A DNA stretch of 64,000 nt, taken from NCBI RefSeq assembly GCF_902506575.1, contig NZ_LR732544.1, positions 2,617,862-2,681,861 on the forward strand, read 5' to 3'. The notes under the pieces are model-generated. The model made no database searches. It was not told where the DNA came from and saw only the letters and a list, made by a program, of their open reading frames with translations. Below are positions 1 through 64,000 of the stretch, one piece after another (the first letter of the stretch is position 1; each line of letters opens with the position of its first letter). A program made the position numbers and the translations under genes. Origin of the DNA: Streptomyces mexicanus (lineage in GTDB: Bacteria; Actinomycetota; Actinomycetes; Streptomycetales; Streptomycetaceae).

Positions 1-119
1 AACGTAGGACAACAGAGTGAGGAAACCTACGGGGAGATGTGGGCAGGAGTGGAAGTCATTTTTATAATGCGGCAACAACTGCCGCCTATCCACCCCCGAA
101 GGGGGTGGCGGGCGGCGTG
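1..119. other. contig-edge sequence of doubtful origin
   Basis: This stretch precedes a near-copy of the Nextera mosaic end. Its first about 80 bases are visibly less GC-rich than the rest of the window. It contains a hairpin (CCACCCC and GGGGTGG around a short spacer) at about 90-109. I see no gene in it. It may be read-end or adaptor-derived noise, not the native upstream sequence of the first gene. Confidence 0.5.
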
Positions 120-138
120 AGGTGTGTATACGAGACAG
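120..138 (+). other. Nextera mosaic-end-like adaptor remnant
   Basis: The 19 bases AGGTGTGTATACGAGACAG match the Nextera transposon mosaic end at 17 of 19 positions. Read in frame from 122 the sequence gives MCIRDS, a peptide typical of adaptor contamination. The native sequence therefore probably begins at 139, inside the following gene. Confidence 0.8.
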
Positions 139-3100
139 CCGCCCGCCCCCCCCGCCGCCACCCCCGCCGCGCCCTCGGGCACCTCGCCGAAGGAGCCCGG
201 TGCCGCCCGGGTCCCGCTGCGCCTGCCCGGCCCGCGCTCCGGCGGGGACGGCGCGTACCGCGCCCTCCTCGCCCCCGCTCCCCCGATGCTGTCCCACCCG
301 CTGGCCCTGCAACGCGCGCTGCGCCCGCTCAAGCGCCGCGTTCCCGCGCCGGTGGGCCACGAACTGGACGAGGAGGCCACCGCCCACCGCATCGCCCGGT
401 TCGGCGCCGACCCGCGCTGGTGGCTGCCCGTGCTGCGGCCCGCCGCCGAACGCTGGCTCGCCCTGCACCTGGTGCACGACGCCGGCCCGACCATGCCGGT
501 GTGGCGTCCGCTGATCCGTGAACTGCGCACGGCGCTGGCCCAGTCCGGGGTGTTCCGCACCGTGGAGGTGCACCGGCTGGCCGCCGACGGCACGACGGGG
601 CCGGGCGGACCGGCCGCACCGCACGGCGACGGCCGCAGCGTCACCCTGCTGATCAGCGACTGCATGGGCCCGCAGTGGCGGGCCGGCCCGGCGGGCACCC
701 GCTGGTACCGCACCCTGCGCCGCTGGGCCCGGACGATGCCGGTGGCCGTGATACAGCCGCTGCCGGAGCGCCTGTGGCGCACCACGGCGCTGCCGGCCGC
801 CACCGCCCGGCTGTCCGCACCGGGCCGCGCGGCCCCCAACGCCGCCTACACCGTGGAGTTCAGCACCGCGGACCCCGCGCACGAGCCCGCGTCCGGCACG
901 CTGCCGCTGCCGGTCCTGGAGGCCACCTCTCCCTGGCTGGCGACCTGGGCACGGCTGGTGGCGTCCCCGGCGCGGATGGGGCTGACCGGATCGGTGGGCC
1001 TGCTCGCCCCCGAGCCGCCGCACGCCGCGCTGGACGCGGAGGGGCGCGGCGACGTGGACCGGCTCGACGCGGAGGAGCTGGGCCTGCGGTTCCGTTCCAT
1101 CGCCTCCCCGGAGGCCTTCCGCCTGGCCGGTCATCTGGCCGTCGGGCAGCCGCAGTTGCCGGTCATGCGGCTGGTGCAGGCGGCCGTCGAACCCGATCCG
1201 CGCCCGCAGCACCCGGCCGAGGTCATCCTCAGCGGGGTGCTGACCACCACCGCGGGCCCGCCCGGCTCGTACGCCTTCCGGCCCGGTGTGCGCGAGGTCC
1301 TGCTGCGCACCCTGCCGCACACGGCCCGCTCCCGCACGGCCGGACTGCTCGCCCGGGCCGGTCAGGTGATCGACGCCCGGGCGGGGGTCACGGCCGGCGA
1401 CTTCCGCGTGGTCGCCCCGGACGAGGCCGGCGACACCCACGCCGCCGGGGAACCGATCGCCGAGGTGGGCCGGGACAGCGTGCGCCGGCTCGGCGGGCGC
1501 GCGCCGCGCGAGCTGATCGGGGGACGGTACCGGCTGGTGCGGCAGCGGGGGCTGGGACGGCGCGTCTGGGAGGCGGTGGACGAACAGGAGGCGGGCCGGC
1601 GGGGCGTGGTGCACCTGTATCCGCCGCAGGAAGGCTCCCCGGCGCGGTTCCTGCGGGAGGCCGAGGTGCTGGCCGGGGTGCGCAGCCCGCAGGTGGCGTC
1701 GGTGCTGGACTTCGGCACCGACGCGCAAACCCCGTATCTGGTGGTGGAGTTCACCGACGGGGTCACCCTCACCGAGCTGCTGGCCACCAGCGGGGCGGGG
1801 GTGTCCTGCGCGGTGTTCGCGCGGGTGGTGTCCGACGGCGAGGCCGGGCTGCGGGCGCTGCACGCGCAGGGACTGGTGCGCGGTCAGCGGGGGCCGGAGG
1901 GGCTGCTGCTGCGTCCGGACGGCACCGTCGTCCTCAGCCGGTTCGCGCTGGGTGAGGAGTCGCTGGACAAGGACGCCGCGTGGGACCTGTTCCACTTCGG
2001 CCAGGAGATGCGCCGGCTCGCCTCCGAGGTGGACGTCCCCCCGGAGCACCGACGGCTGCTCGACCTGATCGACGCCGGCGACCTGGCCGAGGCGGCCGGC
2101 TACGCCCGCAGCCCGGAGCTGCGGGAGCGCACCCGGTGGGGGTTCGCCCTGCTCGGCCCCCTGCGGGTCACCCTGGGAGGGCGGGAGGTGCCGGGGCGGC
2201 TGTCGCCGGAGGCCAAGGCTCTGCTGTGCCTGCTGCTGCACCGGGCCGGACGGCGGGTCACCCACCGCGAGCTGGCCGAGGGCCTGTGGGAGCAGCCCCC
2301 GCCCGAGGACGCGGCCGCCGGCCACCTGCTGCGCCTGAGCCGCGAAGTGCGCCGCCTGCTCGGCCCCGGCACGGTGGCCGCGCTCTCCGACGGTTACGCG
2401 CTGCACGTACCCGGCGCCGACATCGACACGGAGGGGTGCGAGGTCCTCAGCGCCCGCACACCGAACCAGGATCCCGAGGCCCGGCGCCTGATGCTGCGAG
2501 AAGCCCTGGACCTGTTCCGAGGCGACCCCCTGGAGGAGATCCCCGGCCCGTTCGCCGCGCGCGAGCGCGCCCGGCTGCGTGCCCTGCGCACCCGGATCGC
2601 CGGCGCCCTGGCCGAACTCGGCGCCCCCGGCGCCGCGGTGGACGGCCCGCGTCCCGCCCGGCCCGTCGTCGTCTTCGAAGCCGACGGCCTCGGCGACCGG
2701 CACGACGACCTCACCCACGTGGTGACCCGGCTGATGTCCCGGGGGAACCTGGCGCCCGAGGCGTACGAGGTGCTGCCGCGCGCCGACGGGTGCGTCGTCC
2801 TCACCGAGCCCGGCGCCTATGTGCTGCCGGTCCTGGTCGCCGTGGTGCGCGGGCTGCCGGAGGCGGTGGCGGACCTGGCGGAGGTGTCCCGGCTGCGCGT
2901 GACGTTCTGGCACGAGCCCCGGTCCGCGCAGGAGGCGGGGGCCGACGTGCCCGAGCGGGTGCGGCACGTCCTGGACCGGGCCGCCGCGGACCTGGTGGTC
3001 GTGGTCTCCCCGACGCTGTACGAGCAGTACACGCGCAGTTCGGCGGCGCTCGGCCCGGAACGGTTCCAGCCGCTGCGCACCGCGCCGGGCACGGATCCGC

Positions 3101-4368
3101 TCGCCTGGTACTGCCGGCTGCCCCGTACCGCGGACGCCACCGAACGGGACCTGGTGCGCGGCCCGTTCACCACCGCCGACCTGACCGCGCTCGGCCCGGG
3201 CGAGCCCGGCCGTACGGCGATCGTGCACACGCTGCCCGACGGGTCGGCCGCCGTCCTCGACCCCGCCGCGGTGCGGGGCGCGCGCCACGGGCGCCCGGCG
3301 ACGTACTACGAGGTGGACCTGACCGTGCACCGGGCCGGTGACCTGCTGACGCTGCCCGCCTCCGGCGGGAACCGGTTCACGGCCACGGTGGAACTGTCCT
3401 GGCACGTCGAGGACCCGGTGGCCTTCGTGCGCGGGCGGATCTCCGACGTCGCCGGCGTGCTCTTCGACCACTTCGCCAAGGAGGCCGCCGCGGTGACGCG
3501 CCGCCACCTGCCCTACCGGGCCCGCGCGGCGGCGCAGGCGGTGGACGCGGCGCTGCGGGAGTGGCCGGTGCCGGGCCTGGCGGTGACGCACTCGGTGCAG
3601 CTGGCGCCCGCACGGCCCTCCGGCCGCACCGGACGCCGGGCGGGGCGCGGCGAGCCGTCGCTGCCCGCCCTGCTGGACAACGCCCGGACCGTGCTGATCG
3701 GCTTCGACGGCCCGGTGACGACGCTGTTCTCGGCCCCGGCCGCCCGTCAGGCCGCGCTGGAGCTGCTGCGGCTGGTCGCGGAGCACCGCGATCCGCAGCA
3801 GGCGCTGAGCGGACGGCCGCTGCTGCGGGACAAGGGCCGCTCCTCCGTGGCGCCGGGCTCCTTCGTCCATCCGCTGCAGGTACTGCGCGCCTTCGCGGAC
3901 CAGGGTGTGGCGCCCGCCCTGCGCGAGCGCCTGGACCGGATCGAGCTGGACGCCGCGGCGAACAGCCCGCTCAGCGCGCAGGCGTTGTCCCTCGTGCGCG
4001 CCCTGGACGCCGCCGGCCGCCGGGTGTCGGTGGTCACGGACGTCAGCGAGCGGGCCGTCCACCGCGTCCTGGACCGGCACGGGCTGCCGCTGGCGGGGGT
4101 GCACGGCCGCGGCCCGGACCTGACCCGGCTCATGCCGGAGCCGGACCGCCTGCGGCACGCCCTGGACGCGGCCGTGCCGCCGGCGCCGCCGGACGCGGCC
4201 CTGCTGGTGTCGTCGTCACCGGCCGAGCTGACCGCCGCCCGCCGCCTGGGCCTGCCCTGCGTCGGTTACGTGTCCCGGCACGCCGCCGAGGAGCAGCTGC
4301 TCGCGGCGGGCTGCGACGCCACCGTCTTCTTCTACGAGCCGCTGCTGCACGCCGCCCGTTCCCTGTGA
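139..4368 (+). CDS. SAV_2336-type multidomain protein, 5' partial
   Basis: About 1,409 codons are present. The true start is missing because the reading frame runs into adaptor sequence at 138. Domains by position: (1) about 410-800, a von Willebrand-like N-terminal region of the SAV_2336 kind, with a degenerate metal site (HDAGPTMPVW). (2) about 1510-2100, a Ser/Thr kinase fold whose catalytic residues are gone: VVHL where the lysine should be, RGQRGPEGLLL for the HRD loop, and no DFG. (3) about 2130-2640, a winged helix plus helical bundle like the BTAD/SARP activators. (4) about 2650-3060, an alpha/beta region that resembles a nucleotide-cyclase fold. (5) about 3300-3600, an SPFH/band-7-like segment. 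(6) about 3680-4365, a HAD fold with motif IGFDGPVT, where glycine replaces the nucleophilic aspartate. It looks like a regulatory scaffold built of pseudo-enzymes. The domain names are by eye, the kinase and winged helix being the surest. S. coelicolor has a kinase-annotated gene at the same place, upstream of mbl. Confidence 0.85.
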   Translation, partial: PPAPPAATPAAPSGTSPKEPGAARVPLRLPGPRSGGDGAYRALLAPAPPMLSHPLALQRALRPLKRRVPAPVGHELDEEATAHRIARFGADPRWWLPVLRPAAERWLALHLVHDAGPTMPVWRPLIRELRTALAQSGVFRTVEVHRLAADGTTGPGGPAAPHGDGRSVTLLISDCMGPQWRAGPAGTRWYRTLRRWARTMPVAVIQPLPERLWRTTALPAATARLSAPGRAAPNAAYTVEFSTADPAHEPASGTLPLPVLEATSPWLATWARLVASPARMGLTGSVGLLAPEPPHAALDAEGRGDVDRLDAEELGLRFRSIASPEAFRLAGHLAVGQPQLPVMRLVQAAVEPDPRPQHPAEVILSGVLTTTAGPPGSYAFRPGVREVLLRTLPHTARSRTAGLLARAGQVIDARAGVTAGDFRVVAPDEAGDTHAAGEPIAEVGRDSVRRLGGRAPRELIGGRYRLVRQRGLGRRVWEAVDEQEAGRRGVVHLYPPQEGSPARFLREAEVLAGVRSPQVASVLDFGTDAQTPYLVVEFTDGVTLTELLATSGAGVSCAVFARVVSDGEAGLRALHAQGLVRGQRGPEGLLLRPDGTVVLSRFALGEESLDKDAAWDLFHFGQEMRRLASEVDVPPEHRRLLDLIDAGDLAEAAGYARSPELRERTRWGFALLGPLRVTLGGREVPGRLSPEAKALLCLLLHRAGRRVTHRELAEGLWEQPPPEDAAAGHLLRLSREVRRLLGPGTVAALSDGYALHVPGADIDTEGCEVLSARTPNQDPEARRLMLREALDLFRGDPLEEIPGPFAARERARLRALRTRIAGALAELGAPGAAVDGPRPARPVVVFEADGLGDRHDDLTHVVTRLMSRGNLAPEAYEVLPRADGCVVLTEPGAYVLPVLVAVVRGLPEAVADLAEVSRLRVTFWHEPRSAQEAGADVPERVRHVLDRAAADLVVVVSPTLYEQYTRSSAALGPERFQPLRTAPGTDPLAWYCRLPRTADATERDLVRGPFTTADLTALGPGEPGRTAIVHTLPDGSAAVLDPAAVRGARHGRPATYYEVDLTVHRAGDLLTLPASGGNRFTATVELSWHVEDPVAFVRGRISDVAGVLFDHFAKEAAAVTRRHLPYRARAAAQAVDAALREWPVPGLAVTHSVQLAPARPSGRTGRRAGRGEPSLPALLDNARTVLIGFDGPVTTLFSAPAARQAALELLRLVAEHRDPQQALSGRPLLRDKGRSSVAPGSFVHPLQVLRAFADQGVAPALRERLDRIELDAAANSPLSAQALSLVRALDAAGRRVSVVTDVSERAVHRVLDRHGLPLAGVHGRGPDLTRLMPEPDRLRHALDAAVPPAPPDAALLVSSSPAELTAARRLGLPCVGYVSRHAAEEQLLAAGCDATVFFYEPLLHAARSL

Positions 4369-4680
4369 GCCACCGCACGACCGCGCGGTGACACGCCATC
4401 CGCTGGACGGCTGCCCGGTGACACGCGAACCGGTGGACGGCCGCGTGCCACACGCGACCGGCAGGCACAGCCGCACCGCACGTGACCGACCGGCACGACC
4501 GCGCGCCACACGAGACCGGAAGCCACAGCCGCACCGCACGTGACCGACCGGCACGGCAGTGTGCCGCACCTGACCGGCCGCACGGCCGCGCGCCGCACAC
4601 GACCGGCCCGCACGGATGTGTCGCTGCACCTCACCCGCCGCACGGCCGTGCAGCGACACGCCGGACGACGGCGAATACGC
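4369..4680. repeat. degenerate CACGACCG-rich repeat region
   Basis: This gene-free spacer between the multidomain gene and the Mbl-like gene is built of imperfect copies of short words such as CACGACCGG, CCGCACG and GTGACAC. The clearest unit is a 32-bp exact direct repeat at 4466-4497 and 4524-4555, with a 58-bp period. A related array lies at about 8925-9011. I see no coding potential with typical Streptomyces codon pattern. Function is unknown: it could be slippage-generated filler or a protein-binding array. Confidence 0.6.
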
Positions 4681-4751
4681 CCGTTCGGCCGCACCCCGGC
4701 CGGCCCCTCTCAGCGGGCGCCACCCGCACGGCCCCCGCAGGATGCCAAAGA

Positions 4752-4769
4752 GGCCGCCGTTCGGCGGCC
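4752..4769 (+). terminator. GC hairpin upstream of mbl-like gene
   Basis: A perfect 8-bp stem, GGCCGCCG and CGGCGGCC with a TT loop, sits 31 bp before the Mbl-like start codon. It may end transcription from the upstream gene or be a leader structure. There is no U-run. Confidence 0.4.
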
Positions 4770-4800
4770 GTCCCGGTCCGTGCTCTCGGGAGGATCTGCC

Positions 4801-5841
4801 ATGACCGCCAGTCTGGAGCAGTTGCGCCGCTGCCATGTCGCCGTCGACCTGGGGGCGGCCCGGACCCGTGTGTACGTCAAGGGCGAGGGGCTCGTCGTCG
4901 ACCAGCCCTCGGTCGCCGCCGTGAACACCCGCACCGGCGCGCTGATCGCCGTCGGCGAGCTGGCGGAGCGGATGACGGGCCGCACCCCGGACTACATCCG
5001 CGTGGTCCGCCCGGTCTCCGGCGGCACGGTCATCGACATCGAGATGGCCCAGCGCATGCTGCGGCACCTGATCGGGGACCGGATGCGCCGTTCACTGCGC
5101 CGCAAGGCGCCCCGGCTGCGGGCGGCGGCCTGCACCCCGCACGACGCCGACCCGCTGGCCCAGCGGGCGACGATCGAGACGCCGGTGGGTCTCGGGGCCC
5201 GCCGGGTGGAACTGGTCGACACGCTGATCGCGGCGGCCGTCGGCTGCGGGCTGCCCGTGGAACGCCCCGAGGCCACCATGATCATGGTGTGCGGGGCAGC
5301 GGCGACCCAGGTGGCCGTGTTGTCGCTGGGCTCGATCGTCACCGCCGAACGCATGCCCGTCGGCGGGGAGGCCGTGGACCGGGCGATCGTGCAGCACCTG
5401 CGCCGCGAGCGCGCGCTGGTGCTCCCCAGCCAGTCGGTACGGCCGCTGCAGGTGGCCCTGCACGGCACCGGGCTCACCGCGCACGGCCCGTCGGCCACCG
5501 AGATCCACGGCCGGGACGTGGCCACGGGTCTGGCCCGGTCGGTGGTGATCGACACCGCGGCGGTGCGGGAGGCCATCCAGACGCCGCTGACCGCCGTGCT
5601 GGACGGCATCTACAAGGTGCTGCGGGAGTGCCCGCCGGACCTGGTGGCCGACCTCGCCGACCGCGGGATCATGATGGTCGGCGGCTCCGCGCTGCTGCCG
5701 GGCCTGGACCAGATGCTGCGCGAGGCGACCGGCATGCCGGTGCACATCGCCGAACGGCCCGACGTGTGCGCGGTGCAGGGGCTGGGCGAGATGCTGGAGG
5801 GCCGCGTCGAGCCGCTGGTGCTGGATCCGCTCGGGGCGTGA
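4801..5841 (+). CDS. mbl: MreB/Mbl-family actin homologue
   Basis: This 346-residue protein belongs to the MreB/Mbl bacterial actin family, cytoplasmic ATPases that polymerise under the membrane. The phosphate-1 loop is visible at residues 16-28 (D16, DLGAARTRVY). The adenosine-binding segment near residue 291 (MMVGGSALLPGL) is also present. Length is normal for the family. The start is supported by GGGAGGA eight bases upstream. It stands alone, away from mreCD and the rod-shape operon, as expected for S. coelicolor Mbl (SCO2451), which acts in spore-wall and stress-related wall integrity. The phosphate loop is more divergent than in true MreB, so reduced or altered polymerisation is possible. 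Confidence 0.85.
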   Translation: MTASLEQLRRCHVAVDLGAARTRVYVKGEGLVVDQPSVAAVNTRTGALIAVGELAERMTGRTPDYIRVVRPVSGGTVIDIEMAQRMLRHLIGDRMRRSLRRKAPRLRAAACTPHDADPLAQRATIETPVGLGARRVELVDTLIAAAVGCGLPVERPEATMIMVCGAAATQVAVLSLGSIVTAERMPVGGEAVDRAIVQHLRRERALVLPSQSVRPLQVALHGTGLTAHGPSATEIHGRDVATGLARSVVIDTAAVREAIQTPLTAVLDGIYKVLRECPPDLVADLADRGIMMVGGSALLPGLDQMLREATGMPVHIAERPDVCAVQGLGEMLEGRVEPLVLDPLGA

Positions 5842-5868
5842 GGCCCTTGCCGCGCACGCGGCGGCGAA

Positions 5869-5882
5869 CCGCCGGCCGGCGG
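5869..5882. terminator. palindrome between convergent genes
   Basis: The perfect palindrome CCGCCGGCCGGCGG lies in the 45-bp gap between the convergent mbl-like and MEDS genes. It is a plausible bidirectional terminator without a U-run. Confidence 0.4.
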
Positions 5883-5886
5883 CTCC

Positions 5887-6822
5887 TCAGCGAGGGAACC
5901 AGGCGCGCACCGTGGTGCCGTCCTGTCCGGTGTGGATGCGGACGAGGTCGGCGACGAGGTTCACCAGCAGCAGGCCGCGGCCGCCGCGCTGGTCGCGGGG
6001 GACGGGCCGGCGCCCGGCCAGCGGATCGTCCAGCCGGCCGCCGTCGCGCACCTCGCACACCACGTGCCCGTCCTCGGCCCACACCCGCAGCTCGCCCGAA
6101 CCGCCGCCGTGCACCACGCTGTTGGTGGTCAGCTCGGCCGTGGCCAGGGCCAGGTCCTCCAGCGGCCTGCCGCTCAGCCCCAGCCGCTCCCCCTCGGCGG
6201 TGGCCACGTGCCGCGCCTGCGACAGGGTGGGGGCGGCGAAGGAGAACGTCAGCGCGTCCGGTGCCGCGGGCGACAGCGGCTCGTTGTAGCGGGCGACGAC
6301 GTGCTCGGGGGCGTAGGCCGCGCTGCGGTGCTGCCCGGCCGTGCCGGAGGGGATGACGACGGGGTGGGTGGCGTGGGCGTCCGCCAGGGCCCGCTCGTCC
6401 AGCCGCACGGCGTCGTACGGGCACAGGATGGTCACCTCACGGCCCTGGAAGGCGGCGTTGATCAGCGCCTCGTGCTGGGCGCAGGCCGGGTACTCGGCGG
6501 GCGTGCGCCCGGCCCAGACCGGCTCGCCGATGATCCGCACCCGGCGGCCGGCCGGCTGGGCGTCGGCGAAGGCGCGCAGCACCCCGGGGATGATCCGGCC
6601 GGGGGTGCGTCCGGCCTCGCGCATGTCGAGCAGGCGGACGGCGTCGGCGTCCGCGCCGAGCGCGTCCCGGATCAGCCGCAGGTTCTCACCGGGGACGGCC
6701 ACCGCCACCGGCTCGCCGGACTCCAGCCCGGCACGCACGAAGGGCACGGTGCCCGCGAGGTACTCCTGCTCGCCCCGGTAGAACAGGGCGGGATGGACGA
6801 AGGGCTCCGCGGTGGCGGTCAT
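5887..6822 (-). CDS. MEDS and HATPase anti-sigma regulatory kinase
   Basis: The protein has 311 residues. Residues 1 to about 165 form a MEDS-type sensor domain (HPALFYRGEQEYLAGTVPFV at the N-terminus). Residues about 195-311 form an RsbW-like GHKL ATPase with an N-box (ELTTNSVVHGG) and a glycine-rich lid (GGRGLLLVNLVAD). Such proteins act in partner-switching pathways: the ATPase binds or phosphorylates an anti-sigma antagonist or a sigma factor. Its start codon overlaps the stop of the STAS gene upstream by four bases (ATGA), so the two are translationally coupled and probably form a kinase/antagonist pair. The sensory ligand of the MEDS domain cannot be told from sequence. Confidence 0.85.
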   Translation of the reverse strand: MTATAEPFVHPALFYRGEQEYLAGTVPFVRAGLESGEPVAVAVPGENLRLIRDALGADADAVRLLDMREAGRTPGRIIPGVLRAFADAQPAGRRVRIIGEPVWAGRTPAEYPACAQHEALINAAFQGREVTILCPYDAVRLDERALADAHATHPVVIPSGTAGQHRSAAYAPEHVVARYNEPLSPAAPDALTFSFAAPTLSQARHVATAEGERLGLSGRPLEDLALATAELTTNSVVHGGGSGELRVWAEDGHVVCEVRDGGRLDDPLAGRRPVPRDQRGGRGLLLVNLVADLVRIHTGQDGTTVRAWFPR

Positions 6823-7190
6823 GATGGCGACACCTCGATCCCGGGCAGCCCGGGCCAGAACATCTGCAGTATCCGGGACAGGGCGGACGGCGGCTGGTGG
6901 AGCACGATCCGGCGGCCCGGCGGCAACCGCCGGACCGTTTCCGCGAGGACACCGGCACCGGCGACGTCGACGAAGGTCAGGGCGGCGAGTTCCAGGTGGA
7001 ACACGTCCTCACCCTCGTCCACCGCGTGCTCCAGGGCCCGGGTCCAGGTCGCGCGCGTGACCAGGTCCACCTCGCCCGCCGCGCGCAGACCGGCCCGCCG
7101 CGGCAGCGGCGACACCGTCAGCCGCGCCGGCGTTGCCTCCGGCACGGCGGCGACGCGCGGAGCCGAGCCCCTGCGGTCGGATTCGCCCAC
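6819..7190 (-). CDS. STAS-domain anti-sigma factor antagonist
   Basis: This 123-residue protein begins with GTG, chosen because AGGGA lies upstream at correct spacing and because codon pattern degrades further upstream. The STAS fold covers about residues 20-115, with the core LELAALTFVDVAGAGVL. The residue that is normally a phosphorylatable serine or threonine (D-S/T-x-G) is here in the context DVAGAG, that is, alanine. It may therefore not be controlled by classical phosphorylation. It is coupled by a four-base overlap to the MEDS-HATPase gene and is the likely direct partner of that kinase. It is divergent from the STAS-ANTAR gene. Confidence 0.8.
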   Translation of the reverse strand: MGESDRRGSAPRVAAVPEATPARLTVSPLPRRAGLRAAGEVDLVTRATWTRALEHAVDEGEDVFHLELAALTFVDVAGAGVLAETVRRLPPGRRIVLHQPPSALSRILQMFWPGLPGIEVSPS

Positions 7191-7484
7191 ACCGTCTCCC
7201 TGTGCTGTGTCGTCGCCCTTCCCGGACGGTCCTTTCCGGACGAGGAGCACAGTACGCCCCGCCGACCCGTCCGGTTTCCCGAAACCCTCGGGTCCAGTCG
7301 TCGGAAGAAGGCCGCCAGGTGTACTCCCTGGACGGCGGGGCAGGCGCAGGAGAGCACCGCCGGGACCGCCGGGGCCGCGGGATTCCGCACCGTCCACGGC
7401 CCGGGCCGACCGCAGCCCGGCGGCGACGGGGAACGCGGCGTCGTCGGACGCGCGGACACTGCCGGGGACGAACGAGGCGGGAAC
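7191..7484. other. divergent intergenic region, STAS / STAS-ANTAR
   Basis: These 294 bp separate two divergently read regulators and must hold promoters for both. Near 7270-7295 there is a GTTT followed by GGGT at roughly SigB-type spacing, but the -10 element is imperfect, so I do not call a promoter. No open frame with good codon usage is seen. Confidence 0.4.
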
Positions 7485-8279
7485 ATGATCTTGGGGGCAC
7501 TTCCACCCGTGGCACGACGGTTGCACACGCTTGCCGACGCCCTGGTCGTCGACGTCACCACGCACCCGGACGGCCGGGCCGTGCTCACCGTGCGCGGGGA
7601 GCTGGTGCACGGCTGCACGGACACCTTGGCCAAGACGCTGGCCCAACTGCCGCCCGGGGTGCGCCGGATCGACCTCCGGATGGCGGAGGTGAGGTTCATG
7701 GACACCGCGGGACTGGAGTTCCTGGCCGCCCTCCACGAGCACGGCAGGCGCCATCTGGTCCCGGTGACGGCGACGGGCTGGACGGGCCAGCCGCTGCGGA
7801 TCCTGGAACTCGCCGGCCTGGACACCACCGACCCCCTGAACCCGGCGACCGGCGAACCGGCCGACGGCCCCGTGGACGGACCTCCCGACGGCCCCGTCGA
7901 CGGATCTCCCGGCGGGCCGGACCCGGGCCTCACCGACCCCGCGCCCGCCGCCTTCTCCGCGGTGGCCGCGGAGCGGGCCGAACGGCTGACGCAGCTGCAG
8001 CAGGAGGTCGAACAGCTCCGCAGGGCGATCGCCTCCCGCCCGGTGATCGACCAGGCGCGCGGCATCCTGATGGCCGCCCACGTCTGCACCGCGCAGCAGG
8101 CCTGGGACATCCTCCGGGTGGCGTCCCAGCGCTCCAACACCAAGCTGCGCACGGTGGCCGCCGCTGTCACCGAGGGTGCCCGGCCGGGCGGTACGCCGCC
8201 ACCGGAGGAGATCCGTACGGCCCTGCGCACGGCGGTCGCCCTCACCACCTCCGGCACCACCGCGCCCCCGGCACCGTGA
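7485..8279 (+). CDS. STAS-ANTAR fusion regulator
   Basis: A 264-residue fusion. Residues about 15-115 are a STAS domain (RMAEVRFMDTAGLEFLAAL; the phospho-acceptor position is threonine, DTAG). Residues about 120-150 are a low-complexity linker built of PVDG/PPDG repeats. Residues about 165-240 are a coiled coil leading into an ANTAR domain (SRPVIDQARGILMAAHVC, then QAWDILRVASQRSN). ANTAR domains bind RNA tandem hairpins and antiterminate transcription when dimerised. The fusion suggests that antisigma-type partner switching directly gates RNA binding. The start was chosen at ATG 7485 with GGCGGG just upstream; the open frame extends further 5' but without Streptomyces-like codon usage. It is divergent from the STAS/kinase pair, a plausible input. 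Confidence 0.8.
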   Translation: MILGALPPVARRLHTLADALVVDVTTHPDGRAVLTVRGELVHGCTDTLAKTLAQLPPGVRRIDLRMAEVRFMDTAGLEFLAALHEHGRRHLVPVTATGWTGQPLRILELAGLDTTDPLNPATGEPADGPVDGPPDGPVDGSPGGPDPGLTDPAPAAFSAVAAERAERLTQLQQEVEQLRRAIASRPVIDQARGILMAAHVCTAQQAWDILRVASQRSNTKLRTVAAAVTEGARPGGTPPPEEIRTALRTAVALTTSGTTAPPAP

Positions 8280-8399
8280 GCCCGGGCGCGTCGGCCCGAT
8301 AAGTCGGGGCACGACGAGGCGACGACGTGCTTCGCGCGGCGTTCGGGGGTACCCGGCAGGCGAGTGACGACCGTCCCCCGTCCGCCAGGAGCCACCACC

Positions 8400-8582
8400 A
8401 TGCGAGAGCGCACCCCGTCCCAGGCCGAGGGCGAGCGCGACGACAACAACGAGACCCGCCGCGCCGCCGAACACGCCGACACCCCCTATCCGACCCCGTC
8501 CCAGGCCGAGGGCGACCGTGACGATCTTCCGGACACGTCCGACGCCGCCGACACGGACCCGGACCGCACCGCCCGGCACTGA
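8400..8582 (+). CDS. small acidic protein with internal duplication
   Basis: This 60-residue, very hydrophilic protein starts at ATG 8400 with CAGGAG nine bases upstream. It contains a duplicated element, TPSQAEGERDD and TPSQAEGDRDD, at residues 5-15 and 32-42; the duplication is also visible in the DNA. It has no membrane segment, is rich in D, E, R and T, and is likely disordered. I do not recognise a function. The strong ribosome site and codon bias argue that it is real. Confidence 0.55.
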   Translation: MRERTPSQAEGERDDNNETRRAAEHADTPYPTPSQAEGDRDDLPDTSDAADTDPDRTARH

Positions 8583-8679
8583 GGGCCGGGCGGTCCCCGG
8601 CGTGTCGCTCCCCGCGACAACCGGCCGGGGGGTGCACAGTCGGTCCAGGTGAAAACGATCCTGCACCGAACCGCGAAGG

Positions 8680-8753
8680 TGGGGCGGGTGGGACTCGAAC
8701 CCACGGCCGACGGATTATGAGTCCGCTGCTCTAACCGGCTGAGCTACCGCCCC
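8680..8753 (-). tRNA. tRNA with CAU anticodon (Met or Ile2)
   Basis: On the minus strand this folds as a 74-nt cloverleaf. Acceptor arms are GGGGCGG and CCGCCCC with discriminator A; the D-arm is GCTCAGCCGGTTAGAGC; the anticodon loop is CTCATAA in the stem GCGGA/TCCGT; the T-arm has GGTTCGAGTCC. CCA is not encoded. A CAU anticodon outside initiator-type features can be elongator methionine or the lysidine-modified isoleucine tRNA; sequence by eye does not settle this. Confidence 0.9.
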
Positions 8754-8924
8754 GTACGGCGTGTCGCGCACACTTGTACGCGCCGTCTGCCGCAGCATAG
8801 CCGCTCATACGATCTCCTGCTTCGCCATGGTCGGCTTCCAGCGGCCTGCCGCGACCCTCCATGACCTTGAGGACTGCGCCGCGGCCCCGGCGGTTCCGCG
8901 CGCGACCGGACCGATGCGGACGAC

Positions 8925-9011
8925 CGCGGTCGGCCACGGACACGACCGGACCCGACACGCCCACGACCGCGACCGGACACGACCGCGCCCGGACCGCACG
9001 CGACCGCGCCC
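8925..9011. repeat. CGACCG-rich degenerate repeats
   Basis: Imperfect tandem copies of words like CACGACCG and CGCGACCGCGCCCGG fill the spacer upstream of the tRNA cluster. The core word is shared with the array at 4369-4680. Two further copies of CCCGGGCATGAAA follow near 9009-9032. Confidence 0.5.
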
Positions 9012-9064
9012 GGGCATGAAACCCGGGCATGAAAAAGGACCCCGAAGGGCCCTCGTTCAGCATG

Positions 9065-9137
9065 CTCCCCCGACTGGACTCGAACCAGTAACCTGCCGGT
9101 TAACAGCCGGCTGCTCTGCCAATTGAGCTACGGAGGA
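9065..9137 (-). tRNA. tRNA-Asn (GUU), copy 2
   Basis: 73-nt cloverleaf on the minus strand: acceptor TCCTCCG pairing CGGGGGA (one T-G pair), discriminator G, D-arm GCTCAATTGGCAGAGC, anticodon loop CTGTTAA giving GUU, T-arm GGTTCGAGTCC. It is identical to the copy at 9144-9216 and lies six bases downstream of it, so both are probably processed from one transcript. Confidence 0.95.
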
Positions 9138-9143
9138 CCGAAG

Positions 9144-9216
9144 CTCCCCCGACTGGACTCGAACCAGTAACCTGCCGGTTAACAGCCGGCTGCTCTGCCA
9201 ATTGAGCTACGGAGGA
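9144..9216 (-). tRNA. tRNA-Asn (GUU), copy 1
   Basis: 73-nt tRNA-Asn identical to the neighbouring copy and first in the minus-strand transcript. The region upstream (9217-9362) must hold the promoter for this tRNA pair and for the divergent YtxH-like gene. Confidence 0.95.
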
Positions 9217-9362
9217 ATGCCTCGTTGCATCGAACGCACCTGCCTGGGTATTCGCCAGTGGGCGCGCGCTCGCTGCGACACATACATTAGCGCAAGCAGG
9301 GGGGTGCTCCGCCAATCGGTTCTCCCCGGCTGTCGACGTCGAGGCAAGGAAGGGTGGCCACC

Positions 9363-9662
9363 ATGCGCTACCGGCTCGTGTTCATGGCAGGGCTGGCTGT
9401 GGGGTACGTACTGGGGACGAAGGCGGGACGTGAGCGTTACGAACAGCTGACGAAGTCCGCCCGCCGGGTCGCGCAGAACCCGGCCGTGCGCAGCACCGCG
9501 GAGACGGCGGCGCAGCAGGGCCGCCGGGTCGCGGGCCGGGCGTGTCACGTGGTGAGCGAGAAGGTCGGGGACCGGATGCCCGAGCCGGTGGCCCGGCGCA
9601 TGCGCTCCCTGAGCGGGCGCGGCGCGGGCGGGGGCGACGACTGGGGCACCGGGAACGCCTAG
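9363..9662 (+). CDS. YtxH-like small membrane-anchored protein
   Basis: A 99-residue protein. Residues 1-25 hold a short hydrophobic segment ending in a glycine zipper (GLAVGYVLGTKAGRERYEQL), the signature of YtxH-type proteins. The remainder is a basic, alanine- and arginine-rich helix with a disordered glycine tail. ATG 9363 was chosen over the in-frame GTG nine bases upstream because AAGGAAGG has correct spacing to it. Function of the family is unclear; it is likely an inner-face membrane protein. Confidence 0.75.
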   Translation: MRYRLVFMAGLAVGYVLGTKAGRERYEQLTKSARRVAQNPAVRSTAETAAQQGRRVAGRACHVVSEKVGDRMPEPVARRMRSLSGRGAGGGDDWGTGNA

Positions 9663-9761
9663 GACGATCCCCGCGAGCGGCGCGGGATCGATGCGAGTGC
9701 GGCGGGCGCGCCGGAGCGCGTCCGGCACGGCCACCCCGCACGGTGCGGCAGAATTTTCGCC

Positions 9762-11216
9762 ATGGGGATAGTCGCCGGGTTGGACAGCTCACCTGATTTC
9801 ACTCGCATCGTGGTCTGTGACACGGACACCGGGGCCGTGCTCAGGCAGGGTTACGCGCCACACCCGGTGGAGAGTCCCGAAGGGGGAGGCAGGCCCGCCG
9901 ACGTCGATCCGCAGGCGTGGCTGCTGTCCCTGGGACAGGCCGCGGGCGGCGGGCTGCTGGAGGGCGTGCAGGCCATCGGCGTGTCCGCCCAGCAGAACGC
10001 GCTGGTCCCGCTGGACGCGCAGGGCGCCATGGTGCGGCCGGCGCTGGTCGGCGGCGACCGGCGGGCGCAGGTCGCCGCGGCCGACCTGATCGACGCGCTC
10101 GGCGGACGGGAGGCGTGGGCGCAGGCCGTGGGCTGTGTGCCGCAGGCCGCGCAGCCCGTCACCAAGCTGCGCTGGCTGGCGAAGAACGAACCGGGGGCCG
10201 CCGCCCGCACCGCCCTGGTGCTCCAGGCCCACGACTGGCTGGGGTGGCAGCTGCCGGGCCGGCCGGTCCGGCGCACCACCGACCGGGGCGGCGCCTCCGG
10301 CACCGGCTACTGGTCGGCGGCCACCGGCGCCTGGCGGCCGGACCTGGTGGAGCTGGCGCTCGGCCACCAGGCGGCGCTGCCGGAGGTGATCGGTCCGGCC
10401 GAGGCGGCCGGCACCACCCCCGAGGGGCTGCTGATCTCGGCCGGTACCGGGGAGACCATGGCCGCCGCGTTCGGGCTCGGACTGGGCCTGGGCGACGTGG
10501 TCGTGTCGCTGGGTGCCTCCGGGTCCGTGATGGCGGTGCATCCCGAGGCGCTGACCGACCAGTCCGGCATGATCACCTCGCTCGCCGACGCCACCGGCAT
10601 GCACCTGCCGGTCGTCACCACGCTGAACGCGGTGCGGGCGCTGCGCGGCACCGCCGAGCTGCTGGGCCTGCCGGACCTTCAGAGCCTGTCCGAGCTGGCG
10701 ATGAAGTCGACCCCGGGGGCGCACGGGCTGGTGCTGCTGCCCTATCTGGAGGGCGAGCGGACCCCGAGCCTGCCGCACACCGCCGGCACGCTGGCGGGCC
10801 TGAGGCGTGAGTCGATGAAGCCGGAGCATCTGGCGCGGGCCGCGTTCGAGGGCATGCTGTGCGGGCTGGCGGACGCCCTGGACGTGCTGCGCGGGCGGGG
10901 CGTGGAGGTGCGGCGCGTCTTCCTGCTCGGGGCGGCGGCCGAACTGCCCGCCGTGCAGGCCTCGGCGCCCGCCCTGTTCGGCGCACAGGTCGTGGTGCCG
11001 CAGCCCGCGGACTACGCCGCGATCGGCGCCGCCCGGCAGGCCGCGTGGGCGCTCGGCGTCTCCCGGGGCACGCTGGATCCGCGGACGCCGCCGGCCTGGC
11101 AGGGCGCCGCGGCCCAGGTCCTGGAGCCCGGTGAGGAACTGGCGGCGGGCCAGGCGGTGCGTCAGCAGTACGTGGCGGTGCGCGAGCAGACCCACCCGGG
11201 GGCGTTTCGTCCGTGA
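9762..11216 (+). CDS. FGGY-family carbohydrate kinase, xylulokinase-like
   Basis: A 484-residue sugar kinase with the two-lobed FGGY actin-like ATPase fold. The N-terminal phosphate loop is GLDSSPDFTRIVV (residues 6-18), slightly divergent from the usual GTSSTK. A segment near residue 90 (GGDRRAQ) holds the likely catalytic aspartate. GGASGTGYWS resembles xylulokinase. The C-terminal FGGY region includes GLVLLPYLEGERTP and HLARAAFEGMLCGLADALD. It would phosphorylate a pentulose or similar sugar. There is no sugar transporter or isomerase beside it, so the substrate is not fixed by context; the N-terminal domain is unusually short. Confidence 0.85.
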   Translation: MGIVAGLDSSPDFTRIVVCDTDTGAVLRQGYAPHPVESPEGGGRPADVDPQAWLLSLGQAAGGGLLEGVQAIGVSAQQNALVPLDAQGAMVRPALVGGDRRAQVAAADLIDALGGREAWAQAVGCVPQAAQPVTKLRWLAKNEPGAAARTALVLQAHDWLGWQLPGRPVRRTTDRGGASGTGYWSAATGAWRPDLVELALGHQAALPEVIGPAEAAGTTPEGLLISAGTGETMAAAFGLGLGLGDVVVSLGASGSVMAVHPEALTDQSGMITSLADATGMHLPVVTTLNAVRALRGTAELLGLPDLQSLSELAMKSTPGAHGLVLLPYLEGERTPSLPHTAGTLAGLRRESMKPEHLARAAFEGMLCGLADALDVLRGRGVEVRRVFLLGAAAELPAVQASAPALFGAQVVVPQPADYAAIGAARQAAWALGVSRGTLDPRTPPAWQGAAAQVLEPGEELAAGQAVRQQYVAVREQTHPGAFRP

Positions 11217-11340
11217 ACACCCATGACGTCCTGAATTCACCCGGTCGGAGCAGTCCGCCGGCTGACGGCGTGTCGCTCGACGGACCGCGATCGGGTTAAT
11301 CAGTTGAGGTAACACGGGTGGAGTGTCCGACGATAGGGGC

Positions 11341-11364
11341 CAGGGGATGCCGACCGATCCCCTG
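11341..11364. promoter_or_regulatory. inverted repeat upstream of ABC exporter
   Basis: CAGGGGAT and ATCCCCTG form a perfect 8-bp inverted repeat with an 8-base spacer, 23 bp before the ABC transporter start. The dyad size and position fit a repressor operator or a leader hairpin. No regulator gene is adjacent. Confidence 0.4.
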
Positions 11365-11387
11365 ACTGCCGACTCCGAGAGACCCCA

Positions 11388-13121
11388 GTGCTCATACGAC
11401 TTCTGCGGACCTGTCTCAGGCCCTACAAGAAACCCCTCGCCGCGCTGGTGCTGCTGCAGCTGCTGCAGACCTGCGCCACGCTCTACCTGCCCACGCTGAA
11501 CGCGCACATCATCGACAACGGTGTCGTCAAGGGCGACACCGGCTACATCCTGGCCTTCGGCGGCGTGATGATCGCCATCTCGCTGGTGCAGGTGGTGTGC
11601 AACATCGGTGCCGTCTACTTCGGTGCCCGCACCGCCTCCGCGCTCGGCCGGGACGTCCGCGCCTCCGTCTTCGACCGGGTGCAGTCCTTCTCCGCGCGTG
11701 AGGTCGGCCACTTCGGCGCGCCCTCGCTCATCACCCGTACGACGAACGACGTCCAGCAGGTCCAGACGCTGGTCCTGATGACGTTCACCCTGATGGTGTC
11801 GGCGCCCATCATGTGTGTGGGCGGCATCGTCCTGGCCCTCGGGCTGGACGTGCCGCTGTCGGGTGTCCTGGTCGCCGTGGTCCCCGTGCTGGGCATCTGC
11901 GTGACGCTGATCGTGCGCCGGCTGCGCCCGCTGTTCCGGTCCATGCAAAAGCGCCTGGACACGGTGAACCGGGTGCTGCGCGAGCAGATCAGCGGCAACC
12001 GCGTCATCCGCGCCTTCGTCCGCGACGAGTACGAGAAGGAGCGCTTCCGGAAGGCCAACGCGGACCTGACGGACATGTCGCTGGCCACCGGTCGGCTGCT
12101 GGCGCTGATGTTCCCGATGGTGATGACGGTGGTGAACCTGTCGTCCATTGCGGTCGTGTGGTTCGGCGCGCACCGCATCGACAGCGGCGGCATGCAGATC
12201 GGTGACCTGACCGCGTTCCTGGCCTATCTGATGCAGATCGTGATGTCGGTCATGATGGCCACGTTCATGTTCATGATGGTGCCGCGCGCGGAGGTGTGCG
12301 CCGAGCGCATCCAGGAGGTGCTGGACACCGAGTCCAGCGTGGTGCCGCCGCTCGCGCCGGTCGCCGAGCTGCGCCGCCACGGGCATCTGGAGCTGCGTCA
12401 GGCCGGCTTCCGCTATCCGGGGGCCGAGGAGGCGGTGCTCAAGGGCGTGGACCTGGTGGCCCGCCCCGGTGAGGTGACGGCCGTGATCGGGTCCACCGGC
12501 AGCGGCAAGTCCACGCTGCTGGGCCTGGTGCCCCGGCTGTTCGACGCCACCGAGGGCGAGGTCCTGGTGGGCGGCGTGGACGTGCGGACCATCGACGCCG
12601 CCCTGCTGGCGAAGACGGTCGGGATGGTGCCGCAGAAGCCGTACCTGTTCGCCGGCACGGTCGCCTCCAACCTGCGCTACGGCAACCCGGACGCCACCGA
12701 CGAGGAGCTGTGGCACGCGCTGGAGGTGGCGCAGGCCAAGGACTTCGTCGCCGAGCTGGAGGGCGGCCTGGAAGCGCCCGTCGCGCAGGGCGGCACGAAC
12801 GTCTCCGGTGGTCAGCGCCAGCGCCTGGCCATCGCCCGCACCCTCGTGCAGCGCCCGGAGATCTACCTGTTCGACGACTCCTTCTCCGCGCTGGACTACG
12901 CCACCGACGCGGCCCTGCGGGCCGCTCTGGCCCGGGAGACCGCAGAGGCGACCGTCGTCATCGTCGCCCAGCGGGTGGCGACCATCCGGGACGCGGACCG
13001 GATCATCGTCCTGGACGAGGGCCGGGTGGTCGGCAGCGGCCGCCACCACGAGCTGATGGCGGACAACGAGACCTACCGGGAGATCGTCCTCTCCCAGCTG
13101 ACGGAAGCGGAGGCTGCCTGA
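11388..13121 (+). CDS. ABC exporter subunit, degenerate Walker-B half
   Basis: A 577-residue half-transporter: six membrane segments in residues about 15-305, then an ATPase domain. Walker A is GSTGSGKS and the signature VSGGQRQRL is intact, but the Walker B region reads YLFDDSFSALD, with aspartate in place of the catalytic glutamate. This is typical of one subunit of heterodimeric exporters of the MdlA/TmrA kind. The stop codon overlaps the ATG of the next gene by one base. Start is GTG 11388, with only a weak ribosome site. The substrate is unknown, likely a lipid or drug-like compound. Confidence 0.9.
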   Translation: MLIRLLRTCLRPYKKPLAALVLLQLLQTCATLYLPTLNAHIIDNGVVKGDTGYILAFGGVMIAISLVQVVCNIGAVYFGARTASALGRDVRASVFDRVQSFSAREVGHFGAPSLITRTTNDVQQVQTLVLMTFTLMVSAPIMCVGGIVLALGLDVPLSGVLVAVVPVLGICVTLIVRRLRPLFRSMQKRLDTVNRVLREQISGNRVIRAFVRDEYEKERFRKANADLTDMSLATGRLLALMFPMVMTVVNLSSIAVVWFGAHRIDSGGMQIGDLTAFLAYLMQIVMSVMMATFMFMMVPRAEVCAERIQEVLDTESSVVPPLAPVAELRRHGHLELRQAGFRYPGAEEAVLKGVDLVARPGEVTAVIGSTGSGKSTLLGLVPRLFDATEGEVLVGGVDVRTIDAALLAKTVGMVPQKPYLFAGTVASNLRYGNPDATDEELWHALEVAQAKDFVAELEGGLEAPVAQGGTNVSGGQRQRLAIARTLVQRPEIYLFDDSFSALDYATDAALRAALARETAEATVVIVAQRVATIRDADRIIVLDEGRVVGSGRHHELMADNETYREIVLSQLTEAEAA

Positions 13122-15049
13122 TGGCCGGGCCCATGGGTCGGATGATGGCCGGAGCCGGCCCCGACAACCGCTCGATGGACTTCAAGAAGTCCGGCAGACG
13201 GCTCATCGCCCAGTTCCGGCCCGAACGGGTGACGATCATCACGCTGGTGCTGTGCGTGGTGGTGAGCGTCGCGCTCAGCGTGATCGGGCCGAAGATCCTC
13301 GGCCGGGCCACCGACCTGGTGTTCGGCGGGATCATCGGCCGGCAGATGCCGGCCGGGGCGACCAAGGAGCAGGTCCTGGAGGGCATGCGGCAGCACGGCC
13401 AGGGCGCTGTCGCCGACATGCTGGGGAGCACCGACTTCACCCCCGGCAAGGGCATCGACTTCGACGCGGTCGGCACGGTCCTGCTGTTCGCGCTGTGCAC
13501 GTTCCTGGCGGCCGGTCTGCTGATGGCGGTGGCGACCCGGCTGGTGAACCGGACGGTGAACCGGACCGTGTTCCGGCTGCGCGAGGACGTGCAGACGAAG
13601 CTGTCGCGGCTGCCGCTGTCGTACTTCGACCGGCGCCAGCGCGGCGAGGTGCTCTCCCGCGCCACCAACGACATCGACAACATCGGGCAGACGCTGAACC
13701 AGTCGATGGGTCAGCTCATCAACTCGCTGCTGACCATCATCGGCGTGCTCGCCATGATGTTCTACGTCTCCTGGATCCTGGCGCTGGTGGCGCTGGTGAC
13801 CGTGCCGCTGTCGTTCTTCGTGGCCACCAAGGTGGGCAAGCGCAGCCAGCCGCAGTTCGTGCAGCAGTGGCGCACCACCGGCAAGCTGAACGCGCACATC
13901 GAGGAGATGTACACCGGGCACACCCTGGTGAAGGTGTTCGGGCGGCAGGAGGAGTCGGCGAAGCAGTTCGCCGAGCAGAACGAGGCGTTGTACGAGGCGG
14001 GGTTCAGGGCGCAGTTCAACAGCGGCATCATGCAGCCGCTGATGATGTGCGTGTCGAACCTGAACTACGTGCTGGTGGCCGTGGTCGGCGGCCTGCGCGT
14101 GGCCTCCGGTTCGCTGTCCATCGGTGACGTGCAGGCGTTCATCCAGTATTCGCGGCAGTTCTCCATGCCGCTGACCCAGGTCGCCTCGATGGCGAACCTG
14201 GTGCAGTCCGGCGTCGCCTCCGCCGAGCGCATCTTCGAACTCCTCGACGCCGAGGAGCAGGAGCCGGACCCGGTGCCGGGCGTGCGGCCGGAGGAGCTGC
14301 GCGGCCGGGTCGCGCTGGAGCACGTCTCCTTCCGCTACGACCCGGACAAGCCGCTCATCGAGGACCTGTCCCTCACGGTGGAGCCGGGCCACACGGTGGC
14401 CATCGTCGGCCCGACCGGCGCGGGCAAGACCACCCTGGTCAACCTGCTGATGCGGTTCTACGAGGTCACCGGCGGGCGCATCACGCTGGACGGCGTGGAC
14501 ATCGCGCGCATGTCCCGGGACGAACTGCGCTCCGGCATCGGCATGGTGCTGCAGGACACCTGGCTGTTCGGCGGCACCATCGCGGAGAACATCGCCTACG
14601 GCGCCTCCCGCGAGGTCACCCGCGGCGAGATCGAGGAGGCGGCGCGGGCGGCGCACGCCGACCGGTTCATCCGCACCCTGCCCGACGGCTACGACACCGT
14701 CATCGACGACGAGGGCTCCGGGGTCAGCGCCGGTGAGAAGCAGCTCATCACCATCGCGCGGGCGTTCCTGTCCGACCCGGTGATCCTGGTGCTGGACGAG
14801 GCGACCAGCTCGGTGGACACCCGCACCGAGGTGCTCATCCAGAAGGCGATGGCCAAACTCCAGCACGGCAGGACGTCGTTCGTCATCGCCCACCGGCTCT
14901 CCACGATCCGGGACGCGGACACGATCCTGGTCATGGAGAACGGCTCGATCGTCGAACAGGGCGCGCACGACGAGCTGCTGGCGGCCGACGGGGCCTACGC
15001 GCGGCTGTACAAGGCGCAGTTCGCGCAGGCGGTCGCGGAGGTCGACTGA
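13121..15049 (+). CDS. ABC exporter subunit, canonical Walker-B half
   Basis: A 642-residue half-transporter with an extended N-terminus (about 45 residues) and a six-helix membrane domain that contains a large insertion between the first two helices (residues about 65-115). The ATPase has Walker A GPTGAGKT and Walker B LVLDEATSSVD with the catalytic glutamate. Its signature, however, is SAGEKQ and not LSGGQ. It therefore complements the first subunit: this Walker A/B with the partner's intact signature makes the one competent ATP site, as known for heterodimeric exporters. Start ATG 13121 overlaps the preceding stop. Confidence 0.92.
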   Translation: MAGPMGRMMAGAGPDNRSMDFKKSGRRLIAQFRPERVTIITLVLCVVVSVALSVIGPKILGRATDLVFGGIIGRQMPAGATKEQVLEGMRQHGQGAVADMLGSTDFTPGKGIDFDAVGTVLLFALCTFLAAGLLMAVATRLVNRTVNRTVFRLREDVQTKLSRLPLSYFDRRQRGEVLSRATNDIDNIGQTLNQSMGQLINSLLTIIGVLAMMFYVSWILALVALVTVPLSFFVATKVGKRSQPQFVQQWRTTGKLNAHIEEMYTGHTLVKVFGRQEESAKQFAEQNEALYEAGFRAQFNSGIMQPLMMCVSNLNYVLVAVVGGLRVASGSLSIGDVQAFIQYSRQFSMPLTQVASMANLVQSGVASAERIFELLDAEEQEPDPVPGVRPEELRGRVALEHVSFRYDPDKPLIEDLSLTVEPGHTVAIVGPTGAGKTTLVNLLMRFYEVTGGRITLDGVDIARMSRDELRSGIGMVLQDTWLFGGTIAENIAYGASREVTRGEIEEAARAAHADRFIRTLPDGYDTVIDDEGSGVSAGEKQLITIARAFLSDPVILVLDEATSSVDTRTEVLIQKAMAKLQHGRTSFVIAHRLSTIRDADTILVMENGSIVEQGAHDELLAADGAYARLYKAQFAQAVAEVD

Positions 15050-15056
15050 GCCGGAC

Positions 15057-15084
15057 GGGGGGCCGCCCGCGCGGGCGGCCCCCC
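15057..15084. terminator. bidirectional terminator hairpin
   Basis: A perfect 28-bp palindrome of GGGGGGCCGCCCGC with its complement, followed by GCGTTT on the plus strand, lies between the convergent ABC exporter and sigma-factor genes. It is a strong GC hairpin that probably serves both. Confidence 0.75.
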
Positions 15085-15089
15085 GCGTT

Positions 15090-16265
15090 TCAGTCCAGGT
15101 AGCCGCGCAGCTGGTCGGCGAAGGCGTGGTCGCGCAGCTTGTTGAGGGTCTTGGACTCGATCTGCCGGATGCGTTCGCGGGTCACGCCGAACAGGCGCCC
15201 TATCTCCTCCAGGGTGCGCGGCCGGCCGTCCACGAGCCCGTAGCGCAGCTGGACGACCTTGCGTTCGCGCTCCCCCAGCGTCGACAGCACGGCGTGCAGG
15301 TGCTCGCGCAGCAGCAGGAACGCCGCCGACTCCACGGGGGAGGCGGCGTCGCCGTCCTCGATGAGGTCGCCGAGGGCGACGTCCTCCTCCTCGCCGACCG
15401 GGGCGTGCAGCGAGATGGGTTCCTGGGCCAGCCGCAGCACCTCGTCGACCCGCTCGGGCGGCAGCTCCAGGTGGGCGGCGACCTCCTCGGCGGTCGGCTC
15501 GTACCCGCGTTCCTGCAGCATCCGCCGCTGCACCCGCACCACCCGGTTGATCAGCTCGACGACGTGCACGGGCACGCGGATGGTGCGGGCCTGGTCGGCC
15601 AGCGCCCGGGACATGGCCTGGCGGATCCACCAGGTGGCGTAGGTGGAGAACTTGTAGCCGCGGGCGTAGTCGAACTTCTCCACCGCCCGGATCAGTCCCA
15701 GGTTGCCCTCCTGCACCAGGTCGAGCATGGTCAGCCCGCGCCCGACGTACCGCTTGGCGACCGACACCACCAGCCGCAGGTTGGCCTCGATCAGCCGCCG
15801 CTTGGCCACGCGCCCCATGACCACCAGCCGGTCCAGGTCGCCGGCGAGCCGGCTGTCCAGGTCGGGGGTGCTGTTCAGCTTCTCCTCGGCGAACAGTCCC
15901 GCCTCCACCCGCCGGGCCAGCTCCACCTCCTCCGCGGCAGTGAGCAGCGGTATCCGGCCGATCTCCCGCAGGTACTGTCGGAACAGGTCCGCGGACGGCC
16001 CGCCGGTCTCGACGCGGGCCGCGGCGGCCGGCCCGGCCGGCTCGGGTTCCTCGGCCGGTTCGGGTGCGCCGGCCGCCGGCTCCCCCGCGGCAGGGTCCTC
16101 CGGCTCGTCCGGCGCCGGGGTCTCAGGGTGCACCCCGGGACGGGTCTCCGGGTGGTGCGCGATCTGGTTCTGGGGCGGTACGGCCGCGATGACGACGCCG
16201 GCGCCGGGGGTGATGTCGGTCTGGGTGAGGGTCTGGGTCTGCACGCGGGCGACCTCCAGGATCAT
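15090..16265 (-). CDS. hrdA: HrdA-like principal-family sigma factor
   Basis: A sigma-70 group 1/2 factor of 391 residues from ATG 16265. It has the region 1.2 element [19 protein letters not shown], region 2 with [18 protein letters not shown] and [18 protein letters not shown], the 2.3/2.4 core [18 protein letters not shown], region 3, and region 4.2 with [20 protein letters not shown]. The N-terminus is a proline/alanine/glutamate-rich unstructured arm. Placement beside dnaG and dgt matches, from memory, S. coelicolor hrdA (SCO2465). An in-frame GTG at 16430 would add 55 poorly conserved-looking residues; neither start has a good ribosome site, and I prefer the internal ATG because the length then fits HrdA. 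Confidence 0.8.
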
Positions 16266-16519
16266 CGCTGTCGACCTGTGCGGCAGCGGTACTCGGGGGA
16301 CGGCCGCGGCGGCCTCGCCGCCGTCCGTCCCGGACGCGAGGGGCGCGGCCGCGGTCGTGCGGGACCCGTGGGGAAGGGACCGGCCGCGCTCGGGAGACTC
16401 GGGCACCGGACCCAGTGTGGGGTACGACACATCGCCGCCACGAGGGGCGTGCGGTGACTTTTTGCGGTCGGTCCGTCACCGGGCGGTGGTACGCGCCGGC
16501 CGCCGGACGGCTCCCGGCC

Positions 16520-18430
16520 CTACAGGGCCGCCGCTCCCCGCTCCCGCAGGGCCTGGTCGTACTGCTGCAGCACCCACAGCTCGTTCTGGACGGCGGCGAG
16601 CTGGGCGGGGTCGCCGCCGTTGGACAGGCGGGCGACGGTGCCGGTGAGGTCGCGGATGCGGCGTTCGACGGCGCGGCGGCGGACGCGGACCAGGACCTCG
16701 CCCGCGTACAACTCGTCGACCGAGCGACGCATGATCGCTTCCACCGCCAGCTCCGTGACCATCGCGCGGACCGTGTCGTCGGGAGCGGCCTCACGCACGC
16801 GCAGCAGATACTCCTGCGGGTCCGCCGTGCCGTACTCCGCACCGCCCGCGTCCAGGATGGCCTGGCGGACGGCCGCGTACGGCGGGGGGGTGAACTCGTC
16901 CACGCCGTAGGCGTCGAAGGCCGGGGAGACCAGTTCGGGGCGCTGCAGGGCGAGCTTGAGCAGTTCGCGCTCGGTGGCGTGGACGGGGTTGCGCAGGTGC
17001 AGGGCGGGGCCGCGCGGCGCGGAGTGGGCGGGCGCGGGGTACGACGGCTGCGGGCCGCCGGGCCGGCGCTCCGGCGCGGGGCCGCGGCCGCCGCGCTCGC
17101 GGGCCCAGCGGGCCAGTTGGGCCACCCGCCGGACCACGAACTGGGTGTCGAGGATGCCGAGCAGGCCGGCGAGCTGGACGGCGACCTCGTGCTGGGCGCC
17201 GCTGTTCTTGATCCGGGCGACGATGGGCGCGGCCTCGTCCAGGGCGGCGGCCCGGCCGGCCGGGGTGTCCAGGTCGTAGCGGGCGACGATCTGGCGCAGT
17301 GCGAACTCGAACAGCGGGGTGCGCGGCTGGACCAGGTCGGCGACGGCCTCGTCCCCCTTGGCCAGGCGCAGCTCGCAGGGGTCCATGCCGTCCGGGGCGA
17401 TCGCGATGTAGGTCTCGGCGGCGAACTTCTGGTCGTCCTCGAAGGCGCGCAGGGCCGCCTTCTGCCCGGCCGCGTCACCGTCGAAGGTGAAGATCACCCG
17501 GGCCGAGCCGTTGTCCATCAGCAGCCGGCGCAGGATCTTGATGTGGTCGCCGCCGAAGGCGGTGCCGCAGGTGGCGATGGCGGTGCGCACCCCGGCCAGG
17601 TGGCAGGCCATGACGTCGGTGTAGCCCTCGACGACGACGGCCCGGCTGGTCTTGGCGATCTCCTTCTTCGCCAGGTCGATGCCGTACAGCACCTGCGACT
17701 TGCGGTAGAGCGGCGTCTCGGGGGTGTTGAGGTACTTGGGGCCGGTGTCCGCCTCGTACAGCTTGCGCGCGCCGAAGCCGACGACCTCGCCGCCGATGTC
17801 GCGGATCGGCCACATCAGCCGGCCGCGGAAGCGGTCGATGGGGCCGCGGCGGCCCTCCTGGGCCAGGCCGGAGAGGATCAGCTCCTTGTCGCTGAAGCCC
17901 TTGCCGCGCAGGAACCGGGTGAGGTGGTCCCAGCCCTGCGGGCTGTAGCCGACGCCGAAGTGCACGGCGGCGGCCTGGTCGAAGCCGCGCTCCGCGAGGA
18001 AGACGCGGCCGGTCTCGGCCTCCGGGGAGGTCGCGAGCTGCTCGGCGTACCACTCGGCGGCCAGCTTGTGCGCCTCGACCAGGCGGATGCGCTCGCCGCG
18101 CTGGTGGGCGGGGTTGTAGCCGCCCTCCTCGTAGCGCAGGGTGATGCCGGCCTGGGCGGCCAGGCGCTCGACCGCCTCGGAGAAGGAGAGGTGGTCGATC
18201 TTCATCACGAACGTGATGGTGTCGCCGCCCTCCTGGCAGCCGAAGCAGTGGAAGAGTCCCTTGCTCGGGCTGACCTGGAAGGACGGCGACTTCTCGTCGT
18301 GGAACGGGCACAGGCCCTTCAGGTTGCCGCCGCCCGCGTTGCGCAGCTGGAGGTACTCGGACACCACGGCGTCGATCGGGACCGCGTCCCGTACCGCCTT
18401 CACGTCCTCGTCGTTGATCCGTCCTGCCAC
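16520..18430 (-). CDS. dnaG: DNA primase DnaG
   Basis: A 636-residue DNA-dependent RNA polymerase that makes replication primers. The N-terminal CHC2 zinc finger has C41, H44, C62 and C65 (CPFH then HCFGC). The catalytic core follows, with the TOPRIM motif VVVEGYTDVMA near residue 265 and the DFDGDAAG-like segment FTFDGDAAGQ near 315. A C-terminal DnaB-interaction domain ends the protein; a proline/glycine/alanine linker near residue 450 precedes it. The start is GTG 18430. It is read in the same direction as hrdA, 254 bp upstream of the chosen sigma start, recalling the primase-sigma arrangement of other bacteria. Confidence 0.95.
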   Translation of the reverse strand: MAGRINDEDVKAVRDAVPIDAVVSEYLQLRNAGGGNLKGLCPFHDEKSPSFQVSPSKGLFHCFGCQEGGDTITFVMKIDHLSFSEAVERLAAQAGITLRYEEGGYNPAHQRGERIRLVEAHKLAAEWYAEQLATSPEAETGRVFLAERGFDQAAAVHFGVGYSPQGWDHLTRFLRGKGFSDKELILSGLAQEGRRGPIDRFRGRLMWPIRDIGGEVVGFGARKLYEADTGPKYLNTPETPLYRKSQVLYGIDLAKKEIAKTSRAVVVEGYTDVMACHLAGVRTAIATCGTAFGGDHIKILRRLLMDNGSARVIFTFDGDAAGQKAALRAFEDDQKFAAETYIAIAPDGMDPCELRLAKGDEAVADLVQPRTPLFEFALRQIVARYDLDTPAGRAAALDEAAPIVARIKNSGAQHEVAVQLAGLLGILDTQFVVRRVAQLARWARERGGRGPAPERRPGGPQPSYPAPAHSAPRGPALHLRNPVHATERELLKLALQRPELVSPAFDAYGVDEFTPPPYAAVRQAILDAGGAEYGTADPQEYLLRVREAAPDDTVRAMVTELAVEAIMRRSVDELYAGEVLVRVRRRAVERRIRDLTGTVARLSNGGDPAQLAAVQNELWVLQQYDQALRERGAAAL

Positions 18431-18633
18431 GCTTGAATTCTACGGGGGCGGACCGACACCCCCGCCGCGAGCCGCCGTCGCGGCCGGGGGCCGGGGCTGC
18501 CGCCGGAAGCGTCCGGCCGGGGAGCCGGGAGCCCCCGAGCATCCCCGGAAGCCGAGAGGCCCGGGCGCCGCCCCCGAAGACGTGGCCGAGGGGTGGTGCG
18601 GTGATGCGTCTCCGCCGCAGGAGCTCCCGGGCG

Positions 18634-19899
18634 TCAGGGGAGCAGGTCGGCCAGCGGTACGTGCGGGTCCGCCAGGGCCTCGGTGTCCACCTGTGCCCGG
18701 GTGCGGATCAGCCGCTGGATCGGGTCCGTGACGTCCCACACGTTGACGTTCATCCCGGCCAGCACCCGGCCCTCCTTCACCCAGAACGCGATGAACTCCC
18801 GCTTCCCGGCGTCGCCGCGGATCACCACCTGGTCGTAGGACCCGGGCGGCGCCCATCCGCTGTACTCCATGCCCAGGTCGTACTGGTCGGAGAAGAAGTA
18901 GGGCACCCGGTCGTACACGACGTCCCGGCCGAGCATCGAGCGGGCCGCGGCCGGACCGCCGTTGAGGGCGTTGGCCCAGTGCTCCACGCGCATCCGGGTG
19001 CCGAACAGTTCGTGCGGGAAGGCGGCCACGTCACCGGCGGCGTGGATGTCCGGGTCGGAGGTGCGCAGGTGCTCGTCCACGACGATGCCGCCGCCCAGCG
19101 CGCGGTCCGCCAGCTCCAGTCCGGCCGACTCGGCGAGCGCGACGCGCGGCGCGGCGCCGATCGCGGCCAGCACGTCGTGGCAGGGGTGCTCCTCGCCGTC
19201 GTCGGTGCGGGCGGCGAGCACCATGCCGTCCTGGCCGACGATCTCGGTGAGCCGGGCCCCGAAGTGGAACCGGACGCCGTGCTCGCGGTGCAGTTCGGCG
19301 AAGAGCTGGCCCAGCTCGGGGCCGAGCACGCCGTGCAGCGGCGTGGGGGACGGCTCGACGACGGTGACCTCGGCGCCGTACTCGCGGGCCGCGGCGGCGA
19401 CCTCCAGGCCGATCCAGCCGGCGCCCGCGACCACCAGGTGGCCGTTGTCCCGGCCGAGGTGGGTCAGGACGTTCTTCAGGCGCTCGGCGTGGGCGAGGCG
19501 GCGCAGGTGGTGGACGCCGGCGAGGTCGGTGCCGGGGATGTCCAGGCGGCGCGGCTCGGCGCCGGTGGCCAGCAGCAGCTTGTCGTAGCGCACGTGCGTG
19601 CCGTCGTCGCCGTAGTGGACGGTCTTCGCGGCGCGGTCGATGGCGACGACGGTCTGGCCGAGGTGCAGCTCGATGTCGTTCTGCGCGTACCAGGCCGGTT
19701 CGTGGACGAAGACCGACTCGCGCTGCTCCTTGCCGAGGAGGTACCCCTTGGACAGCGGCGGGCGTTCGTAGGGATGGTCACGCTCGTCGCAGATGAGGAT
19801 GACGCGGCCGCTGAAGCCTTCCGCGCGAAGGGTCTCGGCCGCCTTCGCGCCGGCCAGACCTCCTCCGACGATGACGAATGTCTGATCCGCGTCGACCAC
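18634..19899 (-). CDS. FAD-dependent ferredoxin/rubredoxin-type reductase
   Basis: A 421-residue NAD(P)H-FAD oxidoreductase. The FAD dinucleotide fold is at residues 8-30 (FVIVGGGLAGAKAAETL), the second GxGxxG for NAD(P) is near residue 150 (VVAGAGWIGLEVAAAA), the FAD ribityl/flavin aspartate is in DIHAAGDVAAFP, and a C-terminal reductase domain covers about residues 325-410. Start GTG 19899 has AGGAGG eight bases upstream. The family transfers electrons to ferredoxins or to oxygenase and nitrite/nitrate reductase partners. It lies some 3.5 kb from nasA, so it could supply electrons to nitrate assimilation, but this is inference only. Confidence 0.88.
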   Translation of the reverse strand: MVDADQTFVIVGGGLAGAKAAETLRAEGFSGRVILICDERDHPYERPPLSKGYLLGKEQRESVFVHEPAWYAQNDIELHLGQTVVAIDRAAKTVHYGDDGTHVRYDKLLLATGAEPRRLDIPGTDLAGVHHLRRLAHAERLKNVLTHLGRDNGHLVVAGAGWIGLEVAAAAREYGAEVTVVEPSPTPLHGVLGPELGQLFAELHREHGVRFHFGARLTEIVGQDGMVLAARTDDGEEHPCHDVLAAIGAAPRVALAESAGLELADRALGGGIVVDEHLRTSDPDIHAAGDVAAFPHELFGTRMRVEHWANALNGGPAAARSMLGRDVVYDRVPYFFSDQYDLGMEYSGWAPPGSYDQVVIRGDAGKREFIAFWVKEGRVLAGMNVNVWDVTDPIQRLIRTRAQVDTEALADPHVPLADLLP

Positions 19900-20116
19900 T
19901 TGTTGCCTCCTCGTCAGGGTGCCGCCACATGCGAGCGTCCCGCACGGAGCGTGATGCGGGAAGAGGGAGTGGCCCGATCAGGCCACGGAGGGTCACAGGA
20001 GGACCCGGCTCCGGGGCCCTCGGGGCACTTCTGTCACATCGTTCACTGCGCTCCCACGGGTATCACGGTTGCGGGTAAGCGCGCTGTCAGCGTCCCGGGC
20101 GGTTTCGGTGGCGGTT

Positions 20117-21460
20117 TCATGCACGGCTTCCCGTCCGGCCGCCCTGCCCGGTGAGCCGGGCGTGCAGCGAGCGGGCCGAGGCGTCGGTGAGGGAGGCGAT
20201 CTGGTCGACGATCACCCGCTTGCGGGCACGGTCGTCGGGGGCCTGGTGGAACAGGGCGCGGAACTGCGGGTCCAGTCCCTCGGGGGCGCGCGCGGTCAGC
20301 GCGTCGGCCAGCTCCAGGACCACGATCCGCTGCCGCGCGCGCAGCCGCTCCTGCTCAGCGCGCTGCATCACGTACAGGTCGGCGACGGCCTTGAGGACGG
20401 CGCACTCCGTCCGGGTGCTGGGCGGCACCACCAGCTCGGCGCCGTACCGGGTGAGCCGGCCGCCCCCGTACCGCTGCCGGGTGGCGCCCTCGGCGGCCAG
20501 GCAGAAGCGGCCGATGAGCTGGCTGGTGGCGTCCTTCAGGCGGGCCTGGGCGAGCGCCGAGCCGTCGTAGCCGTGCGGCCACCACTCCTGGGCGAGGAGC
20601 CGGTCCAGGGCCTCGGACAGCTCCTCGGGGTCGGTGCCGGCCGGGACGTAGCGGGCGGGGGCGCCCGCGAAGATCTCCCGCCGTTCGGGGTCGGCCTGCA
20701 GGCAGGCGGGGTCGATGTGGCCGGCGTGCAGGCCGTCCTCCAGGTCGTGCACCGAGTACGCCACGTCGTCGGACCAGTCCATGACCTGGGCCTCGAAGCA
20801 GGTGCGCGTGCCGGGCGCCTGGGCGCGCACCCAGTCGAAGACGGGCCGGTCGTCCTCGTACACCCCGAACTTCGGGGAGTCGGGGTCACTGGGGTGGGCA
20901 CCGCGCGGCCAGGGGTACTTCGTCGCGGCGTCCAGCGCGGCGCGGGTGAGGTTGAGCCCGACGCTGACCAGCTCGCCGGACGCGGGGTCGGTGACGAACC
21001 GCTTGGGTTCGATCCGGGTGAGCAGGCGCAGCGACTGGGCGTTGCCCTCGAAGCCGCCGCAGTCGCGGGCGAACTCGTTCAGCGCCTGCTCGCCGTTGTG
21101 CCCGAAGGGCGGGTGGCCCAGGTCGTGGGAGAGGCAGGCGGCCTCCACCAGGTCGGGGTCGCAGCCGAGGGCCGCGCCCAGCTCGCGGCCGACCTGGGCG
21201 CACTCCAGCGAGTGGGTGAGCCGGGTGCGCGGGCTCGGGTCCCAGGCCTGGCTGCGCTCGCCCGGGGTGACCACCTGCGTCTTGCCCGCCAGGCGTCTGA
21301 GCGCCGCGGAGTGCAGCACGCGCGCGCGGTCGCGCTGGAAGGCCGTACGGCCCGGCCGCTTGTCCGGCTCGGCGGCCCACCGCTCCACCGCCGCGGCCTC
21401 GTAGCCGGTGGGCGGCAGGTGGTGGTACGGCGCTGCTGCTGCGGAGGCGATCCCTTCCAT
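20117..21460 (-). CDS. dgt: deoxyguanosinetriphosphate triphosphohydrolase-like protein
   Basis: A 447-residue HD-domain dNTPase. The metal-binding HD residues are visible: [17 protein letters not shown] contributes the first histidine and [17 protein letters not shown] the HD pair. The typical N-terminus [14 protein letters not shown] and the later [14 protein letters not shown] segment are present. The reaction is hydrolysis of dGTP or other dNTPs to the nucleoside and tripolyphosphate, trimming the dNTP pool. Its closeness to dnaG suits a replication setting. The start is ATG 21460. Confidence 0.93.
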
Positions 21461-21547
21461 GACTCGACACTAAGCGCAGGCACCGACAATCGGCGTGTCA
21501 CGGTCCGGCCGCGATCGGTGACCGCCGCCGGGCCGCGGGGCATGTGC

Positions 21548-22462
21548 TCACGGCACGGCGAGCGGTGTCCGCGGCGCGGCGCGGGCCGGCTCGGGGGCCG
21601 CCAGCGCCTCGTCGTAGCGGTGCAGGACGAGGCGGGCCAGGGCCGGGTGGTCCCCGAGCGGGGCGGCGGCGATCCCGGGGGCGACCGCGGCGCACTGGCC
21701 GGCGAAACGGCCCGGGGCGGTGAAGCAGGAGGCGACGGCGATGCGGTGGCGGCCGCGGGCGGCCAGCGCGCGCACCGCGGCCGCGACGGTGGGCGCGGCG
21801 GCGGAGGCGTAGGCGGGGACGACGGGCACGCCGAGGCGGTCGGCCAGGAGCCGGGCGGTGCGACGGGTGCCGGCCGCCGACTCCGGGTCGCGGGAGCCCG
21901 CGGCGGCCAGGACGACGGCGCTCGCGCGGCGCGCGGCCTCGTCGCGGCCGGGCCGCCAGCCGGCCTCGGTGAGCCGGCCGTACAGCGCCTCCACGAGCAG
22001 CGGGTGCGGGCCGAGCGGGGCGGCCACGCGCGCGCGTGCCGGTGCGGCGGCGGCCATCCGGGGGATGTCCCGCTTGACGTGGTGGCCGGGGCTGAACAGC
22101 AGCGGCACGAGGACCGCGTCGGCCCCGGCCAGGCCCGCGAGGGTGTCGGGGAGCAGGGGCTCGTTCAGTTCGATGTGCCCGAGGTGCACGGGCACGGCCG
22201 GGCGCAGCTCCCGCACCCGCTCCCTCAGGGCCCGCACGGCGACCAGGGCGCGCGGGTCGCGGCTGCCGTGCGCCACCAGGACCAGGGCGGGCGCCTCCGC
22301 AGCCCCGGCACCCCGATCCCCGGCGCCCTCCTGGACAGCGCGTCCCACCTCCTGGGCGGCATCGGCGCCCAGGAGGTGGGACGCGCTGTCCAGGAGGGCG
22401 CCGGGGATCGGGGTGCCGGGGCTGCGGAGGGGCTCGTCGCGGGGAGAGGTCGGCGCCGTCAT
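21548..22462 (-). CDS. CbiX-type sirohydrochlorin chelatase
   Basis: A 304-residue protein of two fused CbiX-like halves. The first begins VLVAHGSRDPRA, where the histidine is the metal/tetrapyrrole ligand; LFSPGHHVKRDIP follows. The second contains VVLAAAGSRDPES, with the histidine lost, and ASCFTAPGRFA. The family inserts Fe or Co into sirohydrochlorin. Lying near nasA and not far from nirB, it probably makes siroheme for nitrite reductase. The start at ATG 22462 follows GGGAGGATCCCC. The first about 55 residues precede the chelatase fold and are encoded largely by a perfect 65-bp inverted repeat, so this part of the gene may be an artefact or a recent insertion. Confidence 0.85.
   Translation of the reverse strand: MTAPTSPRDEPLRSPGTPIPGALLDSASHLLGADAAQEVGRAVQEGAGDRGAGAAEAPALVLVAHGSRDPRALVAVRALRERVRELRPAVPVHLGHIELNEPLLPDTLAGLAGADAVLVPLLFSPGHHVKRDIPRMAAAAPARARVAAPLGPHPLLVEALYGRLTEAGWRPGRDEAARRASAVVLAAAGSRDPESAAGTRRTARLLADRLGVPVVPAYASAAAPTVAAAVRALAARGRHRIAVASCFTAPGRFAGQCAAVAPGIAAAPLGDHPALARLVLHRYDEALAAPEPARAAPRTPLAVP
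22294..22430. repeat. perfect 65-bp inverted repeat within chelatase gene
   Basis: Bases 22294-22358 and 22366-22430 are exact reverse complements of each other, separated by the 7-base loop GCATCGG. The structure sits in the 5' part of the chelatase gene and is read through in frame. It far exceeds a normal terminator or operator in length and perfection. Either it is a genuine cruciform-capable element or a fold-back library/assembly artefact. Confidence 0.9.
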
Positions 22463-22624
22463 ACGGGGATCCTCCCGGAGGGACGTTGCGCTGCCGTTGC
22501 GCGGTGGTGACCGGCTTGTTTTCAGCCGCTTCACGGGGTGGCGGCAGGGGGTGTGAGACGGCTGTCACGACCCCCTGCCGCACCCCTGGCGAACCGGTTC
22601 GCCGCCCGCCGCGTCCCTGTGGAC

Positions 22625-23311
22625 ATGCTGGGGTTGAGGATCCGCAGACCGAGGCTGCCGCGCACACGCGCCGGGCAGCGCAGGGCCGTGCAGGCGCTGG
22701 TGGCCCTGTGCGTGCTGGCGCTGCTCCCGGCCACGTGGCTGTACGTGAGCACGGCCGGCCGGCTGCGCACGGCCGCGGACGTGCCGCGCACGGACGTCGC
22801 CGTCGTCTTCGGGGCGGGCCTGTGGGACGGCGAGCCCTCGCCGTACCTGGCGCACCGGCTGGACGCGGCGGCGCGGCTGTACCAGGCGGGCCGGATCAAG
22901 GTGGTCCTGGTCACCGGCGACAACAGCCGCAAGGACTACGACGAGCCGGACGTCATGCGCGCCTACCTGACGAAGCAGGGCGTGCCCGCCGCCCGGATCG
23001 TCACCGACTACGCGGGCTTCGACACCTGGGACTCCTGCGTGCGCGCGAAAAAGATCTTCGGGGTGGACCGGGCGGTGCTGGTCAGCCAGGGCTTCCACAT
23101 TCGGCGGGCGGTGGCGCTGTGCGACGCGGCGGGCATCGACTCCTACGGCGTCGGCGTGGACGCCCGGCACGACGTCACCTGGTACTACGGCGGCGCCCGC
23201 GAGGTGCTGGCGGCGAGCAAGGCGGCGCTGGACGCGGTGCTGCGGCCCGATCCGCAGTTCCTGGGGCCGAAGGAGCACGGCGTCGCCCGTGCGCTGGCCG
23301 CCGCCCACTGA
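22625..23311 (+). CDS. SanA/YdcF-like (DUF218) membrane protein
   Basis: About 228 residues. A single membrane segment near residues 20-38 (ALVALCVLALLPATWLYV) is followed by an outward DUF218 domain: DVAVVFGAGLWDGEPSPYL, the NSRKDYDEPDVM segment, FDTWDSC and VSQGFHIRRAVALC. The layout matches SanA of enterobacteria, linked to envelope barrier function and vancomycin tolerance. Start is uncertain: ATG 22625 has no clear ribosome site, and the frame is open back to a GTG near 22538. It is divergent from the chelatase gene. Confidence 0.8.
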   Translation: MLGLRIRRPRLPRTRAGQRRAVQALVALCVLALLPATWLYVSTAGRLRTAADVPRTDVAVVFGAGLWDGEPSPYLAHRLDAAARLYQAGRIKVVLVTGDNSRKDYDEPDVMRAYLTKQGVPAARIVTDYAGFDTWDSCVRAKKIFGVDRAVLVSQGFHIRRAVALCDAAGIDSYGVGVDARHDVTWYYGGAREVLAASKAALDAVLRPDPQFLGPKEHGVARALAAAH

Positions 23312-23424
23312 CGTGCATCCCTCCGGTGCCTCACGGCGGCCGGGCGGCTGCGGGGAGGTCACCGTGCCGGAGGCGTAACAGCGGCCGCCCGGGCGCGTAA
23401 CACGGCCGACGGACGCTGAACGAC

Positions 23425-25617
23425 ATGCAGATCTCCGCGACGCCCACGCACTGCCCGTATTGCGCCCTGCAGTGCGGGATGAACCTGACCCCCGCCCCGG
23501 ACGGGGGCGTGCGGGTGGCCGAGCGCGCGGACTTCCCGGTGAACCGGGGCGCGCTGTGCGGCAAGGGCCGCACCGCGCCCGCGCTGCTCTCCTCCCGGGT
23601 GCGGCTGACCTCGCCGCTGGTGCGCTCGCAGGGCCGGTTGACCCCCGCGAGCTGGGAGGAGGCGCTGGACCGGATCGCCGGGGCGCTGGCACGCGCGCGC
23701 GGGGAGCACGGCGCGGACGCCTGCGCGGTGTTCGGCGGGGGCGGGCTGACCAACGAGAAGGCGTACGCGCTGGGGAAGTTCGCCCGGGTGGTGCTGGGCA
23801 CCTCGCAGATCGACTACAACGGCCGCTTCTGCATGTCGTCGGCGGCCGCGGCCGGCAACGCGGCGTTCGGGCTGGACCGCGGGCTGCCGTTCCCGCTGGA
23901 GGACATCCCCCGGACCGGGTGCGTGATCCTGGTCGGCTCCAACCCGGCGGAGACGATGCCGCCGGCGCTGCGGTACTTCACCGAACTGCGGGACAACGGC
24001 GGCACGCTGATCGTCGTCGACCCGCGCCGCACGAGGACCGCCGAGCTGGCCGACCTGCACCTGGCGCCCCGGCCCGGCACCGACCTCGCCCTCGCCCTGG
24101 GCCTGCTGCACCTGGTGGTCGCCGAGGCCCGCACCGACGAGGCGTACATACGCGAGCGGACGACCGGCTGGCAGGAGGCGCGGGCGGCGGCCATGGCGCA
24201 CTGGCCGGAGTACGTCGAGCGGATCACCGGGGTGCCGGTGCCGCGGCTGCGGGAGGCCGTACGGCTGTTCTGCGCGCCCGAGTCGGCGATGGTGCTCACC
24301 GCGCGCGGCCCCGAGCAGCAGGCCAAGGGCACCGACACGGTGGGCGCGTGGATCAACCTGTGCCTGGCGACCGGCCGGGCGGGCCGCCCGCTGTCCGGGT
24401 ACGGCTGCCTGACCGGGCAGGGCAACGGGCAGGGTGGGCGCGAACACGGCCAGAAGGCCGACCAGTTGCCCGGTTACCGCAAGCTGACCGACCCCGCGGC
24501 GCGGCGGCACGTGGCCGAGGTGTGGGGCGTGGACCCGGACGGCCTGCCGGGGCCGGGCCGCAGCGCGTACGAACTGCTGGACGCCCTCGGCAGCGACATC
24601 CGCACGCTGCTGCTGATGGGCTCCAATCCGGTGGTGTCGGCGCCGCGCGCCGCGCACGTGGAGGAACGGCTGAGGTCGCTGGACTTCCTGGCGGTGTGCG
24701 ACGTGGTGCTCTCGGAGACGGCGGCCCTGGCGGACGTCGTCCTGCCGGTCACGCAGTGGGCGGAGGAGACGGGCACGACGACGAACCTGGAGGGCAGGGT
24801 GGTGCTGCGGCGGCGCGCGCTCACCCCGCCGGACGGGGTCCGCAGCGATCTGGAGGTGCTGCACGACCTGGCCGCCCGGCTGGGCGTGGAGAAGGGCTTC
24901 CCGACCGATCCCGAGGAGGTCTTCGAGGAGTTGCGCCGCGCCAGCGCGGGCGGCCCGGCGGACTACTCGGGGATCACCTATCGCAGGCTGGCGGAGGAGA
25001 ACGGGGTGTTCTGGCCGTGCCCGGCCCCGGCCGACAGCGCCCCCGCCCCCGAGTCAGGCTCCGGGTCCGGCTCCGAGCCCGGCTTTGAAGTCCACCCGGG
25101 CACCCCGCGCCTGTTCCTCGACCGGTTCGCCACCGAGGACGGCCGGGCCCGCTTCGTCCCCGTGACGCACCGGCCGAGCGCCGAGGAGCCGGACGAGGAG
25201 TACCCGGTGCTGCTGACCACCGGGCGGGTGGTCGCCCAGTACCAGTCGGGTGCCCAGACCCGGCGCGTGGAGGAACTGAACGCCGCCGCGCCCGGCCCGT
25301 TCGTCGAGCTGCACCCGCGGCTCGCGGCACGGCTGGGGGCGGCCGAGGGCGACCCGGTGGCCGTCGTCTCCCGGCGCGGCCGCGCGGTGGCGCCCGCGCG
25401 CATCACGGCAGGCATCCGCCCGGACACCGTGTTCATGCCGTTCCACTGGCCCGGCGAAGGCCGGGCGAACACCCTGACCAACCCGGCGCTGGACCCGACC
25501 TCGCGGATGCCGGAGTTCAAGGTGTGCGCGGTACGGCTGGAACGGGTGCGGGAGGAGCCGGTGAACCAGGAGCGGGTGAACCCGGAGCCGGTACAGCCGG
25601 AGCCGGTACAGCCGTAG
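23425..25617 (+). CDS. nasA: assimilatory nitrate reductase catalytic subunit
   Basis: A 730-residue molybdopterin oxidoreductase. The N-terminal 4Fe-4S cluster ligands are C11, C14, C18 and C45 (HCPYCALQCGM and ALCGKG). The molybdenum-ligand cysteine lies in YNGRFCMSSAAAAG, as in NasA/NapA nitrate reductases. Further cofactor motifs include GSNPAET, the QGNGQGGREHGQKADQLPGY region and the C-terminal molydopterin dinucleotide domain (YPVLLTTGRVVAQYQSG). It reduces nitrate to nitrite in the cytoplasm for assimilation by NirBD. There is a linker insertion near residue 540 of repeated Ser/Gly/Pro/Glu and a repeated EPVQP tail. Upstream, two GTAAC words could be GlnR half-sites, but spacing is poor. 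Confidence 0.92.
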   Translation: MQISATPTHCPYCALQCGMNLTPAPDGGVRVAERADFPVNRGALCGKGRTAPALLSSRVRLTSPLVRSQGRLTPASWEEALDRIAGALARARGEHGADACAVFGGGGLTNEKAYALGKFARVVLGTSQIDYNGRFCMSSAAAAGNAAFGLDRGLPFPLEDIPRTGCVILVGSNPAETMPPALRYFTELRDNGGTLIVVDPRRTRTAELADLHLAPRPGTDLALALGLLHLVVAEARTDEAYIRERTTGWQEARAAAMAHWPEYVERITGVPVPRLREAVRLFCAPESAMVLTARGPEQQAKGTDTVGAWINLCLATGRAGRPLSGYGCLTGQGNGQGGREHGQKADQLPGYRKLTDPAARRHVAEVWGVDPDGLPGPGRSAYELLDALGSDIRTLLLMGSNPVVSAPRAAHVEERLRSLDFLAVCDVVLSETAALADVVLPVTQWAEETGTTTNLEGRVVLRRRALTPPDGVRSDLEVLHDLAARLGVEKGFPTDPEEVFEELRRASAGGPADYSGITYRRLAEENGVFWPCPAPADSAPAPESGSGSGSEPGFEVHPGTPRLFLDRFATEDGRARFVPVTHRPSAEEPDEEYPVLLTTGRVVAQYQSGAQTRRVEELNAAAPGPFVELHPRLAARLGAAEGDPVAVVSRRGRAVAPARITAGIRPDTVFMPFHWPGEGRANTLTNPALDPTSRMPEFKVCAVRLERVREEPVNQERVNPEPVQPEPVQP

Positions 25618-25645
25618 CCGGTACAGCCATATCCGGTACGGCGGC
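25586..25645 (+). repeat. 15-bp tandem repeat across the nasA stop codon
   Basis: Four 15-bp units (AGCCGGTACAGCCGG and variants, starting at 25586, 25601, 25616 and 25631) run from the last codons of nasA through its TAG stop and beyond. In frame they encode EPVQP. A single base change in unit two makes the stop. Related GGTAC words continue to about 25685. Confidence 0.8.
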
Positions 25646-25707
25646 AGCCGGCACGTCCCCCGCCCGCACGGCCGTCACCGGTACCGCCGCCCGTCCCCGA
25701 CGGCCCG

Positions 25708-26151
25708 TCAGCGGCGGGAGGACCACACGCCGCCCTCGATGACCCGCCCCGCGTCCCGCAGTCGCGCGGTCACCGCCGGACCCGCGACGTAGCCCCCCGC
25801 CCGCCCCACCGTCGCGTCGGCCTCGCGGACGCCCTCGCGCGCGATGCGTTCGTACAGGTTGCGCGGGTCCCCGGCGCCGTGCCCCTCCAGCCGGTCCAGG
25901 GCAGTGAGCAGTCCCCCGTACGCCTCCGGCCGGGCCGTCACCAGCTCGCCGCGCACCACGCCGTCCGGTGCCTCGACGGCGTACGGGAAGCCGGGCCCCT
26001 CGTACAGCACGGCGCCGTTCAGCCGCGCCGGTTCCACCTCGCGGACGCGACCGCGCAGGAACACGTCGTGGTTCGGTTCGCCGGGGCGCAGGGTGCCGTA
26101 GACGAAGAACGGGAGGGGCTCGGACGGCGAGGACGGGGCCGGAACGATCAC
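25708..26151 (-). CDS. gamma-glutamylcyclotransferase-like protein
   Basis: A 147-residue protein of the AIG2/GGCT fold. The N-terminal substrate loop is FFVYGTLRPGEPNHD, followed by GAVLYEGPGFPYAVE and the domain core VRGELVTARPEAYGGLLTALDRLEG with the conserved glutamate. Such enzymes release 5-oxoproline from gamma-glutamyl amines or act on related conjugates. Start GTG 26151 was selected because it sets the usual family N-terminus; a GGAGGGGG lies 17 bases upstream, longer than ideal. It is divergent from the secreted M4 protease. Confidence 0.8.
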   Translation of the reverse strand: MIVPAPSSPSEPLPFFVYGTLRPGEPNHDVFLRGRVREVEPARLNGAVLYEGPGFPYAVEAPDGVVRGELVTARPEAYGGLLTALDRLEGHGAGDPRNLYERIAREGVREADATVGRAGGYVAGPAVTARLRDAGRVIEGGVWSSRR

Positions 26152-26208
26152 GGAAACGATTCTGTACCCCCTCCGGCTCCCCACACATCTCCATGACGGC
26201 GCTATGGA

Positions 26209-26222
26209 CATGACTTGTCATG
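26209..26222. promoter_or_regulatory. palindrome upstream of M4 protease
   Basis: CATGACTTGTCATG is a perfect inverted repeat with 6-bp arms in the divergent spacer between the cyclotransferase and the protease. It resembles the TGACATGTCA palindrome at the TetR gene (48754). It could be an operator for a dimeric repressor. Confidence 0.45.
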
Positions 26223-26303
26223 GTCGCTTAAACCTGAACGGGCGTCACCGCCATCCCCCACGCCTCCACCACGCCTTCCCGCAGCGCCTTCCCGAGGAGA
26301 CCG

Positions 26304-27953
26304 ATGAGTCGGACACGGCACACCCGAGGCACCCGCCGCCTCGCCACGGCCGGCATAGCCGCCACCACCGCCACCCTGCTGGCCGCCGCCTTCTCCCCCG
26401 CCGCCCACGCCCAGGACAAGCCGGTCCCCCGGGTCACCGCCCTCCAGCACGCCGCCTCGGCGCTCCTGGAACACGCCTCGGCCCTGGGGCTGACCTCGGA
26501 CGAGAGCACCAGCGTCCGGGACGTGATCGTCGACAAGGACGGCACCCAGCACGTCCGCTACGACCGCACGTACCACCGACTGCCGGTGCTGGGCGGCGAC
26601 TTCGTGGTCCACCTGTCCTCGGACGGCGCCTACCGCGGCGCGAACAGGGCGACGAAGAGCACGGTCTCGCTGCCGACCACCACCCCGAAGCTCTCCGCGC
26701 CCAAGGCCGCAGACCTCGCGCTCGACGCGCTGCGCGCCGCGAACCCCGGCAAGACCCTCAAGAGCGTCAAGGCCAGACCGGAGCTGGTGGTCGACGCCCT
26801 GCACGGCGCCCCACGCCTGGCCTGGCGCACCAACGCGGCCGGGCTGGACTCCCTCGGCAACCCGGTGGCCCGCACGGTGCTCACCGACGCCCGCACCGGG
26901 GCGCGGATCGACGCCTGGGACAGCATCGAGACGGCGACCGGCGACGGAATGTCGCTCTACAGCGGCACGGTCCCCCTGGAGACGACGCCGTCCGGCTCGG
27001 CGTACCAGCTCAAGGACCCCACGCGCGGCAACACCTACACCGGCGACGCCGCGAACAAGACCGACCTGTGCTTCCTCTCCATCTGCTTCCAGCGGGCGCC
27101 CGCGACCCTGTTCACGGACGCCGACAACCACTGGGGCTCGGGCACCACGGCCGACCGCTCCTCGGCGGCGGTGGACGCCCAGTACGGCACGGACGAGACC
27201 TGGGACTACTACCGAAACGTCCACGGCCGCAACGGCATCGCGGGCGACGGCAAGGGCTCGTACAACCGCGTCCACTACGGCAGCAACTACAACAACGCCT
27301 TCTGGGACGACAGCTGCTTCTGCATGACGTACGGCGACGGCGACGGGACGACGTTCGGCCCGCTGGTGGCGCTGGACGTGGCCGGCCACGAGATGACCCA
27401 CGGCGTGACCTCGACGACGGCGGGGCTGACGTACTCGGGCGAGTCCGGCGGCCTGAACGAGGCCACCTCCGACATCCTCGGCACGATGGTGGAGTGGTAC
27501 GCGAACAACGCCTCCGACCCCGGTGACTACCTCATCGGCGAGAAGGTCGTCCGCTCCGGCTTCGGCAAGACCGCCCTGCGCTACATGGACAAGCCGTCCA
27601 AGGACGGCAACTCGGCGGACTACTGGAGCAGTTCGGTCGGCAACCTGGACGTCCACTACTCCTCCGGCGTCGCCAACCACTTCGCGTACCTCCTCGCGGA
27701 GGGCAGCGGCGCGAAGACGATCAACGGGGTCGCCTACGACTCACCGACGTACAACGGCTCGACGGTGACCGGCATCGGCCGGGACAAGGTCGGCAAGATC
27801 TGGTACCGGGCCCTGACCGTCTACATGACCTCCTCCACGAACTACGCGGGCGCCCGGACCGCGACCCTGAACGCCGCCAAGGACCTCTACGGCTCCGGCA
27901 GCGCCGAGTACAACGCGGTGGCGGCGGCGTGGAGCGCGGTCAACGTGAACTGA
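26304..27953 (+). CDS. secreted M4-family metallopeptidase
   Basis: A 549-residue thermolysin-type neutral protease. A Sec signal peptide ends near residue 36 (AAHA-QD). A FTP/PepSY-type propeptide covers about residues 40-200. The catalytic domain has the zinc motif HEMTH (H362, E363, H366) and the third ligand E386 in GGLNEATSD. The C-terminal helical domain holds the catalytic-region histidine in LDVHYSSGVANHFAYLLAEG. It is exported as a zymogen and degrades extracellular protein. The ribosome site CGAGGAGACCG supports ATG 26304. It stands alone with its own promoter region, which carries a palindrome. Confidence 0.95.
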   Translation: MSRTRHTRGTRRLATAGIAATTATLLAAAFSPAAHAQDKPVPRVTALQHAASALLEHASALGLTSDESTSVRDVIVDKDGTQHVRYDRTYHRLPVLGGDFVVHLSSDGAYRGANRATKSTVSLPTTTPKLSAPKAADLALDALRAANPGKTLKSVKARPELVVDALHGAPRLAWRTNAAGLDSLGNPVARTVLTDARTGARIDAWDSIETATGDGMSLYSGTVPLETTPSGSAYQLKDPTRGNTYTGDAANKTDLCFLSICFQRAPATLFTDADNHWGSGTTADRSSAAVDAQYGTDETWDYYRNVHGRNGIAGDGKGSYNRVHYGSNYNNAFWDDSCFCMTYGDGDGTTFGPLVALDVAGHEMTHGVTSTTAGLTYSGESGGLNEATSDILGTMVEWYANNASDPGDYLIGEKVVRSGFGKTALRYMDKPSKDGNSADYWSSSVGNLDVHYSSGVANHFAYLLAEGSGAKTINGVAYDSPTYNGSTVTGIGRDKVGKIWYRALTVYMTSSTNYAGARTATLNAAKDLYGSGSAEYNAVAAAWSAVNVN

Positions 27954-27976
27954 CCCTCAGGGGGCGCGCCGGGCGA

Positions 27977-28174
27977 CTACCGCAGCCCGTCGACGAACGC
28001 CTGCCAGGCGGCCGCGCCGACGATGACGACGGGGCCGCAGGGGTTCTTGCTGTCGCGGACGGGGACGGCGGGGGCGGGGTAGTTGTCGGCGACTTCGAGG
28101 CAGTCACCACCGGTGTTGCCGCTGTAGCTGGACTTACGCCACTGTGCGTTCCTCAGACTGGGAGCGGTCTCCAT
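27977..28174 (-). CDS. DUF397 protein (BldB/WhiJ-associated)
   Basis: A 65-residue protein with the DUF397 signature: WRKSSYSG near residue 12, GGDCLEVAD near 22, VPVRDSKNP near 37 and a final AWQAFVDGLR. In Streptomyces such proteins pair with WhiJ-like DNA-binding proteins and act as antagonists or partners in developmental or antibiotic control. The start ATG 28174 has GGAGGAACGC upstream and overlaps the end of the XRE gene by 41 bp in another frame, so the pair is co-translated. Confidence 0.85.
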   Translation of the reverse strand: METAPSLRNAQWRKSSYSGNTGGDCLEVADNYPAPAVPVRDSKNPCGPVVIVGAAAWQAFVDGLR

Positions 28175-28982
28175 AGCGTTCCTCCATCACGCGGGCAATC
28201 AGTGCCGCCGAATCCTCCACAGAGAGGGCCGCGGCCTGCAAGCGAGCGTAACGGAGCGCCGCCTCCCTGACGGTTTCGGGGCTGGCCGTCATGTGGCCCG
28301 CGATCACGTCCTCCGTGTAGACGATGTCCGGGTCGTCATCGAAGCGGAGAACATTGAACGAACCGGCGAGGCTGGCGTGTTCCCCCACCACGTTCGGCAG
28401 CACCTGGATGTGCATCCAGCGGTTACGGGTGAAGTCCAACAGGTTGCCGAGTTGGCGCCGCATGACGTCCCGACCCCCGATGGGCCGGAGCAGCACGGCC
28501 TCGTCCAGGACCACCCAGGTGAGCGGCGGCTGCTCCCGCTCCAGGATGCGCTGACGCTCCATACGGGCCGCGACCAGACCGTCGAGATCGTCCGGCATGC
28601 CCGTGGCGAGCACCGCCCGCGCGTACTCCTCCGTCTGCAGCAGCCCGTAGACCACCTGCGCCTGGTACGTGGAGATGTACGTCGCCTTGGCCTCCATCTC
28701 GGCGTACGGCTGGAACCAGGTCGGCAGTTGGCTGCGCAGCACGAGGCCGACGAGGCGGGAGAACAGGCCGTCCGTGCCGAGCGCGGCGTCCACGCGCTCG
28801 GAGAAGTCGCGGGTGGGGACCTTCCTCGCGGTCTCGATCTGGCCGACCAGGGAGCCCGTGCAGTAGATGATCTCGCCGAGCTGGCCCTGTTTCAGCCCGT
28901 GGGCCTCGCGGTGGCGGCGCAGCTCGAAGCCGTAGTAGGCGAGCGGGGAAGCGGTGGGGTCGAGGGTCTGGACGTTGGCCAC
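28134..28982 (-). CDS. WhiJ-like XRE regulator with DUF5753
   Basis: A 282-residue protein. Residues about 12-72 are a helix-turn-helix of the XRE class (FELRRHREAHGLKQGQLGEI, then GSLVGQIETARKVPTRDF). The rest is the DUF5753 domain (TYQAQVVYGLLQTEEYARAVL; WVVLDEAVLLRPIGGRDVM). Start GTG 28982 has GGAGG upstream. Together with the overlapping DUF397 gene and the divergent small ATPase it forms the classic three-gene WhiJ/BldB/AbaA-type locus. It probably represses its own locus through the 83-bp divergent spacer; the small ligand or partner signal is not known. Confidence 0.88.
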   Translation of the reverse strand: MANVQTLDPTASPLAYYGFELRRHREAHGLKQGQLGEIIYCTGSLVGQIETARKVPTRDFSERVDAALGTDGLFSRLVGLVLRSQLPTWFQPYAEMEAKATYISTYQAQVVYGLLQTEEYARAVLATGMPDDLDGLVAARMERQRILEREQPPLTWVVLDEAVLLRPIGGRDVMRRQLGNLLDFTRNRWMHIQVLPNVVGEHASLAGSFNVLRFDDDPDIVYTEDVIAGHMTASPETVREAALRYARLQAAALSVEDSAALIARVMEERYGDRSQSEERTVA

Positions 28983-29065
28983 GGCGGTACCTCCGGCCTG
29001 CAACGCCTCTCGGCGTTCGTTTCGGTGCGTAGCCGAGCGTATGCGCGGCGTCGCACCGTGGTGGC

Positions 29066-29527
29066 ATGAATCATGTAACCGGTCCACAGACGGGGGACGT
29101 TCAGCCGGGCTACCGGGCCGAGTTCGCGCTGGGCGGGCACTCCGTGCGGCATCTGCGCCGCATCCTGCGTCTCTACCTGGAGCGTTCGGGCCTGCTCGAC
29201 GTCGCCGACGCGGCCGAGCTGGCGTTGTCGGAGCTGCTGACCAACGTCGTCCGGCACGTACCCGGCCGGCGCTGCGGCATTTACTTCCTGCTCCTGCCCG
29301 GCGCGGTGCGGGTGGAGGTCTCCGACAGGTGCGCGCGGCTCCCGGTCCCGGGCGGTGGGGAGCCGCTCGCGGAAGGCGGGCGGGGCCTGCTGCTCGTGGC
29401 GGCGGTCACCGACCGCTGGGGCGTGACACCGCACCCCGGCGGCAGCGGCAAAACCGTCTGGTTCGAGTGCGTGGCGGGAGGAGCCGTCACGCCCGACGGG
29501 CAGGTCGGTGAGCGGGGTCAGGGCTAG
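29066..29527 (+). CDS. RsbW-like ATP-binding anti-sigma protein
   Basis: A 153-residue GHKL ATPase domain protein: N-box ELALSELLTNVVRHV with the catalytic-type glutamate and asparagine, DRCARLP for the ATP-binding aspartate and GGRGLLLVAAVTDRWG for the lid. It is divergent from the WhiJ-like gene, the usual third member of these loci. It is likely an anti-sigma or partner-switch kinase. Its TAG stop overlaps that of the convergent FMN reductase within GCTAGC. Confidence 0.85.
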   Translation: MNHVTGPQTGDVQPGYRAEFALGGHSVRHLRRILRLYLERSGLLDVADAAELALSELLTNVVRHVPGRRCGIYFLLLPGAVRVEVSDRCARLPVPGGGEPLAEGGRGLLLVAAVTDRWGVTPHPGGSGKTVWFECVAGGAVTPDGQVGERGQG

Positions 29528-30147
29528 CTGCCGTACGGCCGGCGCCGCCTGGCCTCCCGCAGGGCCTCGCCCCACCACGCCAGCTGGTCCAGCATCGCCT
29601 TGGCCGCCGCCTCGGCGGGGCCCGGGTCGGTCAGGCGGCCCTCGTCGTCGAAGGACGCGCCCGCGTTGTGGAAGGAGACCGTGTCGCGGACGGTGACCGC
29701 GTGCAGTTCGGCGAAGACCTGGCGCAGGTGTTCCACGGCGCGCAGGCCGCCGGAGATGCCGCCGTAGGAGACCAGGGCGACGGGCTTGGCCTGCCACTCG
29801 CTGTAGTGCCAGTCGATGAGGTTCTTCAGACCGGCGGGGAAGGAGTGGTTGTACTCGGGGGTGAGGACGACGAAGGCGTCCGCCGTCGCCAGTTTCGGTG
29901 TGATCTCCGCCAGCGCCGCGGTGGCCTCGGGCCCCCGGGTCAGGGTCGTCGGCAGCGCGGTCGTGTCGGCCACGTCCACCACCTGCGGGATCAGATCGGT
30001 GCGGGCGCGGAGCCTGCCGAGGAGCCAGTCGGCGACCACCGGGCCGAAACGGCCGTGGCGGTTGCTGCCGACGACGAGGGTGACGCGCAGGGGCGCGGGG
30101 GACGCGGTGGGTGAGGCGGTCGCCAGGGGTTCGGAGGTGATGTCCAT
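29524..30147 (-). CDS. NADPH-dependent FMN reductase, SoxR target
   Basis: A 207-residue flavodoxin-fold reductase: VVGSNRHGRFGPVVADWL for the FMN phosphate loop, then VVLTPEYNHSFPAGLKNLID and SYGGISGGLRAVEHLR, all typical of the NADPH-dependent FMN reductase family. It reduces FMN or quinone-type redox compounds. The promoter has an exact SoxR-type box, and the predicted transcription start falls at the ATG, so the mRNA is probably leaderless; no ribosome site is seen. By position it corresponds, from memory, to SCO2478, a known SoxR target induced by actinorhodin-like redox-active compounds. Confidence 0.9.
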   Translation of the reverse strand: MDITSEPLATASPTASPAPLRVTLVVGSNRHGRFGPVVADWLLGRLRARTDLIPQVVDVADTTALPTTLTRGPEATAALAEITPKLATADAFVVLTPEYNHSFPAGLKNLIDWHYSEWQAKPVALVSYGGISGGLRAVEHLRQVFAELHAVTVRDTVSFHNAGASFDDEGRLTDPGPAEAAAKAMLDQLAWWGEALREARRRRPYGS

Positions 30148-30162
30148 GCGCCACAGCCTGAT

Positions 30163-30182
30163 ACCTCAAGCTTTGTTGAGGT
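30163..30182 (-). promoter_or_regulatory. SoxR box and promoter
   Basis: ACCTCAA and TTGAGGT flank a 6-base centre. The CCTCAA-N6-TTGAGG core has the same arms and spacing as the E. coli soxS operator. On the minus strand TTGACC (-35, 30185-30180) and CAGGCT (-10, 30160-30155) are 19 bp apart, the long spacing used by MerR-family activators. Transcription would start at about 30148-30147, at the ATG of the FMN reductase. Confidence 0.85.
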
Positions 30183-30185
30183 CAA

Positions 30186-30495
30186 GCCTCCGTCCGCGCA
30201 CCGTGGCCACCGTGCGCCTCCATGCCCGTTCACCCCTGCGGCCTGCCCCCTCCGGGTGGTTCCCGACATGTCGTCACTACATACGCTCTGACCTGGCGAA
30301 ACGTCCGCGGCGAGGCTCCTGCGCGGCCTGCGTGTGACACCCGTTCACCGTATTTCTGACGCGGCCTCAGGAAGCGGGCGCGCCTCCCTGCCACTTACCT
30401 CGGAAGGGCAGGGACGCGACGGCGTCGGCGCGAGCGGGTGCCGCGGGTCGTGCCCCCGCGCCCAGCTCGCAGGAGCACCGACCCGAGGAGCAGCG
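30186..30495. other. intergenic region before secreted-protein gene
   Basis: About 310 bp between the SoxR-controlled promoter and the next plus-strand gene. It should contain the promoter of the gene at 30496. I see no clear sigma-factor boxes, no gene and no strong hairpin. Confidence 0.4.
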
Positions 30496-31080
30496 ATGCG
30501 ACGTACCGCCCGTCTGACGGCCGGGGCCGTGACCGGCGCCGCGCTCGCCGTCGCCGCCGCCGGCGGCCTCGCCGTACCCGCCCACGCGGCGGAGGGTGGT
30601 CGCGCGCTCGTTCACCCGCGCACCGCCGAGGCCGGTGCCTCCGCCGCGGGCACGCTCGACGTCTACCCGTCCTCGGCGGTGCCGGGCGGGCAGGTCAGTG
30701 TGAACACCAAGGCGTGCGGTGCGAAGGCGACCGCGGCCGGTGACGCGAGCGCCGTCGGCGCCGGGCAGTTCCCCCTGGCGCCCAGCGCGCACGAGGGCGA
30801 GGCGATCGGGCAGTTCCGGGTGCCGGAGAGCGCCCAGCCCGGGACGTACGAGATCGTCGCGGAGTGCGCCGAGGGCGGGCGGCAGGTCAAGGGCGACCTG
30901 GTGGTCACGCTGACCGCGCAGCACGACCAGGTGCAGCCCCACGGAAGTGTGAAGACGGGGGTCGGTGGCGCCCTGGGCACCGACCCCGTGAGGACCGCGG
31001 CCGGTGTGGCGGCGCTCGCCGTCGCCGCCGCGGGCGGTACCTGGCTCCTGCATCGCCGGGCGAGAGGCGACGGGATCTGA
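30496..31080 (+). CDS. secreted, membrane-anchored surface protein
   Basis: A 194-residue protein with a signal peptide (cleavage after about residue 31, VPAHA-AE), an extracellular Ig-like region (GTLDVYPSSAVPGGQVSVNT, PGTYEIVAECAEGG) holding two cysteines that may form a disulfide, and a C-terminal membrane helix (TAAGVAALAVAAAGGTWLL) ended by HRRARGDGI. The layout recalls sortase substrates, though no LPxTG or LAxTG motif is visible. The next gene is the remnant of a sortase, so the two may have worked together. RBS is GAGGAG before ATG 30496. Confidence 0.75.
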   Translation: MRRTARLTAGAVTGAALAVAAAGGLAVPAHAAEGGRALVHPRTAEAGASAAGTLDVYPSSAVPGGQVSVNTKACGAKATAAGDASAVGAGQFPLAPSAHEGEAIGQFRVPESAQPGTYEIVAECAEGGRQVKGDLVVTLTAQHDQVQPHGSVKTGVGGALGTDPVRTAAGVAALAVAAAGGTWLLHRRARGDGI

Positions 31081-31122
31081 CGGGCGCCCTCCGCTGCCCG
31101 TCACCGGTACCGCGGATCCCTT

Positions 31123-31161
31123 CCCCCTCCGGGCGCGACGCCCCTCGCCGCCCGGAGGGGG
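31123..31161 (+). terminator. hairpin terminator
   Basis: CCCCCTCCGGGCG and CGCCCGGAGGGGG form a perfect 13-bp stem with a 13-base loop, 43 bp after the secreted-protein stop. It is followed by G-rich imperfect repeats (GTCGTGCAGAGGGG twice, at about 31205 and 31244) up to the sortase start. Confidence 0.65.
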
Positions 31162-31260
31162 GACGGGACGGCAAGGAGTCACGTAGGGGGGACCTGCCGA
31201 GAAGTCGTGCAGAGGGGACGTGCTGAGGGGTCCCGCAGGGGGTCGTGCAGAGGGGTTGGT

Positions 31261-31370
31261 ATGCGCAAGGTCAACAACTTCGCGATAGCGGCCGTCAGCA
31301 CGGTCGCCCTCGGCTCCGGTGCCTGGCTGCTGCACGGCGCCGGCATCACCCACGCCCCGCCCCAGCCCAG
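31261..31370 (+). pseudogene. class F sortase, truncated by assembly junction
   Basis: Only the first about 37 codons remain: a cytoplasmic MRKVNNF start, one membrane anchor (AIAAVSTVALGSGAWLLHGA) and the beginning of a proline-rich stem (THAPPQP). This N-terminus and its place after a secreted anchored protein match class F sortases of Streptomyces. The codon pattern collapses at about 31370, where non-native sequence begins and leads into a sequencing adaptor. The truncation is therefore almost certainly technical, not a natural pseudogene. No catalytic Cys or Arg region is present in the window. Confidence 0.7.
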
Positions 31371-31535
31371 AAGGAGGTTGCAGAGCCATAATGTCAATAG
31401 GGGTGGGAGAAGTAGTCAGTTGGCGAGAAAGCTCAGGGTAAGGAGGAGGCGGAGGAGTAGAAATGTGTTTGAGATGGGAGCAACGGGAACCATAACGAGG
31501 ATCATCTTGATTAAGCTAATTAGTTTTTTTTTTTG
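31371..31535. other. low-GC noise next to adaptor, not genomic
   Basis: This stretch is purine-rich and far lower in GC than any native part of the window. It ends in an 11-base run of T immediately before Illumina P5-like sequence. It reads like low-quality read tail or chimeric extension. I see no gene in it. Confidence 0.8.
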
Positions 31536-31599
31536 GACGATCCGGCATCCACGGAGATCTACACGTAAGGAGTCGTCGGCAGCGTCAGATGTGTATAAG
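31536..31599 (+). other. Illumina Nextera P5-index-read1 adaptor
   Basis: In order: a degraded P5 end (31536-31564, 23 of 29 positions matching; exact from GAGATCTACAC), GTAAGGAG (31565-31572, Nextera i5 index S505), TCGTCGGCAGCGTC (31573-31586, read-1 primer site) and AGATGTGTATAAG (31587-31599, first 13 bases of the mosaic end). This is vector/adaptor sequence inside the contig, so the sequences left and right of it need not be adjacent in the genome. Confidence 0.97.
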
Positions 31600-31612
31600 G
31601 GCCGGGCCGTGT

Positions 31613-32833
31613 ATGACCTCGAACGCGCGTGTGGTGGTGATCGGCGCCGGCCTGGCGGGGGTGACCCTCGCCCGGCGGCTCGGTGAGCTGGGCACGCCCG
31701 CGCTGGTCGTCGGCGAGGAGGAGCACCGGCCGTACAACCGGGTGCTGCTCGCCGAGGTGCTGGCCGGCCGGTACGGGCCGGACGTGATCGCGCTGCCGGA
31801 GCCCGCCGGGCTGGTCCGGGGCCGGGTGACCGGCATCGACCGGGCCAGGCGCACCGTGCACTGCGCGGACGGCAGGTCGATCGGCTACGGCACGCTCGTG
31901 CTGGCCACCGGCTCCAATCCGGTGCTGCCCCCGCTGCGGGGCCTGTTCACCACCGGCGGTGAGCTGCCGGAGGGCGTCCACGCCTTCCGCACCCGGGACG
32001 ACTGCCGGAGGCTGTCCGCGGCCGTACGGCCTGGCGTGCAGGCGGTCGTCGTCGGCGGCGGGCTGCTCGGCGTGTCCGCCGCCCGTGCCCTGGCCGTGCG
32101 CGGCGCCCGGGTGGTCCTCGCCCAGCAGGCCGAACGGCTCATGGAGCGCCAGCTCGACCCGGGCGCGTCCGCCCTGGTCGAGCGGCATCTGACCGGGCTG
32201 GGCGTCGAGGTGCACACCGAGTGCCGGGTGCGGGACGTGCGCTGCGTGGGCGGCGCGGTCAGGTCGGTGGAGCTGGCGGACGGGTACGCGCTCGACGCCG
32301 AGCTGGTCGTGCCGGCCTGCGGGGTGCGCCCGCGTACCCGGCTCGCCGAGGACGCGGGGCTCGCCGTCGACCGGGGCGTCCTCGTGGACGACGAGCTGCG
32401 CACCTCCGACCCGCACATCCACGCCGTGGGCGACTGCGCCCAGCACGGCGGCACGGTGTACGGCCTGGCCGCCCCCGCCCTGGAACAGGCCGGCGTCCTC
32501 GCCGAACTGCTCGCCGGCAAGGACACCGCCCGCTACACCGGCACCCGTTCCCTGACCCGCCTGACCCTCACCGGTCCGGCGCCCGCCGGCCTGGACCTCG
32601 CCGCGTTCGGCGAGACCGTCCCGCTGCCCGGTGACGACGTCGTCCAGCTCGCCGACGCCACCCGCGGCACCTACCGCAAGGTCGTCGTACGCGACGACCG
32701 CCTGGTCGGCGGGGTCCTCGTCGGCGAACTCGGCACCGTCGGCGCGCTCGCCCGCGCCTGGGAGGGAGCAGAGCCGCTCCCGACGGACGGCGGCCCCCTG
32801 CTCCACCTGCTCACCAACGACGGAGGCTCCTGA
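31613..32833 (+). CDS. NirB-like FAD/NAD(P) reductase
   Basis: A 406-residue pyridine nucleotide-disulfide oxidoreductase resembling the FAD half of NirB: FAD motif VVVIGAGLAGVTLARRL (residues 6-22), PYNRVLLAEVLAG, LVLATGSNPVLPP, NAD motif VVVGGGLLGVSAARALA and HIHAVGDCAQHGG. It lacks the siroheme half. Its TGA overlaps the nirB ATG by one base, so it is an operon partner that may pass electrons to NirB. ATG 31613 gives a complete-looking N-terminus, but it is only 14 bp after adaptor sequence, so promoter and possible upstream codons are lost. Confidence 0.85.
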   Translation: MTSNARVVVIGAGLAGVTLARRLGELGTPALVVGEEEHRPYNRVLLAEVLAGRYGPDVIALPEPAGLVRGRVTGIDRARRTVHCADGRSIGYGTLVLATGSNPVLPPLRGLFTTGGELPEGVHAFRTRDDCRRLSAAVRPGVQAVVVGGGLLGVSAARALAVRGARVVLAQQAERLMERQLDPGASALVERHLTGLGVEVHTECRVRDVRCVGGAVRSVELADGYALDAELVVPACGVRPRTRLAEDAGLAVDRGVLVDDELRTSDPHIHAVGDCAQHGGTVYGLAAPALEQAGVLAELLAGKDTARYTGTRSLTRLTLTGPAPAGLDLAAFGETVPLPGDDVVQLADATRGTYRKVVVRDDRLVGGVLVGELGTVGALARAWEGAEPLPTDGGPLLHLLTNDGGS

Positions 32834-35490
32834 TGTCCACGGACACCCGCCCGGAGACCCACACGGACACCCGTCCGGACACCCCCACGGACACCCCCAC
32901 GATCGTGCTCGTCGGCCACGGCATGGTCGGCCAGCGCTTCCTCGAAGCGCTCGCCGGGCGCGGCCTGACCGCGACGCACCGCGTGGTGGTGCTGTGCGAG
33001 GAGCCGCGCCCCGCCTACGACCGCGTGCAGCTCACCTCCTACTTCTCCGGCCGGACCCCGGACGAACTGTCGCTGACGGACCCGCGGTTCATCGCGGACC
33101 ACGGGATCGAGCTGCACCTCGGTGATCCGGCCGAGGCGATCGACCGGGAGCGGCGCACGGTCACCGCCCGCTCCGGGCGGGTCTTCGGCTACGACGTCCT
33201 GGTGCTGGCCACCGGCTCCTCCCCCTTCGTGCCGCCGGTGCCCAACAAGGACGCCACCGGCTGCTTCGTCTACCGCACCATCGAGGACCTGCTCGCCATC
33301 GAGGAGTACGCGCGGACGAAGGCCACCACGGGCGCCGTGGTGGGCGGCGGGCTGCTCGGCCTGGAGGCCGCCGGCGCGCTCAAGGGCCTCGGCCTCGACA
33401 CGCACATCGTGGAGTTCGCGCCGCGGCTGATGCCGGTCCAGGTGGACGAGGGCGGTGGCGCGGCGCTGCTGCGCACCATCGAGGGCATGGGGCTGACCGT
33501 GCACACCGGCACGGGCACGCAGGAGATCGTCACCGGCGACGACGGCGCGGTGCGGGGCATGAAACTCTCCGACGGCTCCGAGATCGCCACCGACCTGGTG
33601 ATCTTCTCCGCCGGTGTGCGCCCCCGCGACCAGCTGGCCCGCGCCGCGGGCCTGGCGGTCGGCGAGCGCGGCGGGATCACGGTGGACGCGCAGTGCCGTA
33701 CGGTCACCGACCCGCACGTGTTCGCGATCGGCGAGTGCGCGCAGGCCGTGGACGGGCGGGTGTACGGGCTGGTGGCGCCCGGCTACGAACAGGCGGAGAC
33801 GGCCGCGGCCACCATCGCCGCGGACGAGGCGTCCTTCACCGGCGCCGACCTGTCCACCAAGCTGAAGCTGCTCGGTGTGGACGTGGCCTCCTTCGGCGAC
33901 GCGCACGGCACCACCGAGGACTGCCTGGACGTGGTGTACGCCGACTCGCGGTCCGGCCTGTACAAGAAACTGGTCGTCGGCCGGGACGGCACGCTGCTGG
34001 GCGGGATCCTGGTCGGGGACGCGGAGGCGTACGGCACGCTGCGCGCGCTGACCGGCTCGGTGCCGCCCGTCGCCCCCGAGGCGCTGGTCCTGCCCGCCGG
34101 CGCGGGCGCCCCGGCGCAGCTCGGTCCGGCCGCGCTGCCCGACGAGGCGGTGATCTGCTCCTGCCACAACGTCACCAAGGGCACGATCCGCGGCGCGGTC
34201 ACCGAGCACCGCTGCACCACCGTGCCGGAGGTGAAGCAGTGCACCCGGGCCGGCACCGGCTGCGGCTCCTGCGTGAAGGTGCTCACCCAGCTCGTCGAGG
34301 GCGAGCTGGAGGCGAACGGCGTCGAGGTGGACAAGGGCCTGTGCGGCTGCTTCGCGCAGACCCGCGAGGAGCTGTACGAGATCGTCCTCGCCCTGCGCAT
34401 CGCCTCCTACCAGGACCTGCTGGACCGCTACGGCCGCGAGGAGGCCCGGGGCGGCGACGGCTGCGAGGTCTGCAAACCGGCCGTGGCCTCGATCATCGCC
34501 TCGCTCGCCCCGGCGATCGGCGCGAGCGGGTACGTCCTGGACGGCGAGCAGGCCGCGCTGCAGGACACCAACGACCACTTCCTGGCCAACCTGCAGAAGA
34601 ACGGCTCGTACTCCGTCGTGCCGCGCATCCCGGGCGGTGAGATCGCGCCCGAGAAACTGATCGTGATCGGTGAGATCGCCCGGGACTTCGGGCTCTACAC
34701 GAAGATCACCGGCGGTCAGCGCATCGACATGTTCGGCGCCCGGGTCGAGCAGCTGCCGCTGATCTGGGCGCGGCTGGTGGACGCCGGCTTCGAGTCGGGG
34801 CACGCCTACGGCAAGTCGCTGCGCACGGTGAAGTCCTGCGTGGGCTCGACCTGGTGCCGCTACGGCGTGCAGGACTCGGTGCGCATGGCGATCGACCTGG
34901 AGCTGCGCTACCGGGGGCTGCGCTCCCCGCACAAGCTGAAGGCGGCCGTCTCCGGGTGCGCCCGGGAGTGCGCGGAGGCCCAGTCGAAGGACTTCGGCGT
35001 GATCGCCACCGCGAACGGCTGGAACCTGTACGTCGGCGGCAACGGCGGCGCCACCCCGCGCCACGCCGACCTGCTGGCGCAGGACCTGTCGGACGCCGAA
35101 CTGGTCCGTTTGATCGACCGGTTCCTGATGTTCTACATCCGCACCGCCGACCGGCTGGAGCGCACCAGCGTGTGGCTGGAGCGGATCCCCGGCGGCCTGG
35201 ACCACGTGCGCGACGTGGTGGTCCACGACTCCCTCGGCATCTGCGACGAGCTGGAGTCCCTGATGGCGGCGCACGTCGCGCACTACCGCGACGAGTGGGC
35301 GCAGACCGTGAACGACCCGGAGAAGCTGGCCCGGTTCGTGTCCTTCGTCAACGCCCCCGACACGCCCGACCCGGTGGTCGCCTTCGTCCCGGAGCGCGAC
35401 CAGATCAAGCCCGACCTGCCGCTGCTGGACATCGGCAGGCGGCGCACCGAGGAAGACGTCCTGGACCTGGAAGGAAGCGCCCAGCGATGA
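32833..35490 (+). CDS. nirB: nitrite reductase large subunit
   Basis: An 885-residue NADH-dependent siroheme nitrite reductase. Order of domains: FAD/NAD(P) reductase (TIVLVGHGMVGQRFLEAL; GAVVGGGLLGLEAAGAL), a BFD-type 2Fe-2S domain near residue 440-490 (ICSCHNVTKGTI and TGCGSCVKV), then the nitrite/sulfite reductase ferredoxin-like and 4Fe-4S/siroheme domains with SCVGSTWCRYGVQDS and AVSGCARECAEAQSKDFG, which supply the four cluster/siroheme cysteines. It reduces nitrite to ammonium in the cytoplasm. Length is a little above the usual 840-850 because of the Thr/Asp-rich N-terminal repeat (TDTRPETHTDTRPDT). It overlaps nirD by four bases. Confidence 0.95.
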   Translation: MSTDTRPETHTDTRPDTPTDTPTIVLVGHGMVGQRFLEALAGRGLTATHRVVVLCEEPRPAYDRVQLTSYFSGRTPDELSLTDPRFIADHGIELHLGDPAEAIDRERRTVTARSGRVFGYDVLVLATGSSPFVPPVPNKDATGCFVYRTIEDLLAIEEYARTKATTGAVVGGGLLGLEAAGALKGLGLDTHIVEFAPRLMPVQVDEGGGAALLRTIEGMGLTVHTGTGTQEIVTGDDGAVRGMKLSDGSEIATDLVIFSAGVRPRDQLARAAGLAVGERGGITVDAQCRTVTDPHVFAIGECAQAVDGRVYGLVAPGYEQAETAAATIAADEASFTGADLSTKLKLLGVDVASFGDAHGTTEDCLDVVYADSRSGLYKKLVVGRDGTLLGGILVGDAEAYGTLRALTGSVPPVAPEALVLPAGAGAPAQLGPAALPDEAVICSCHNVTKGTIRGAVTEHRCTTVPEVKQCTRAGTGCGSCVKVLTQLVEGELEANGVEVDKGLCGCFAQTREELYEIVLALRIASYQDLLDRYGREEARGGDGCEVCKPAVASIIASLAPAIGASGYVLDGEQAALQDTNDHFLANLQKNGSYSVVPRIPGGEIAPEKLIVIGEIARDFGLYTKITGGQRIDMFGARVEQLPLIWARLVDAGFESGHAYGKSLRTVKSCVGSTWCRYGVQDSVRMAIDLELRYRGLRSPHKLKAAVSGCARECAEAQSKDFGVIATANGWNLYVGGNGGATPRHADLLAQDLSDAELVRLIDRFLMFYIRTADRLERTSVWLERIPGGLDHVRDVVVHDSLGICDELESLMAAHVAHYRDEWAQTVNDPEKLARFVSFVNAPDTPDPVVAFVPERDQIKPDLPLLDIGRRRTEEDVLDLEGSAQR

Positions 35491-35837
35491 CCCTGGCACT
35501 CGAGACCACCGACCTGAAGGTGCAGCTGCGGATCGGCGACGGCTGGTTCACCGTGTGCGACCTGAGCGCCCTGCTGCCCGGCCGCGGCGTCGCCGCGCTG
35601 CTGCCGGACCGCCGGCAGGCGGCCCTCTTCCGCGACCGCGCGGGCCGGCTGTACGCCATCGACAACCGTGACCCGTTCACCGGCGCCGCGGTCCTCTCCC
35701 GCGGCCTGACCGGCACCCACCGGGGCCGCCCGTTCGTCGCCTCGCCGCTGCTCAAGCAGCGCTTCGACCTGGAGTCGGGACGGTGCCTGGACGACGAGAA
35801 CGTCCGGGTGACGGCGTACCCGGTCCGGGCGACGTGA
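35487..35837 (+). CDS. nirD: nitrite reductase small subunit
   Basis: A 116-residue Rieske-fold protein of the NirD family (VCDLSALLPGRGVAALLP; LYAIDNRDPFTGAAVLSRG; VASPLLKQRFDLESGRCLDD). As usual for NirD, the two Cys-His pairs of true Rieske proteins are missing, so it is a structural partner and not a 2Fe-2S carrier. Start ATG 35487 overlaps the nirB stop (ATGA) and has AAGGAAG upstream. It completes the NADH-nitrite reductase. Confidence 0.93.
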   Translation: MTLALETTDLKVQLRIGDGWFTVCDLSALLPGRGVAALLPDRRQAALFRDRAGRLYAIDNRDPFTGAAVLSRGLTGTHRGRPFVASPLLKQRFDLESGRCLDDENVRVTAYPVRAT

Positions 35838-35866
35838 ACGGGCGGCGCGAGCGGCCCGGGGGCCCC

Positions 35867-35929
35867 ACCGACGACGCCGCCTCGGTGGTCGGCGCCGACC
35901 TGGTGGTGGACGGCGGCGCCGCCGCCTGA
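35867..35929 (+). pseudogene. C-terminal relic of an SDR oxidoreductase
   Basis: A frame ending in TGA at 35927 reads TDDAASVVGADLVVDGGAAA, the typical end of a short-chain dehydrogenase (normally ...SSYVTGADLVVDGG...). No start, Rossmann motif or YxxxK precedes it; the same frame runs back into nirD. It is a short gene remnant left by deletion between nirD and the sugar transporter operon. Confidence 0.65.
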
Positions 35930-35936
35930 GGGACGC

Positions 35937-36770
35937 TCAGTCGATCCCGGAGCGCTCCACGCCCGCCACGATCCACCGCTGGAAGCACAGGAACACCAGC
36001 AGCAGCGGCAGGATCGACACGGCCGCCGCGACGAACAGCTCGTGCAGGCGGACGACCTGGGCGGTGGTGAAGGAGGACAGGGCGACCTGGACCGTCCAGG
36101 CGCTCTGGTCCTGGCCGATGACCAGCGGCCACAGGAAGGCGTTCCAGGCGCCGATGAACACGATGGTGCCGACGGCCGCGAACACCGGGCGGGCGTTGGG
36201 CACGACGACCAGCCAGTACGTCCGCCAGGGGCCGAGTCCGTCCACCTGGGCCGCGTCCTCCAGCTCCCGGGGGAAGCCGAGGAAGTACTGGCGGAAGACG
36301 AAGCAGGCGAACGCCGAGAACAGCGTCGGGACGATCAGGCCCCGCAGGGTGGAGATCCAGCCCAGCGTGGAGACCAGCACGAAGCTGGGGACGAAGGTGA
36401 CGGCGGCCGGGACCATCAGGGTGCCCAGGACCGCGTAGAACACCTTGTTGGCGTGCCGGTAGGGGATGCGGGCCAGGCCGTAGCCGGCCAGCGAGGCGAG
36501 GAGCACCGTGCCGAGGGTGGTGGCGACGGCGATCAGCGCCGAGTTGAGCAGGGAACGGGCGAACGGCACGGAGGTGTCGTCGAACAGCTCGCGCACGTTG
36601 CCCCAGCGCAGTTCGGCGGGGAAGAAGGTCCACTCGGGGGAGGTGATGTCCCGCTCGGAGGACAGGCCGTTGCGCAGCAGCAGGTAGAAGGGGATCAGGA
36701 AGAGCACGGCGAGCGCGATCAGCAGGGCGAGCCGCAGCGCCCGCCCCACCCGCACCAGGGCGTCATCCAT
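35937..36770 (-). CDS. sugar ABC transporter permease (MalG/AraQ type)
   Basis: A 277-residue membrane protein with six predicted helices and the binding-protein-dependent permease EAA motif (FPRELEDAAQVDGLGPWRTYW). This is the second permease of a CUT1 carbohydrate importer. It overlaps the upstream permease gene by eight bases. No ATP-binding gene is in the operon; in Streptomyces such importers normally share the MsiK ATPase encoded elsewhere. Confidence 0.92.
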   Translation of the reverse strand: MDDALVRVGRALRLALLIALAVLFLIPFYLLLRNGLSSERDITSPEWTFFPAELRWGNVRELFDDTSVPFARSLLNSALIAVATTLGTVLLASLAGYGLARIPYRHANKVFYAVLGTLMVPAAVTFVPSFVLVSTLGWISTLRGLIVPTLFSAFACFVFRQYFLGFPRELEDAAQVDGLGPWRTYWLVVVPNARPVFAAVGTIVFIGAWNAFLWPLVIGQDQSAWTVQVALSSFTTAQVVRLHELFVAAAVSILPLLLVFLCFQRWIVAGVERSGID

Positions 36771-37746
36771 CGGCGTCCCTCCGTCCCAGCCCGAACCAGC
36801 GGGCCTGGCCGACCGTGACGACGGCGATGATCAGCGCGAGGATCACCGCGCCCGCGCTGCCCAGGCCCAGGTTCTGCCCCTGGCCGAGCGCGGTGTAGTA
36901 GAGGTAGACCAGTGGCGGCCGGGCGTAGGGCGGGTAGCCGCGCGCGTCGGAGAGCAGGTTGTAGAACTCGTCGAAGGCCTGGAAGGCGTTGATGACGAGC
37001 AGCAGCACCACCGCCACCGAGGTGGCCCGCAGCTGCGGCAGGGTGATGTGCCGCAGCACGGTCCAGCCGGGCCGGGCGCCGTCCACCGCGGCGGCCTCGT
37101 ACAGGACGGGGTCGATCCGCTGCAGCCCGGCCAGGAACAGGATCATGTAGAAGCCCGCCTGGAGCCACAGCCGCACGGTGACGACGACCAGCCAGTACCA
37201 GGGCGGGTCGGTGGTGGACAGCCAGGCGACGGGATCGCCGCCGAACCATCCCAGGACGGTGTTGGCCAGGCCGAACCTGACCCCGTTGAAGATCGACATC
37301 TTCCAGATCAGCGCGGCGACGACGTAACTGCACGCGGCGGGCAGGAAGAACACCGAGCGGAAGAACGCCCGCGCCCGGCGCACCCGGTTGACCATGAGGG
37401 CGAGCGCGAGGGCCAGGACGTAGGTGGCCGGGACGATGAACGCCGTGAACAGCAGGAAGACGCGCAGGCTGTCGAGGAAGGCGTCGTCCGACAGCATCGC
37501 CGTGTAGTTGTCCAGGCCGACGAAGTGCGTGGGCGTGACGGTGTTGTGCGCGTCGAAGAAGCTCAGCGCGACGCTCCACAGCAGCGGCACGTAGGTGAAC
37601 AGCGCGAGCCCCGCCGCGAACGGCCCGACGAACACCCAGAACCACAGCGCGCGCCGCCGGCGCACCGCGCGGGCGCTCGGGGTCCCCTCCCCCGCGGCCC
37701 GCGCGGGCGCCACCGGTGCGTCCGCGTCCACGGTCCGAGCGCTCAC
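36763..37746 (-). CDS. sugar ABC transporter permease (MalF/AraP type)
   Basis: A 327-residue permease. An alanine-rich cytoplasmic N-terminus is followed by six predicted helices and the EAA loop (IDPVLYEAAAVDGARPGWTV). Start GTG 37746 overlaps the stop of the solute-binding gene by four bases (GTGA), so it is translationally coupled. It forms the membrane channel of a CUT1 importer with the following permease. Confidence 0.92.
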   Translation of the reverse strand: MSARTVDADAPVAPARAAGEGTPSARAVRRRRALWFWVFVGPFAAGLALFTYVPLLWSVALSFFDAHNTVTPTHFVGLDNYTAMLSDDAFLDSLRVFLLFTAFIVPATYVLALALALMVNRVRRARAFFRSVFFLPAACSYVVAALIWKMSIFNGVRFGLANTVLGWFGGDPVAWLSTTDPPWYWLVVVTVRLWLQAGFYMILFLAGLQRIDPVLYEAAAVDGARPGWTVLRHITLPQLRATSVAVVLLLVINAFQAFDEFYNLLSDARGYPPYARPPLVYLYYTALGQGQNLGLGSAGAVILALIIAVVTVGQARWFGLGRRDADG

Positions 37747-39002
37747 GACGCCTTCTTCACCCGGTCGAGTTCGGCCGACACCTTCCGCACGACCGTCTTC
37801 AGCTGGCTGTCCGGATCCGCACCGTCCTTGATGATCCGGCTCAGCGCGTCCTGGTAGGCGGTCTGGGCGGCCGGGGTCCACAGCAGCGGCTGCGCGTAGC
37901 CGTGGTCGGTGGTGAAGCGCACGGCGTCGGCCGCGGCACCGGTCCGCAGCTTGGCGGCCTTCTTCGCCAGCGACAGGCGGGCGGGGATGTGGAAGCCGTA
38001 GGACAGCGCGAAGTCCTCCTGGTCGTCGGTGCGCTCCACCCACAGCCACTTCACGTACTCCTTGGCGGCCTCCTTGTGCCGGCTGCGGGCGCTGACGGCG
38101 GCCGCGTAGGCGCCGACGGGCACGGCGGGCCGGCCCGCGGGGCCGTCGGCCGGGAAGGGCAGGACGCCGAAGTCGTCGCCGAGTTCCTTCTGCACCTGGG
38201 GCAGCGCCCACAGCCCGGACCACTGCATGGCGGTCAGGCCCTGGACGAAGGCGGACGGGTCGGACCAGTCGGCGGGGGCGCCGAGCAGCAGGGACTTGCC
38301 GGCGTACAGCCGGTGCAGCTTGCCGAGCGCGCGGGCGGCGGCCGGGTCGTCGAAGCCGACCTTGCCGTCGTCGGTGACGAGCTGGAGTCCGGCCGCGTAC
38401 AGGGGGGTTCCGCCGAGGACGCCCGCGCCGCCGTCGTTGCCGAGGAAGAGGCCCTTGACCTTCTTCGTGGTGAGCTTCCCCGCGGCGTCGACGAGCGCGT
38501 CGAGGGTGGCGGGCGGCTGAAGCCCGGCGTCCTTCAGCAGGCTCTTGCGGTAGTAGAGCATCTGCATGTCGATGACCTGCGGGATGCCCCAGATCTTCCC
38601 GTCGTGCGTCTTGGGGGTGAGCACCGCCGGGTTGAAGTCGTCCTTGACGCCCGCCAGCAGGTCGGTGAGGTCGACGACCTGGCCGCCCTGGATCTGGTCC
38701 AGGGTGGGGCCGTTGACCTCGAAGACGTCGGGGCCGGAGTCGGTGAGCAGGGCGGCGGCGGTCTGCTGGTCGTAGTTGCCCGGCCGCCACTGCACGGTGA
38801 CGTGCGCCTTCTGGTACGCGGCGGCGTACCGCTTCACCGCCTGCTCGGTGCCCGCCTCGCCGTACTGGTGGTACCACTGCGACAGCGCCGGGCCCGATCC
38901 CCCGCCGCCGTCGCCGCGTCCGGTGTTGCTCCCGCAGGCGGCGAGCAGTCCGCCGCCCGCGGCCGCGGTGGCGGCGAGCAGTGCTCTGCGGGTGATGGTC
39001 AT
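37743..39002 (-). CDS. sugar ABC transporter solute-binding lipoprotein
   Basis: A 419-residue family-1 extracellular solute-binding protein. The N-terminus MTITRRALLAATAAAGG has a twin-arginine-like TRRALL element followed by lipobox LLAAC, so it is an exported lipoprotein, perhaps by Tat. The mature part has usual features (SQWYHQYGEAGTEQAVKRY; FPADGPAGRPAVPVGAYAAA). Start ATG 39002 has AGGGGG upstream; an upstream ATG/GTG frame exists but lacks a signal sequence. The actual sugar cannot be inferred, since no glycosidase or catabolic gene is adjacent. Confidence 0.92.
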   Translation of the reverse strand: MTITRRALLAATAAAGGGLLAACGSNTGRGDGGGGSGPALSQWYHQYGEAGTEQAVKRYAAAYQKAHVTVQWRPGNYDQQTAAALLTDSGPDVFEVNGPTLDQIQGGQVVDLTDLLAGVKDDFNPAVLTPKTHDGKIWGIPQVIDMQMLYYRKSLLKDAGLQPPATLDALVDAAGKLTTKKVKGLFLGNDGGAGVLGGTPLYAAGLQLVTDDGKVGFDDPAAARALGKLHRLYAGKSLLLGAPADWSDPSAFVQGLTAMQWSGLWALPQVQKELGDDFGVLPFPADGPAGRPAVPVGAYAAAVSARSRHKEAAKEYVKWLWVERTDDQEDFALSYGFHIPARLSLAKKAAKLRTGAAADAVRFTTDHGYAQPLLWTPAAQTAYQDALSRIIKDGADPDSQLKTVVRKVSAELDRVKKAS

Positions 39003-39226
39003 GGTGCGCCCCCTGACGTCGTCCTCGATCCACGCGTACGCGCGCGGCCGTGCGTGGTGCACGCGCGGTGCACGGCCCAACGATCAACCATGCACCGCGA
39101 TTACGACAGGAGCGTTGCGGCAGTGTGTGGCTGTCAAGAGCGCCGTTCCGGCCAGGGCGCGGCACGCGAGGCGAGGGCAGTGGCACGAGGTGAGGAGCGG
39201 CACGAGGTGAGGGGCGGCAGAGGTGA
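39003..39226. other. promoter region of sugar importer with repeats
   Basis: No gene is seen. GTGCAC occurs at 39057-39062 and 39068-39073, one helical turn apart, and ATGCAC follows at about 39090; this may be a LacI-type operator for the importer. Further right, 39182-39231 holds three copies of a 16-17-bp tandem unit (GGCACGAGGTGAGGRGC), a slippage-type repeat between the importer and ppdK. Confidence 0.5.
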
Positions 39227-39231
39227 GGGGC
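39182..39231. repeat. 17-bp tandem repeat, three copies
   Basis: Units start at 39182, 39199 and 39216 (GGCACGAGGTGAGGAGC, then GGCACGAGGTGAGGGGC, then a copy one base shorter). They abut the ppdK terminator. No coding role is evident. Confidence 0.75.
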
Positions 39232-39257
39232 GGCACCCCCGCACAGGGTGCCGCCCC
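39227..39257 (-). terminator. ppdK terminator hairpin
   Basis: GGGGCGGCACCC and GGGTGCCGCCCC make a perfect 12-bp stem with a 7-base loop, 120 bp after the ppdK stop on the minus strand. A U-like tract (TTCTTG) exists on the plus-strand side, so it may work in both directions. Confidence 0.7.
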
Positions 39258-39376
39258 TTCTTGTGGTGCCGGGATCCCCGACGCAATCGGTCTTGAGGGT
39301 CGGGGACTGCGCCGAGGATCCCGGGGTCCTACCGGTGCCTCCGTGTCCGCCGGCGCCTGCCGGCGTCCAGCGGTTT

Positions 39377-42124
<2,748 letters not shown>

Positions 42125-42382
42125 GGGTCTCGACTCCTCGAGGACGCGGTGGCTGCCCTGACGGCGAGGAACATACCCAGATCGAAGGCATCTGGGGAGG
42201 TCCACGGGCGCGTCATGCGCCCGTAACCACCCGTCCGCCAGCGGATCGAAAGTCAAGGCTTGGCAAGCCGTCGAGGCGTGATGTTTTCACTTCTTGAACG
42301 CATCAACTCCCGTAGACCGACTCGCGCGCTCACATGAGCACCTTCCGGCACGATTGATTTCGATCGATGAACGATCAAGGCA

Positions 42383-42397
42383 TGGCACTCAGTGCCA
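42383..42397. promoter_or_regulatory. perfect palindrome, operator candidate
   Basis: TGGCACT, C, AGTGCCA: a 15-bp perfect inverted repeat in the ppdK/ltaS-like divergent region. The half-site shares GCACT with the HrcA CIRCE element but the spacing is wrong for CIRCE. It suits a TetR- or GntR-class dimer. Confidence 0.5.
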
Positions 42398-42500
42398 CCC
42401 TTTGGAGAAGTGCATCCGCTCATGATCCGCTCATCTGAGCGCATCCCTTATCAGGGGTGGCGAGAATCACGCTGCCACAGCCCGCCGGATTTCACCATGC

Positions 42501-42656
42501 GGACGGGTCCCGGACGACTCCCGGGCGATTCCCTGACGGCTGCCGGACGCCTCCCGGACGGCTCCGGACTCCTCCCGGACCGCCCTCCTCGCACGCCTCC
42601 CGGACGGCTCGCGGACCGGCATCGCGCACGCTGCCGGGACGTCGGCCGGACGGCTC
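42501..42656. repeat. degenerate CCCGGACGGCTC repeats
   Basis: Imperfect copies of TCCCGGACGGCT occur around 42508, 42552, 42598 and 42648 with variants between. The array lies in the leader region of the ltaS-like gene. Confidence 0.5.
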
Positions 42657-42787
42657 CGCGCCCGTTTGCCGAGTCTTGGACGAGGACGGTGAACGCGAGC
42701 GGCCGAGGCGTCGTACGGGAGGGCGGCGGGCCCCTCCCTCCCCGGGCCCGCCCCCTTGAGCCGAGCCGCGCAGGAAGGACCCCCCGG

Positions 42788-44560
42788 GTGTCCCAGCAGA
42801 CGAGCACACGCCGGTCACCGGACCCGGCCGGGACGCCCCGCCGCGCCCTGCGCCTTCCGCGCTTCCTCCACCCGCGTACGGCGCGCCGGCTGCGCCGGGC
42901 CTGGCACCGCCGGCTGGCCGCGCACCCGCAGGCCGCGCGCGGCCTGTCCGGTGCCGTCACCGTCCTCGCCGTGGCCCTGGTGGTCCTCGCGCTGCTGCTG
43001 CCGAACAAGCGCGAGCAGTTCCACGCGGCGGCGTTCCTGCGGATCCCCGTGGAGGCGCTGCTCGGGGCGGTCGTGCTGGTCGCCCTGCCGCGCGGGCCGC
43101 GCACGGTGGTCGCGGCGCTCGCCGGGACGGCGCTGGGCGCGCTGACGGTGCTGAACCTCGCGGACATCGAGTTCAACCAGTACCTCGGCCGCAGTTTCGA
43201 CGTGGTCCTGGACTGGCCGCTGCTCGGCGACGCCCGCTCGTATCTGGCGGACACCCTCGGCGGCACGGTGGCGCTGCTCGCCGCGGTCGCCGCCGTGCTG
43301 CTCGTGCTCGCGCTGCTCGCGGTGCCGGCGCTGGCCGCGGTCCGCGTGGGCACCATCCTCGGCCGGCACAGGACCCGCGCCACCCAGGGGCTGCTGCTGG
43401 CCTGCGCGGTGTGGATGACGTGCTCGAGCCTGAACGTGCGCCTGGACGGCATCCCCGTGGCCTCCGGCCACACGGTGACCATGCTCCGCTACCACGCGCA
43501 GGCGCTGCGCTCGACGCTGCGGGACGAGCGGGCGTTCGCGCGGACCGCGCGGGCCGACGCGTTCGGCGGCACGCCCGGCGATCAGCTCCTGCCGGACCTG
43601 CGCGGCAAGGACATGGTCTTCACCTTCGTCGAGAGCTACGGCCGCAGCGCGATCGAGGACCCGGTCGAGGCGCCCGGCGTCGACCGCACCCTGGATGCGA
43701 GCACCCGGGCCCTGGCCCGGGCCGGCTTCCACGCCGCAAGCGGCTGGCTGACGTCGGCGACGTACGGCGGCGGCAGCTGGCTGGGCCACTCCACGTTCAT
43801 GTCGGGCCTGTGGATCGACAACCAGAACCGCTACCGCACGGTGACCTCCGGCGACCGCCTCACCCTGACCGAGGCGTTCCGCAGGACCGGCGCCTGGGAC
43901 ACGGTCGGGATCATGCCGGGCGTGCAGAAGGGCTGGCCGGAGGCGAAGTGGTACGGCCTGGAGAAGGTCTACGACGCCCTCCGGCTGGGGTACCGGGGCC
44001 CGAAGTTCAGCTGGTCGACCATGCCGGACCAGTACGCGCTCCAGGCGTTCCAGCGCCTCGCGCACGGCGGGAAGCACGCCAAGCCGCTGGCGTCGTTCGT
44101 CATCCTGACCTCCAGCCACCAGCCCTGGGCGCCGATCCCGAAGCTCGTCCCCTGGGACGAGCTGGGCGACGGCTCGGTGTTCCGCGGCATCGAGGCGGCG
44201 GGCACCCCGCCCCAGGAGGTCATCGCGAACGCCACCCGCTCGCGGCAGGAGTACGGCCGGTCGATCCAGTACTCGGTGACCGCCCTGACCCAGTGGCTCG
44301 AGCGCTACGGCACCGACGACACCGTGCTGGTCCTCCTCGGCGACCACCAGCCCATCGCCCGGGTCAGCGGCGACCACGCGAGCCGGGACGTGCCGGTCTC
44401 GATCGTCGCCAAGGACCCGAAGGTGCTGGAACGGATCTCCGGCTGGGGCTGGACGGCCGGGCTGCGCCCCGCCCACGACGCCCCGGTGTGGCCGATGAGC
44501 GCCTTCCGCGACCGCTTCCTGACGGCCTACGGCTCCGTCCCCCACCCGACGAAGGGCTGA
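42788..44560 (+). CDS. LtaS-like membrane sulfatase / phosphotransferase
   Basis: A 590-residue alkaline-phosphatase superfamily protein. Four or five membrane helices lie in residues about 55-225 (VTVLAVALVVLALLLP; LEALLGAVVLVALP-like; AAVLLVLALLAVPALAAV), followed by an external sulfatase domain: MVFTFVESYGRSAIED for the first metal glutamate, GGGSWLGHSTFMSGLW with the nucleophile serine/threonine region, and VLLGDHQP for metal ligands. Such enzymes transfer phosphoglycerol or similar groups to wall polymers. Start GTG 42788 has AGGAAGGA ten bases upstream. The specific substrate is not known; it may modify teichoic-acid-like polymers or lipids. Confidence 0.85.
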   Translation: MSQQTSTRRSPDPAGTPRRALRLPRFLHPRTARRLRRAWHRRLAAHPQAARGLSGAVTVLAVALVVLALLLPNKREQFHAAAFLRIPVEALLGAVVLVALPRGPRTVVAALAGTALGALTVLNLADIEFNQYLGRSFDVVLDWPLLGDARSYLADTLGGTVALLAAVAAVLLVLALLAVPALAAVRVGTILGRHRTRATQGLLLACAVWMTCSSLNVRLDGIPVASGHTVTMLRYHAQALRSTLRDERAFARTARADAFGGTPGDQLLPDLRGKDMVFTFVESYGRSAIEDPVEAPGVDRTLDASTRALARAGFHAASGWLTSATYGGGSWLGHSTFMSGLWIDNQNRYRTVTSGDRLTLTEAFRRTGAWDTVGIMPGVQKGWPEAKWYGLEKVYDALRLGYRGPKFSWSTMPDQYALQAFQRLAHGGKHAKPLASFVILTSSHQPWAPIPKLVPWDELGDGSVFRGIEAAGTPPQEVIANATRSRQEYGRSIQYSVTALTQWLERYGTDDTVLVLLGDHQPIARVSGDHASRDVPVSIVAKDPKVLERISGWGWTAGLRPAHDAPVWPMSAFRDRFLTAYGSVPHPTKG

Positions 44561-44680
44561 TCGCCCCGAGCGCGCAGGGACCGCCGACCCTTCCCTCCGC
44601 CGGTCCTCTCCGCCCACGCCCACGCGGGCCGGGCGGGGCCGAGGCACGAAAGGCGGGTCGGCCGGGCGGGCCGGGCCGGG

Positions 44681-45814
44681 TCAGCCGCCGGAGGTGTCCA
44701 GTTCGGCGTCCTCGCCGATGCCCGCGCAGTCGTAGGGGTCCTTCAGCCAGCCGTCCGGCAGGACCACGCGGTTGTTGCCGGAGGTGCGGCCGCGGGGGCC
44801 GTCGGCGCCGGCCGGCCAGGGCTGGTCGAGGTCCAGCTCGTCCAGGCCGGCGCGCAGCTCCTCCAGCGAGGAGGTGACCGCGAGCCGCTTGCGCATCTCG
44901 GAGCCGACCGCGAAGCCCTTCAGGTACCAGGCGACGTGCTTGCGGAAGTCGACGACGCCGCGGGTCTCGTCGCCGATCCACTCGCCGAGCAGCGTGGCGT
45001 GCCGGACCATGACGTCGGCGACCTCCCGCAGGGTGGGCCGCACCCGGTCCTCGCGGCCCTCGAAGGCGGCCACCAGGTCGGCGAACAGCCACGGCCGGCC
45101 CAGGCAGCCGCGGCCGACGACCACGCCGTCGCAGCCGGTCTCGCGCACCATGCGCAGCGCGTCCTCGGCGGACCAGATGTCGCCGTTGCCGAGCACCGGG
45201 ATCTCCGGGACGTGCTCCTTCAGGCGGGCGATGGCGTCCCAGTCGGCGGTGCCGCCGTAGTGCTGGGCGGTGGTGCGGCCGTGCAGCGCGATGGCCGTCA
45301 CGCCCTCCTCGACGGCGATCCGGCCGGCGTCGAGGTAGGTGAGGTGGTCGTCGTCGATGCCCTTGCGCATCTTCATCGTCACCGGCAGGTCGCCCGCGCC
45401 GGCGACCGCCTCGCGCAGGATGGCGCGCAGCAGGTTCCGCTTGTAGGGCAGGGCGGAGCCGCCGCCCTTGCGGGTCACCTTGGGCACCGGGCAGCCGAAG
45501 TTCAGGTCGATGTGGTCGGCCAGGTCCTCCTCCGCGATCATGCGGACGGCCTTGCCGACGGTCGCCGGGTCGACGCCGTACAGCTGGATCGAGCGCGGCT
45601 TCTCGCTCGGGTCGAACGTGATCAGCTGCATGGTCTTGTCGTTGCGCTCGACCAGGGCCCGGGTGGTGATCATCTCGCTGACGAACAGCCCCTTGCCGCC
45701 GGTGAACTCCCGGCACAGCGTGCGGAAGGGCGCGTTCGTGATCCCGGCCATGGGCGCCAGGACGACGGGCGGCTGGACGGTGTGCGGACCGATCTGCAGG
45801 GGTGACTCGGGCAT
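44681..45814 (-). CDS. dusB: tRNA-dihydrouridine synthase
   Basis: A 377-residue Dus-family flavoenzyme. The TIM barrel shows PVVLAPMAGITNAPFR for FMN, NFGCPVPKVTRKGGGSAL with the catalytic cysteine, TMKMRKGIDDDHLTY, ALHGRTTAQHYGG, and GNGDIWSAEDA. A helical tRNA-binding domain ends the protein. It reduces uridines of tRNA D-loops. Start ATG 45814 was chosen over two upstream ATGs because GGGGG lies seven bases before it. It is divergent from the MFS gene. Confidence 0.94.
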   Translation of the reverse strand: MPESPLQIGPHTVQPPVVLAPMAGITNAPFRTLCREFTGGKGLFVSEMITTRALVERNDKTMQLITFDPSEKPRSIQLYGVDPATVGKAVRMIAEEDLADHIDLNFGCPVPKVTRKGGGSALPYKRNLLRAILREAVAGAGDLPVTMKMRKGIDDDHLTYLDAGRIAVEEGVTAIALHGRTTAQHYGGTADWDAIARLKEHVPEIPVLGNGDIWSAEDALRMVRETGCDGVVVGRGCLGRPWLFADLVAAFEGREDRVRPTLREVADVMVRHATLLGEWIGDETRGVVDFRKHVAWYLKGFAVGSEMRKRLAVTSSLEELRAGLDELDLDQPWPAGADGPRGRTSGNNRVVLPDGWLKDPYDCAGIGEDAELDTSGG

Positions 45815-45865
45815 GGGCATTCCCCCATTGTCGCGCACGCGCACGGCTGCTGTAACAGTCATTAG

Positions 45866-45894
45866 TTAACCGCACTATCGAAATCGGCTACGCT
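45866..45894 (+). promoter_or_regulatory. leaderless promoter of MFS exporter
   Basis: TTAACC (45866-45871) and TACGCT (45889-45894) are 17 bp apart. The -10 ends seven bases before ATG 45902, so transcription should begin at the start codon, giving a leaderless mRNA. The -35 overlaps GTTAAC, a possible repressor site. Confidence 0.6.
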
Positions 45895-45901
45895 GGAACG
45901 C

Positions 45902-47350
45902 ATGCCCGAGCTGAGCCACCGACGGCGTCTGCTGGTGCTCGCGATCTGCTGCATGAGCCTGCTGATCGTGAGTCTGGACAACACCGTTCTGAACGTCGCC
46001 CTGCCCTCCCTCCAGCGCGACCTGCACGCGAGCACGTCCGGTCTGCAGTGGACCATCGACGCCTACACGCTGGTGCTGGCGGCGCTGCTGATGCTCTCCG
46101 GCTCCACGGCCGACCGGATCGGCCGCAAGCGGGTCTTCATGACGGGCCTGGTGGTCTTCGGCCTCGGCTCGCTGCTGTGCTCGCTGGCGCCCAGCCTGGA
46201 GCTGCTGGTCGTCTTCCGCATGGTGCAGGCCGTCGGCGGCTCGATGCTCAACCCGGTCGCCATGTCCATCATCACCAACACCTTCACCGACCCGCGCGAG
46301 CGCGCCCGCGCGATCGGCGTGTGGGGCGCCGTGGTCGGCATATCGATGGCCGCCGGCCCGCTGGTCGGCGGGGTGCTGGTGGAGTCGGTCGGCTGGCGCT
46401 CGATCTTCTGGATCAACCTGCCCGTCGCCCTCGCCGCGGTCCTGCTCACCCTCCGCTTCGTCCCGGAGTCCCGTGCGCCCCGGGCCCGCCGCCCCGACCC
46501 GGTCGGCCAGGTGCTGGTCATCGCCCTGTTCGGCGCCCTGACCTACGCGATCATCGAGGCGCCGGACGCGAGCCTCGGCGAGGTCCTGCCGTTCGCCGCC
46601 GTCGCGCTCGCCGCCCTGCTGGGCCTGGCCTGGTACGAGCCGCGCCGCGCCGAGCCGCTGATCGACCTGCGGTTCTTCCGCTCCGCCCCGTTCAGCGGCG
46701 CCACCGTGATCGCGGTGTGCGGCTTCGCCGCCCTGGGCGGCTTCCTGTTCCTGTCCACGCTCTACCTGCAGAACGTGCGCGGCCTGGACGCCCTGCACGC
46801 CGGCCTGTGGATGCTGCCGATGGCCGCGCCGACCATCCTGTGCGCGCCGCTGTCCGGGCGGCTGGTGGGCAGCCGGGGGCCGCGGCTTCCGCTGCTGATC
46901 GCCGGATGCGCGATCACGCTCAGCGCGGTGCTGTTCGCCGCCTTCGAGGCCGAGACGTCGAACGCCACGCTCACCGTCGGGTACGTGCTGTTCGGCATCG
47001 GCTTCGGCTTCGTCAACGCCCCCATCACCAACACCGCCGTCTCCGGCATGCCGCGCGCCCAGGCCGGGGTCGCCGCGGCCGTCGCCTCCACCAGCCGGCA
47101 GCTCGGCCAGACGCTGGGCGTCGCGGTGGTCGGCGCCGTCCTGGCCTCCGGGGTCGGCTCGTCCGGGTACACCAAGGACACGTTCCTGGCGGCCGCGCGG
47201 CCGGGCTGGTGGGTGCTGGTGGCCTGCGGCGCGCTGGTGCTGGTGCTGGGCGCGGTCACCTCCGGCCGCTGGGCCAGGCGGACGGCCCGGGCCACGGCGG
47301 ACCGCCTGCAGGAGAACGAGGTGCGCGAGGCCGCCGGCGTCGGCGCCTGA
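45902..47350 (+). CDS. DHA2-family MFS drug exporter
   Basis: A 482-residue major facilitator with about 14 membrane helices, beginning LLVLAICCMSLLIVSLDNTV and containing motif A GSTADRIGRKRVF and the motif C-type GVWGAVVGISMAAGPLVGG. This is the drug:H+ antiporter-2 class. No ribosome site precedes ATG 45902, matching a leaderless transcript. No biosynthetic genes are near, so it is likely a resistance or housekeeping exporter. Confidence 0.92.
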   Translation: MPELSHRRRLLVLAICCMSLLIVSLDNTVLNVALPSLQRDLHASTSGLQWTIDAYTLVLAALLMLSGSTADRIGRKRVFMTGLVVFGLGSLLCSLAPSLELLVVFRMVQAVGGSMLNPVAMSIITNTFTDPRERARAIGVWGAVVGISMAAGPLVGGVLVESVGWRSIFWINLPVALAAVLLTLRFVPESRAPRARRPDPVGQVLVIALFGALTYAIIEAPDASLGEVLPFAAVALAALLGLAWYEPRRAEPLIDLRFFRSAPFSGATVIAVCGFAALGGFLFLSTLYLQNVRGLDALHAGLWMLPMAAPTILCAPLSGRLVGSRGPRLPLLIAGCAITLSAVLFAAFEAETSNATLTVGYVLFGIGFGFVNAPITNTAVSGMPRAQAGVAAAVASTSRQLGQTLGVAVVGAVLASGVGSSGYTKDTFLAAARPGWWVLVACGALVLVLGAVTSGRWARRTARATADRLQENEVREAAGVGA

Positions 47351-47725
47351 ACCGTGCGGACGGACCGGGCGGCCGGCCGGACGGGGCGCCCTGACGGGCA
47401 GGCGGGCGGACCGGCAGGGCGAGGGCGGACCGGCAGGGTGCGAGCGGGCAGGGCGCCTGCGGGCGCGAAGAGTGACACCGCCCCGCGGACGCGGTGACGC
47501 CGCACACAGGGGGTGACGCAGCGCGCGCGAAGGTAAGAAAGAAGTAAACCGGGCCACCCCTTGTGACCTGCGGTTTCTTATCGATCCGGAGAGGGTTCAC
47601 AGGGTCTTTCGCACTACGCCGAGTGGCCGAACGGTGACTCTCGGGCAAACCTGGAGAGGCGCCGACCACCCCCGGACGGGGGACATCGGCCGCAGGGGGA
47701 TCCGTCGACCGAACGGGAGACCACC
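47351..47725. other. intergenic region with short repeats
   Basis: 375 bp without a gene. 47380-47470 contains repeated GGCGGACCGGCAGGG words. TAAGAAA (about 47535) and TTTCTTA (about 47574) form a distant inverted pair in the less GC-rich part, probably near the promoter of the following secreted protein. Confidence 0.4.
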
Positions 47726-48151
47726 ATGCATGCCACCGCTCGCCGCCGCTGTGCCCGCGCCCTCGCCGCCGGCGCCCTGTCCGCCGCGCTGGTGTCGGCC
47801 GGAGGCACCGGAGCCTTCGCCGCGGACACCGCGCCGAAGCCGAGCCCCACGCACAGCACGATGCCCATGACGAAGATGTCGGTCACCGCCAAGGCCGACC
47901 GCATGTCGGTCAAGACCGGGCACGCCGTGACCCTGACCGGGCACGTCAAGGGCGTCAAGACGGGCACCAAGCTGGTCCTGCAGCACCTGCACAACGGCAA
48001 GTGGACCACGCTGCGCTCCAGCACCATGGTCAAGAAGAACGGCAGCTACTCCCTGCCGCACACCTTCACCGCCAAGGGCACCGAGCACCTGCGCGTGGCC
48101 ACGTCCGACGGCAAGGCCCACTCCTCCACGGTGACGGTCAAGGTCGCCTGA
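47726..48151 (+). CDS. small secreted Ig-like protein
   Basis: A 141-residue protein with a signal peptide (cleavage after about residue 33, GAFAA-DT), then a basic Thr/Lys-rich single domain of beta-sandwich type (MSVKTGHAVTLTGHVKGVKTGTKLVL; STVTVKVA at the end). It has no cysteines, anchor or catalytic motif. It resembles bacterial Ig-like or carboxypeptidase-regulatory folds. The long leader and RBS GGGAGACCACC suggest strong expression. Function is unknown. Confidence 0.75.
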   Translation: MHATARRRCARALAAGALSAALVSAGGTGAFAADTAPKPSPTHSTMPMTKMSVTAKADRMSVKTGHAVTLTGHVKGVKTGTKLVLQHLHNGKWTTLRSSTMVKKNGSYSLPHTFTAKGTEHLRVATSDGKAHSSTVTVKVA

Positions 48152-48156
48152 CGCCC

Positions 48157-48759
48157 CTACGACGGGCGCTGGGCCTCCAGGCCCCGCAACAGCAGATCCA
48201 GGACCGCGTCGAACTCGTCCTGGACGTCCGGCCGCTTCCACTCCCGCGCATGGCACGGGTCGTGGAAGCGGCCGGTGGCGTGGAACAGGGCGCGGGCCAC
48301 GGCCTTCGGGTCGCCGGCCGTGAAGGCGCCGCTCGCCACGCCCGCTTCGACGATCCGGGTCAGCTGGGCGGTCAGCTCGGCTATGTGCTCGCCGACCACC
48401 TCGCCGTTCTCTTCGGTGAGGACGGAGTACGTGGCGAACAGCTCGGGGTCGTCGCCCGCCTTGCGGCGCTTGGCGTCGAACAGCCCCTGGAACCAGTCGC
48501 GCAGCCGCTGCCGCGGGTCGCGGTCCTCGGCGCCCGCGATGCCGGCGAGGGCGTCGGAGGTCCGGTCCAGCCACCGCTTGGTCACCGCCCCGCGCAGCGC
48601 CGCCTTGGTGCGGAAGTGCCGGTAGACACTGCCGTGGCTGACGCCGAGCGCGCGGGCCACGTCCACCACCGTGGCCTTCGCCGGCCCGTGGCGGCGCAGC
48701 ACCTCCTCGGTCGCCTCCAGGATGCGCTCGGCCGTCAGGGTCTCGGTGGTGGGTGACAT
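48157..48759 (-). CDS. TetR-family repressor
   Basis: A 200-residue TetR/AcrR regulator. The helix-turn-helix is at residues about 10-55 (ILEATEEVLRRHGPAKATVV; ALGVSHGSVYRHFRTKAAL), and a helical ligand domain follows. ATG 48759 is inside the palindrome TGACATGTCA, which suggests autoregulation. It is 37 bp downstream of the aldo/keto reductase gene on the same strand and is its most likely regulator, since a larger dyad with the same TGACA half-site precedes that gene. Confidence 0.88.
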   Translation of the reverse strand: MSPTTETLTAERILEATEEVLRRHGPAKATVVDVARALGVSHGSVYRHFRTKAALRGAVTKRWLDRTSDALAGIAGAEDRDPRQRLRDWFQGLFDAKRRKAGDDPELFATYSVLTEENGEVVGEHIAELTAQLTRIVEAGVASGAFTAGDPKAVARALFHATGRFHDPCHAREWKRPDVQDEFDAVLDLLLRGLEAQRPS

Positions 48760-48763
48760 GTCA
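48754..48763 (-). promoter_or_regulatory. palindrome over tetR start codon
   Basis: TGACATGTCA covers the ATG of the TetR gene. A TACGGT hexamer lies seven bases upstream (48772-48767), which could be a -10 element of a leaderless transcript. The half-site TGACA is shared with the dyad at 49822-49859. Confidence 0.5.
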
Positions 48764-48796
48764 TAGACCGTACCCGGCGCTCTCGCGGCGCCGTCC

Positions 48797-49801
48797 TCAG
48801 CGTTCGCTGTCGAGGTGTGCCATCTGCGCCTCGGGGTAGCGCTCACCGGCGGCCGCGTCGGCCGGGACGGCCTCCTCGATCGCGGCGAGGTCGGCCGGAT
48901 CCAGCGTCACCTCCAGCGCGCCCAGCGCCTCCGCCAGCCGCTCCCGGGTGCGGGCGCCGATCAGCGGCACGATGTCCTCGCCGCGCGAGAGCACCCAGGC
49001 GATCGCGATCTGCGCGACGCTCACGCCCTTGCCCTCGGCGATCTTCCGCAGCGCCTCGACCAGGGCCAGGTTGTGCTGGAGGTTCTCGCCCTGGAAGCGG
49101 GGCGAGTGGGCGCGGAAGTCGGTGGGGGAAAGCTGCCGGTCGGCGCGGAAGTGCCCGGAGATCAGGCCGCGCGAGAGGACCCCGTACGCCGTGACGGCGA
49201 TGCCCAGCTCCCGGGTGGTGGGCAGGATCCGCTCCTCGATGCCGCGGGAGATGAGCGAGTACTCGATCTGCAGGTCGGAGATGGGCGCGGTGGCGGCGGC
49301 CCGGCGGATGGTGTCGGCGCCGGCCTCGCTGAGGCCGATGTGCCGCACGTACCCCTTCTCGACCAGCTCGGCGATCGCGCCGACCGTCTCCTCGATGGGC
49401 ACGTCGGGGTCGACGCGGGCGATCCGGTAGACGTCGATGTGGTCCACGCCGAGGCGCTGCAGGGAGTACGCGGCGAAGTTCTTCACGGCGGCGGGGCGGC
49501 CGTCGTAGCCGTTCCAGTTGCCGTCGGCGTCGCGCAGGGCGCCGAACTTCACGCTGAGCAGCGCCTGCCCGCGGCGGGCGGCGGGGGCGGCGCGCAGGGC
49601 CTCGCCGATCAGCATCTCGTTGTGGCCCATGGCGTAGAAGTCGCCGGTGTCCAGCAGGGTCACGCCCGCCTCCAGGGCGGCGTGGATCGTGGCAATGGAC
49701 TCGGCCCGGTCCGCCTCGCCGTACAGCGCGGACATGCCCATGCAGCCGAGGCCGAGGGCGGAGACCTGGGGGCCGGTGGTTCCGAGGGATCGGGTGTTCA
49801 T
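48797..49801 (-). CDS. aldo/keto reductase
   Basis: A 334-residue NADPH-dependent AKR of the AKR13-like group. Catalytic tetrad residues are recognisable: LLDTGDFYAMGHNEMLIGEA (Asp and Tyr), VKFGAL for the lysine, and HIDVYRIARVDPDVPIEE, where the usual histidine is replaced by the RIAR context. The C-terminal GARTRERLAEALGALEV binds NADPH. Start ATG 49801 was preferred over ATG 49807 because GGGGGC then sits at seven bases. It is preceded by a long perfect dyad and followed by tetR, so likely induced by a small carbonyl or toxic compound. Confidence 0.9.
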   Translation of the reverse strand: MNTRSLGTTGPQVSALGLGCMGMSALYGEADRAESIATIHAALEAGVTLLDTGDFYAMGHNEMLIGEALRAAPAARRGQALLSVKFGALRDADGNWNGYDGRPAAVKNFAAYSLQRLGVDHIDVYRIARVDPDVPIEETVGAIAELVEKGYVRHIGLSEAGADTIRRAAATAPISDLQIEYSLISRGIEERILPTTRELGIAVTAYGVLSRGLISGHFRADRQLSPTDFRAHSPRFQGENLQHNLALVEALRKIAEGKGVSVAQIAIAWVLSRGEDIVPLIGARTRERLAEALGALEVTLDPADLAAIEEAVPADAAAGERYPEAQMAHLDSER

Positions 49802-49821
49802 CGTCATGCCCCCAGCATCAC

Positions 49822-49859
49822 ATGACAGCTGACAGATTTCAATATCTGTCAGCTGTCAT
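49822..49859. promoter_or_regulatory. 38-bp nested palindromic operator
   Basis: ATGACAGCTGACAGAT and ATCTGTCAGCTGTCAT are perfect 16-bp arms around TTCAAT. Each arm holds two TGACAG copies in tandem, so four half-sites are present. It lies 20 bp upstream of the aldo/keto reductase start, in the promoter. It is the probable binding site for the neighbouring TetR protein, perhaps as two dimers. Confidence 0.75.
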
Positions 49860-49912
49860 TTCGTCGGGGTGGTACGGGAGAGGCGGGGCGGGGGGGCGCG
49901 GGACGCAGAAAA

Positions 49913-49949
49913 GCCGTACGGCCGCCGGGTGATCCGGCGGCCGTACGGC
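49913..49949 (-). terminator. glyS intrinsic terminator
   Basis: GCCGTACGGCCGCCGG and CCGGCGGCCGTACGGC form a perfect 16-bp stem with loop GTGAT, 24 bp after the glyS stop. On the minus strand it is followed by TTTTCTG, so it is a classical intrinsic terminator. Confidence 0.9.
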
Positions 49950-49973
49950 GTTCGGTGGGGTCCCGCGGGTGGG

Positions 49974-51356
49974 TCAGCAGCCCAGCAGGCGGGCGGCCAG
50001 GTAGCCCTCGATCTGGTCCAGGGACACGCGCTCCTGCTTCATCGAGTCGCGCTCGCGGACGGTGACCGCGTTGTCCTCCAGGGTGTCGAAGTCGACGGTC
50101 ACGCAGTACGGCGTGCCGATCTCGTCCTGGCGGCGGTAGCGGCGGCCGATGGCGCCCGCGTCGTCGAACTCGATGTTCCAGTGCTGGCGCAGGGTCTGGG
50201 CCAGGCCCTTGGCCTTCGGGGACAGCTCCGCGTTGCGGGACAGCGGCAGCACCGCGACCTTCACCGGGGCCAGGCGGTGGTCCAGGCGCAGCACGGTGCG
50301 CTTCTCCATCTTGCCCTTGGCGTTGGGCGCCTCGTCCTCGACGTAGGCGTCGAGCAGGAAGGCGAGCATCGCCCGGCCGACACCGGCCGCGGGCTCGATG
50401 ACGTACGGCGTCCAGCGCTCGCCGGCCTCCTGGTCGAAGTACGCCAGGTCCTGGCCGGAGGCCTTGGCGTGGGAGGAGAGGTCGTAGTCGGTGCGGTTGG
50501 CCACGCCCTCCAGCTCGCCCCACTCGCTGCCGCCGAACTGGAAGCGGTACTCGATGTCGGCGGTGCGCTTGGAGTAGTGGGAGAGCTTCTCCTTGGGGTG
50601 CTCGTACCAGCGCATGTTCTCCTCACGGAGACCCAGGCCGGTGTACCAGTTCCAGCGCTGCTCCATCCAGTACTCGTGCCACTTCTCGTCCTCGCCCGGC
50701 TTGACGAAGAACTCCATCTCCATCTGCTCGAACTCGCGGGTGCGGAAGATGAAGTTGCCCGGCGTGATCTCGTTGCGGAACGACTTGCCCATCTGGGCGA
50801 TGCCGAATGGCGGCTTGCGGCGGGAGGTGGTCTGCACCAGGGCGAAGTTGGTGAAGATGCCCTGGGCGGTCTCGGGCCGCAGGTAGGCGATGGAGCCGGA
50901 GTCCTGGGTGGGGCCGAGGTGGGTGGACAGCAGGCCGGAGAACTGCTTGGGCTCGGTGAACTGGCCCTTGGTGCCGCAGTTGGGGCAGTTGATGTCCGCC
51001 AGGCCGTTCTCGGGGGCGCGGCCCTTCTTCTCCTCGTAGGCCTCCTCCAGGTGGTCCGCGCGGAACCGCTTGTGGCAGGAGGTGCACTCGGTGAGCGGGT
51101 CGGTGAAGGTGGCGACGTGGCCGGAGGCGACCCAGACCTCGGGGGCGAGGATCACGGACGAGTCGATACCGACGACGTCCTCGCGCGACGTCACCATGTA
51201 GCGCCACCACTGGCGCTTGAGGTTCTCCTTCAGCTCGACACCCAGGGGACCGTAGTCCCAGGCGGCGCGCTGACCGCCGTAGATCTCACTGCAGGGGAAA
51301 ACGAAGCCACGGCGCTTGCTCAGGCTGACGATGGTGTCGATCTTGTCGGCGGCCAC
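49974..51356 (-). CDS. glyS: glycine--tRNA ligase, homodimeric type
   Basis: A 460-residue class II aminoacyl-tRNA synthetase. The N-terminus [20 protein letters not shown] matches the family; motif 2 is in [21 protein letters not shown], motif 3 in [17 protein letters not shown], and the C-terminal anticodon-binding domain in [13 protein letters not shown] zinc-like CTSCHKRF and CPNCGTKG pair lies in the insertion. Start GTG 51356 gives the usual length. It is divergent from znuA. Confidence 0.96.
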
Positions 51357-51513
51357 GGTGCTCTCTTCATTACGACGACGGGCGACGAAGCGAGGACGCT
51401 TCACAGCGAATGCTTCAGCGTACCGGCGGGGCCTGCCCCTCAATCAAATCGGTGCCGGACAAGGACCCCGCTCGACCCCGGACGACCCCGCGCGGAGGCG
51501 TCCGGAGCGCTTG

Positions 51514-51551
51514 TTGACAACGGTTTCCATTTTTGATGAAAATGACTGTCA
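51514..51551 (+). promoter_or_regulatory. znuA promoter with Zur box
   Basis: TTGACA (51514-51519) and GAAAAT (51538-51543) are 18 bp apart, placing the transcription start at about ATG 51551, so the mRNA is leaderless. TGAAAATGACTGTCA (51537-51551) closely resembles the Streptomyces Zur box (TGAAAATGATTTTCA, 12 of 15) and covers the -10 and start. A weaker copy, TGACAACGGTTTCCA, covers the -35. Confidence 0.8.
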
Positions 51552-52510
51552 TGAACGCTCGACGACGTCCCCTCATATCCGGCCTCGCGGCAGCGACGGC
51601 CGCCGTCCTCGCCCTGGGAGCCCTCTCCGCCTGCTCCTCCAGCGAGGCGGCGGGCAGCACGGACAAGTTCGACGTCGTCGCGTCGTTCTATCCGATGGCC
51701 TTCCTCGCCGAGCGGATCGGCGGCGACCACGTCCACGTCACCAGTCTCACGCAGCCCGGCCAGGAGCCGCACGACCTGGAGATCAGCGCCCAGCAGACCG
51801 CGCAGCTGCAGGAGTCCGACGCGGTCCTCTACCTCAAGGGCCTGCAGCCCTCCGTGGACGACGCCGTCGCCCAGTCGGAGGTGAAGACGAAGATCGACGC
51901 CGCCTCCCTGACCACCCTGGAGGAGCACGGCAACGAGGTCGGCGGGCACGCCGCCGCCCACGACACCCACCAGGGCGAGGAGTCCGGCGGCAAGGACCCG
52001 CACGTCTGGCTCGACCCGGTGCGCTACGCGCAGATCGCCCAGGGCGTCGGCACGGCGTTCGAGAAGGGCGACCCGGACCACGCGGCGGACTACCGCAAGA
52101 ACACCGCCGCCCTGGTCGAGCAGCTCGACGGGCTGAACACCGAGTTCCGGCAGGGCCTCGCGCATACCAGGACCAAGGTCTTCCTCACCACGCACGCCGC
52201 CTTCGGCTACCTCGCCGAGCGCTACGGCCTGACCGAGGAGGCCATCAACGGCCTGGACCCGGAGTCCGAGCCCAGCGCCGCCCGGGTCAAGGACCTGGAG
52301 AAGACGGCGCGGGCCGACGGGGTGACCACCGTGTTCTACGAGACCCTGGTCAGCGACAAGACCGCGAAGACCGTCGCGCGCGACGCGCACCTGACCACGG
52401 ACGTCCTCGACCCGCTCGAAGGGATCACGAAGAACTCCCGGGGCACCGACTACTTCTCCGTCCAGCGGGCCAACCTCAAGGCCCTCCGGCAGGCCCTGGG
52501 CGCCCGGTGA
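51551..52510 (+). CDS. znuA: zinc-binding lipoprotein of ABC importer
   Basis: A 319-residue cluster A-I metal-binding protein. Lipobox LSAC ends the signal peptide near residue 28. Metal-ligand histidines lie in VVASFYPMAFLAERIGGDHV, EPHDLE, KDPHVWLDP and TTHAAFGYLAERYG. A histidine-rich loop (residues about 125-150, with HGNE, GGHAAAHDTH) is typical of zinc carriers. ATG 51551 was chosen because the promoter and Zur box exclude the upstream ATGs. It overlaps or nearly touches znuC. Confidence 0.94.
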   Translation: MNARRRPLISGLAAATAAVLALGALSACSSSEAAGSTDKFDVVASFYPMAFLAERIGGDHVHVTSLTQPGQEPHDLEISAQQTAQLQESDAVLYLKGLQPSVDDAVAQSEVKTKIDAASLTTLEEHGNEVGGHAAAHDTHQGEESGGKDPHVWLDPVRYAQIAQGVGTAFEKGDPDHAADYRKNTAALVEQLDGLNTEFRQGLAHTRTKVFLTTHAAFGYLAERYGLTEEAINGLDPESEPSAARVKDLEKTARADGVTTVFYETLVSDKTAKTVARDAHLTTDVLDPLEGITKNSRGTDYFSVQRANLKALRQALGAR

Positions 52511-52551
52511 CCGACACCACCGAAGCCACCGCCGACGCCAAGGAGGCGATC

Positions 52552-53328
52552 ATGGGCGAACCCGTCATATCCCTGCGCCGGGTGAGCGCCGAGCTGGGCG
52601 CGCGCCCCGTGCTGCGCGGCATCGACCTGACCGTGCACCGCGGCGAGGTGGTCGCGCTGCTCGGCGCCAACGGCTCCGGCAAGTCCACCACCGTGCGTGC
52701 CGTCATCGGCCAGGTGCCGGTCGTCTCCGGCGAGATCGAGCTGTTCGGCACCCCGCGCCGCGCCTTCCGCGACTGGGCGCGCGTCGGCTACGTGCCGCAG
52801 CGCACCCCGGCCGCGGGCGGTGTCCCGGCGACGGTCACCGAGATCGTCTCCGCGGGCCGCCTGTCCCGGACCCGCTTCGGCGTCTTCCGCCGGGCCGACC
52901 GGGAGGCCGTGCGCGAGGCCCTGGAGCTGGTCGGCATGGCGGACCGGGCGAAGGACGCGGTCGGCGCCCTGTCCGGCGGCCAGCACCAGCGGGTGCTGAT
53001 CGCCCGCGCGCTGGTCGCCCGCCCCGAGCTGCTGATCATGGACGAGCCGATGGCGGGGGTGGACCTGGCCAGCCAGGAGGTCCTGGCGCGCACGCTGAAG
53101 GAGCAGGTCGCGGCCGGTACGACGGTGCTGCTGGTGCTGCACGAACTCGGCCCCCTGGAGCCGCTGATCGACCGGGCGGTCGTCCTGAGCGACGGCCGCG
53201 TCGTGCACGACGGCCCGCCCCCGAAGGCCGTGGGCCACCACGCCCGGCCCGGCCACGACCACGTCCACCCCCACGCCCCGCACGACGCCGCCGGCGCCGA
53301 TCCGATCCGCACGGGACTGCCACTGTGA
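52552..53328 (+). CDS. znuC: zinc ABC transporter ATP-binding protein
   Basis: A 258-residue ABC ATPase: Walker A GANGSGKS near residue 40, signature LSGGQHQRV, Walker B LLIMDEPMAGVD and switch histidine in LVLHELG. The C-terminus is histidine-rich (HHARPGHDHVHPHAPH), perhaps a zinc sensor or buffer. ATG 52552 has AAGGAGG five bases upstream; an in-frame GTG at 52507 overlapping the znuA stop is the alternative start. The stop overlaps znuB. Confidence 0.94.
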   Translation: MGEPVISLRRVSAELGARPVLRGIDLTVHRGEVVALLGANGSGKSTTVRAVIGQVPVVSGEIELFGTPRRAFRDWARVGYVPQRTPAAGGVPATVTEIVSAGRLSRTRFGVFRRADREAVREALELVGMADRAKDAVGALSGGQHQRVLIARALVARPELLIMDEPMAGVDLASQEVLARTLKEQVAAGTTVLLVLHELGPLEPLIDRAVVLSDGRVVHDGPPPKAVGHHARPGHDHVHPHAPHDAAGADPIRTGLPL

Positions 53329-54230
53329 TGGACTTCCTGAACTACGCCTTCATGCAGCGGGCGCTGCTCGCCTCCGTCCTGGTCGGCATCACCGCGCCCG
53401 CCGTCGGCATCTACCTGGTCCAGCGCCGCCAGGCCCTGATGGGCGACGGCATCGGCCACGTCGCCATGACCGGCGTCGGCCTCGGCTTCCTGCTGTCCGC
53501 CTCGCCGGTGTGGATGGCCACGGCCGTCTCCGTCCTCGGCGCGATCCTGATGGAGCTGATCCGCTGGTACGGCCGCACCCGCGGCGACATCGCCCTGGCG
53601 ATGCTGTTCTACGGCGGCATGGCCGGCGGCGTCATGTTCATCAACCTCGCCCCCGGCGGCTCCAACGCCAACCTGACCTCGTACCTGTTCGGCTCGCTGT
53701 CGACGGTGTCGCAGTCGGACGTGCTGGCGATCTGCCTGCTGGCCGCCTTCGTCGTGCTGGTCACCCTGGGGCTGCGCCGGCAGCTGTTCGCGGTCAGCCA
53801 GGACGAGGAGTTCGCCCGGGTGACGGGCCTGCCGGTGCGCGCCCTGAACCTGCTGACGGCCGTGACGGCCGCGGTGACCGTGACCGTCGCGATGCGCGTG
53901 GTCGGCCTGCTGCTGGTCAGCGCGCTGATGGTGGTCCCGGTGGCCGCCGCCCAGCAGCTGACCCGCAGCTTCGCGGCGACCTTCGCGATCGCCGTGGCCA
54001 TCGGTGTGAGCGTCACCCTCGGCGGCACCGTCACGTCCTACTACCAGGACGTGCCGCCCGGCGCGACGATCGTGCTGCTGACCATCGCCGCGTTCATCGT
54101 CCTGACCGCCCTGGCCACCCCGCTGGCCCGGCGCCGCGCCCGGGCGCTGGCCGCGGCACGGCCCGCCGCGGACCCCGCCGAGTGCGCCATTCCGGCCAGT
54201 CGGGCCTCCGCCGACGAGGTCGGCGTCTGA
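53328..54230 (+). CDS. znuB: zinc ABC transporter permease
   Basis: A 300-residue ABC-3 family permease with about eight helices (ALLASVLVGITAPAVGIYLV; MGDGIGHVAMTGVGLGFLL; VVGLLLVSALMVVPVAAAQQ). It forms the zinc channel. ATG 53328 overlaps the znuC stop by one base. The operon continues, after about 100 bp, to zur. Confidence 0.94.
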   Translation: MDFLNYAFMQRALLASVLVGITAPAVGIYLVQRRQALMGDGIGHVAMTGVGLGFLLSASPVWMATAVSVLGAILMELIRWYGRTRGDIALAMLFYGGMAGGVMFINLAPGGSNANLTSYLFGSLSTVSQSDVLAICLLAAFVVLVTLGLRRQLFAVSQDEEFARVTGLPVRALNLLTAVTAAVTVTVAMRVVGLLLVSALMVVPVAAAQQLTRSFAATFAIAVAIGVSVTLGGTVTSYYQDVPPGATIVLLTIAAFIVLTALATPLARRRARALAAARPAADPAECAIPASRASADEVGV

Positions 54231-54331
54231 CCGCGAGGTGCCCGGGCTGGCACAATGGCCCGGGCAGACGCGAGACGTTGCGCGAGACGTTTCAGGACGT
54301 CTCGGACCCAGGACGTTTCAGGAGGCAACCG

Positions 54332-54754
54332 GTGACGACCGCAGGACCGCCCGTGAAGGGCCGCGCCACCCGGCAGCGCGCCGCTGTCGCGGCGGCCCTC
54401 GACGAGGTCGACGAGTTCCGCAGCGCGCAGGAACTCCACGACATGCTCAAGCACAAGGGCGACTCGGTCGGCCTGACCACGGTCTACCGCACCCTGCAGT
54501 CCCTCGCCGACGCCGGCGAGGTGGACGTCCTGCGCACCTCCGACGGCGAGTCCGTCTACCGCCGCTGCTCCACCGGCGAACACCACCACCACCTGGTCTG
54601 CCGCGTGTGCGGCAAGGCCGTCGAGGTCGAGGGCCCGGCCGTCGAGCAGTGGGCGGAGACGATCGCGGCGGAGCACGGCTTCGTCAACGTCGCCCACACG
54701 GTGGAGATCTTCGGCACCTGCGCGGAGTGCTCCGCGGCCCGCGCGGACACCTGA
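54332..54754 (+). CDS. zur: zinc uptake regulator, Fur family
   Basis: A 140-residue Fur-family repressor: winged helix in residues about 12-85 (SAQELHDMLKHKGDSVGLTTVYRTL), regulatory histidines in GEHHHHLVC, and structural zinc cysteines CRVCGK and CAEC. It represses znuABC when zinc is high, through the box before znuA. Start GTG 54332 has AGGAGG nine bases upstream. The 100-bp leader carries GACGTTTCAGGA twice (about 54288 and 54312), a possible local regulatory repeat. Confidence 0.95.
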   Translation: MTTAGPPVKGRATRQRAAVAAALDEVDEFRSAQELHDMLKHKGDSVGLTTVYRTLQSLADAGEVDVLRTSDGESVYRRCSTGEHHHHLVCRVCGKAVEVEGPAVEQWAETIAAEHGFVNVAHTVEIFGTCAECSAARADT

Positions 54755-54788
54755 GACCCCGCGCCCCCGACAGCGGACCCGTGGCGCG

Positions 54789-54810
54789 CCGCGCCCCCGA
54801 AGGGGCGCGG
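54789..54810. terminator. convergent terminator zur / uppS
   Basis: CCGCGCCCC and GGGGCGCGG form a perfect 9-bp stem with a 4-base loop between the convergent zur and uppS genes. Confidence 0.7.
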
Positions 54811-54824
54811 GCCGCCCCGGCCGG

Positions 54825-55664
54825 TCAGCCGCCCTCGCTCCGGCCCTCCATGGCCAGCAGCACCTCGTTGGGCACCGCCCCGCCGAAGCGGCGGTCGCGG
54901 GAGGCGAACTCCAGGCAGGCCCGCCACAGGTCCCGGCGGTCGAAGTCGGGCCACAGCACGTCCTGGAAGACCATCTCGGCGTACGCGCTCTGCCACAGCA
55001 GGTAGTTCGAGGTGCGCTGCTCGCCGCTGGGCCGCAGGAACAGGTCCACGTCCGGCATGTCCGGGTAGTACAGGTACTTCTGGACGGTCTTCTCGGTGAT
55101 CTTGGACGGGTCCAGCCGGCCCGCCTTCACGTCCTCCGCCATCGCCTTCGCGGCGTCCGTCAGCTCCGCCCGGCCGCCGTAGTTCATGCAGAAGTACAGC
55201 GTGAGCAGGTCGTTGTCCTTCGTCTGCTCCTGCGCGATCTGCAGCTCCTTGGCGACCGACTTCCACAGCCGGGGCATCCGGCCCACCCAGCGCACCCGGA
55301 CCCCGAGCGCGTCCAGCTGGTCCCGGGACTTGCGGATGAAGTCCCGGTTGAAGTTCATCAGGAAGCGCACCTCCTCCGGCGAGCGCTTCCAGTTCTCCGT
55401 GGAGAAGGCGTACAGGGAGATGTTGCCGACGCCGATCTCGATGGCGCCCTGCAGCACGTCCAGCACCCGCTCGGCGCCGACCTTGTGCCCCTCGGTGCGC
55501 GGCAGCCCGCGCTGCTTGGCCCACCGGCCGTTGCCGTCCATGACGATCGCCACGTGCTCCGGGACCAGCTCGCCCGGGAGCTTCGGCGCGCGGGCGCCCG
55601 ACGGGTGCGGCTGAGGTGCCTGGTACTCGCGCCGCCGGCTCCCCAGGATCCCGCGTACGGCCAT
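54825..55664 (-). CDS. uppS: isoprenyl transferase (cis-prenyltransferase)
   Basis: A 279-residue UPP synthase family enzyme. The catalytic aspartate is in [20 protein letters not shown]; further conserved parts are [25 protein letters not shown] and [19 protein letters not shown]. It condenses isopentenyl diphosphate units to make the lipid carrier for wall synthesis. Start ATG 55664. It is 29 bp downstream of recO on the same strand, a common actinobacterial pair. Confidence 0.95.
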
Positions 55665-55693
55665 GTGCTCTCGTCTCCCTCGCTGTGGCGGTG

Positions 55694-56440
55694 TTACTTC
55701 TCGACGTACCTCAGTGAGCGCAGTCCGCGCTCCAGGTGCCAGTGCAGATACGCGGACACCAGCCCGCTGCCCTCCCGCACGTACCGCGGCTCGCACGCGT
55801 CCGCGGTCGCCCAGTCCCCCGTGAGCAGCGCGCCGAGGAGCGTGAGCGCCTGCGGCGAGGGTACGACACTGCCGGGCACCCGGCAGTCGGCGCAGACGGA
55901 ACCGCCCGAGGCGACCGAAAAGAACCGGTTCGGGCCGGGCAGGCCGCACCGGGCGCAGTCGCCGAAGCTGGGCGCGTAGCCGTTGACGGCCAGCGAGCGC
56001 AGCAGGAACGCGTCGAGCACCAGATGCGGCGCGTGCTCGCCCCGGGCCAGCGTCCGCAGGCCCCCCACCAGCAGCAGGTACTGCTGGACGGCCGGCTCGC
56101 CCTCGTGGTCGGTGAACCGCTCGGCCGTCTCCAGCATGGCCGTCCCGGCGGTGTAGCGGGCGTAGTCCGTCACGATCCCGCCGCCGTACGGCGCGATGGT
56201 CTCGCTCTGCGTGCACAGCGGCAGACCCCGGCCCACCAGCTCACTGCCCCGCGCGAAGAACTGCACGTCCACGTGCGAGAAGGGCTCCAGGCGCGCCCCG
56301 AACTTCGACTTGGTCCGCCGCACGCCCCGCGCCACGGCCCGCACCCGCCCGTGCCCCCGGGTCAGCAGCGTGATGATCCGGTCCGCCTCACCCAGCTTCT
56401 GGGTGCGCAGCACGATGCCGTCGTCGCGGAACAGACTCAT
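55694..56440 (-). CDS. recO: DNA repair protein RecO
   Basis: A 248-residue RecO: N-terminal OB fold ([20 protein letters not shown]), helical middle, and a zinc finger [13 protein letters not shown] and SVCADC. It loads RecA with RecR. ATG 56440 was chosen over ATG 56449 because GGAG then has some spacing; the difference is three residues. Length is normal. Confidence 0.94.
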
Positions 56441-56491
56441 GGGCTCCATTCTCCCCCACGGCCGCCCCCCGCCGGGCGCGGGTCCACCGGC

Positions 56492-56746
56492 TCACGGCAC
56501 CTCTCCCCGGCTGCGCGCGTTCGCGTACGCCGTCGCCGCGCGGAGCCGCTCGGCCGGGGTCGCGGCCCGCACCTGCTCCGGCGCGCAGTCCCACTCCCGG
56601 CCGCCGCCCAGCGGCCGCAGCTGCACGTACGGCCCCTCGCGGCCCATCACCACGCCGACCCGCCCCGTGTGCACGTCCAGCGCGTACGACCCGACCGGCG
56701 GGACGGCCGGGACCGGCGGGACGGCCTGGTGCCCCGCCCCGCTCAC
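56492..56746 (-). CDS. small conserved hypothetical protein
   Basis: An 84-residue protein from GTG 56746, which overlaps the preceding stop (GTGA). It has a Pro/Val-rich start (QAVPPVPAVPPVGSYALDVH) and a compact beta-like core (GRVGVVMGREGPYVQLRPLGGG REWDCAP split across the turn). I do not recognise it. It is coupled to the gene at 56743-56958 and divergent from a WhiJ-like regulator, so it may be part of that regulatory locus. Confidence 0.6.
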   Translation of the reverse strand: MSGAGHQAVPPVPAVPPVGSYALDVHTGRVGVVMGREGPYVQLRPLGGGREWDCAPEQVRAATPAERLRAATAYANARSRGEVP

Positions 56747-56958
56747 CGCAGCACCGCGGCCAGCCGCGCGGCCGTCTCCACCGAGCAGCGTCCCAGCTCG
56801 ATCAGCGGACACGGCGCCTCCCGGGCCAGCCCGACGGGATCCAGCCCCAGCGAGGGCAGAGTGATCCCCGCCTTCTCCAGCGCGGCCCGCAATGCCGCGA
56901 GCGTTTCCTCCGCCTCCTTCACGCAGAACGCCGCATGAGCCGACTTCTGTGCTGCCAC
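56743..56958 (-). CDS. small helical hypothetical protein
   Basis: A 71-residue protein, mainly one helical hairpin: AAFCVKEAEETLAALRAALE then a loop (GITLPSLGLDPVG) and a second helix with CSVETAARLAAVLR. Start GTG 56958 has AAGGGG five bases upstream. It is translationally coupled to the following 84-residue gene. Such small pairs are often seen opposite XRE/DUF397 genes in Streptomyces. Function unknown. Confidence 0.6.
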   Translation of the reverse strand: MAAQKSAHAAFCVKEAEETLAALRAALEKAGITLPSLGLDPVGLAREAPCPLIELGRCSVETAARLAAVLR

Positions 56959-57077
56959 GTGCACCCCTTCTCCCTCGCGCCTCACTTCACTGCTTGCATA
57001 CCCAAGGTGACGCTGCGCGACTAAGGTCGGAAGCGGTTCGAGCCCTACAACGGGCGCGCAGTGCGAGGGGGTCGGTC

Positions 57078-57911
57078 ATGGCCAACGGTTCACGCCAGGC
57101 GGTGTGGGAGTTCTTCGGCGCGGAACTCAAACGCCGCCGCGAGGAGGCCGGGCTCACCCAGGTGGAGCTGGGGGCGCGGGTCTTCGTCTCGGGCGGCTAT
57201 ATCGGCCAGTTCGAACAGGCCATCAGAAAGCCGCAGTTGGACGTGGCCCAGCGGATCGACGAGGTGCTGCAAACCGACGGTATTTTCGAGCGGCTGTGCA
57301 GGAAGCTGATCGATGATCCGCGGTATGCGGATTACTTCGCCCACGTGGTGGAGCTGGAGCGACTGGCCACGAAGATCTGCGAGTTCGCGCCGACCGCGGT
57401 GCCGGGCTTGTTGCAGACGGCTGGGTACGTACGCGCCGTCACCATCGCGATGAACCCGTTCGCATCTGACGAATACATCGAGGACAAGGTGTCTGGGCGT
57501 CTGGAGCGCCAGCGCATCCTGGAAGACGCAACACGCCCGGTGTATTGGGTGGTCCTGCACGAGAACGTGCTTCGTGTCCCGGTCGGTGGTCCCAGGGTGA
57601 TGGCCGAGCAGTTGGGGCACATCCTGCGGCTGGCACGGGCGCGGACGATCCTGCTCCAGGTGTTGCCGTACACCGCCGGGGCATACCCGGCGATGACCGG
57701 TGACCTGCGCCTGATGGAGTTCGAGGACGCACCTCCAACGGCCTATACGGAAGCGGTGTATTCAGGGACCTTGCTGGACGATCCAGCTGTGGTGAAGCGC
57801 GTTTACGGGGCCTACGATCTGATGAGGGCCGCCGCGCTGTCGCCGGAGGCGTCCCTGGCCCTGATCGAATCGGCGGCGGAGGACAACAGACGATGCGCGA
57901 GTACGACCTGA
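57078..57911 (+). CDS. WhiJ-like XRE regulator with DUF5753
   Basis: A 277-residue paralogue of the protein at 28134-28982: HTH in residues about 12-70 (FFGAELKRRREEAGLTQVEL; FVSGGYIGQFEQAIRKPQ), then DUF5753 (FAPTAVPGLLQTAGYVRAVT; YWVVLHENVLRVPVGGPRVM). Its stop overlaps the start region of a DUF397 gene by 19 bp. GAGGGGG lies upstream of ATG 57078. The stretch around 57200-57780 is slightly less GC-rich than neighbours, suggesting separate evolutionary history. Confidence 0.88.
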   Translation: MANGSRQAVWEFFGAELKRRREEAGLTQVELGARVFVSGGYIGQFEQAIRKPQLDVAQRIDEVLQTDGIFERLCRKLIDDPRYADYFAHVVELERLATKICEFAPTAVPGLLQTAGYVRAVTIAMNPFASDEYIEDKVSGRLERQRILEDATRPVYWVVLHENVLRVPVGGPRVMAEQLGHILRLARARTILLQVLPYTAGAYPAMTGDLRLMEFEDAPPTAYTEAVYSGTLLDDPAVVKRVYGAYDLMRAAALSPEASLALIESAAEDNRRCASTT

Positions 57912-58096
57912 CCCACGCCCGCTGGCGCAAGAGCAGCTACAGCGACGGCAACGGCGGCAACTGCGTCGAGGTCGCCGACGGAGTCCCCGGTGTCGTGCCC
58001 GTGCGGGACAGCAAGGTGGCCCAAGGGCCTGTGCTGGTCCTCGGGGCGGCCGCCTGGGCGGAGTTCGTCCGCGCCGTGGGGGCCGTCCGCTCCTAG
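57893..58096 (+). CDS. DUF397 protein, partner of WhiJ-like regulator
   Basis: A 67-residue DUF397 protein (WRKSSYSDGNGGNCVEVAD; VPVRDSKVAQGP; AWAEFVRAVGAV). It overlaps the XRE gene by 19 bp in another frame, so translation is coupled. It is similar to the DUF397 protein at 27977-28174, and the two loci look like paralogous modules. Confidence 0.87.
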   Translation: MREYDLTHARWRKSSYSDGNGGNCVEVADGVPGVVPVRDSKVAQGPVLVLGAAAWAEFVRAVGAVRS

Positions 58097-58133
58097 CCGT
58101 CCCGCCGAACCACCGCACCCCCACGGAGCCCCC

Positions 58134-59072
58134 ATGGCCCTGCCCGCGCCGCTGACCGGTGTCGTCCCGCCCGTGTGCACGCCGCTGACGCCCGAGCGGG
58201 AGGTGGACGTGGACTCGCTGCTGCGGCTGGTGGACCACCTGGTGGCGGGCGGGGTGCACGGAGTGTTCGTGCTCGGGTCGACGTCGGAGGCGGCGTTCCT
58301 GACGGACGGGCAGCGCAGGCGTGTGGTGGAGGCGGTCGTCGGCCACCTCGGCGGGCAGTTGCCGGTGCTGGCCGGGGCGATCGACATGAGCACCGCGCGG
58401 GTGCTCGACCACGTGGCCTCGGTCGCGGCGGCGGGGGCCGACGCCGTCGTCGTCACCGCCCCGTTCTACGCCCGCGCCCAGCACCCGGCGGAGATTGCCC
58501 GCCACTACCGGCGGGTCGCGGAAAAGAGCCCGGTGCCCGTGTTCGCCTACGACATCCCGGTCTCCGTGCACACCGGGCTGCCGGTGGACCTGGTGCTGGA
58601 GCTGGCCGCGGAGGGGGTGCTGGCCGGGCTGAAGGACTCCAGCGGTGACCTGGCCGGGTTCCGCCAGGTGGCCGGCGGGGTGCGGGCGGGGGCCGGTCCG
58701 GCCGGGTTCAGTGTGCTCACGGGGTCCGAGCTGCTGGTCGACGCGGCCCTCGCGCTGGGCGCGGACGGCGCCGTACCCGGGCTGGCCAACGTGGACCCGC
58801 ACGGCTTCGTGCGCCTGTACCGGCTCGCCCGGGCGGGCGACCAGGACGGCGCCCGGGCCGAGCAGGAGCGGCTGTGCGCGCTGTTCGGCATGGTCGGCGC
58901 GGCCGACCCCGCCCGGATGGGCCCGGGGTCGGCGGCGATCGGCGCGTTCAAGGCGGCGCTGCACCTGCGGGGCGTCATCGACTGCCCGGCCACGGCGGAA
59001 CCGCAGATCCCGCTGGCACCGGCGGAGGTGGAGCGGGTGCGGGCGTTCCTGGCCGCCGCCGAGCTGGTGTGA
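58134..59072 (+). CDS. DapA-like aldolase / dihydrodipicolinate synthase family
   Basis: A 312-residue class I aldolase TIM barrel: GVFVLGSTSEAAFLTDGQRR for the carboxylate loop, Y139 in FAYDIP and Schiff-base lysine K167 in GLKDSSGD. The GSTSE in place of the usual GTTGE and the lack of lysine-pathway neighbours suggest it is not the housekeeping DapA; it may cleave or form a sugar-acid or amino-acid-derived keto acid. No convincing ribosome site precedes ATG 58134; it starts 37 bp after the DUF397 gene. Confidence 0.85.
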   Translation: MALPAPLTGVVPPVCTPLTPEREVDVDSLLRLVDHLVAGGVHGVFVLGSTSEAAFLTDGQRRRVVEAVVGHLGGQLPVLAGAIDMSTARVLDHVASVAAAGADAVVVTAPFYARAQHPAEIARHYRRVAEKSPVPVFAYDIPVSVHTGLPVDLVLELAAEGVLAGLKDSSGDLAGFRQVAGGVRAGAGPAGFSVLTGSELLVDAALALGADGAVPGLANVDPHGFVRLYRLARAGDQDGARAEQERLCALFGMVGAADPARMGPGSAAIGAFKAALHLRGVIDCPATAEPQIPLAPAEVERVRAFLAAAELV

Positions 59073-59084
59073 GGGTGGCGGCCC

Positions 59085-60266
59085 TCATTCGCCGCTGTCC
59101 ACCATCCAGGTGTCGCCCTCCTCGTCGTCCACGCGCGTCTCCAGCTCGCGCAGGGTCATGCCCGCCTCCCACAGCTCCCGGAAGCGCTTCATGCGGTCCT
59201 GGACGTGGTTCTGCCGGGCGATGAGCCGGGTGCGGACGTTGACGTCGCGCAGGTCCTGGTCGATCTCGAAGGAGACGGCCTCGTCGTAGACGATGAAGTC
59301 GTTGGTGGTGCCGCGCTGGAGGTGCGGCGGCAGCTCGGGCAGCACCGACACGCGCACGCCGATGCCCAGCAGCTCCTGCTCCTCGCACAGCCGCAGCAGC
59401 CGGTCGTCCAGTTCCCGCGCGCTCTCCACCAGGAACACCCGGCGCACCGGCACCCCGCGCTCCTCGATCGCCTCCTGCTGGCCCTGGAGATAGCGGCTGG
59501 CGGGCTCGCTCTCCCAGAACTGCCGGTCGACGGAGGTGCTGGTGGCGCAGATGGACTGCTCGGCGGCGCGGGTCAGGGAGAGCATCCAGTCGTGGTTCTC
59601 GCCGGGGCACTCCGCGCTCAGCGAGGTGAGGTCCGTCAGGTGCCCGACGACCCGCCGCATCTCCAGCCGGACGAACGTGTGCAGGATCGACGGCCCGGGC
59701 GCCAGCACCTCGGCGAAGCGGTCGGCCAGGTCCGGCACGCTGCCGTCCACGCTGACCAGGGCCTGCTGGGCGCGGGACTCGGCGTCCTGCCGCTCCTGGG
59801 CGAAACGGCTCTCGATCAGCCGCGTGATGTCCTGCGTGTGCCGGGTGAGGACCTCCCGGACGGTGGCGGCGGTCTCGGCCGGTGTGCTCTCCGCCCGCCG
59901 GGCCCGCTCGGCCAGTTGCCGGGCCTCCTCCTGTGTCTGCCGGGCGTGTTCCCGGCTCTGCCGTGCCTGCTCCGCCAGCCGCCGGTCCACGCCCAGCACG
60001 TGCTGGGCCGCCACCGCGCCGGCCGCGCACAGCAGCGCGGCCAGGAACTGCCGCAGCGCACTGCCGTGCGGGGCGAGCAGCGCGGCGACGCACCAGAGCA
60101 GGGCGCCGAGGAGCACGCCGACCGCGCCGCGCCGCAGCCACAGCTCCCGCCCGGGGTGCGCGGGCGCGGCGGCGGGCGTGGGCGAGCGTCCGGTCAGGGC
60201 GGGTGGGTCGGTGGTGCCGGGTGTGCCGGCCGTGTCGTCGGGCCGGGGTGACGGTGCCGTGCTCAT
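59085..60266 (-). CDS. membrane protein with PLD-like C-terminal domain
   Basis: A 393-residue protein. Two membrane helices (residues about 45-90: AVGVLLGALLWCVAALLA; FLAALLCAAGAVAAQHVLG) are followed by an Arg/Glu/Gln coiled coil (about 95-175) and a C-terminal alpha/beta domain (about 215-375; TSTSVDRQFWESEPASRYL, GVPVRRVFLVES, DFIVYDEAVSFEID). That domain resembles the phospholipase-D fold used in stress and conflict proteins, but I see no intact HKD motif. It is the last gene before the DapA-like gene and lies 83 bp downstream of the SCO2521-type gene, apparently in the same transcript. Function unknown. Confidence 0.75.
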   Translation of the reverse strand: MSTAPSPRPDDTAGTPGTTDPPALTGRSPTPAAAPAHPGRELWLRRGAVGVLLGALLWCVAALLAPHGSALRQFLAALLCAAGAVAAQHVLGVDRRLAEQARQSREHARQTQEEARQLAERARRAESTPAETAATVREVLTRHTQDITRLIESRFAQERQDAESRAQQALVSVDGSVPDLADRFAEVLAPGPSILHTFVRLEMRRVVGHLTDLTSLSAECPGENHDWMLSLTRAAEQSICATSTSVDRQFWESEPASRYLQGQQEAIEERGVPVRRVFLVESARELDDRLLRLCEEQELLGIGVRVSVLPELPPHLQRGTTNDFIVYDEAVSFEIDQDLRDVNVRTRLIARQNHVQDRMKRFRELWEAGMTLRELETRVDDEEGDTWMVDSGE

Positions 60267-60349
60267 CTCGCTTCTCCCCCCGTCGGGATGCGCATCGGAT
60301 CGGGACTGCGGGTGCGTCCGGTCAGGAACCGGGCGCCGGGTGCGTCCGG

Positions 60350-61360
60350 TCAGGAAGCGGGCTCCACCTCCCGGTGCACCGAGGCGATCGCGTGCAGCGT
60401 CAGCTGGTCGCGGATGCGCTGGACGAGCGTCCGCCACTGGCGGGTGAAGCCGGGGCTCTCCTCCAGCGCCTCCCACAGCGGGGCCAGCTCCTTGGCCACC
60501 CGGGCCCGGGGCATCCACAGGTGCAGCAGGTGGTCCACGGCGGGCCGCAGCGCGGTGACGACGGCGGGTCGCTGCGGCGCCGCCACGGGTCTGCGGCGCG
60601 CGGGCGGCGCGCCCAGGCTGATGCCGTCCAGCAGGCGCACCACCGTGGTGAGCAGCCAGTCGTGCAGGGCGAGGTCGTCGCAGAGCCCGGCGATGTCCGC
60701 GCTCGGGGTGCCCCCGGGGACCCGCAGCCGCACGGTGCGCAGCTCGTCCGCGGCCAGGGTGAACCGTTCGATCGAGGGGCCCTCGTCCCCTTCGGCGGGC
60801 AGGGCGACCCAGCGCAGCCGGGTGGGGCGCGAGCGCAGGGGCGGACTGTGGTCGAGCAGGGGGTGGCGCAGCAGGCGGGTGAGCAGGCCGTCGGCGATCA
60901 GGCCCACGTCCAGGTCGCCGGGGCGTCCGCCGTCGAGGACGCCCTGTGCGACGGCCTCGTGGGGCAGTTTCCCCAGCGGCTCGACCATGCCGGGCCGTAC
61001 CAGGTAGTGGCCCCAGGGCCGGCGCTGGTCGGGTCCGGTGGCGGGCATCCGGGCGTAGGCGGAGGTCTGCAGGACGCGGCCCTCGGTCAGCGCGGCGCGC
61101 GCGGCGACCGTGCCCACGGCGCGGACGCGGGCGCCGTTCGCGCTGGGCAGCGGGCAGTCGACGCCGGTGAGGGTGTCGGGGGAACGCGCGTAGAGGTTGG
61201 GGCGTTCGGAGAGCAGGACGCGTTCGTCGGCGCGCAGGGCGAGCAGGGCGGCGGCGGAGCGGATGTCGAGGGCCTGCCGGGTGGGCAGCAGGCAGGTGCG
61301 GACCTCGCCGCAGGCGAGCACGGCGGGCGGTGTGGTGTCCTGCTGCCTCGGGGCCGCCAT
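60350..61360 (-). CDS. SCO2521 family protein
   Basis: A 336-residue soluble protein. Recognisable as the SCO2521 family by its order in the cluster and stretches such as GEVRTCLLPTRQALDI, GTVAARAALTEGRVLQTSAY and RRPWGHYLVRPGM. It has no membrane segment or known catalytic motif. It starts one base after the SCO2522-type stop, so it is tightly coupled. Function unknown. Confidence 0.8.
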   Translation of the reverse strand: MAAPRQQDTTPPAVLACGEVRTCLLPTRQALDIRSAAALLALRADERVLLSERPNLYARSPDTLTGVDCPLPSANGARVRAVGTVAARAALTEGRVLQTSAYARMPATGPDQRRPWGHYLVRPGMVEPLGKLPHEAVAQGVLDGGRPGDLDVGLIADGLLTRLLRHPLLDHSPPLRSRPTRLRWVALPAEGDEGPSIERFTLAADELRTVRLRVPGGTPSADIAGLCDDLALHDWLLTTVVRLLDGISLGAPPARRRPVAAPQRPAVVTALRPAVDHLLHLWMPRARVAKELAPLWEALEESPGFTRQWRTLVQRIRDQLTLHAIASVHREVEPAS

Positions 61361-61361
61361 G

Positions 61362-62327
61362 TCAGGGTCCCGCGTAGAAGACGTAGGAGACGCGGTCGGC
61401 CACCGAGTCGGGGACGTCCAGGTGCTCGCGGGCGGAGCGCTCCGCGACCTGGTGCAGGGCCGCCCGGTCCACCTCGATCTGGTCCAGGACGACCCGGACG
61501 GCGTGTTCCACCGGCAGGAACCGATTGGGCAGCACCGAACAGGTCCGGTACGCGGCGAACGGATCGGCCCGCGGGTTGAGCCGGACGAGCGCGGGCAGCT
61601 CGTCCCAGTCGTCGGGGAAGCCGCCGGCGGGGTGCGGGTGGGGCGTGAAGACGGGGTCGCCCTCGTGGCGCAGCAGCCCGAGGCGGCCCAGCTGCCAGAC
61701 CGCGGCGAGGAACGGGCAGGACCAGGTGCGGTGCCCGTCGGCGTCCTCGCTCCACATCTCCACGTCCAGGAAGACGGAGTGGCGCCGGGCCGCGGTCTCC
61801 TGGGGCGGCTGCCAGGCGGCGGCCGTCTTCATCGCCTGCGGGGTGCGGGCGACGGGGCTGCGCTCGCCGTTGGCCAGCCAGCCGGTCTGCGCGGCCGGCG
61901 GCCGGTTGCCGTAGGAGCCGGGCGGCGGCGACTCCACGATGCGGCCCGCCACCGCCTCGGCGACGGGCACCTTGCCGGCGACCGCGCAGCCGGACTCGCG
62001 GGCCAGGTAGTCGACTTCCAGACCGGCCCGGTCGGCCTCGTCCAGCAGCAGCGGGACGAGTTCGGCCGGGGTGGAGAAGCGGGTGAAGTAGTCGTCGATG
62101 AGGAAGCAGGTGCTGATGCGGGGGCGCCTGCCGCCGGTGCGGGCCGCCGCCGCGGCGCGCGCGGCCTCCACCCACGGGCGGACCTGCGCGAAGTGCTCGC
62201 GCAGGCGGGCGGGTCCGGCCTCGAAGTCCTCCATGTACAGGTGGCCCAGCTCCAGCGAGAGGTGGGACAGCGGCACCGCCTGGGTGCGCGGGTCGGCGGC
62301 CGTCTCACGGAACACTGCCTCGGTCAT
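61362..62327 (-). CDS. SCO2522 family protein
   Basis: A 321-residue soluble protein. Typical features are PLSHLSLELGHLYMEDFEAG near the N-terminus, STCFLIDDYFTRFSTPAELV near residue 75 and CSVLPNRFLPVEHAVRVVLD near 270. The acidic DDYF and the LGHLYMEDF elements could be catalytic or binding sites. The start overlaps the variant P-loop gene by four bases. Function unknown. Confidence 0.82.
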   Translation of the reverse strand: MTEAVFRETAADPRTQAVPLSHLSLELGHLYMEDFEAGPARLREHFAQVRPWVEAARAAAAARTGGRRPRISTCFLIDDYFTRFSTPAELVPLLLDEADRAGLEVDYLARESGCAVAGKVPVAEAVAGRIVESPPPGSYGNRPPAAQTGWLANGERSPVARTPQAMKTAAAWQPPQETAARRHSVFLDVEMWSEDADGHRTWSCPFLAAVWQLGRLGLLRHEGDPVFTPHPHPAGGFPDDWDELPALVRLNPRADPFAAYRTCSVLPNRFLPVEHAVRVVLDQIEVDRAALHQVAERSAREHLDVPDSVADRVSYVFYAGP

Positions 62328-63241
62328 GGCCGCCCCCAGTAGGCGTCGTCCGTCAGGCGCAGCGCGATCTCCTCCAGCGCCTCCAGTGTCTCCTTGTTCG
62401 CGATCTGCGTGGCGAGCACGTCCTCCTCGGTGATCAGCTGCTCGCGCCACTGCAGGATCGGCTCCAGCGGGACGACGCCGAGCACGACGCTGTCCCCGAT
62501 GCGCTGTTCGGCGGCGAGCCGGCGCAGCGCCTCGTCGCAGGCCTGCATCCAGGCGGCCTGGGCGGGCGAGCCGTGCGACCACAGCGGGGACTCCGGGTCG
62601 GGCACGGCGGCCCGCACGAAGCGGATCGCGGCCCGCAGGGCGTCCTCGTCATGGCCGCGCGCGACGCCGCCGGCGATGATGCCGTGCTCCTTGTGGACGA
62701 GCCCGGAGGCGGCGATGACGTGCTGGCGGGTCCAGCGGTGGAAGACCAGCCAGCGGAAGGGGACGCTGCGCATCCGCGGGTGGGCGGTGGCGGCCAGCAC
62801 CATGTCCACGGCGTAGCTGCGGCCGGCGCTGAGGTCCACCATGATCAGGTCGAACTCGCTGTGGAGCCGCAGCAGCAGGTCGATGCAGCGCTCCAGCGCG
62901 TCCTCGCCGGTGGCGAACTCGCCGCCGCCCGCGTCGCCCGGCAGCAGGACCAGGCGGCCGGACTGGTTGGGCCGGGCGCGCAGCAGCGGGTGCTCGGTCT
63001 GCCGCCAGACGTCGATCCGGGCGGGTTCGGCGACCTCGCCCTCCAGGTAGGAGTGCAGGCCGCGGTCCTCGGTGCCGCGCATCGCGCCGGGCACGTCGAA
63101 GACGGCGGCGGCGGTCGGCGAGCCGAAGTCGAAGTCCACGTACGCCACGTGGTCGCCGGCCAGGGCGCGCTGGTAGGCCAGGTTGGCGCTGGTCACCGAG
63201 CGGCCCGTGCCTCCCTTGTCGGAGGCGGCGAAGACGAGCAC
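62324..63241 (-). CDS. SCO2523 family variant P-loop ATPase
   Basis: A 305-residue MinD/ParA-like protein. The deviant Walker A is DKGGTGRSV (residues 8-16): the signature lysine after aspartate is present, but the second, normally invariant lysine of KGGxGK is arginine. Switch I is VDFDFGSPTAAA and Walker B is FDLIMVDLSAGRSYAVDM. A C-terminal helical domain follows. It may bind nucleotide without efficient hydrolysis and act as a switch for the other operon proteins. Start GTG 63241 has GGAGG upstream; it is three bases from the preceding stop. Confidence 0.88.
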   Translation of the reverse strand: MLVFAASDKGGTGRSVTSANLAYQRALAGDHVAYVDFDFGSPTAAAVFDVPGAMRGTEDRGLHSYLEGEVAEPARIDVWRQTEHPLLRARPNQSGRLVLLPGDAGGGEFATGEDALERCIDLLLRLHSEFDLIMVDLSAGRSYAVDMVLAATAHPRMRSVPFRWLVFHRWTRQHVIAASGLVHKEHGIIAGGVARGHDEDALRAAIRFVRAAVPDPESPLWSHGSPAQAAWMQACDEALRRLAAEQRIGDSVVLGVVPLEPILQWREQLITEEDVLATQIANKETLEALEEIALRLTDDAYWGRP

Positions 63242-63244
63242 GGC

Positions 63245-64000
63245 TCACACCTCCTGCGCGGCGGCGCTTCTGGCCTGGGCCAGGGGGTCGAGTTCCTGGA
63301 GCACCGGCAGGGCCAGGGCGAAGGCGGTGGCGGGCCGCTCGTCGAGGAGGCTGCGGGCGTGGTCCAGGCGGCTTTCGATGCTGCGCATGGCGCGGCTGCG
63401 GCTGCCGTCGGCGGTGGCGGAGGCCTCCAGCTGCTCCTTGCCGAACAGGTGGGTGGCCTCGCTGAGCAGTTCCCGGGCCAGCTGGGCCAGTTCCGGGCTG
63501 CGGATGGGCTGCTGCTCGTAGAGGTTGCGGGCGGCCACCAGGCATTCGGTGACGCGTTCGGTGATGCTCCAGGACAGGCGCGGGCCGATGCCGCGGGCGT
63601 CGGGGTAGACGGTGCGCACGTCGTCCCACAGGCCGGTGCCCTCGCCGTCCTCGATCCGCCGCTTCCACAGGTGTTCGAAGGTCTGCTCGGCCAGCCGCAG
63701 CAGCCGGTCCTGGGCGCCGATGTTCCGGGAGAGCGCGGCGAGCTGGACGGTCCGTTTGAGCAGCTGGGCGGAGAAGTCCGTCATCCGCCACTGCAGCAGG
63801 CCGCCGGAGCGCTCGGAGCCGGCCAGCGGCATGAGCACGCCCGGGTTGTGCAGGCCGATGACCGGGTCGCGCCGGGTCATGCGGCTGGTGATCCGGCCGC
63901 GCTCGGCGAGGCGTTCCATGACGGCGACGGTGCGGGTGAGGTCGTCGTCGGTGGCCTTGCGGCGGATCAGGTCGTGGACGAGGATCGCGGCGACGGTCAG
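63245..64000 (-). CDS. SCO2524 family protein, 5' partial
   Basis: The last 251 codons of a protein whose start lies beyond the right edge; the frame stays open to 64000 (LTVAAILVHDLIRRKATDDD at the edge). The visible part is nearly all helical (LLKRTVQLAALSRNIGAQDR, ECLVAARNLYEQQPIRSPEL, SRLDHARSLLDERPATAFAL), with no membrane segments. Position directly before the variant P-loop gene identifies it as SCO2524-type. In S. coelicolor the next gene outward is a SAM-dependent methyltransferase. Function unknown. Confidence 0.8.
   Translation of the reverse strand: MTVAAILVHDLIRRKATDDDLTRTVAVMERLAERGRITSRMTRRDPVIGLHNPGVLMPLAGSERSGGLLQWRMTDFSAQLLKRTVQLAALSRNIGAQDRLLRLAEQTFEHLWKRRIEDGEGTGLWDDVRTVYPDARGIGPRLSWSITERVTECLVAARNLYEQQPIRSPELAQLARELLSEATHLFGKEQLEASATADGSRSRAMRSIESRLDHARSLLDERPATAFALALPVLQELDPLAQARSAAAQEV

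Follow-up and report, generated by a model that had tools for sequence, protein, structure and literature searches.

Nextera Read-Through Adaptor and phiX174 Control Signal at a False Join between a Sortase Gene and the nirB Region

Genes and Features of the Locus

The window, i.e., the whole stretch of 64,000 nucleotides analyzed here, is located in scaffold C17 (7,159,421 bases) of an assembly consisting of 159 contigs (genome G000). Within this window, a sortase gene fragment and an oxidoreductase gene are separated by approximately 240 bases of non-bacterial origin. The features considered are listed below with their window coordinates.

1..138, plus strand: second adaptor-like tail, located at the start of the window and containing a degraded mosaic end (120–138, 2/19 mismatches)
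31261..31367, plus strand: truncated 5' end of a sortase gene, comprising only some 36 codons for the N-terminal anchor part and interrupted by the join (tblastn and blastn)
31368..31523, minus strand: phage phiX174 gene F (Illumina PhiX control), running outward from the nir side (blastn and base-by-base register)
31524..31534, minus strand: A-run in read direction (T-run on the plus strand), directly past the fragment end
31536..31564, plus strand: P5 flow-cell end, 6/29 mismatches, five of the six being the in-register phiX base
31565..31572, plus strand: i5 index GTAAGGAG
31573..31586, plus strand: Nextera read-1 site TCGTCGGCAGCGTC, exact
31587..31605, plus strand: complete Tn5 mosaic end, 3/19 mismatches
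31613..32833, plus strand: intact gene for an FAD/NAD(P) oxidoreductase, directly preceding nirB (Pyr_redox_2; comparison with relatives)
32833..35490, plus strand: nirB, large subunit, flanking gene (open frame of 885 aa; NIR_SIR, NIR_SIR_ferr, Fer2_BFD and Pyr_redox_2)

The oxidoreductase shows 82–86% protein identity over 406 aa to its counterparts in six relatives. Only seven genomic bases (31606–31612) precede its ATG, and its upstream region is missing. The window itself begins inside an artefact, namely the adaptor-like tail at positions 1–138 (C17:2617862–2617999), which directly follows approximately 100 N outside the window and contains an i5 site with 5/14 mismatches.

Adaptor Remnant

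Read on the minus strand, the elements follow each other in the order genomic insert, mosaic end, read-1 site, i5 index, P5, A-run and tail, the four Nextera components being ordered and oriented as in a read leaving its insert. This is the order of a read running off a short fragment; hence, the tail is assigned to the nir flank, and the sortase flank represents a different contig end. The 27-base sequence TCGTCGGCAGCGTCAGATGTGTATAAG, comprising the read-1 site and the start of the mosaic end, was found exactly at 31573–31599 (chance expectation of 0.00 in 100 shuffles). The index corresponds to S505, and positions 31536–31564 were identified by comparison with the P5 oligo sequence. A scan for P5 at 3 mismatches yielded no match because this copy carries six.

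The sequence-only reading had placed an adaptor in correct order at 31536–31599. P5, index and the exact 27-base match bear out the order, but the mosaic end is not partial and continues to 31605. Moreover, the 14 bp proposed between the adaptor and the reductase start have to be corrected to 7 bp, with the mosaic end reaching 31605, the insert starting at 31606 and the ATG at 31613. Two open reading frames, one with an MCIRAG start (31589, plus strand) and the other with an LTLPTTPYV end (31559–32806, minus strand), are present at the adaptor. As had been anticipated, these protein ends are artefacts, because the corresponding codons consist of adaptor and index bases.

phiX174 Signal behind the Adaptor

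In a blastn comparison (162 of 50,697 phage records), 187 ungapped bases (31368–31554) matched phiX174 gene F with an identity of 82.9% (E 1e-47), the in-register match crossing the T-run and extending into P5 up to 31554. The 165 bases ahead of the adaptor had previously been considered low-GC noise. The low GC content was confirmed, values below 0.5 being restricted to windows at 31426–31600 (100-base windows, steps of 25), whereas the sequence is not noise but phiX174 gene F. Among the bases past the fragment end, 88/100 agree with phiX in one register, while the next best register reaches 45. When the register was set from the bases past the fragment end, the phiX base was found at five of the mismatched P5 positions (31553, 31548, 31547, 31542 and 31538) and not at the sixth (31536). 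The mosaic-end mismatches at 31600, 31602 and 31604 also differ from the phiX base and therefore need another cause, e.g., late-cycle miscalls.

Agreement of adaptor errors with phiX was also evaluated in a pooled test comprising 14 read ends at 13 phiX-bearing places, for which the register was fixed only from bases beyond the fragment end. Eleven of the 14 read ends showed an unambiguous register and were kept. Within these, the in-register phiX base accounts for 147 of the 185 informative adaptor errors, as would be expected for a mixed cluster, whereas 400 random registers gave 45.7 on average and at most 60. For the three read ends that were dropped, 25/27, 9/17 and 9/29 adaptor errors equal phiX. 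Furthermore, phiX positions other than A were called A in 43/80 cases within the ten cycles after the fragment end vs. 16/316 later (11 read ends). An earlier, looser count (166/205 adaptor errors equal to phiX at 12 of the 13 phiX-bearing places) took the register from alignments partly overlapping the adaptor and is superseded by the value of 147/185.

Recurrence in the Assembly and in Other Genomes of the Genus

An adaptor screen, which had been suggested as a check, detected the Nextera read-1 site, mosaic end and index in the assembly. The read-1 site with mosaic end was found 31 times, the mosaic end 58 times and the i7 side 13 times, and reversed control patterns gave 0 hits each. These hits merge to 61 adaptor-like places, 45 of them closer to i5 and 16 to i7; neighbouring adaptor copies at C17:1887532 and 1887621 were scored on one mosaic end and are both counted. 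An i5 or i7 site at no more than 3 mismatches is present in 48 of the 61 places, the tail at window positions 1–138 not being included due to the 5/14 mismatches in its i5 site. The i7 index TTCTGCCT is exact in 9/16 i7-type places and the i5 index of the window in 2/45 i5-type places (the window's own included), many of the other i5 indices being G-rich. N occur within 300 bases on the outer side of 26/61 places, mostly as runs of about 100. At the sortase/adaptor join no N is present, and the join is therefore not a plain padded scaffold gap. Some places carry two tails face to face, e.g., C17:5012508–5012851.

Matches to phiX were obtained at 11 places of the assembly, ranging from 35 bases (C17:3602254–3602288, the weakest match) to 1,172 bases at 97% identity. 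The longest piece (C17:1217268–1218439) lies inside the main scaffold and ends at a read-through i5 adaptor (C17:1218449). Only 13 places among the adaptor loci retrieved contained phiX; hence, for the majority of the 61 places, the tail is either without explanation or truncated by N. In relatives, phiX is absent from the same place, as a search of 35 loci, which overlap in part (180,258 bases), gave no match at E 1e-4.

Within the genus, the read-1 site with mosaic end (at most 3 mismatches) was found in 31/392 genomes, G000 included (30/391 others), with 22 Nextera matches in G012 and 63 in G137. Among these 31 genomes, to which the phiX search was confined, phiX matches occurred only in G000 and G137. 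In G137, representing a second species, phiX is present in four places; three of these pieces adjoin an i5 adaptor (3/33, 7/33 and 8/33 mismatches, respectively), and no i5 adaptor was found beside the fourth. The phiX pieces directly behind read-through adaptors (L159, L160, L161) are situated in two long contigs and near one contig end. G012 is represented by a single contig of 9.0 Mb (C1), in which the match to the reductase relative is split into three pieces; the completeness of this genome looks doubtful.

Sortase Fragment and Sequence Removed by the Join

The sortase fragment was compared with the reductase-side sortases of six relatives and shows, e.g., 67% identity over 36 aa to its counterpart in G013 (tblastn); its DNA alignments to relatives end at 31367–31368 (blastn). 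The gene, labelled class F in the sequence-only reading, had been described as intact to about 31370 and then lost. The loss holds, and the cut follows approximately codon 36, the alignment of the relatives covering 31261–31367. Together with its false in-frame continuation, the fragment gave no Pfam match at E 0.001, i.e., it lacks the sortase domain PF04203 that spans residues 64–203 of the G013 counterpart.

Ahead of the reductase gene, 6/6 relatives have kept a sortase domain, and the reductase-side sortase of G013 is 72–77% identical to its counterparts in the five others. The gene preceding the sortase is likewise common to the five relatives whose fetched stretch extends that far. Measured from the end of the alignable sortase N-terminus, which corresponds to the cut point, to the reductase ATG, the distance amounts to about 0.67 kb in G013, 2.0 kb in G020, 2.5 kb in G016, 2.9 kb in G009, 3.6 kb in G022 and 6.6 kb in G007. 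As judged from reading translations, the intervals of G020, G016 and G009 contain ORFs resembling an HxlR-type regulator and an NAD-binding reductase, accompanied by a TauE-like permease in G009 and a DUF1801-like ORF in G016; in G013, the sortase alone occupies the interval. The interval content differs among close relatives (L047, L048, L050, L051), from nothing to several genes.

A comparison with relatives, also suggested beforehand, revealed a sortase domain adjacent to the reductase as well as conserved sequence immediately preceding the reductase ATG, the latter being absent at this locus. The sequence-only reading had proposed a false join with loss of the catalytic part of the sortase and of the nir upstream region; this is supported by the adaptor anatomy, the six relatives and the 61 adaptor-like places. 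It had also left the number of missing genes unknown, and the corresponding interval of about 0.67–6.6 kb in the six relatives now gives an indication of the extent of the loss.

No ortholog of the missing sortase domain was found elsewhere in the assembly when the six sortase domains present there were compared with the G013 protein. Four of the six match this protein, at 57, 54, 48 and 39%, and the sortase pair at C17:4000751–4001971 gave no hit to it. The unplaced contig C86 was rejected as the missing half, since it encodes its own complete sortase, which groups with another locus of the relatives (72–73%). Contig C101 (L116, G000:C101:1–680), likewise unplaced, carries a headless sortase gene, preceded by an i7/P7 adaptor and a phiX piece (1601–1675). 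It was also rejected, this sortase being nearer to a different group (57–60%) than to the reductase-side one (48–52%). The phiX piece of C101 starts at phiX position 1601, where that of the window ends. A link between the two contigs was considered. As the two pieces share their direction and have the gene on the same side, they cannot be two halves of one read; the coincidence is probably due to chance.

Interpretation of the Join

Based on the adaptor order, the phiX identity and register, the recurrence in the assembly and the intact neighbourhood in relatives, the stretch of about 240 bases is interpreted as a sequencing and assembly artefact, composed of a Nextera read-through adaptor and phiX signal at a false join (probability of approximately 0.98). 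It has no biological function. In the proposed course of events, a short Nextera (Tn5) fragment ending 7 bp upstream of the oxidoreductase ATG would have been sequenced outward from the nir side, the read passing the mosaic end, read-1 site, index and P5 and then continuing beyond the template end. The signal of the fragment would have faded, and a phiX control cluster in the same cycles would have taken over the base calls, surfacing as errors inside P5 and supplying all calls past the short A-run. Left untrimmed on the contig end, this tail would then have been joined directly to another contig whose end lies within the sortase gene. A phiX cluster overlapping or neighbouring that of the fragment would be the simplest physical cause of the mixed signal, and either assembly or scaffolding probably made the join.

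Read-through of the adaptor followed by random base-call noise only, without any phiX, would leave the adaptor part identical, and both the phiX identity of 83% instead of 97% and the lack of detected phiX behind most of the 61 adaptor-like places would fit such a course. However, the phiX match at E 1e-47 over 187 ungapped bases already refutes it, and the single register shared by 88/100 bases past the fragment end, with 45 for the next best, also speaks against pure noise, which is regarded as highly improbable. The contiguity of the sequence without N would be compatible with genuine DNA, i.e., a chimeric library fragment or a real genomic insertion joining phiX to the adaptor and the sortase gene. 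A ligation product, however, would not keep phiX in register across P5 and around an A-run located exactly at the fragment end. Furthermore, the pattern recurs elsewhere with different phiX segments, and the six relatives retain the sortase domain; the probability of a genuine DNA molecule is considered negligible.

The artefact could also be the same without its flanks being chromosomal neighbours, two distant regions having been scaffolded together, as the tail says nothing about what lies beyond it. Against this, six relatives carry the same sortase about 0.67–6.6 kb ahead of the reductase gene and in the same orientation, and the gene before it is also shared by the five relatives whose fetched sequence extends far enough. 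Distant flanks therefore appear unlikely.

For the mixed adaptor and phiX artefact favoured here, consequences concern data quality only. False annotations at the join comprise the truncated sortase, the MCIRAG and LTLPTTPYV ORF ends and the absent nir upstream region. In view of the 61 adaptor-like places, the 7.16 Mb scaffold needs care in claims on gene order or gene absence. The in-register phiX pattern represents a simple diagnostic for this type of read-through/phiX error.

Comparison with Known Contamination

Untrimmed Nextera read-through adaptor is common in assemblies. The case described here resembles usual read-through in that mosaic end, read-1 site and index were left in contigs, often near contig ends. 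It differs from it in that most tails lie inside one 7.16 Mb scaffold, with contigs joined across them with or without N.

Short, error-rich phiX pieces behind read-through adaptors inside contigs are present in G000 and were seen again in the second species, G137. It is rather likely, albeit far from certain, that public Nextera genomes carry such cryptic PhiX contamination more generally. If so, screens requiring near-complete phiX contigs would miss embedded pieces, and false gene ends and misjoins would enter databases as biology.

PhiX contamination of isolate genomes has been documented for more than 1000 of more than 18,000 genomes (Mukherjee et al. 2015, PMC4511556). In that screen, hits of >90% identity making up at least 80% of a contig were considered, and 1216 of 1230 scaffolds were wholly phiX. 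As in the cases described there, phiX174 sequence remained in a deposited isolate genome; unlike them, the pieces reported here are short and error-rich, follow an adaptor and are mostly situated inside the 7.16 Mb scaffold. With its identity of 83%, the phiX piece of the window would pass neither of the two rules of that screen.
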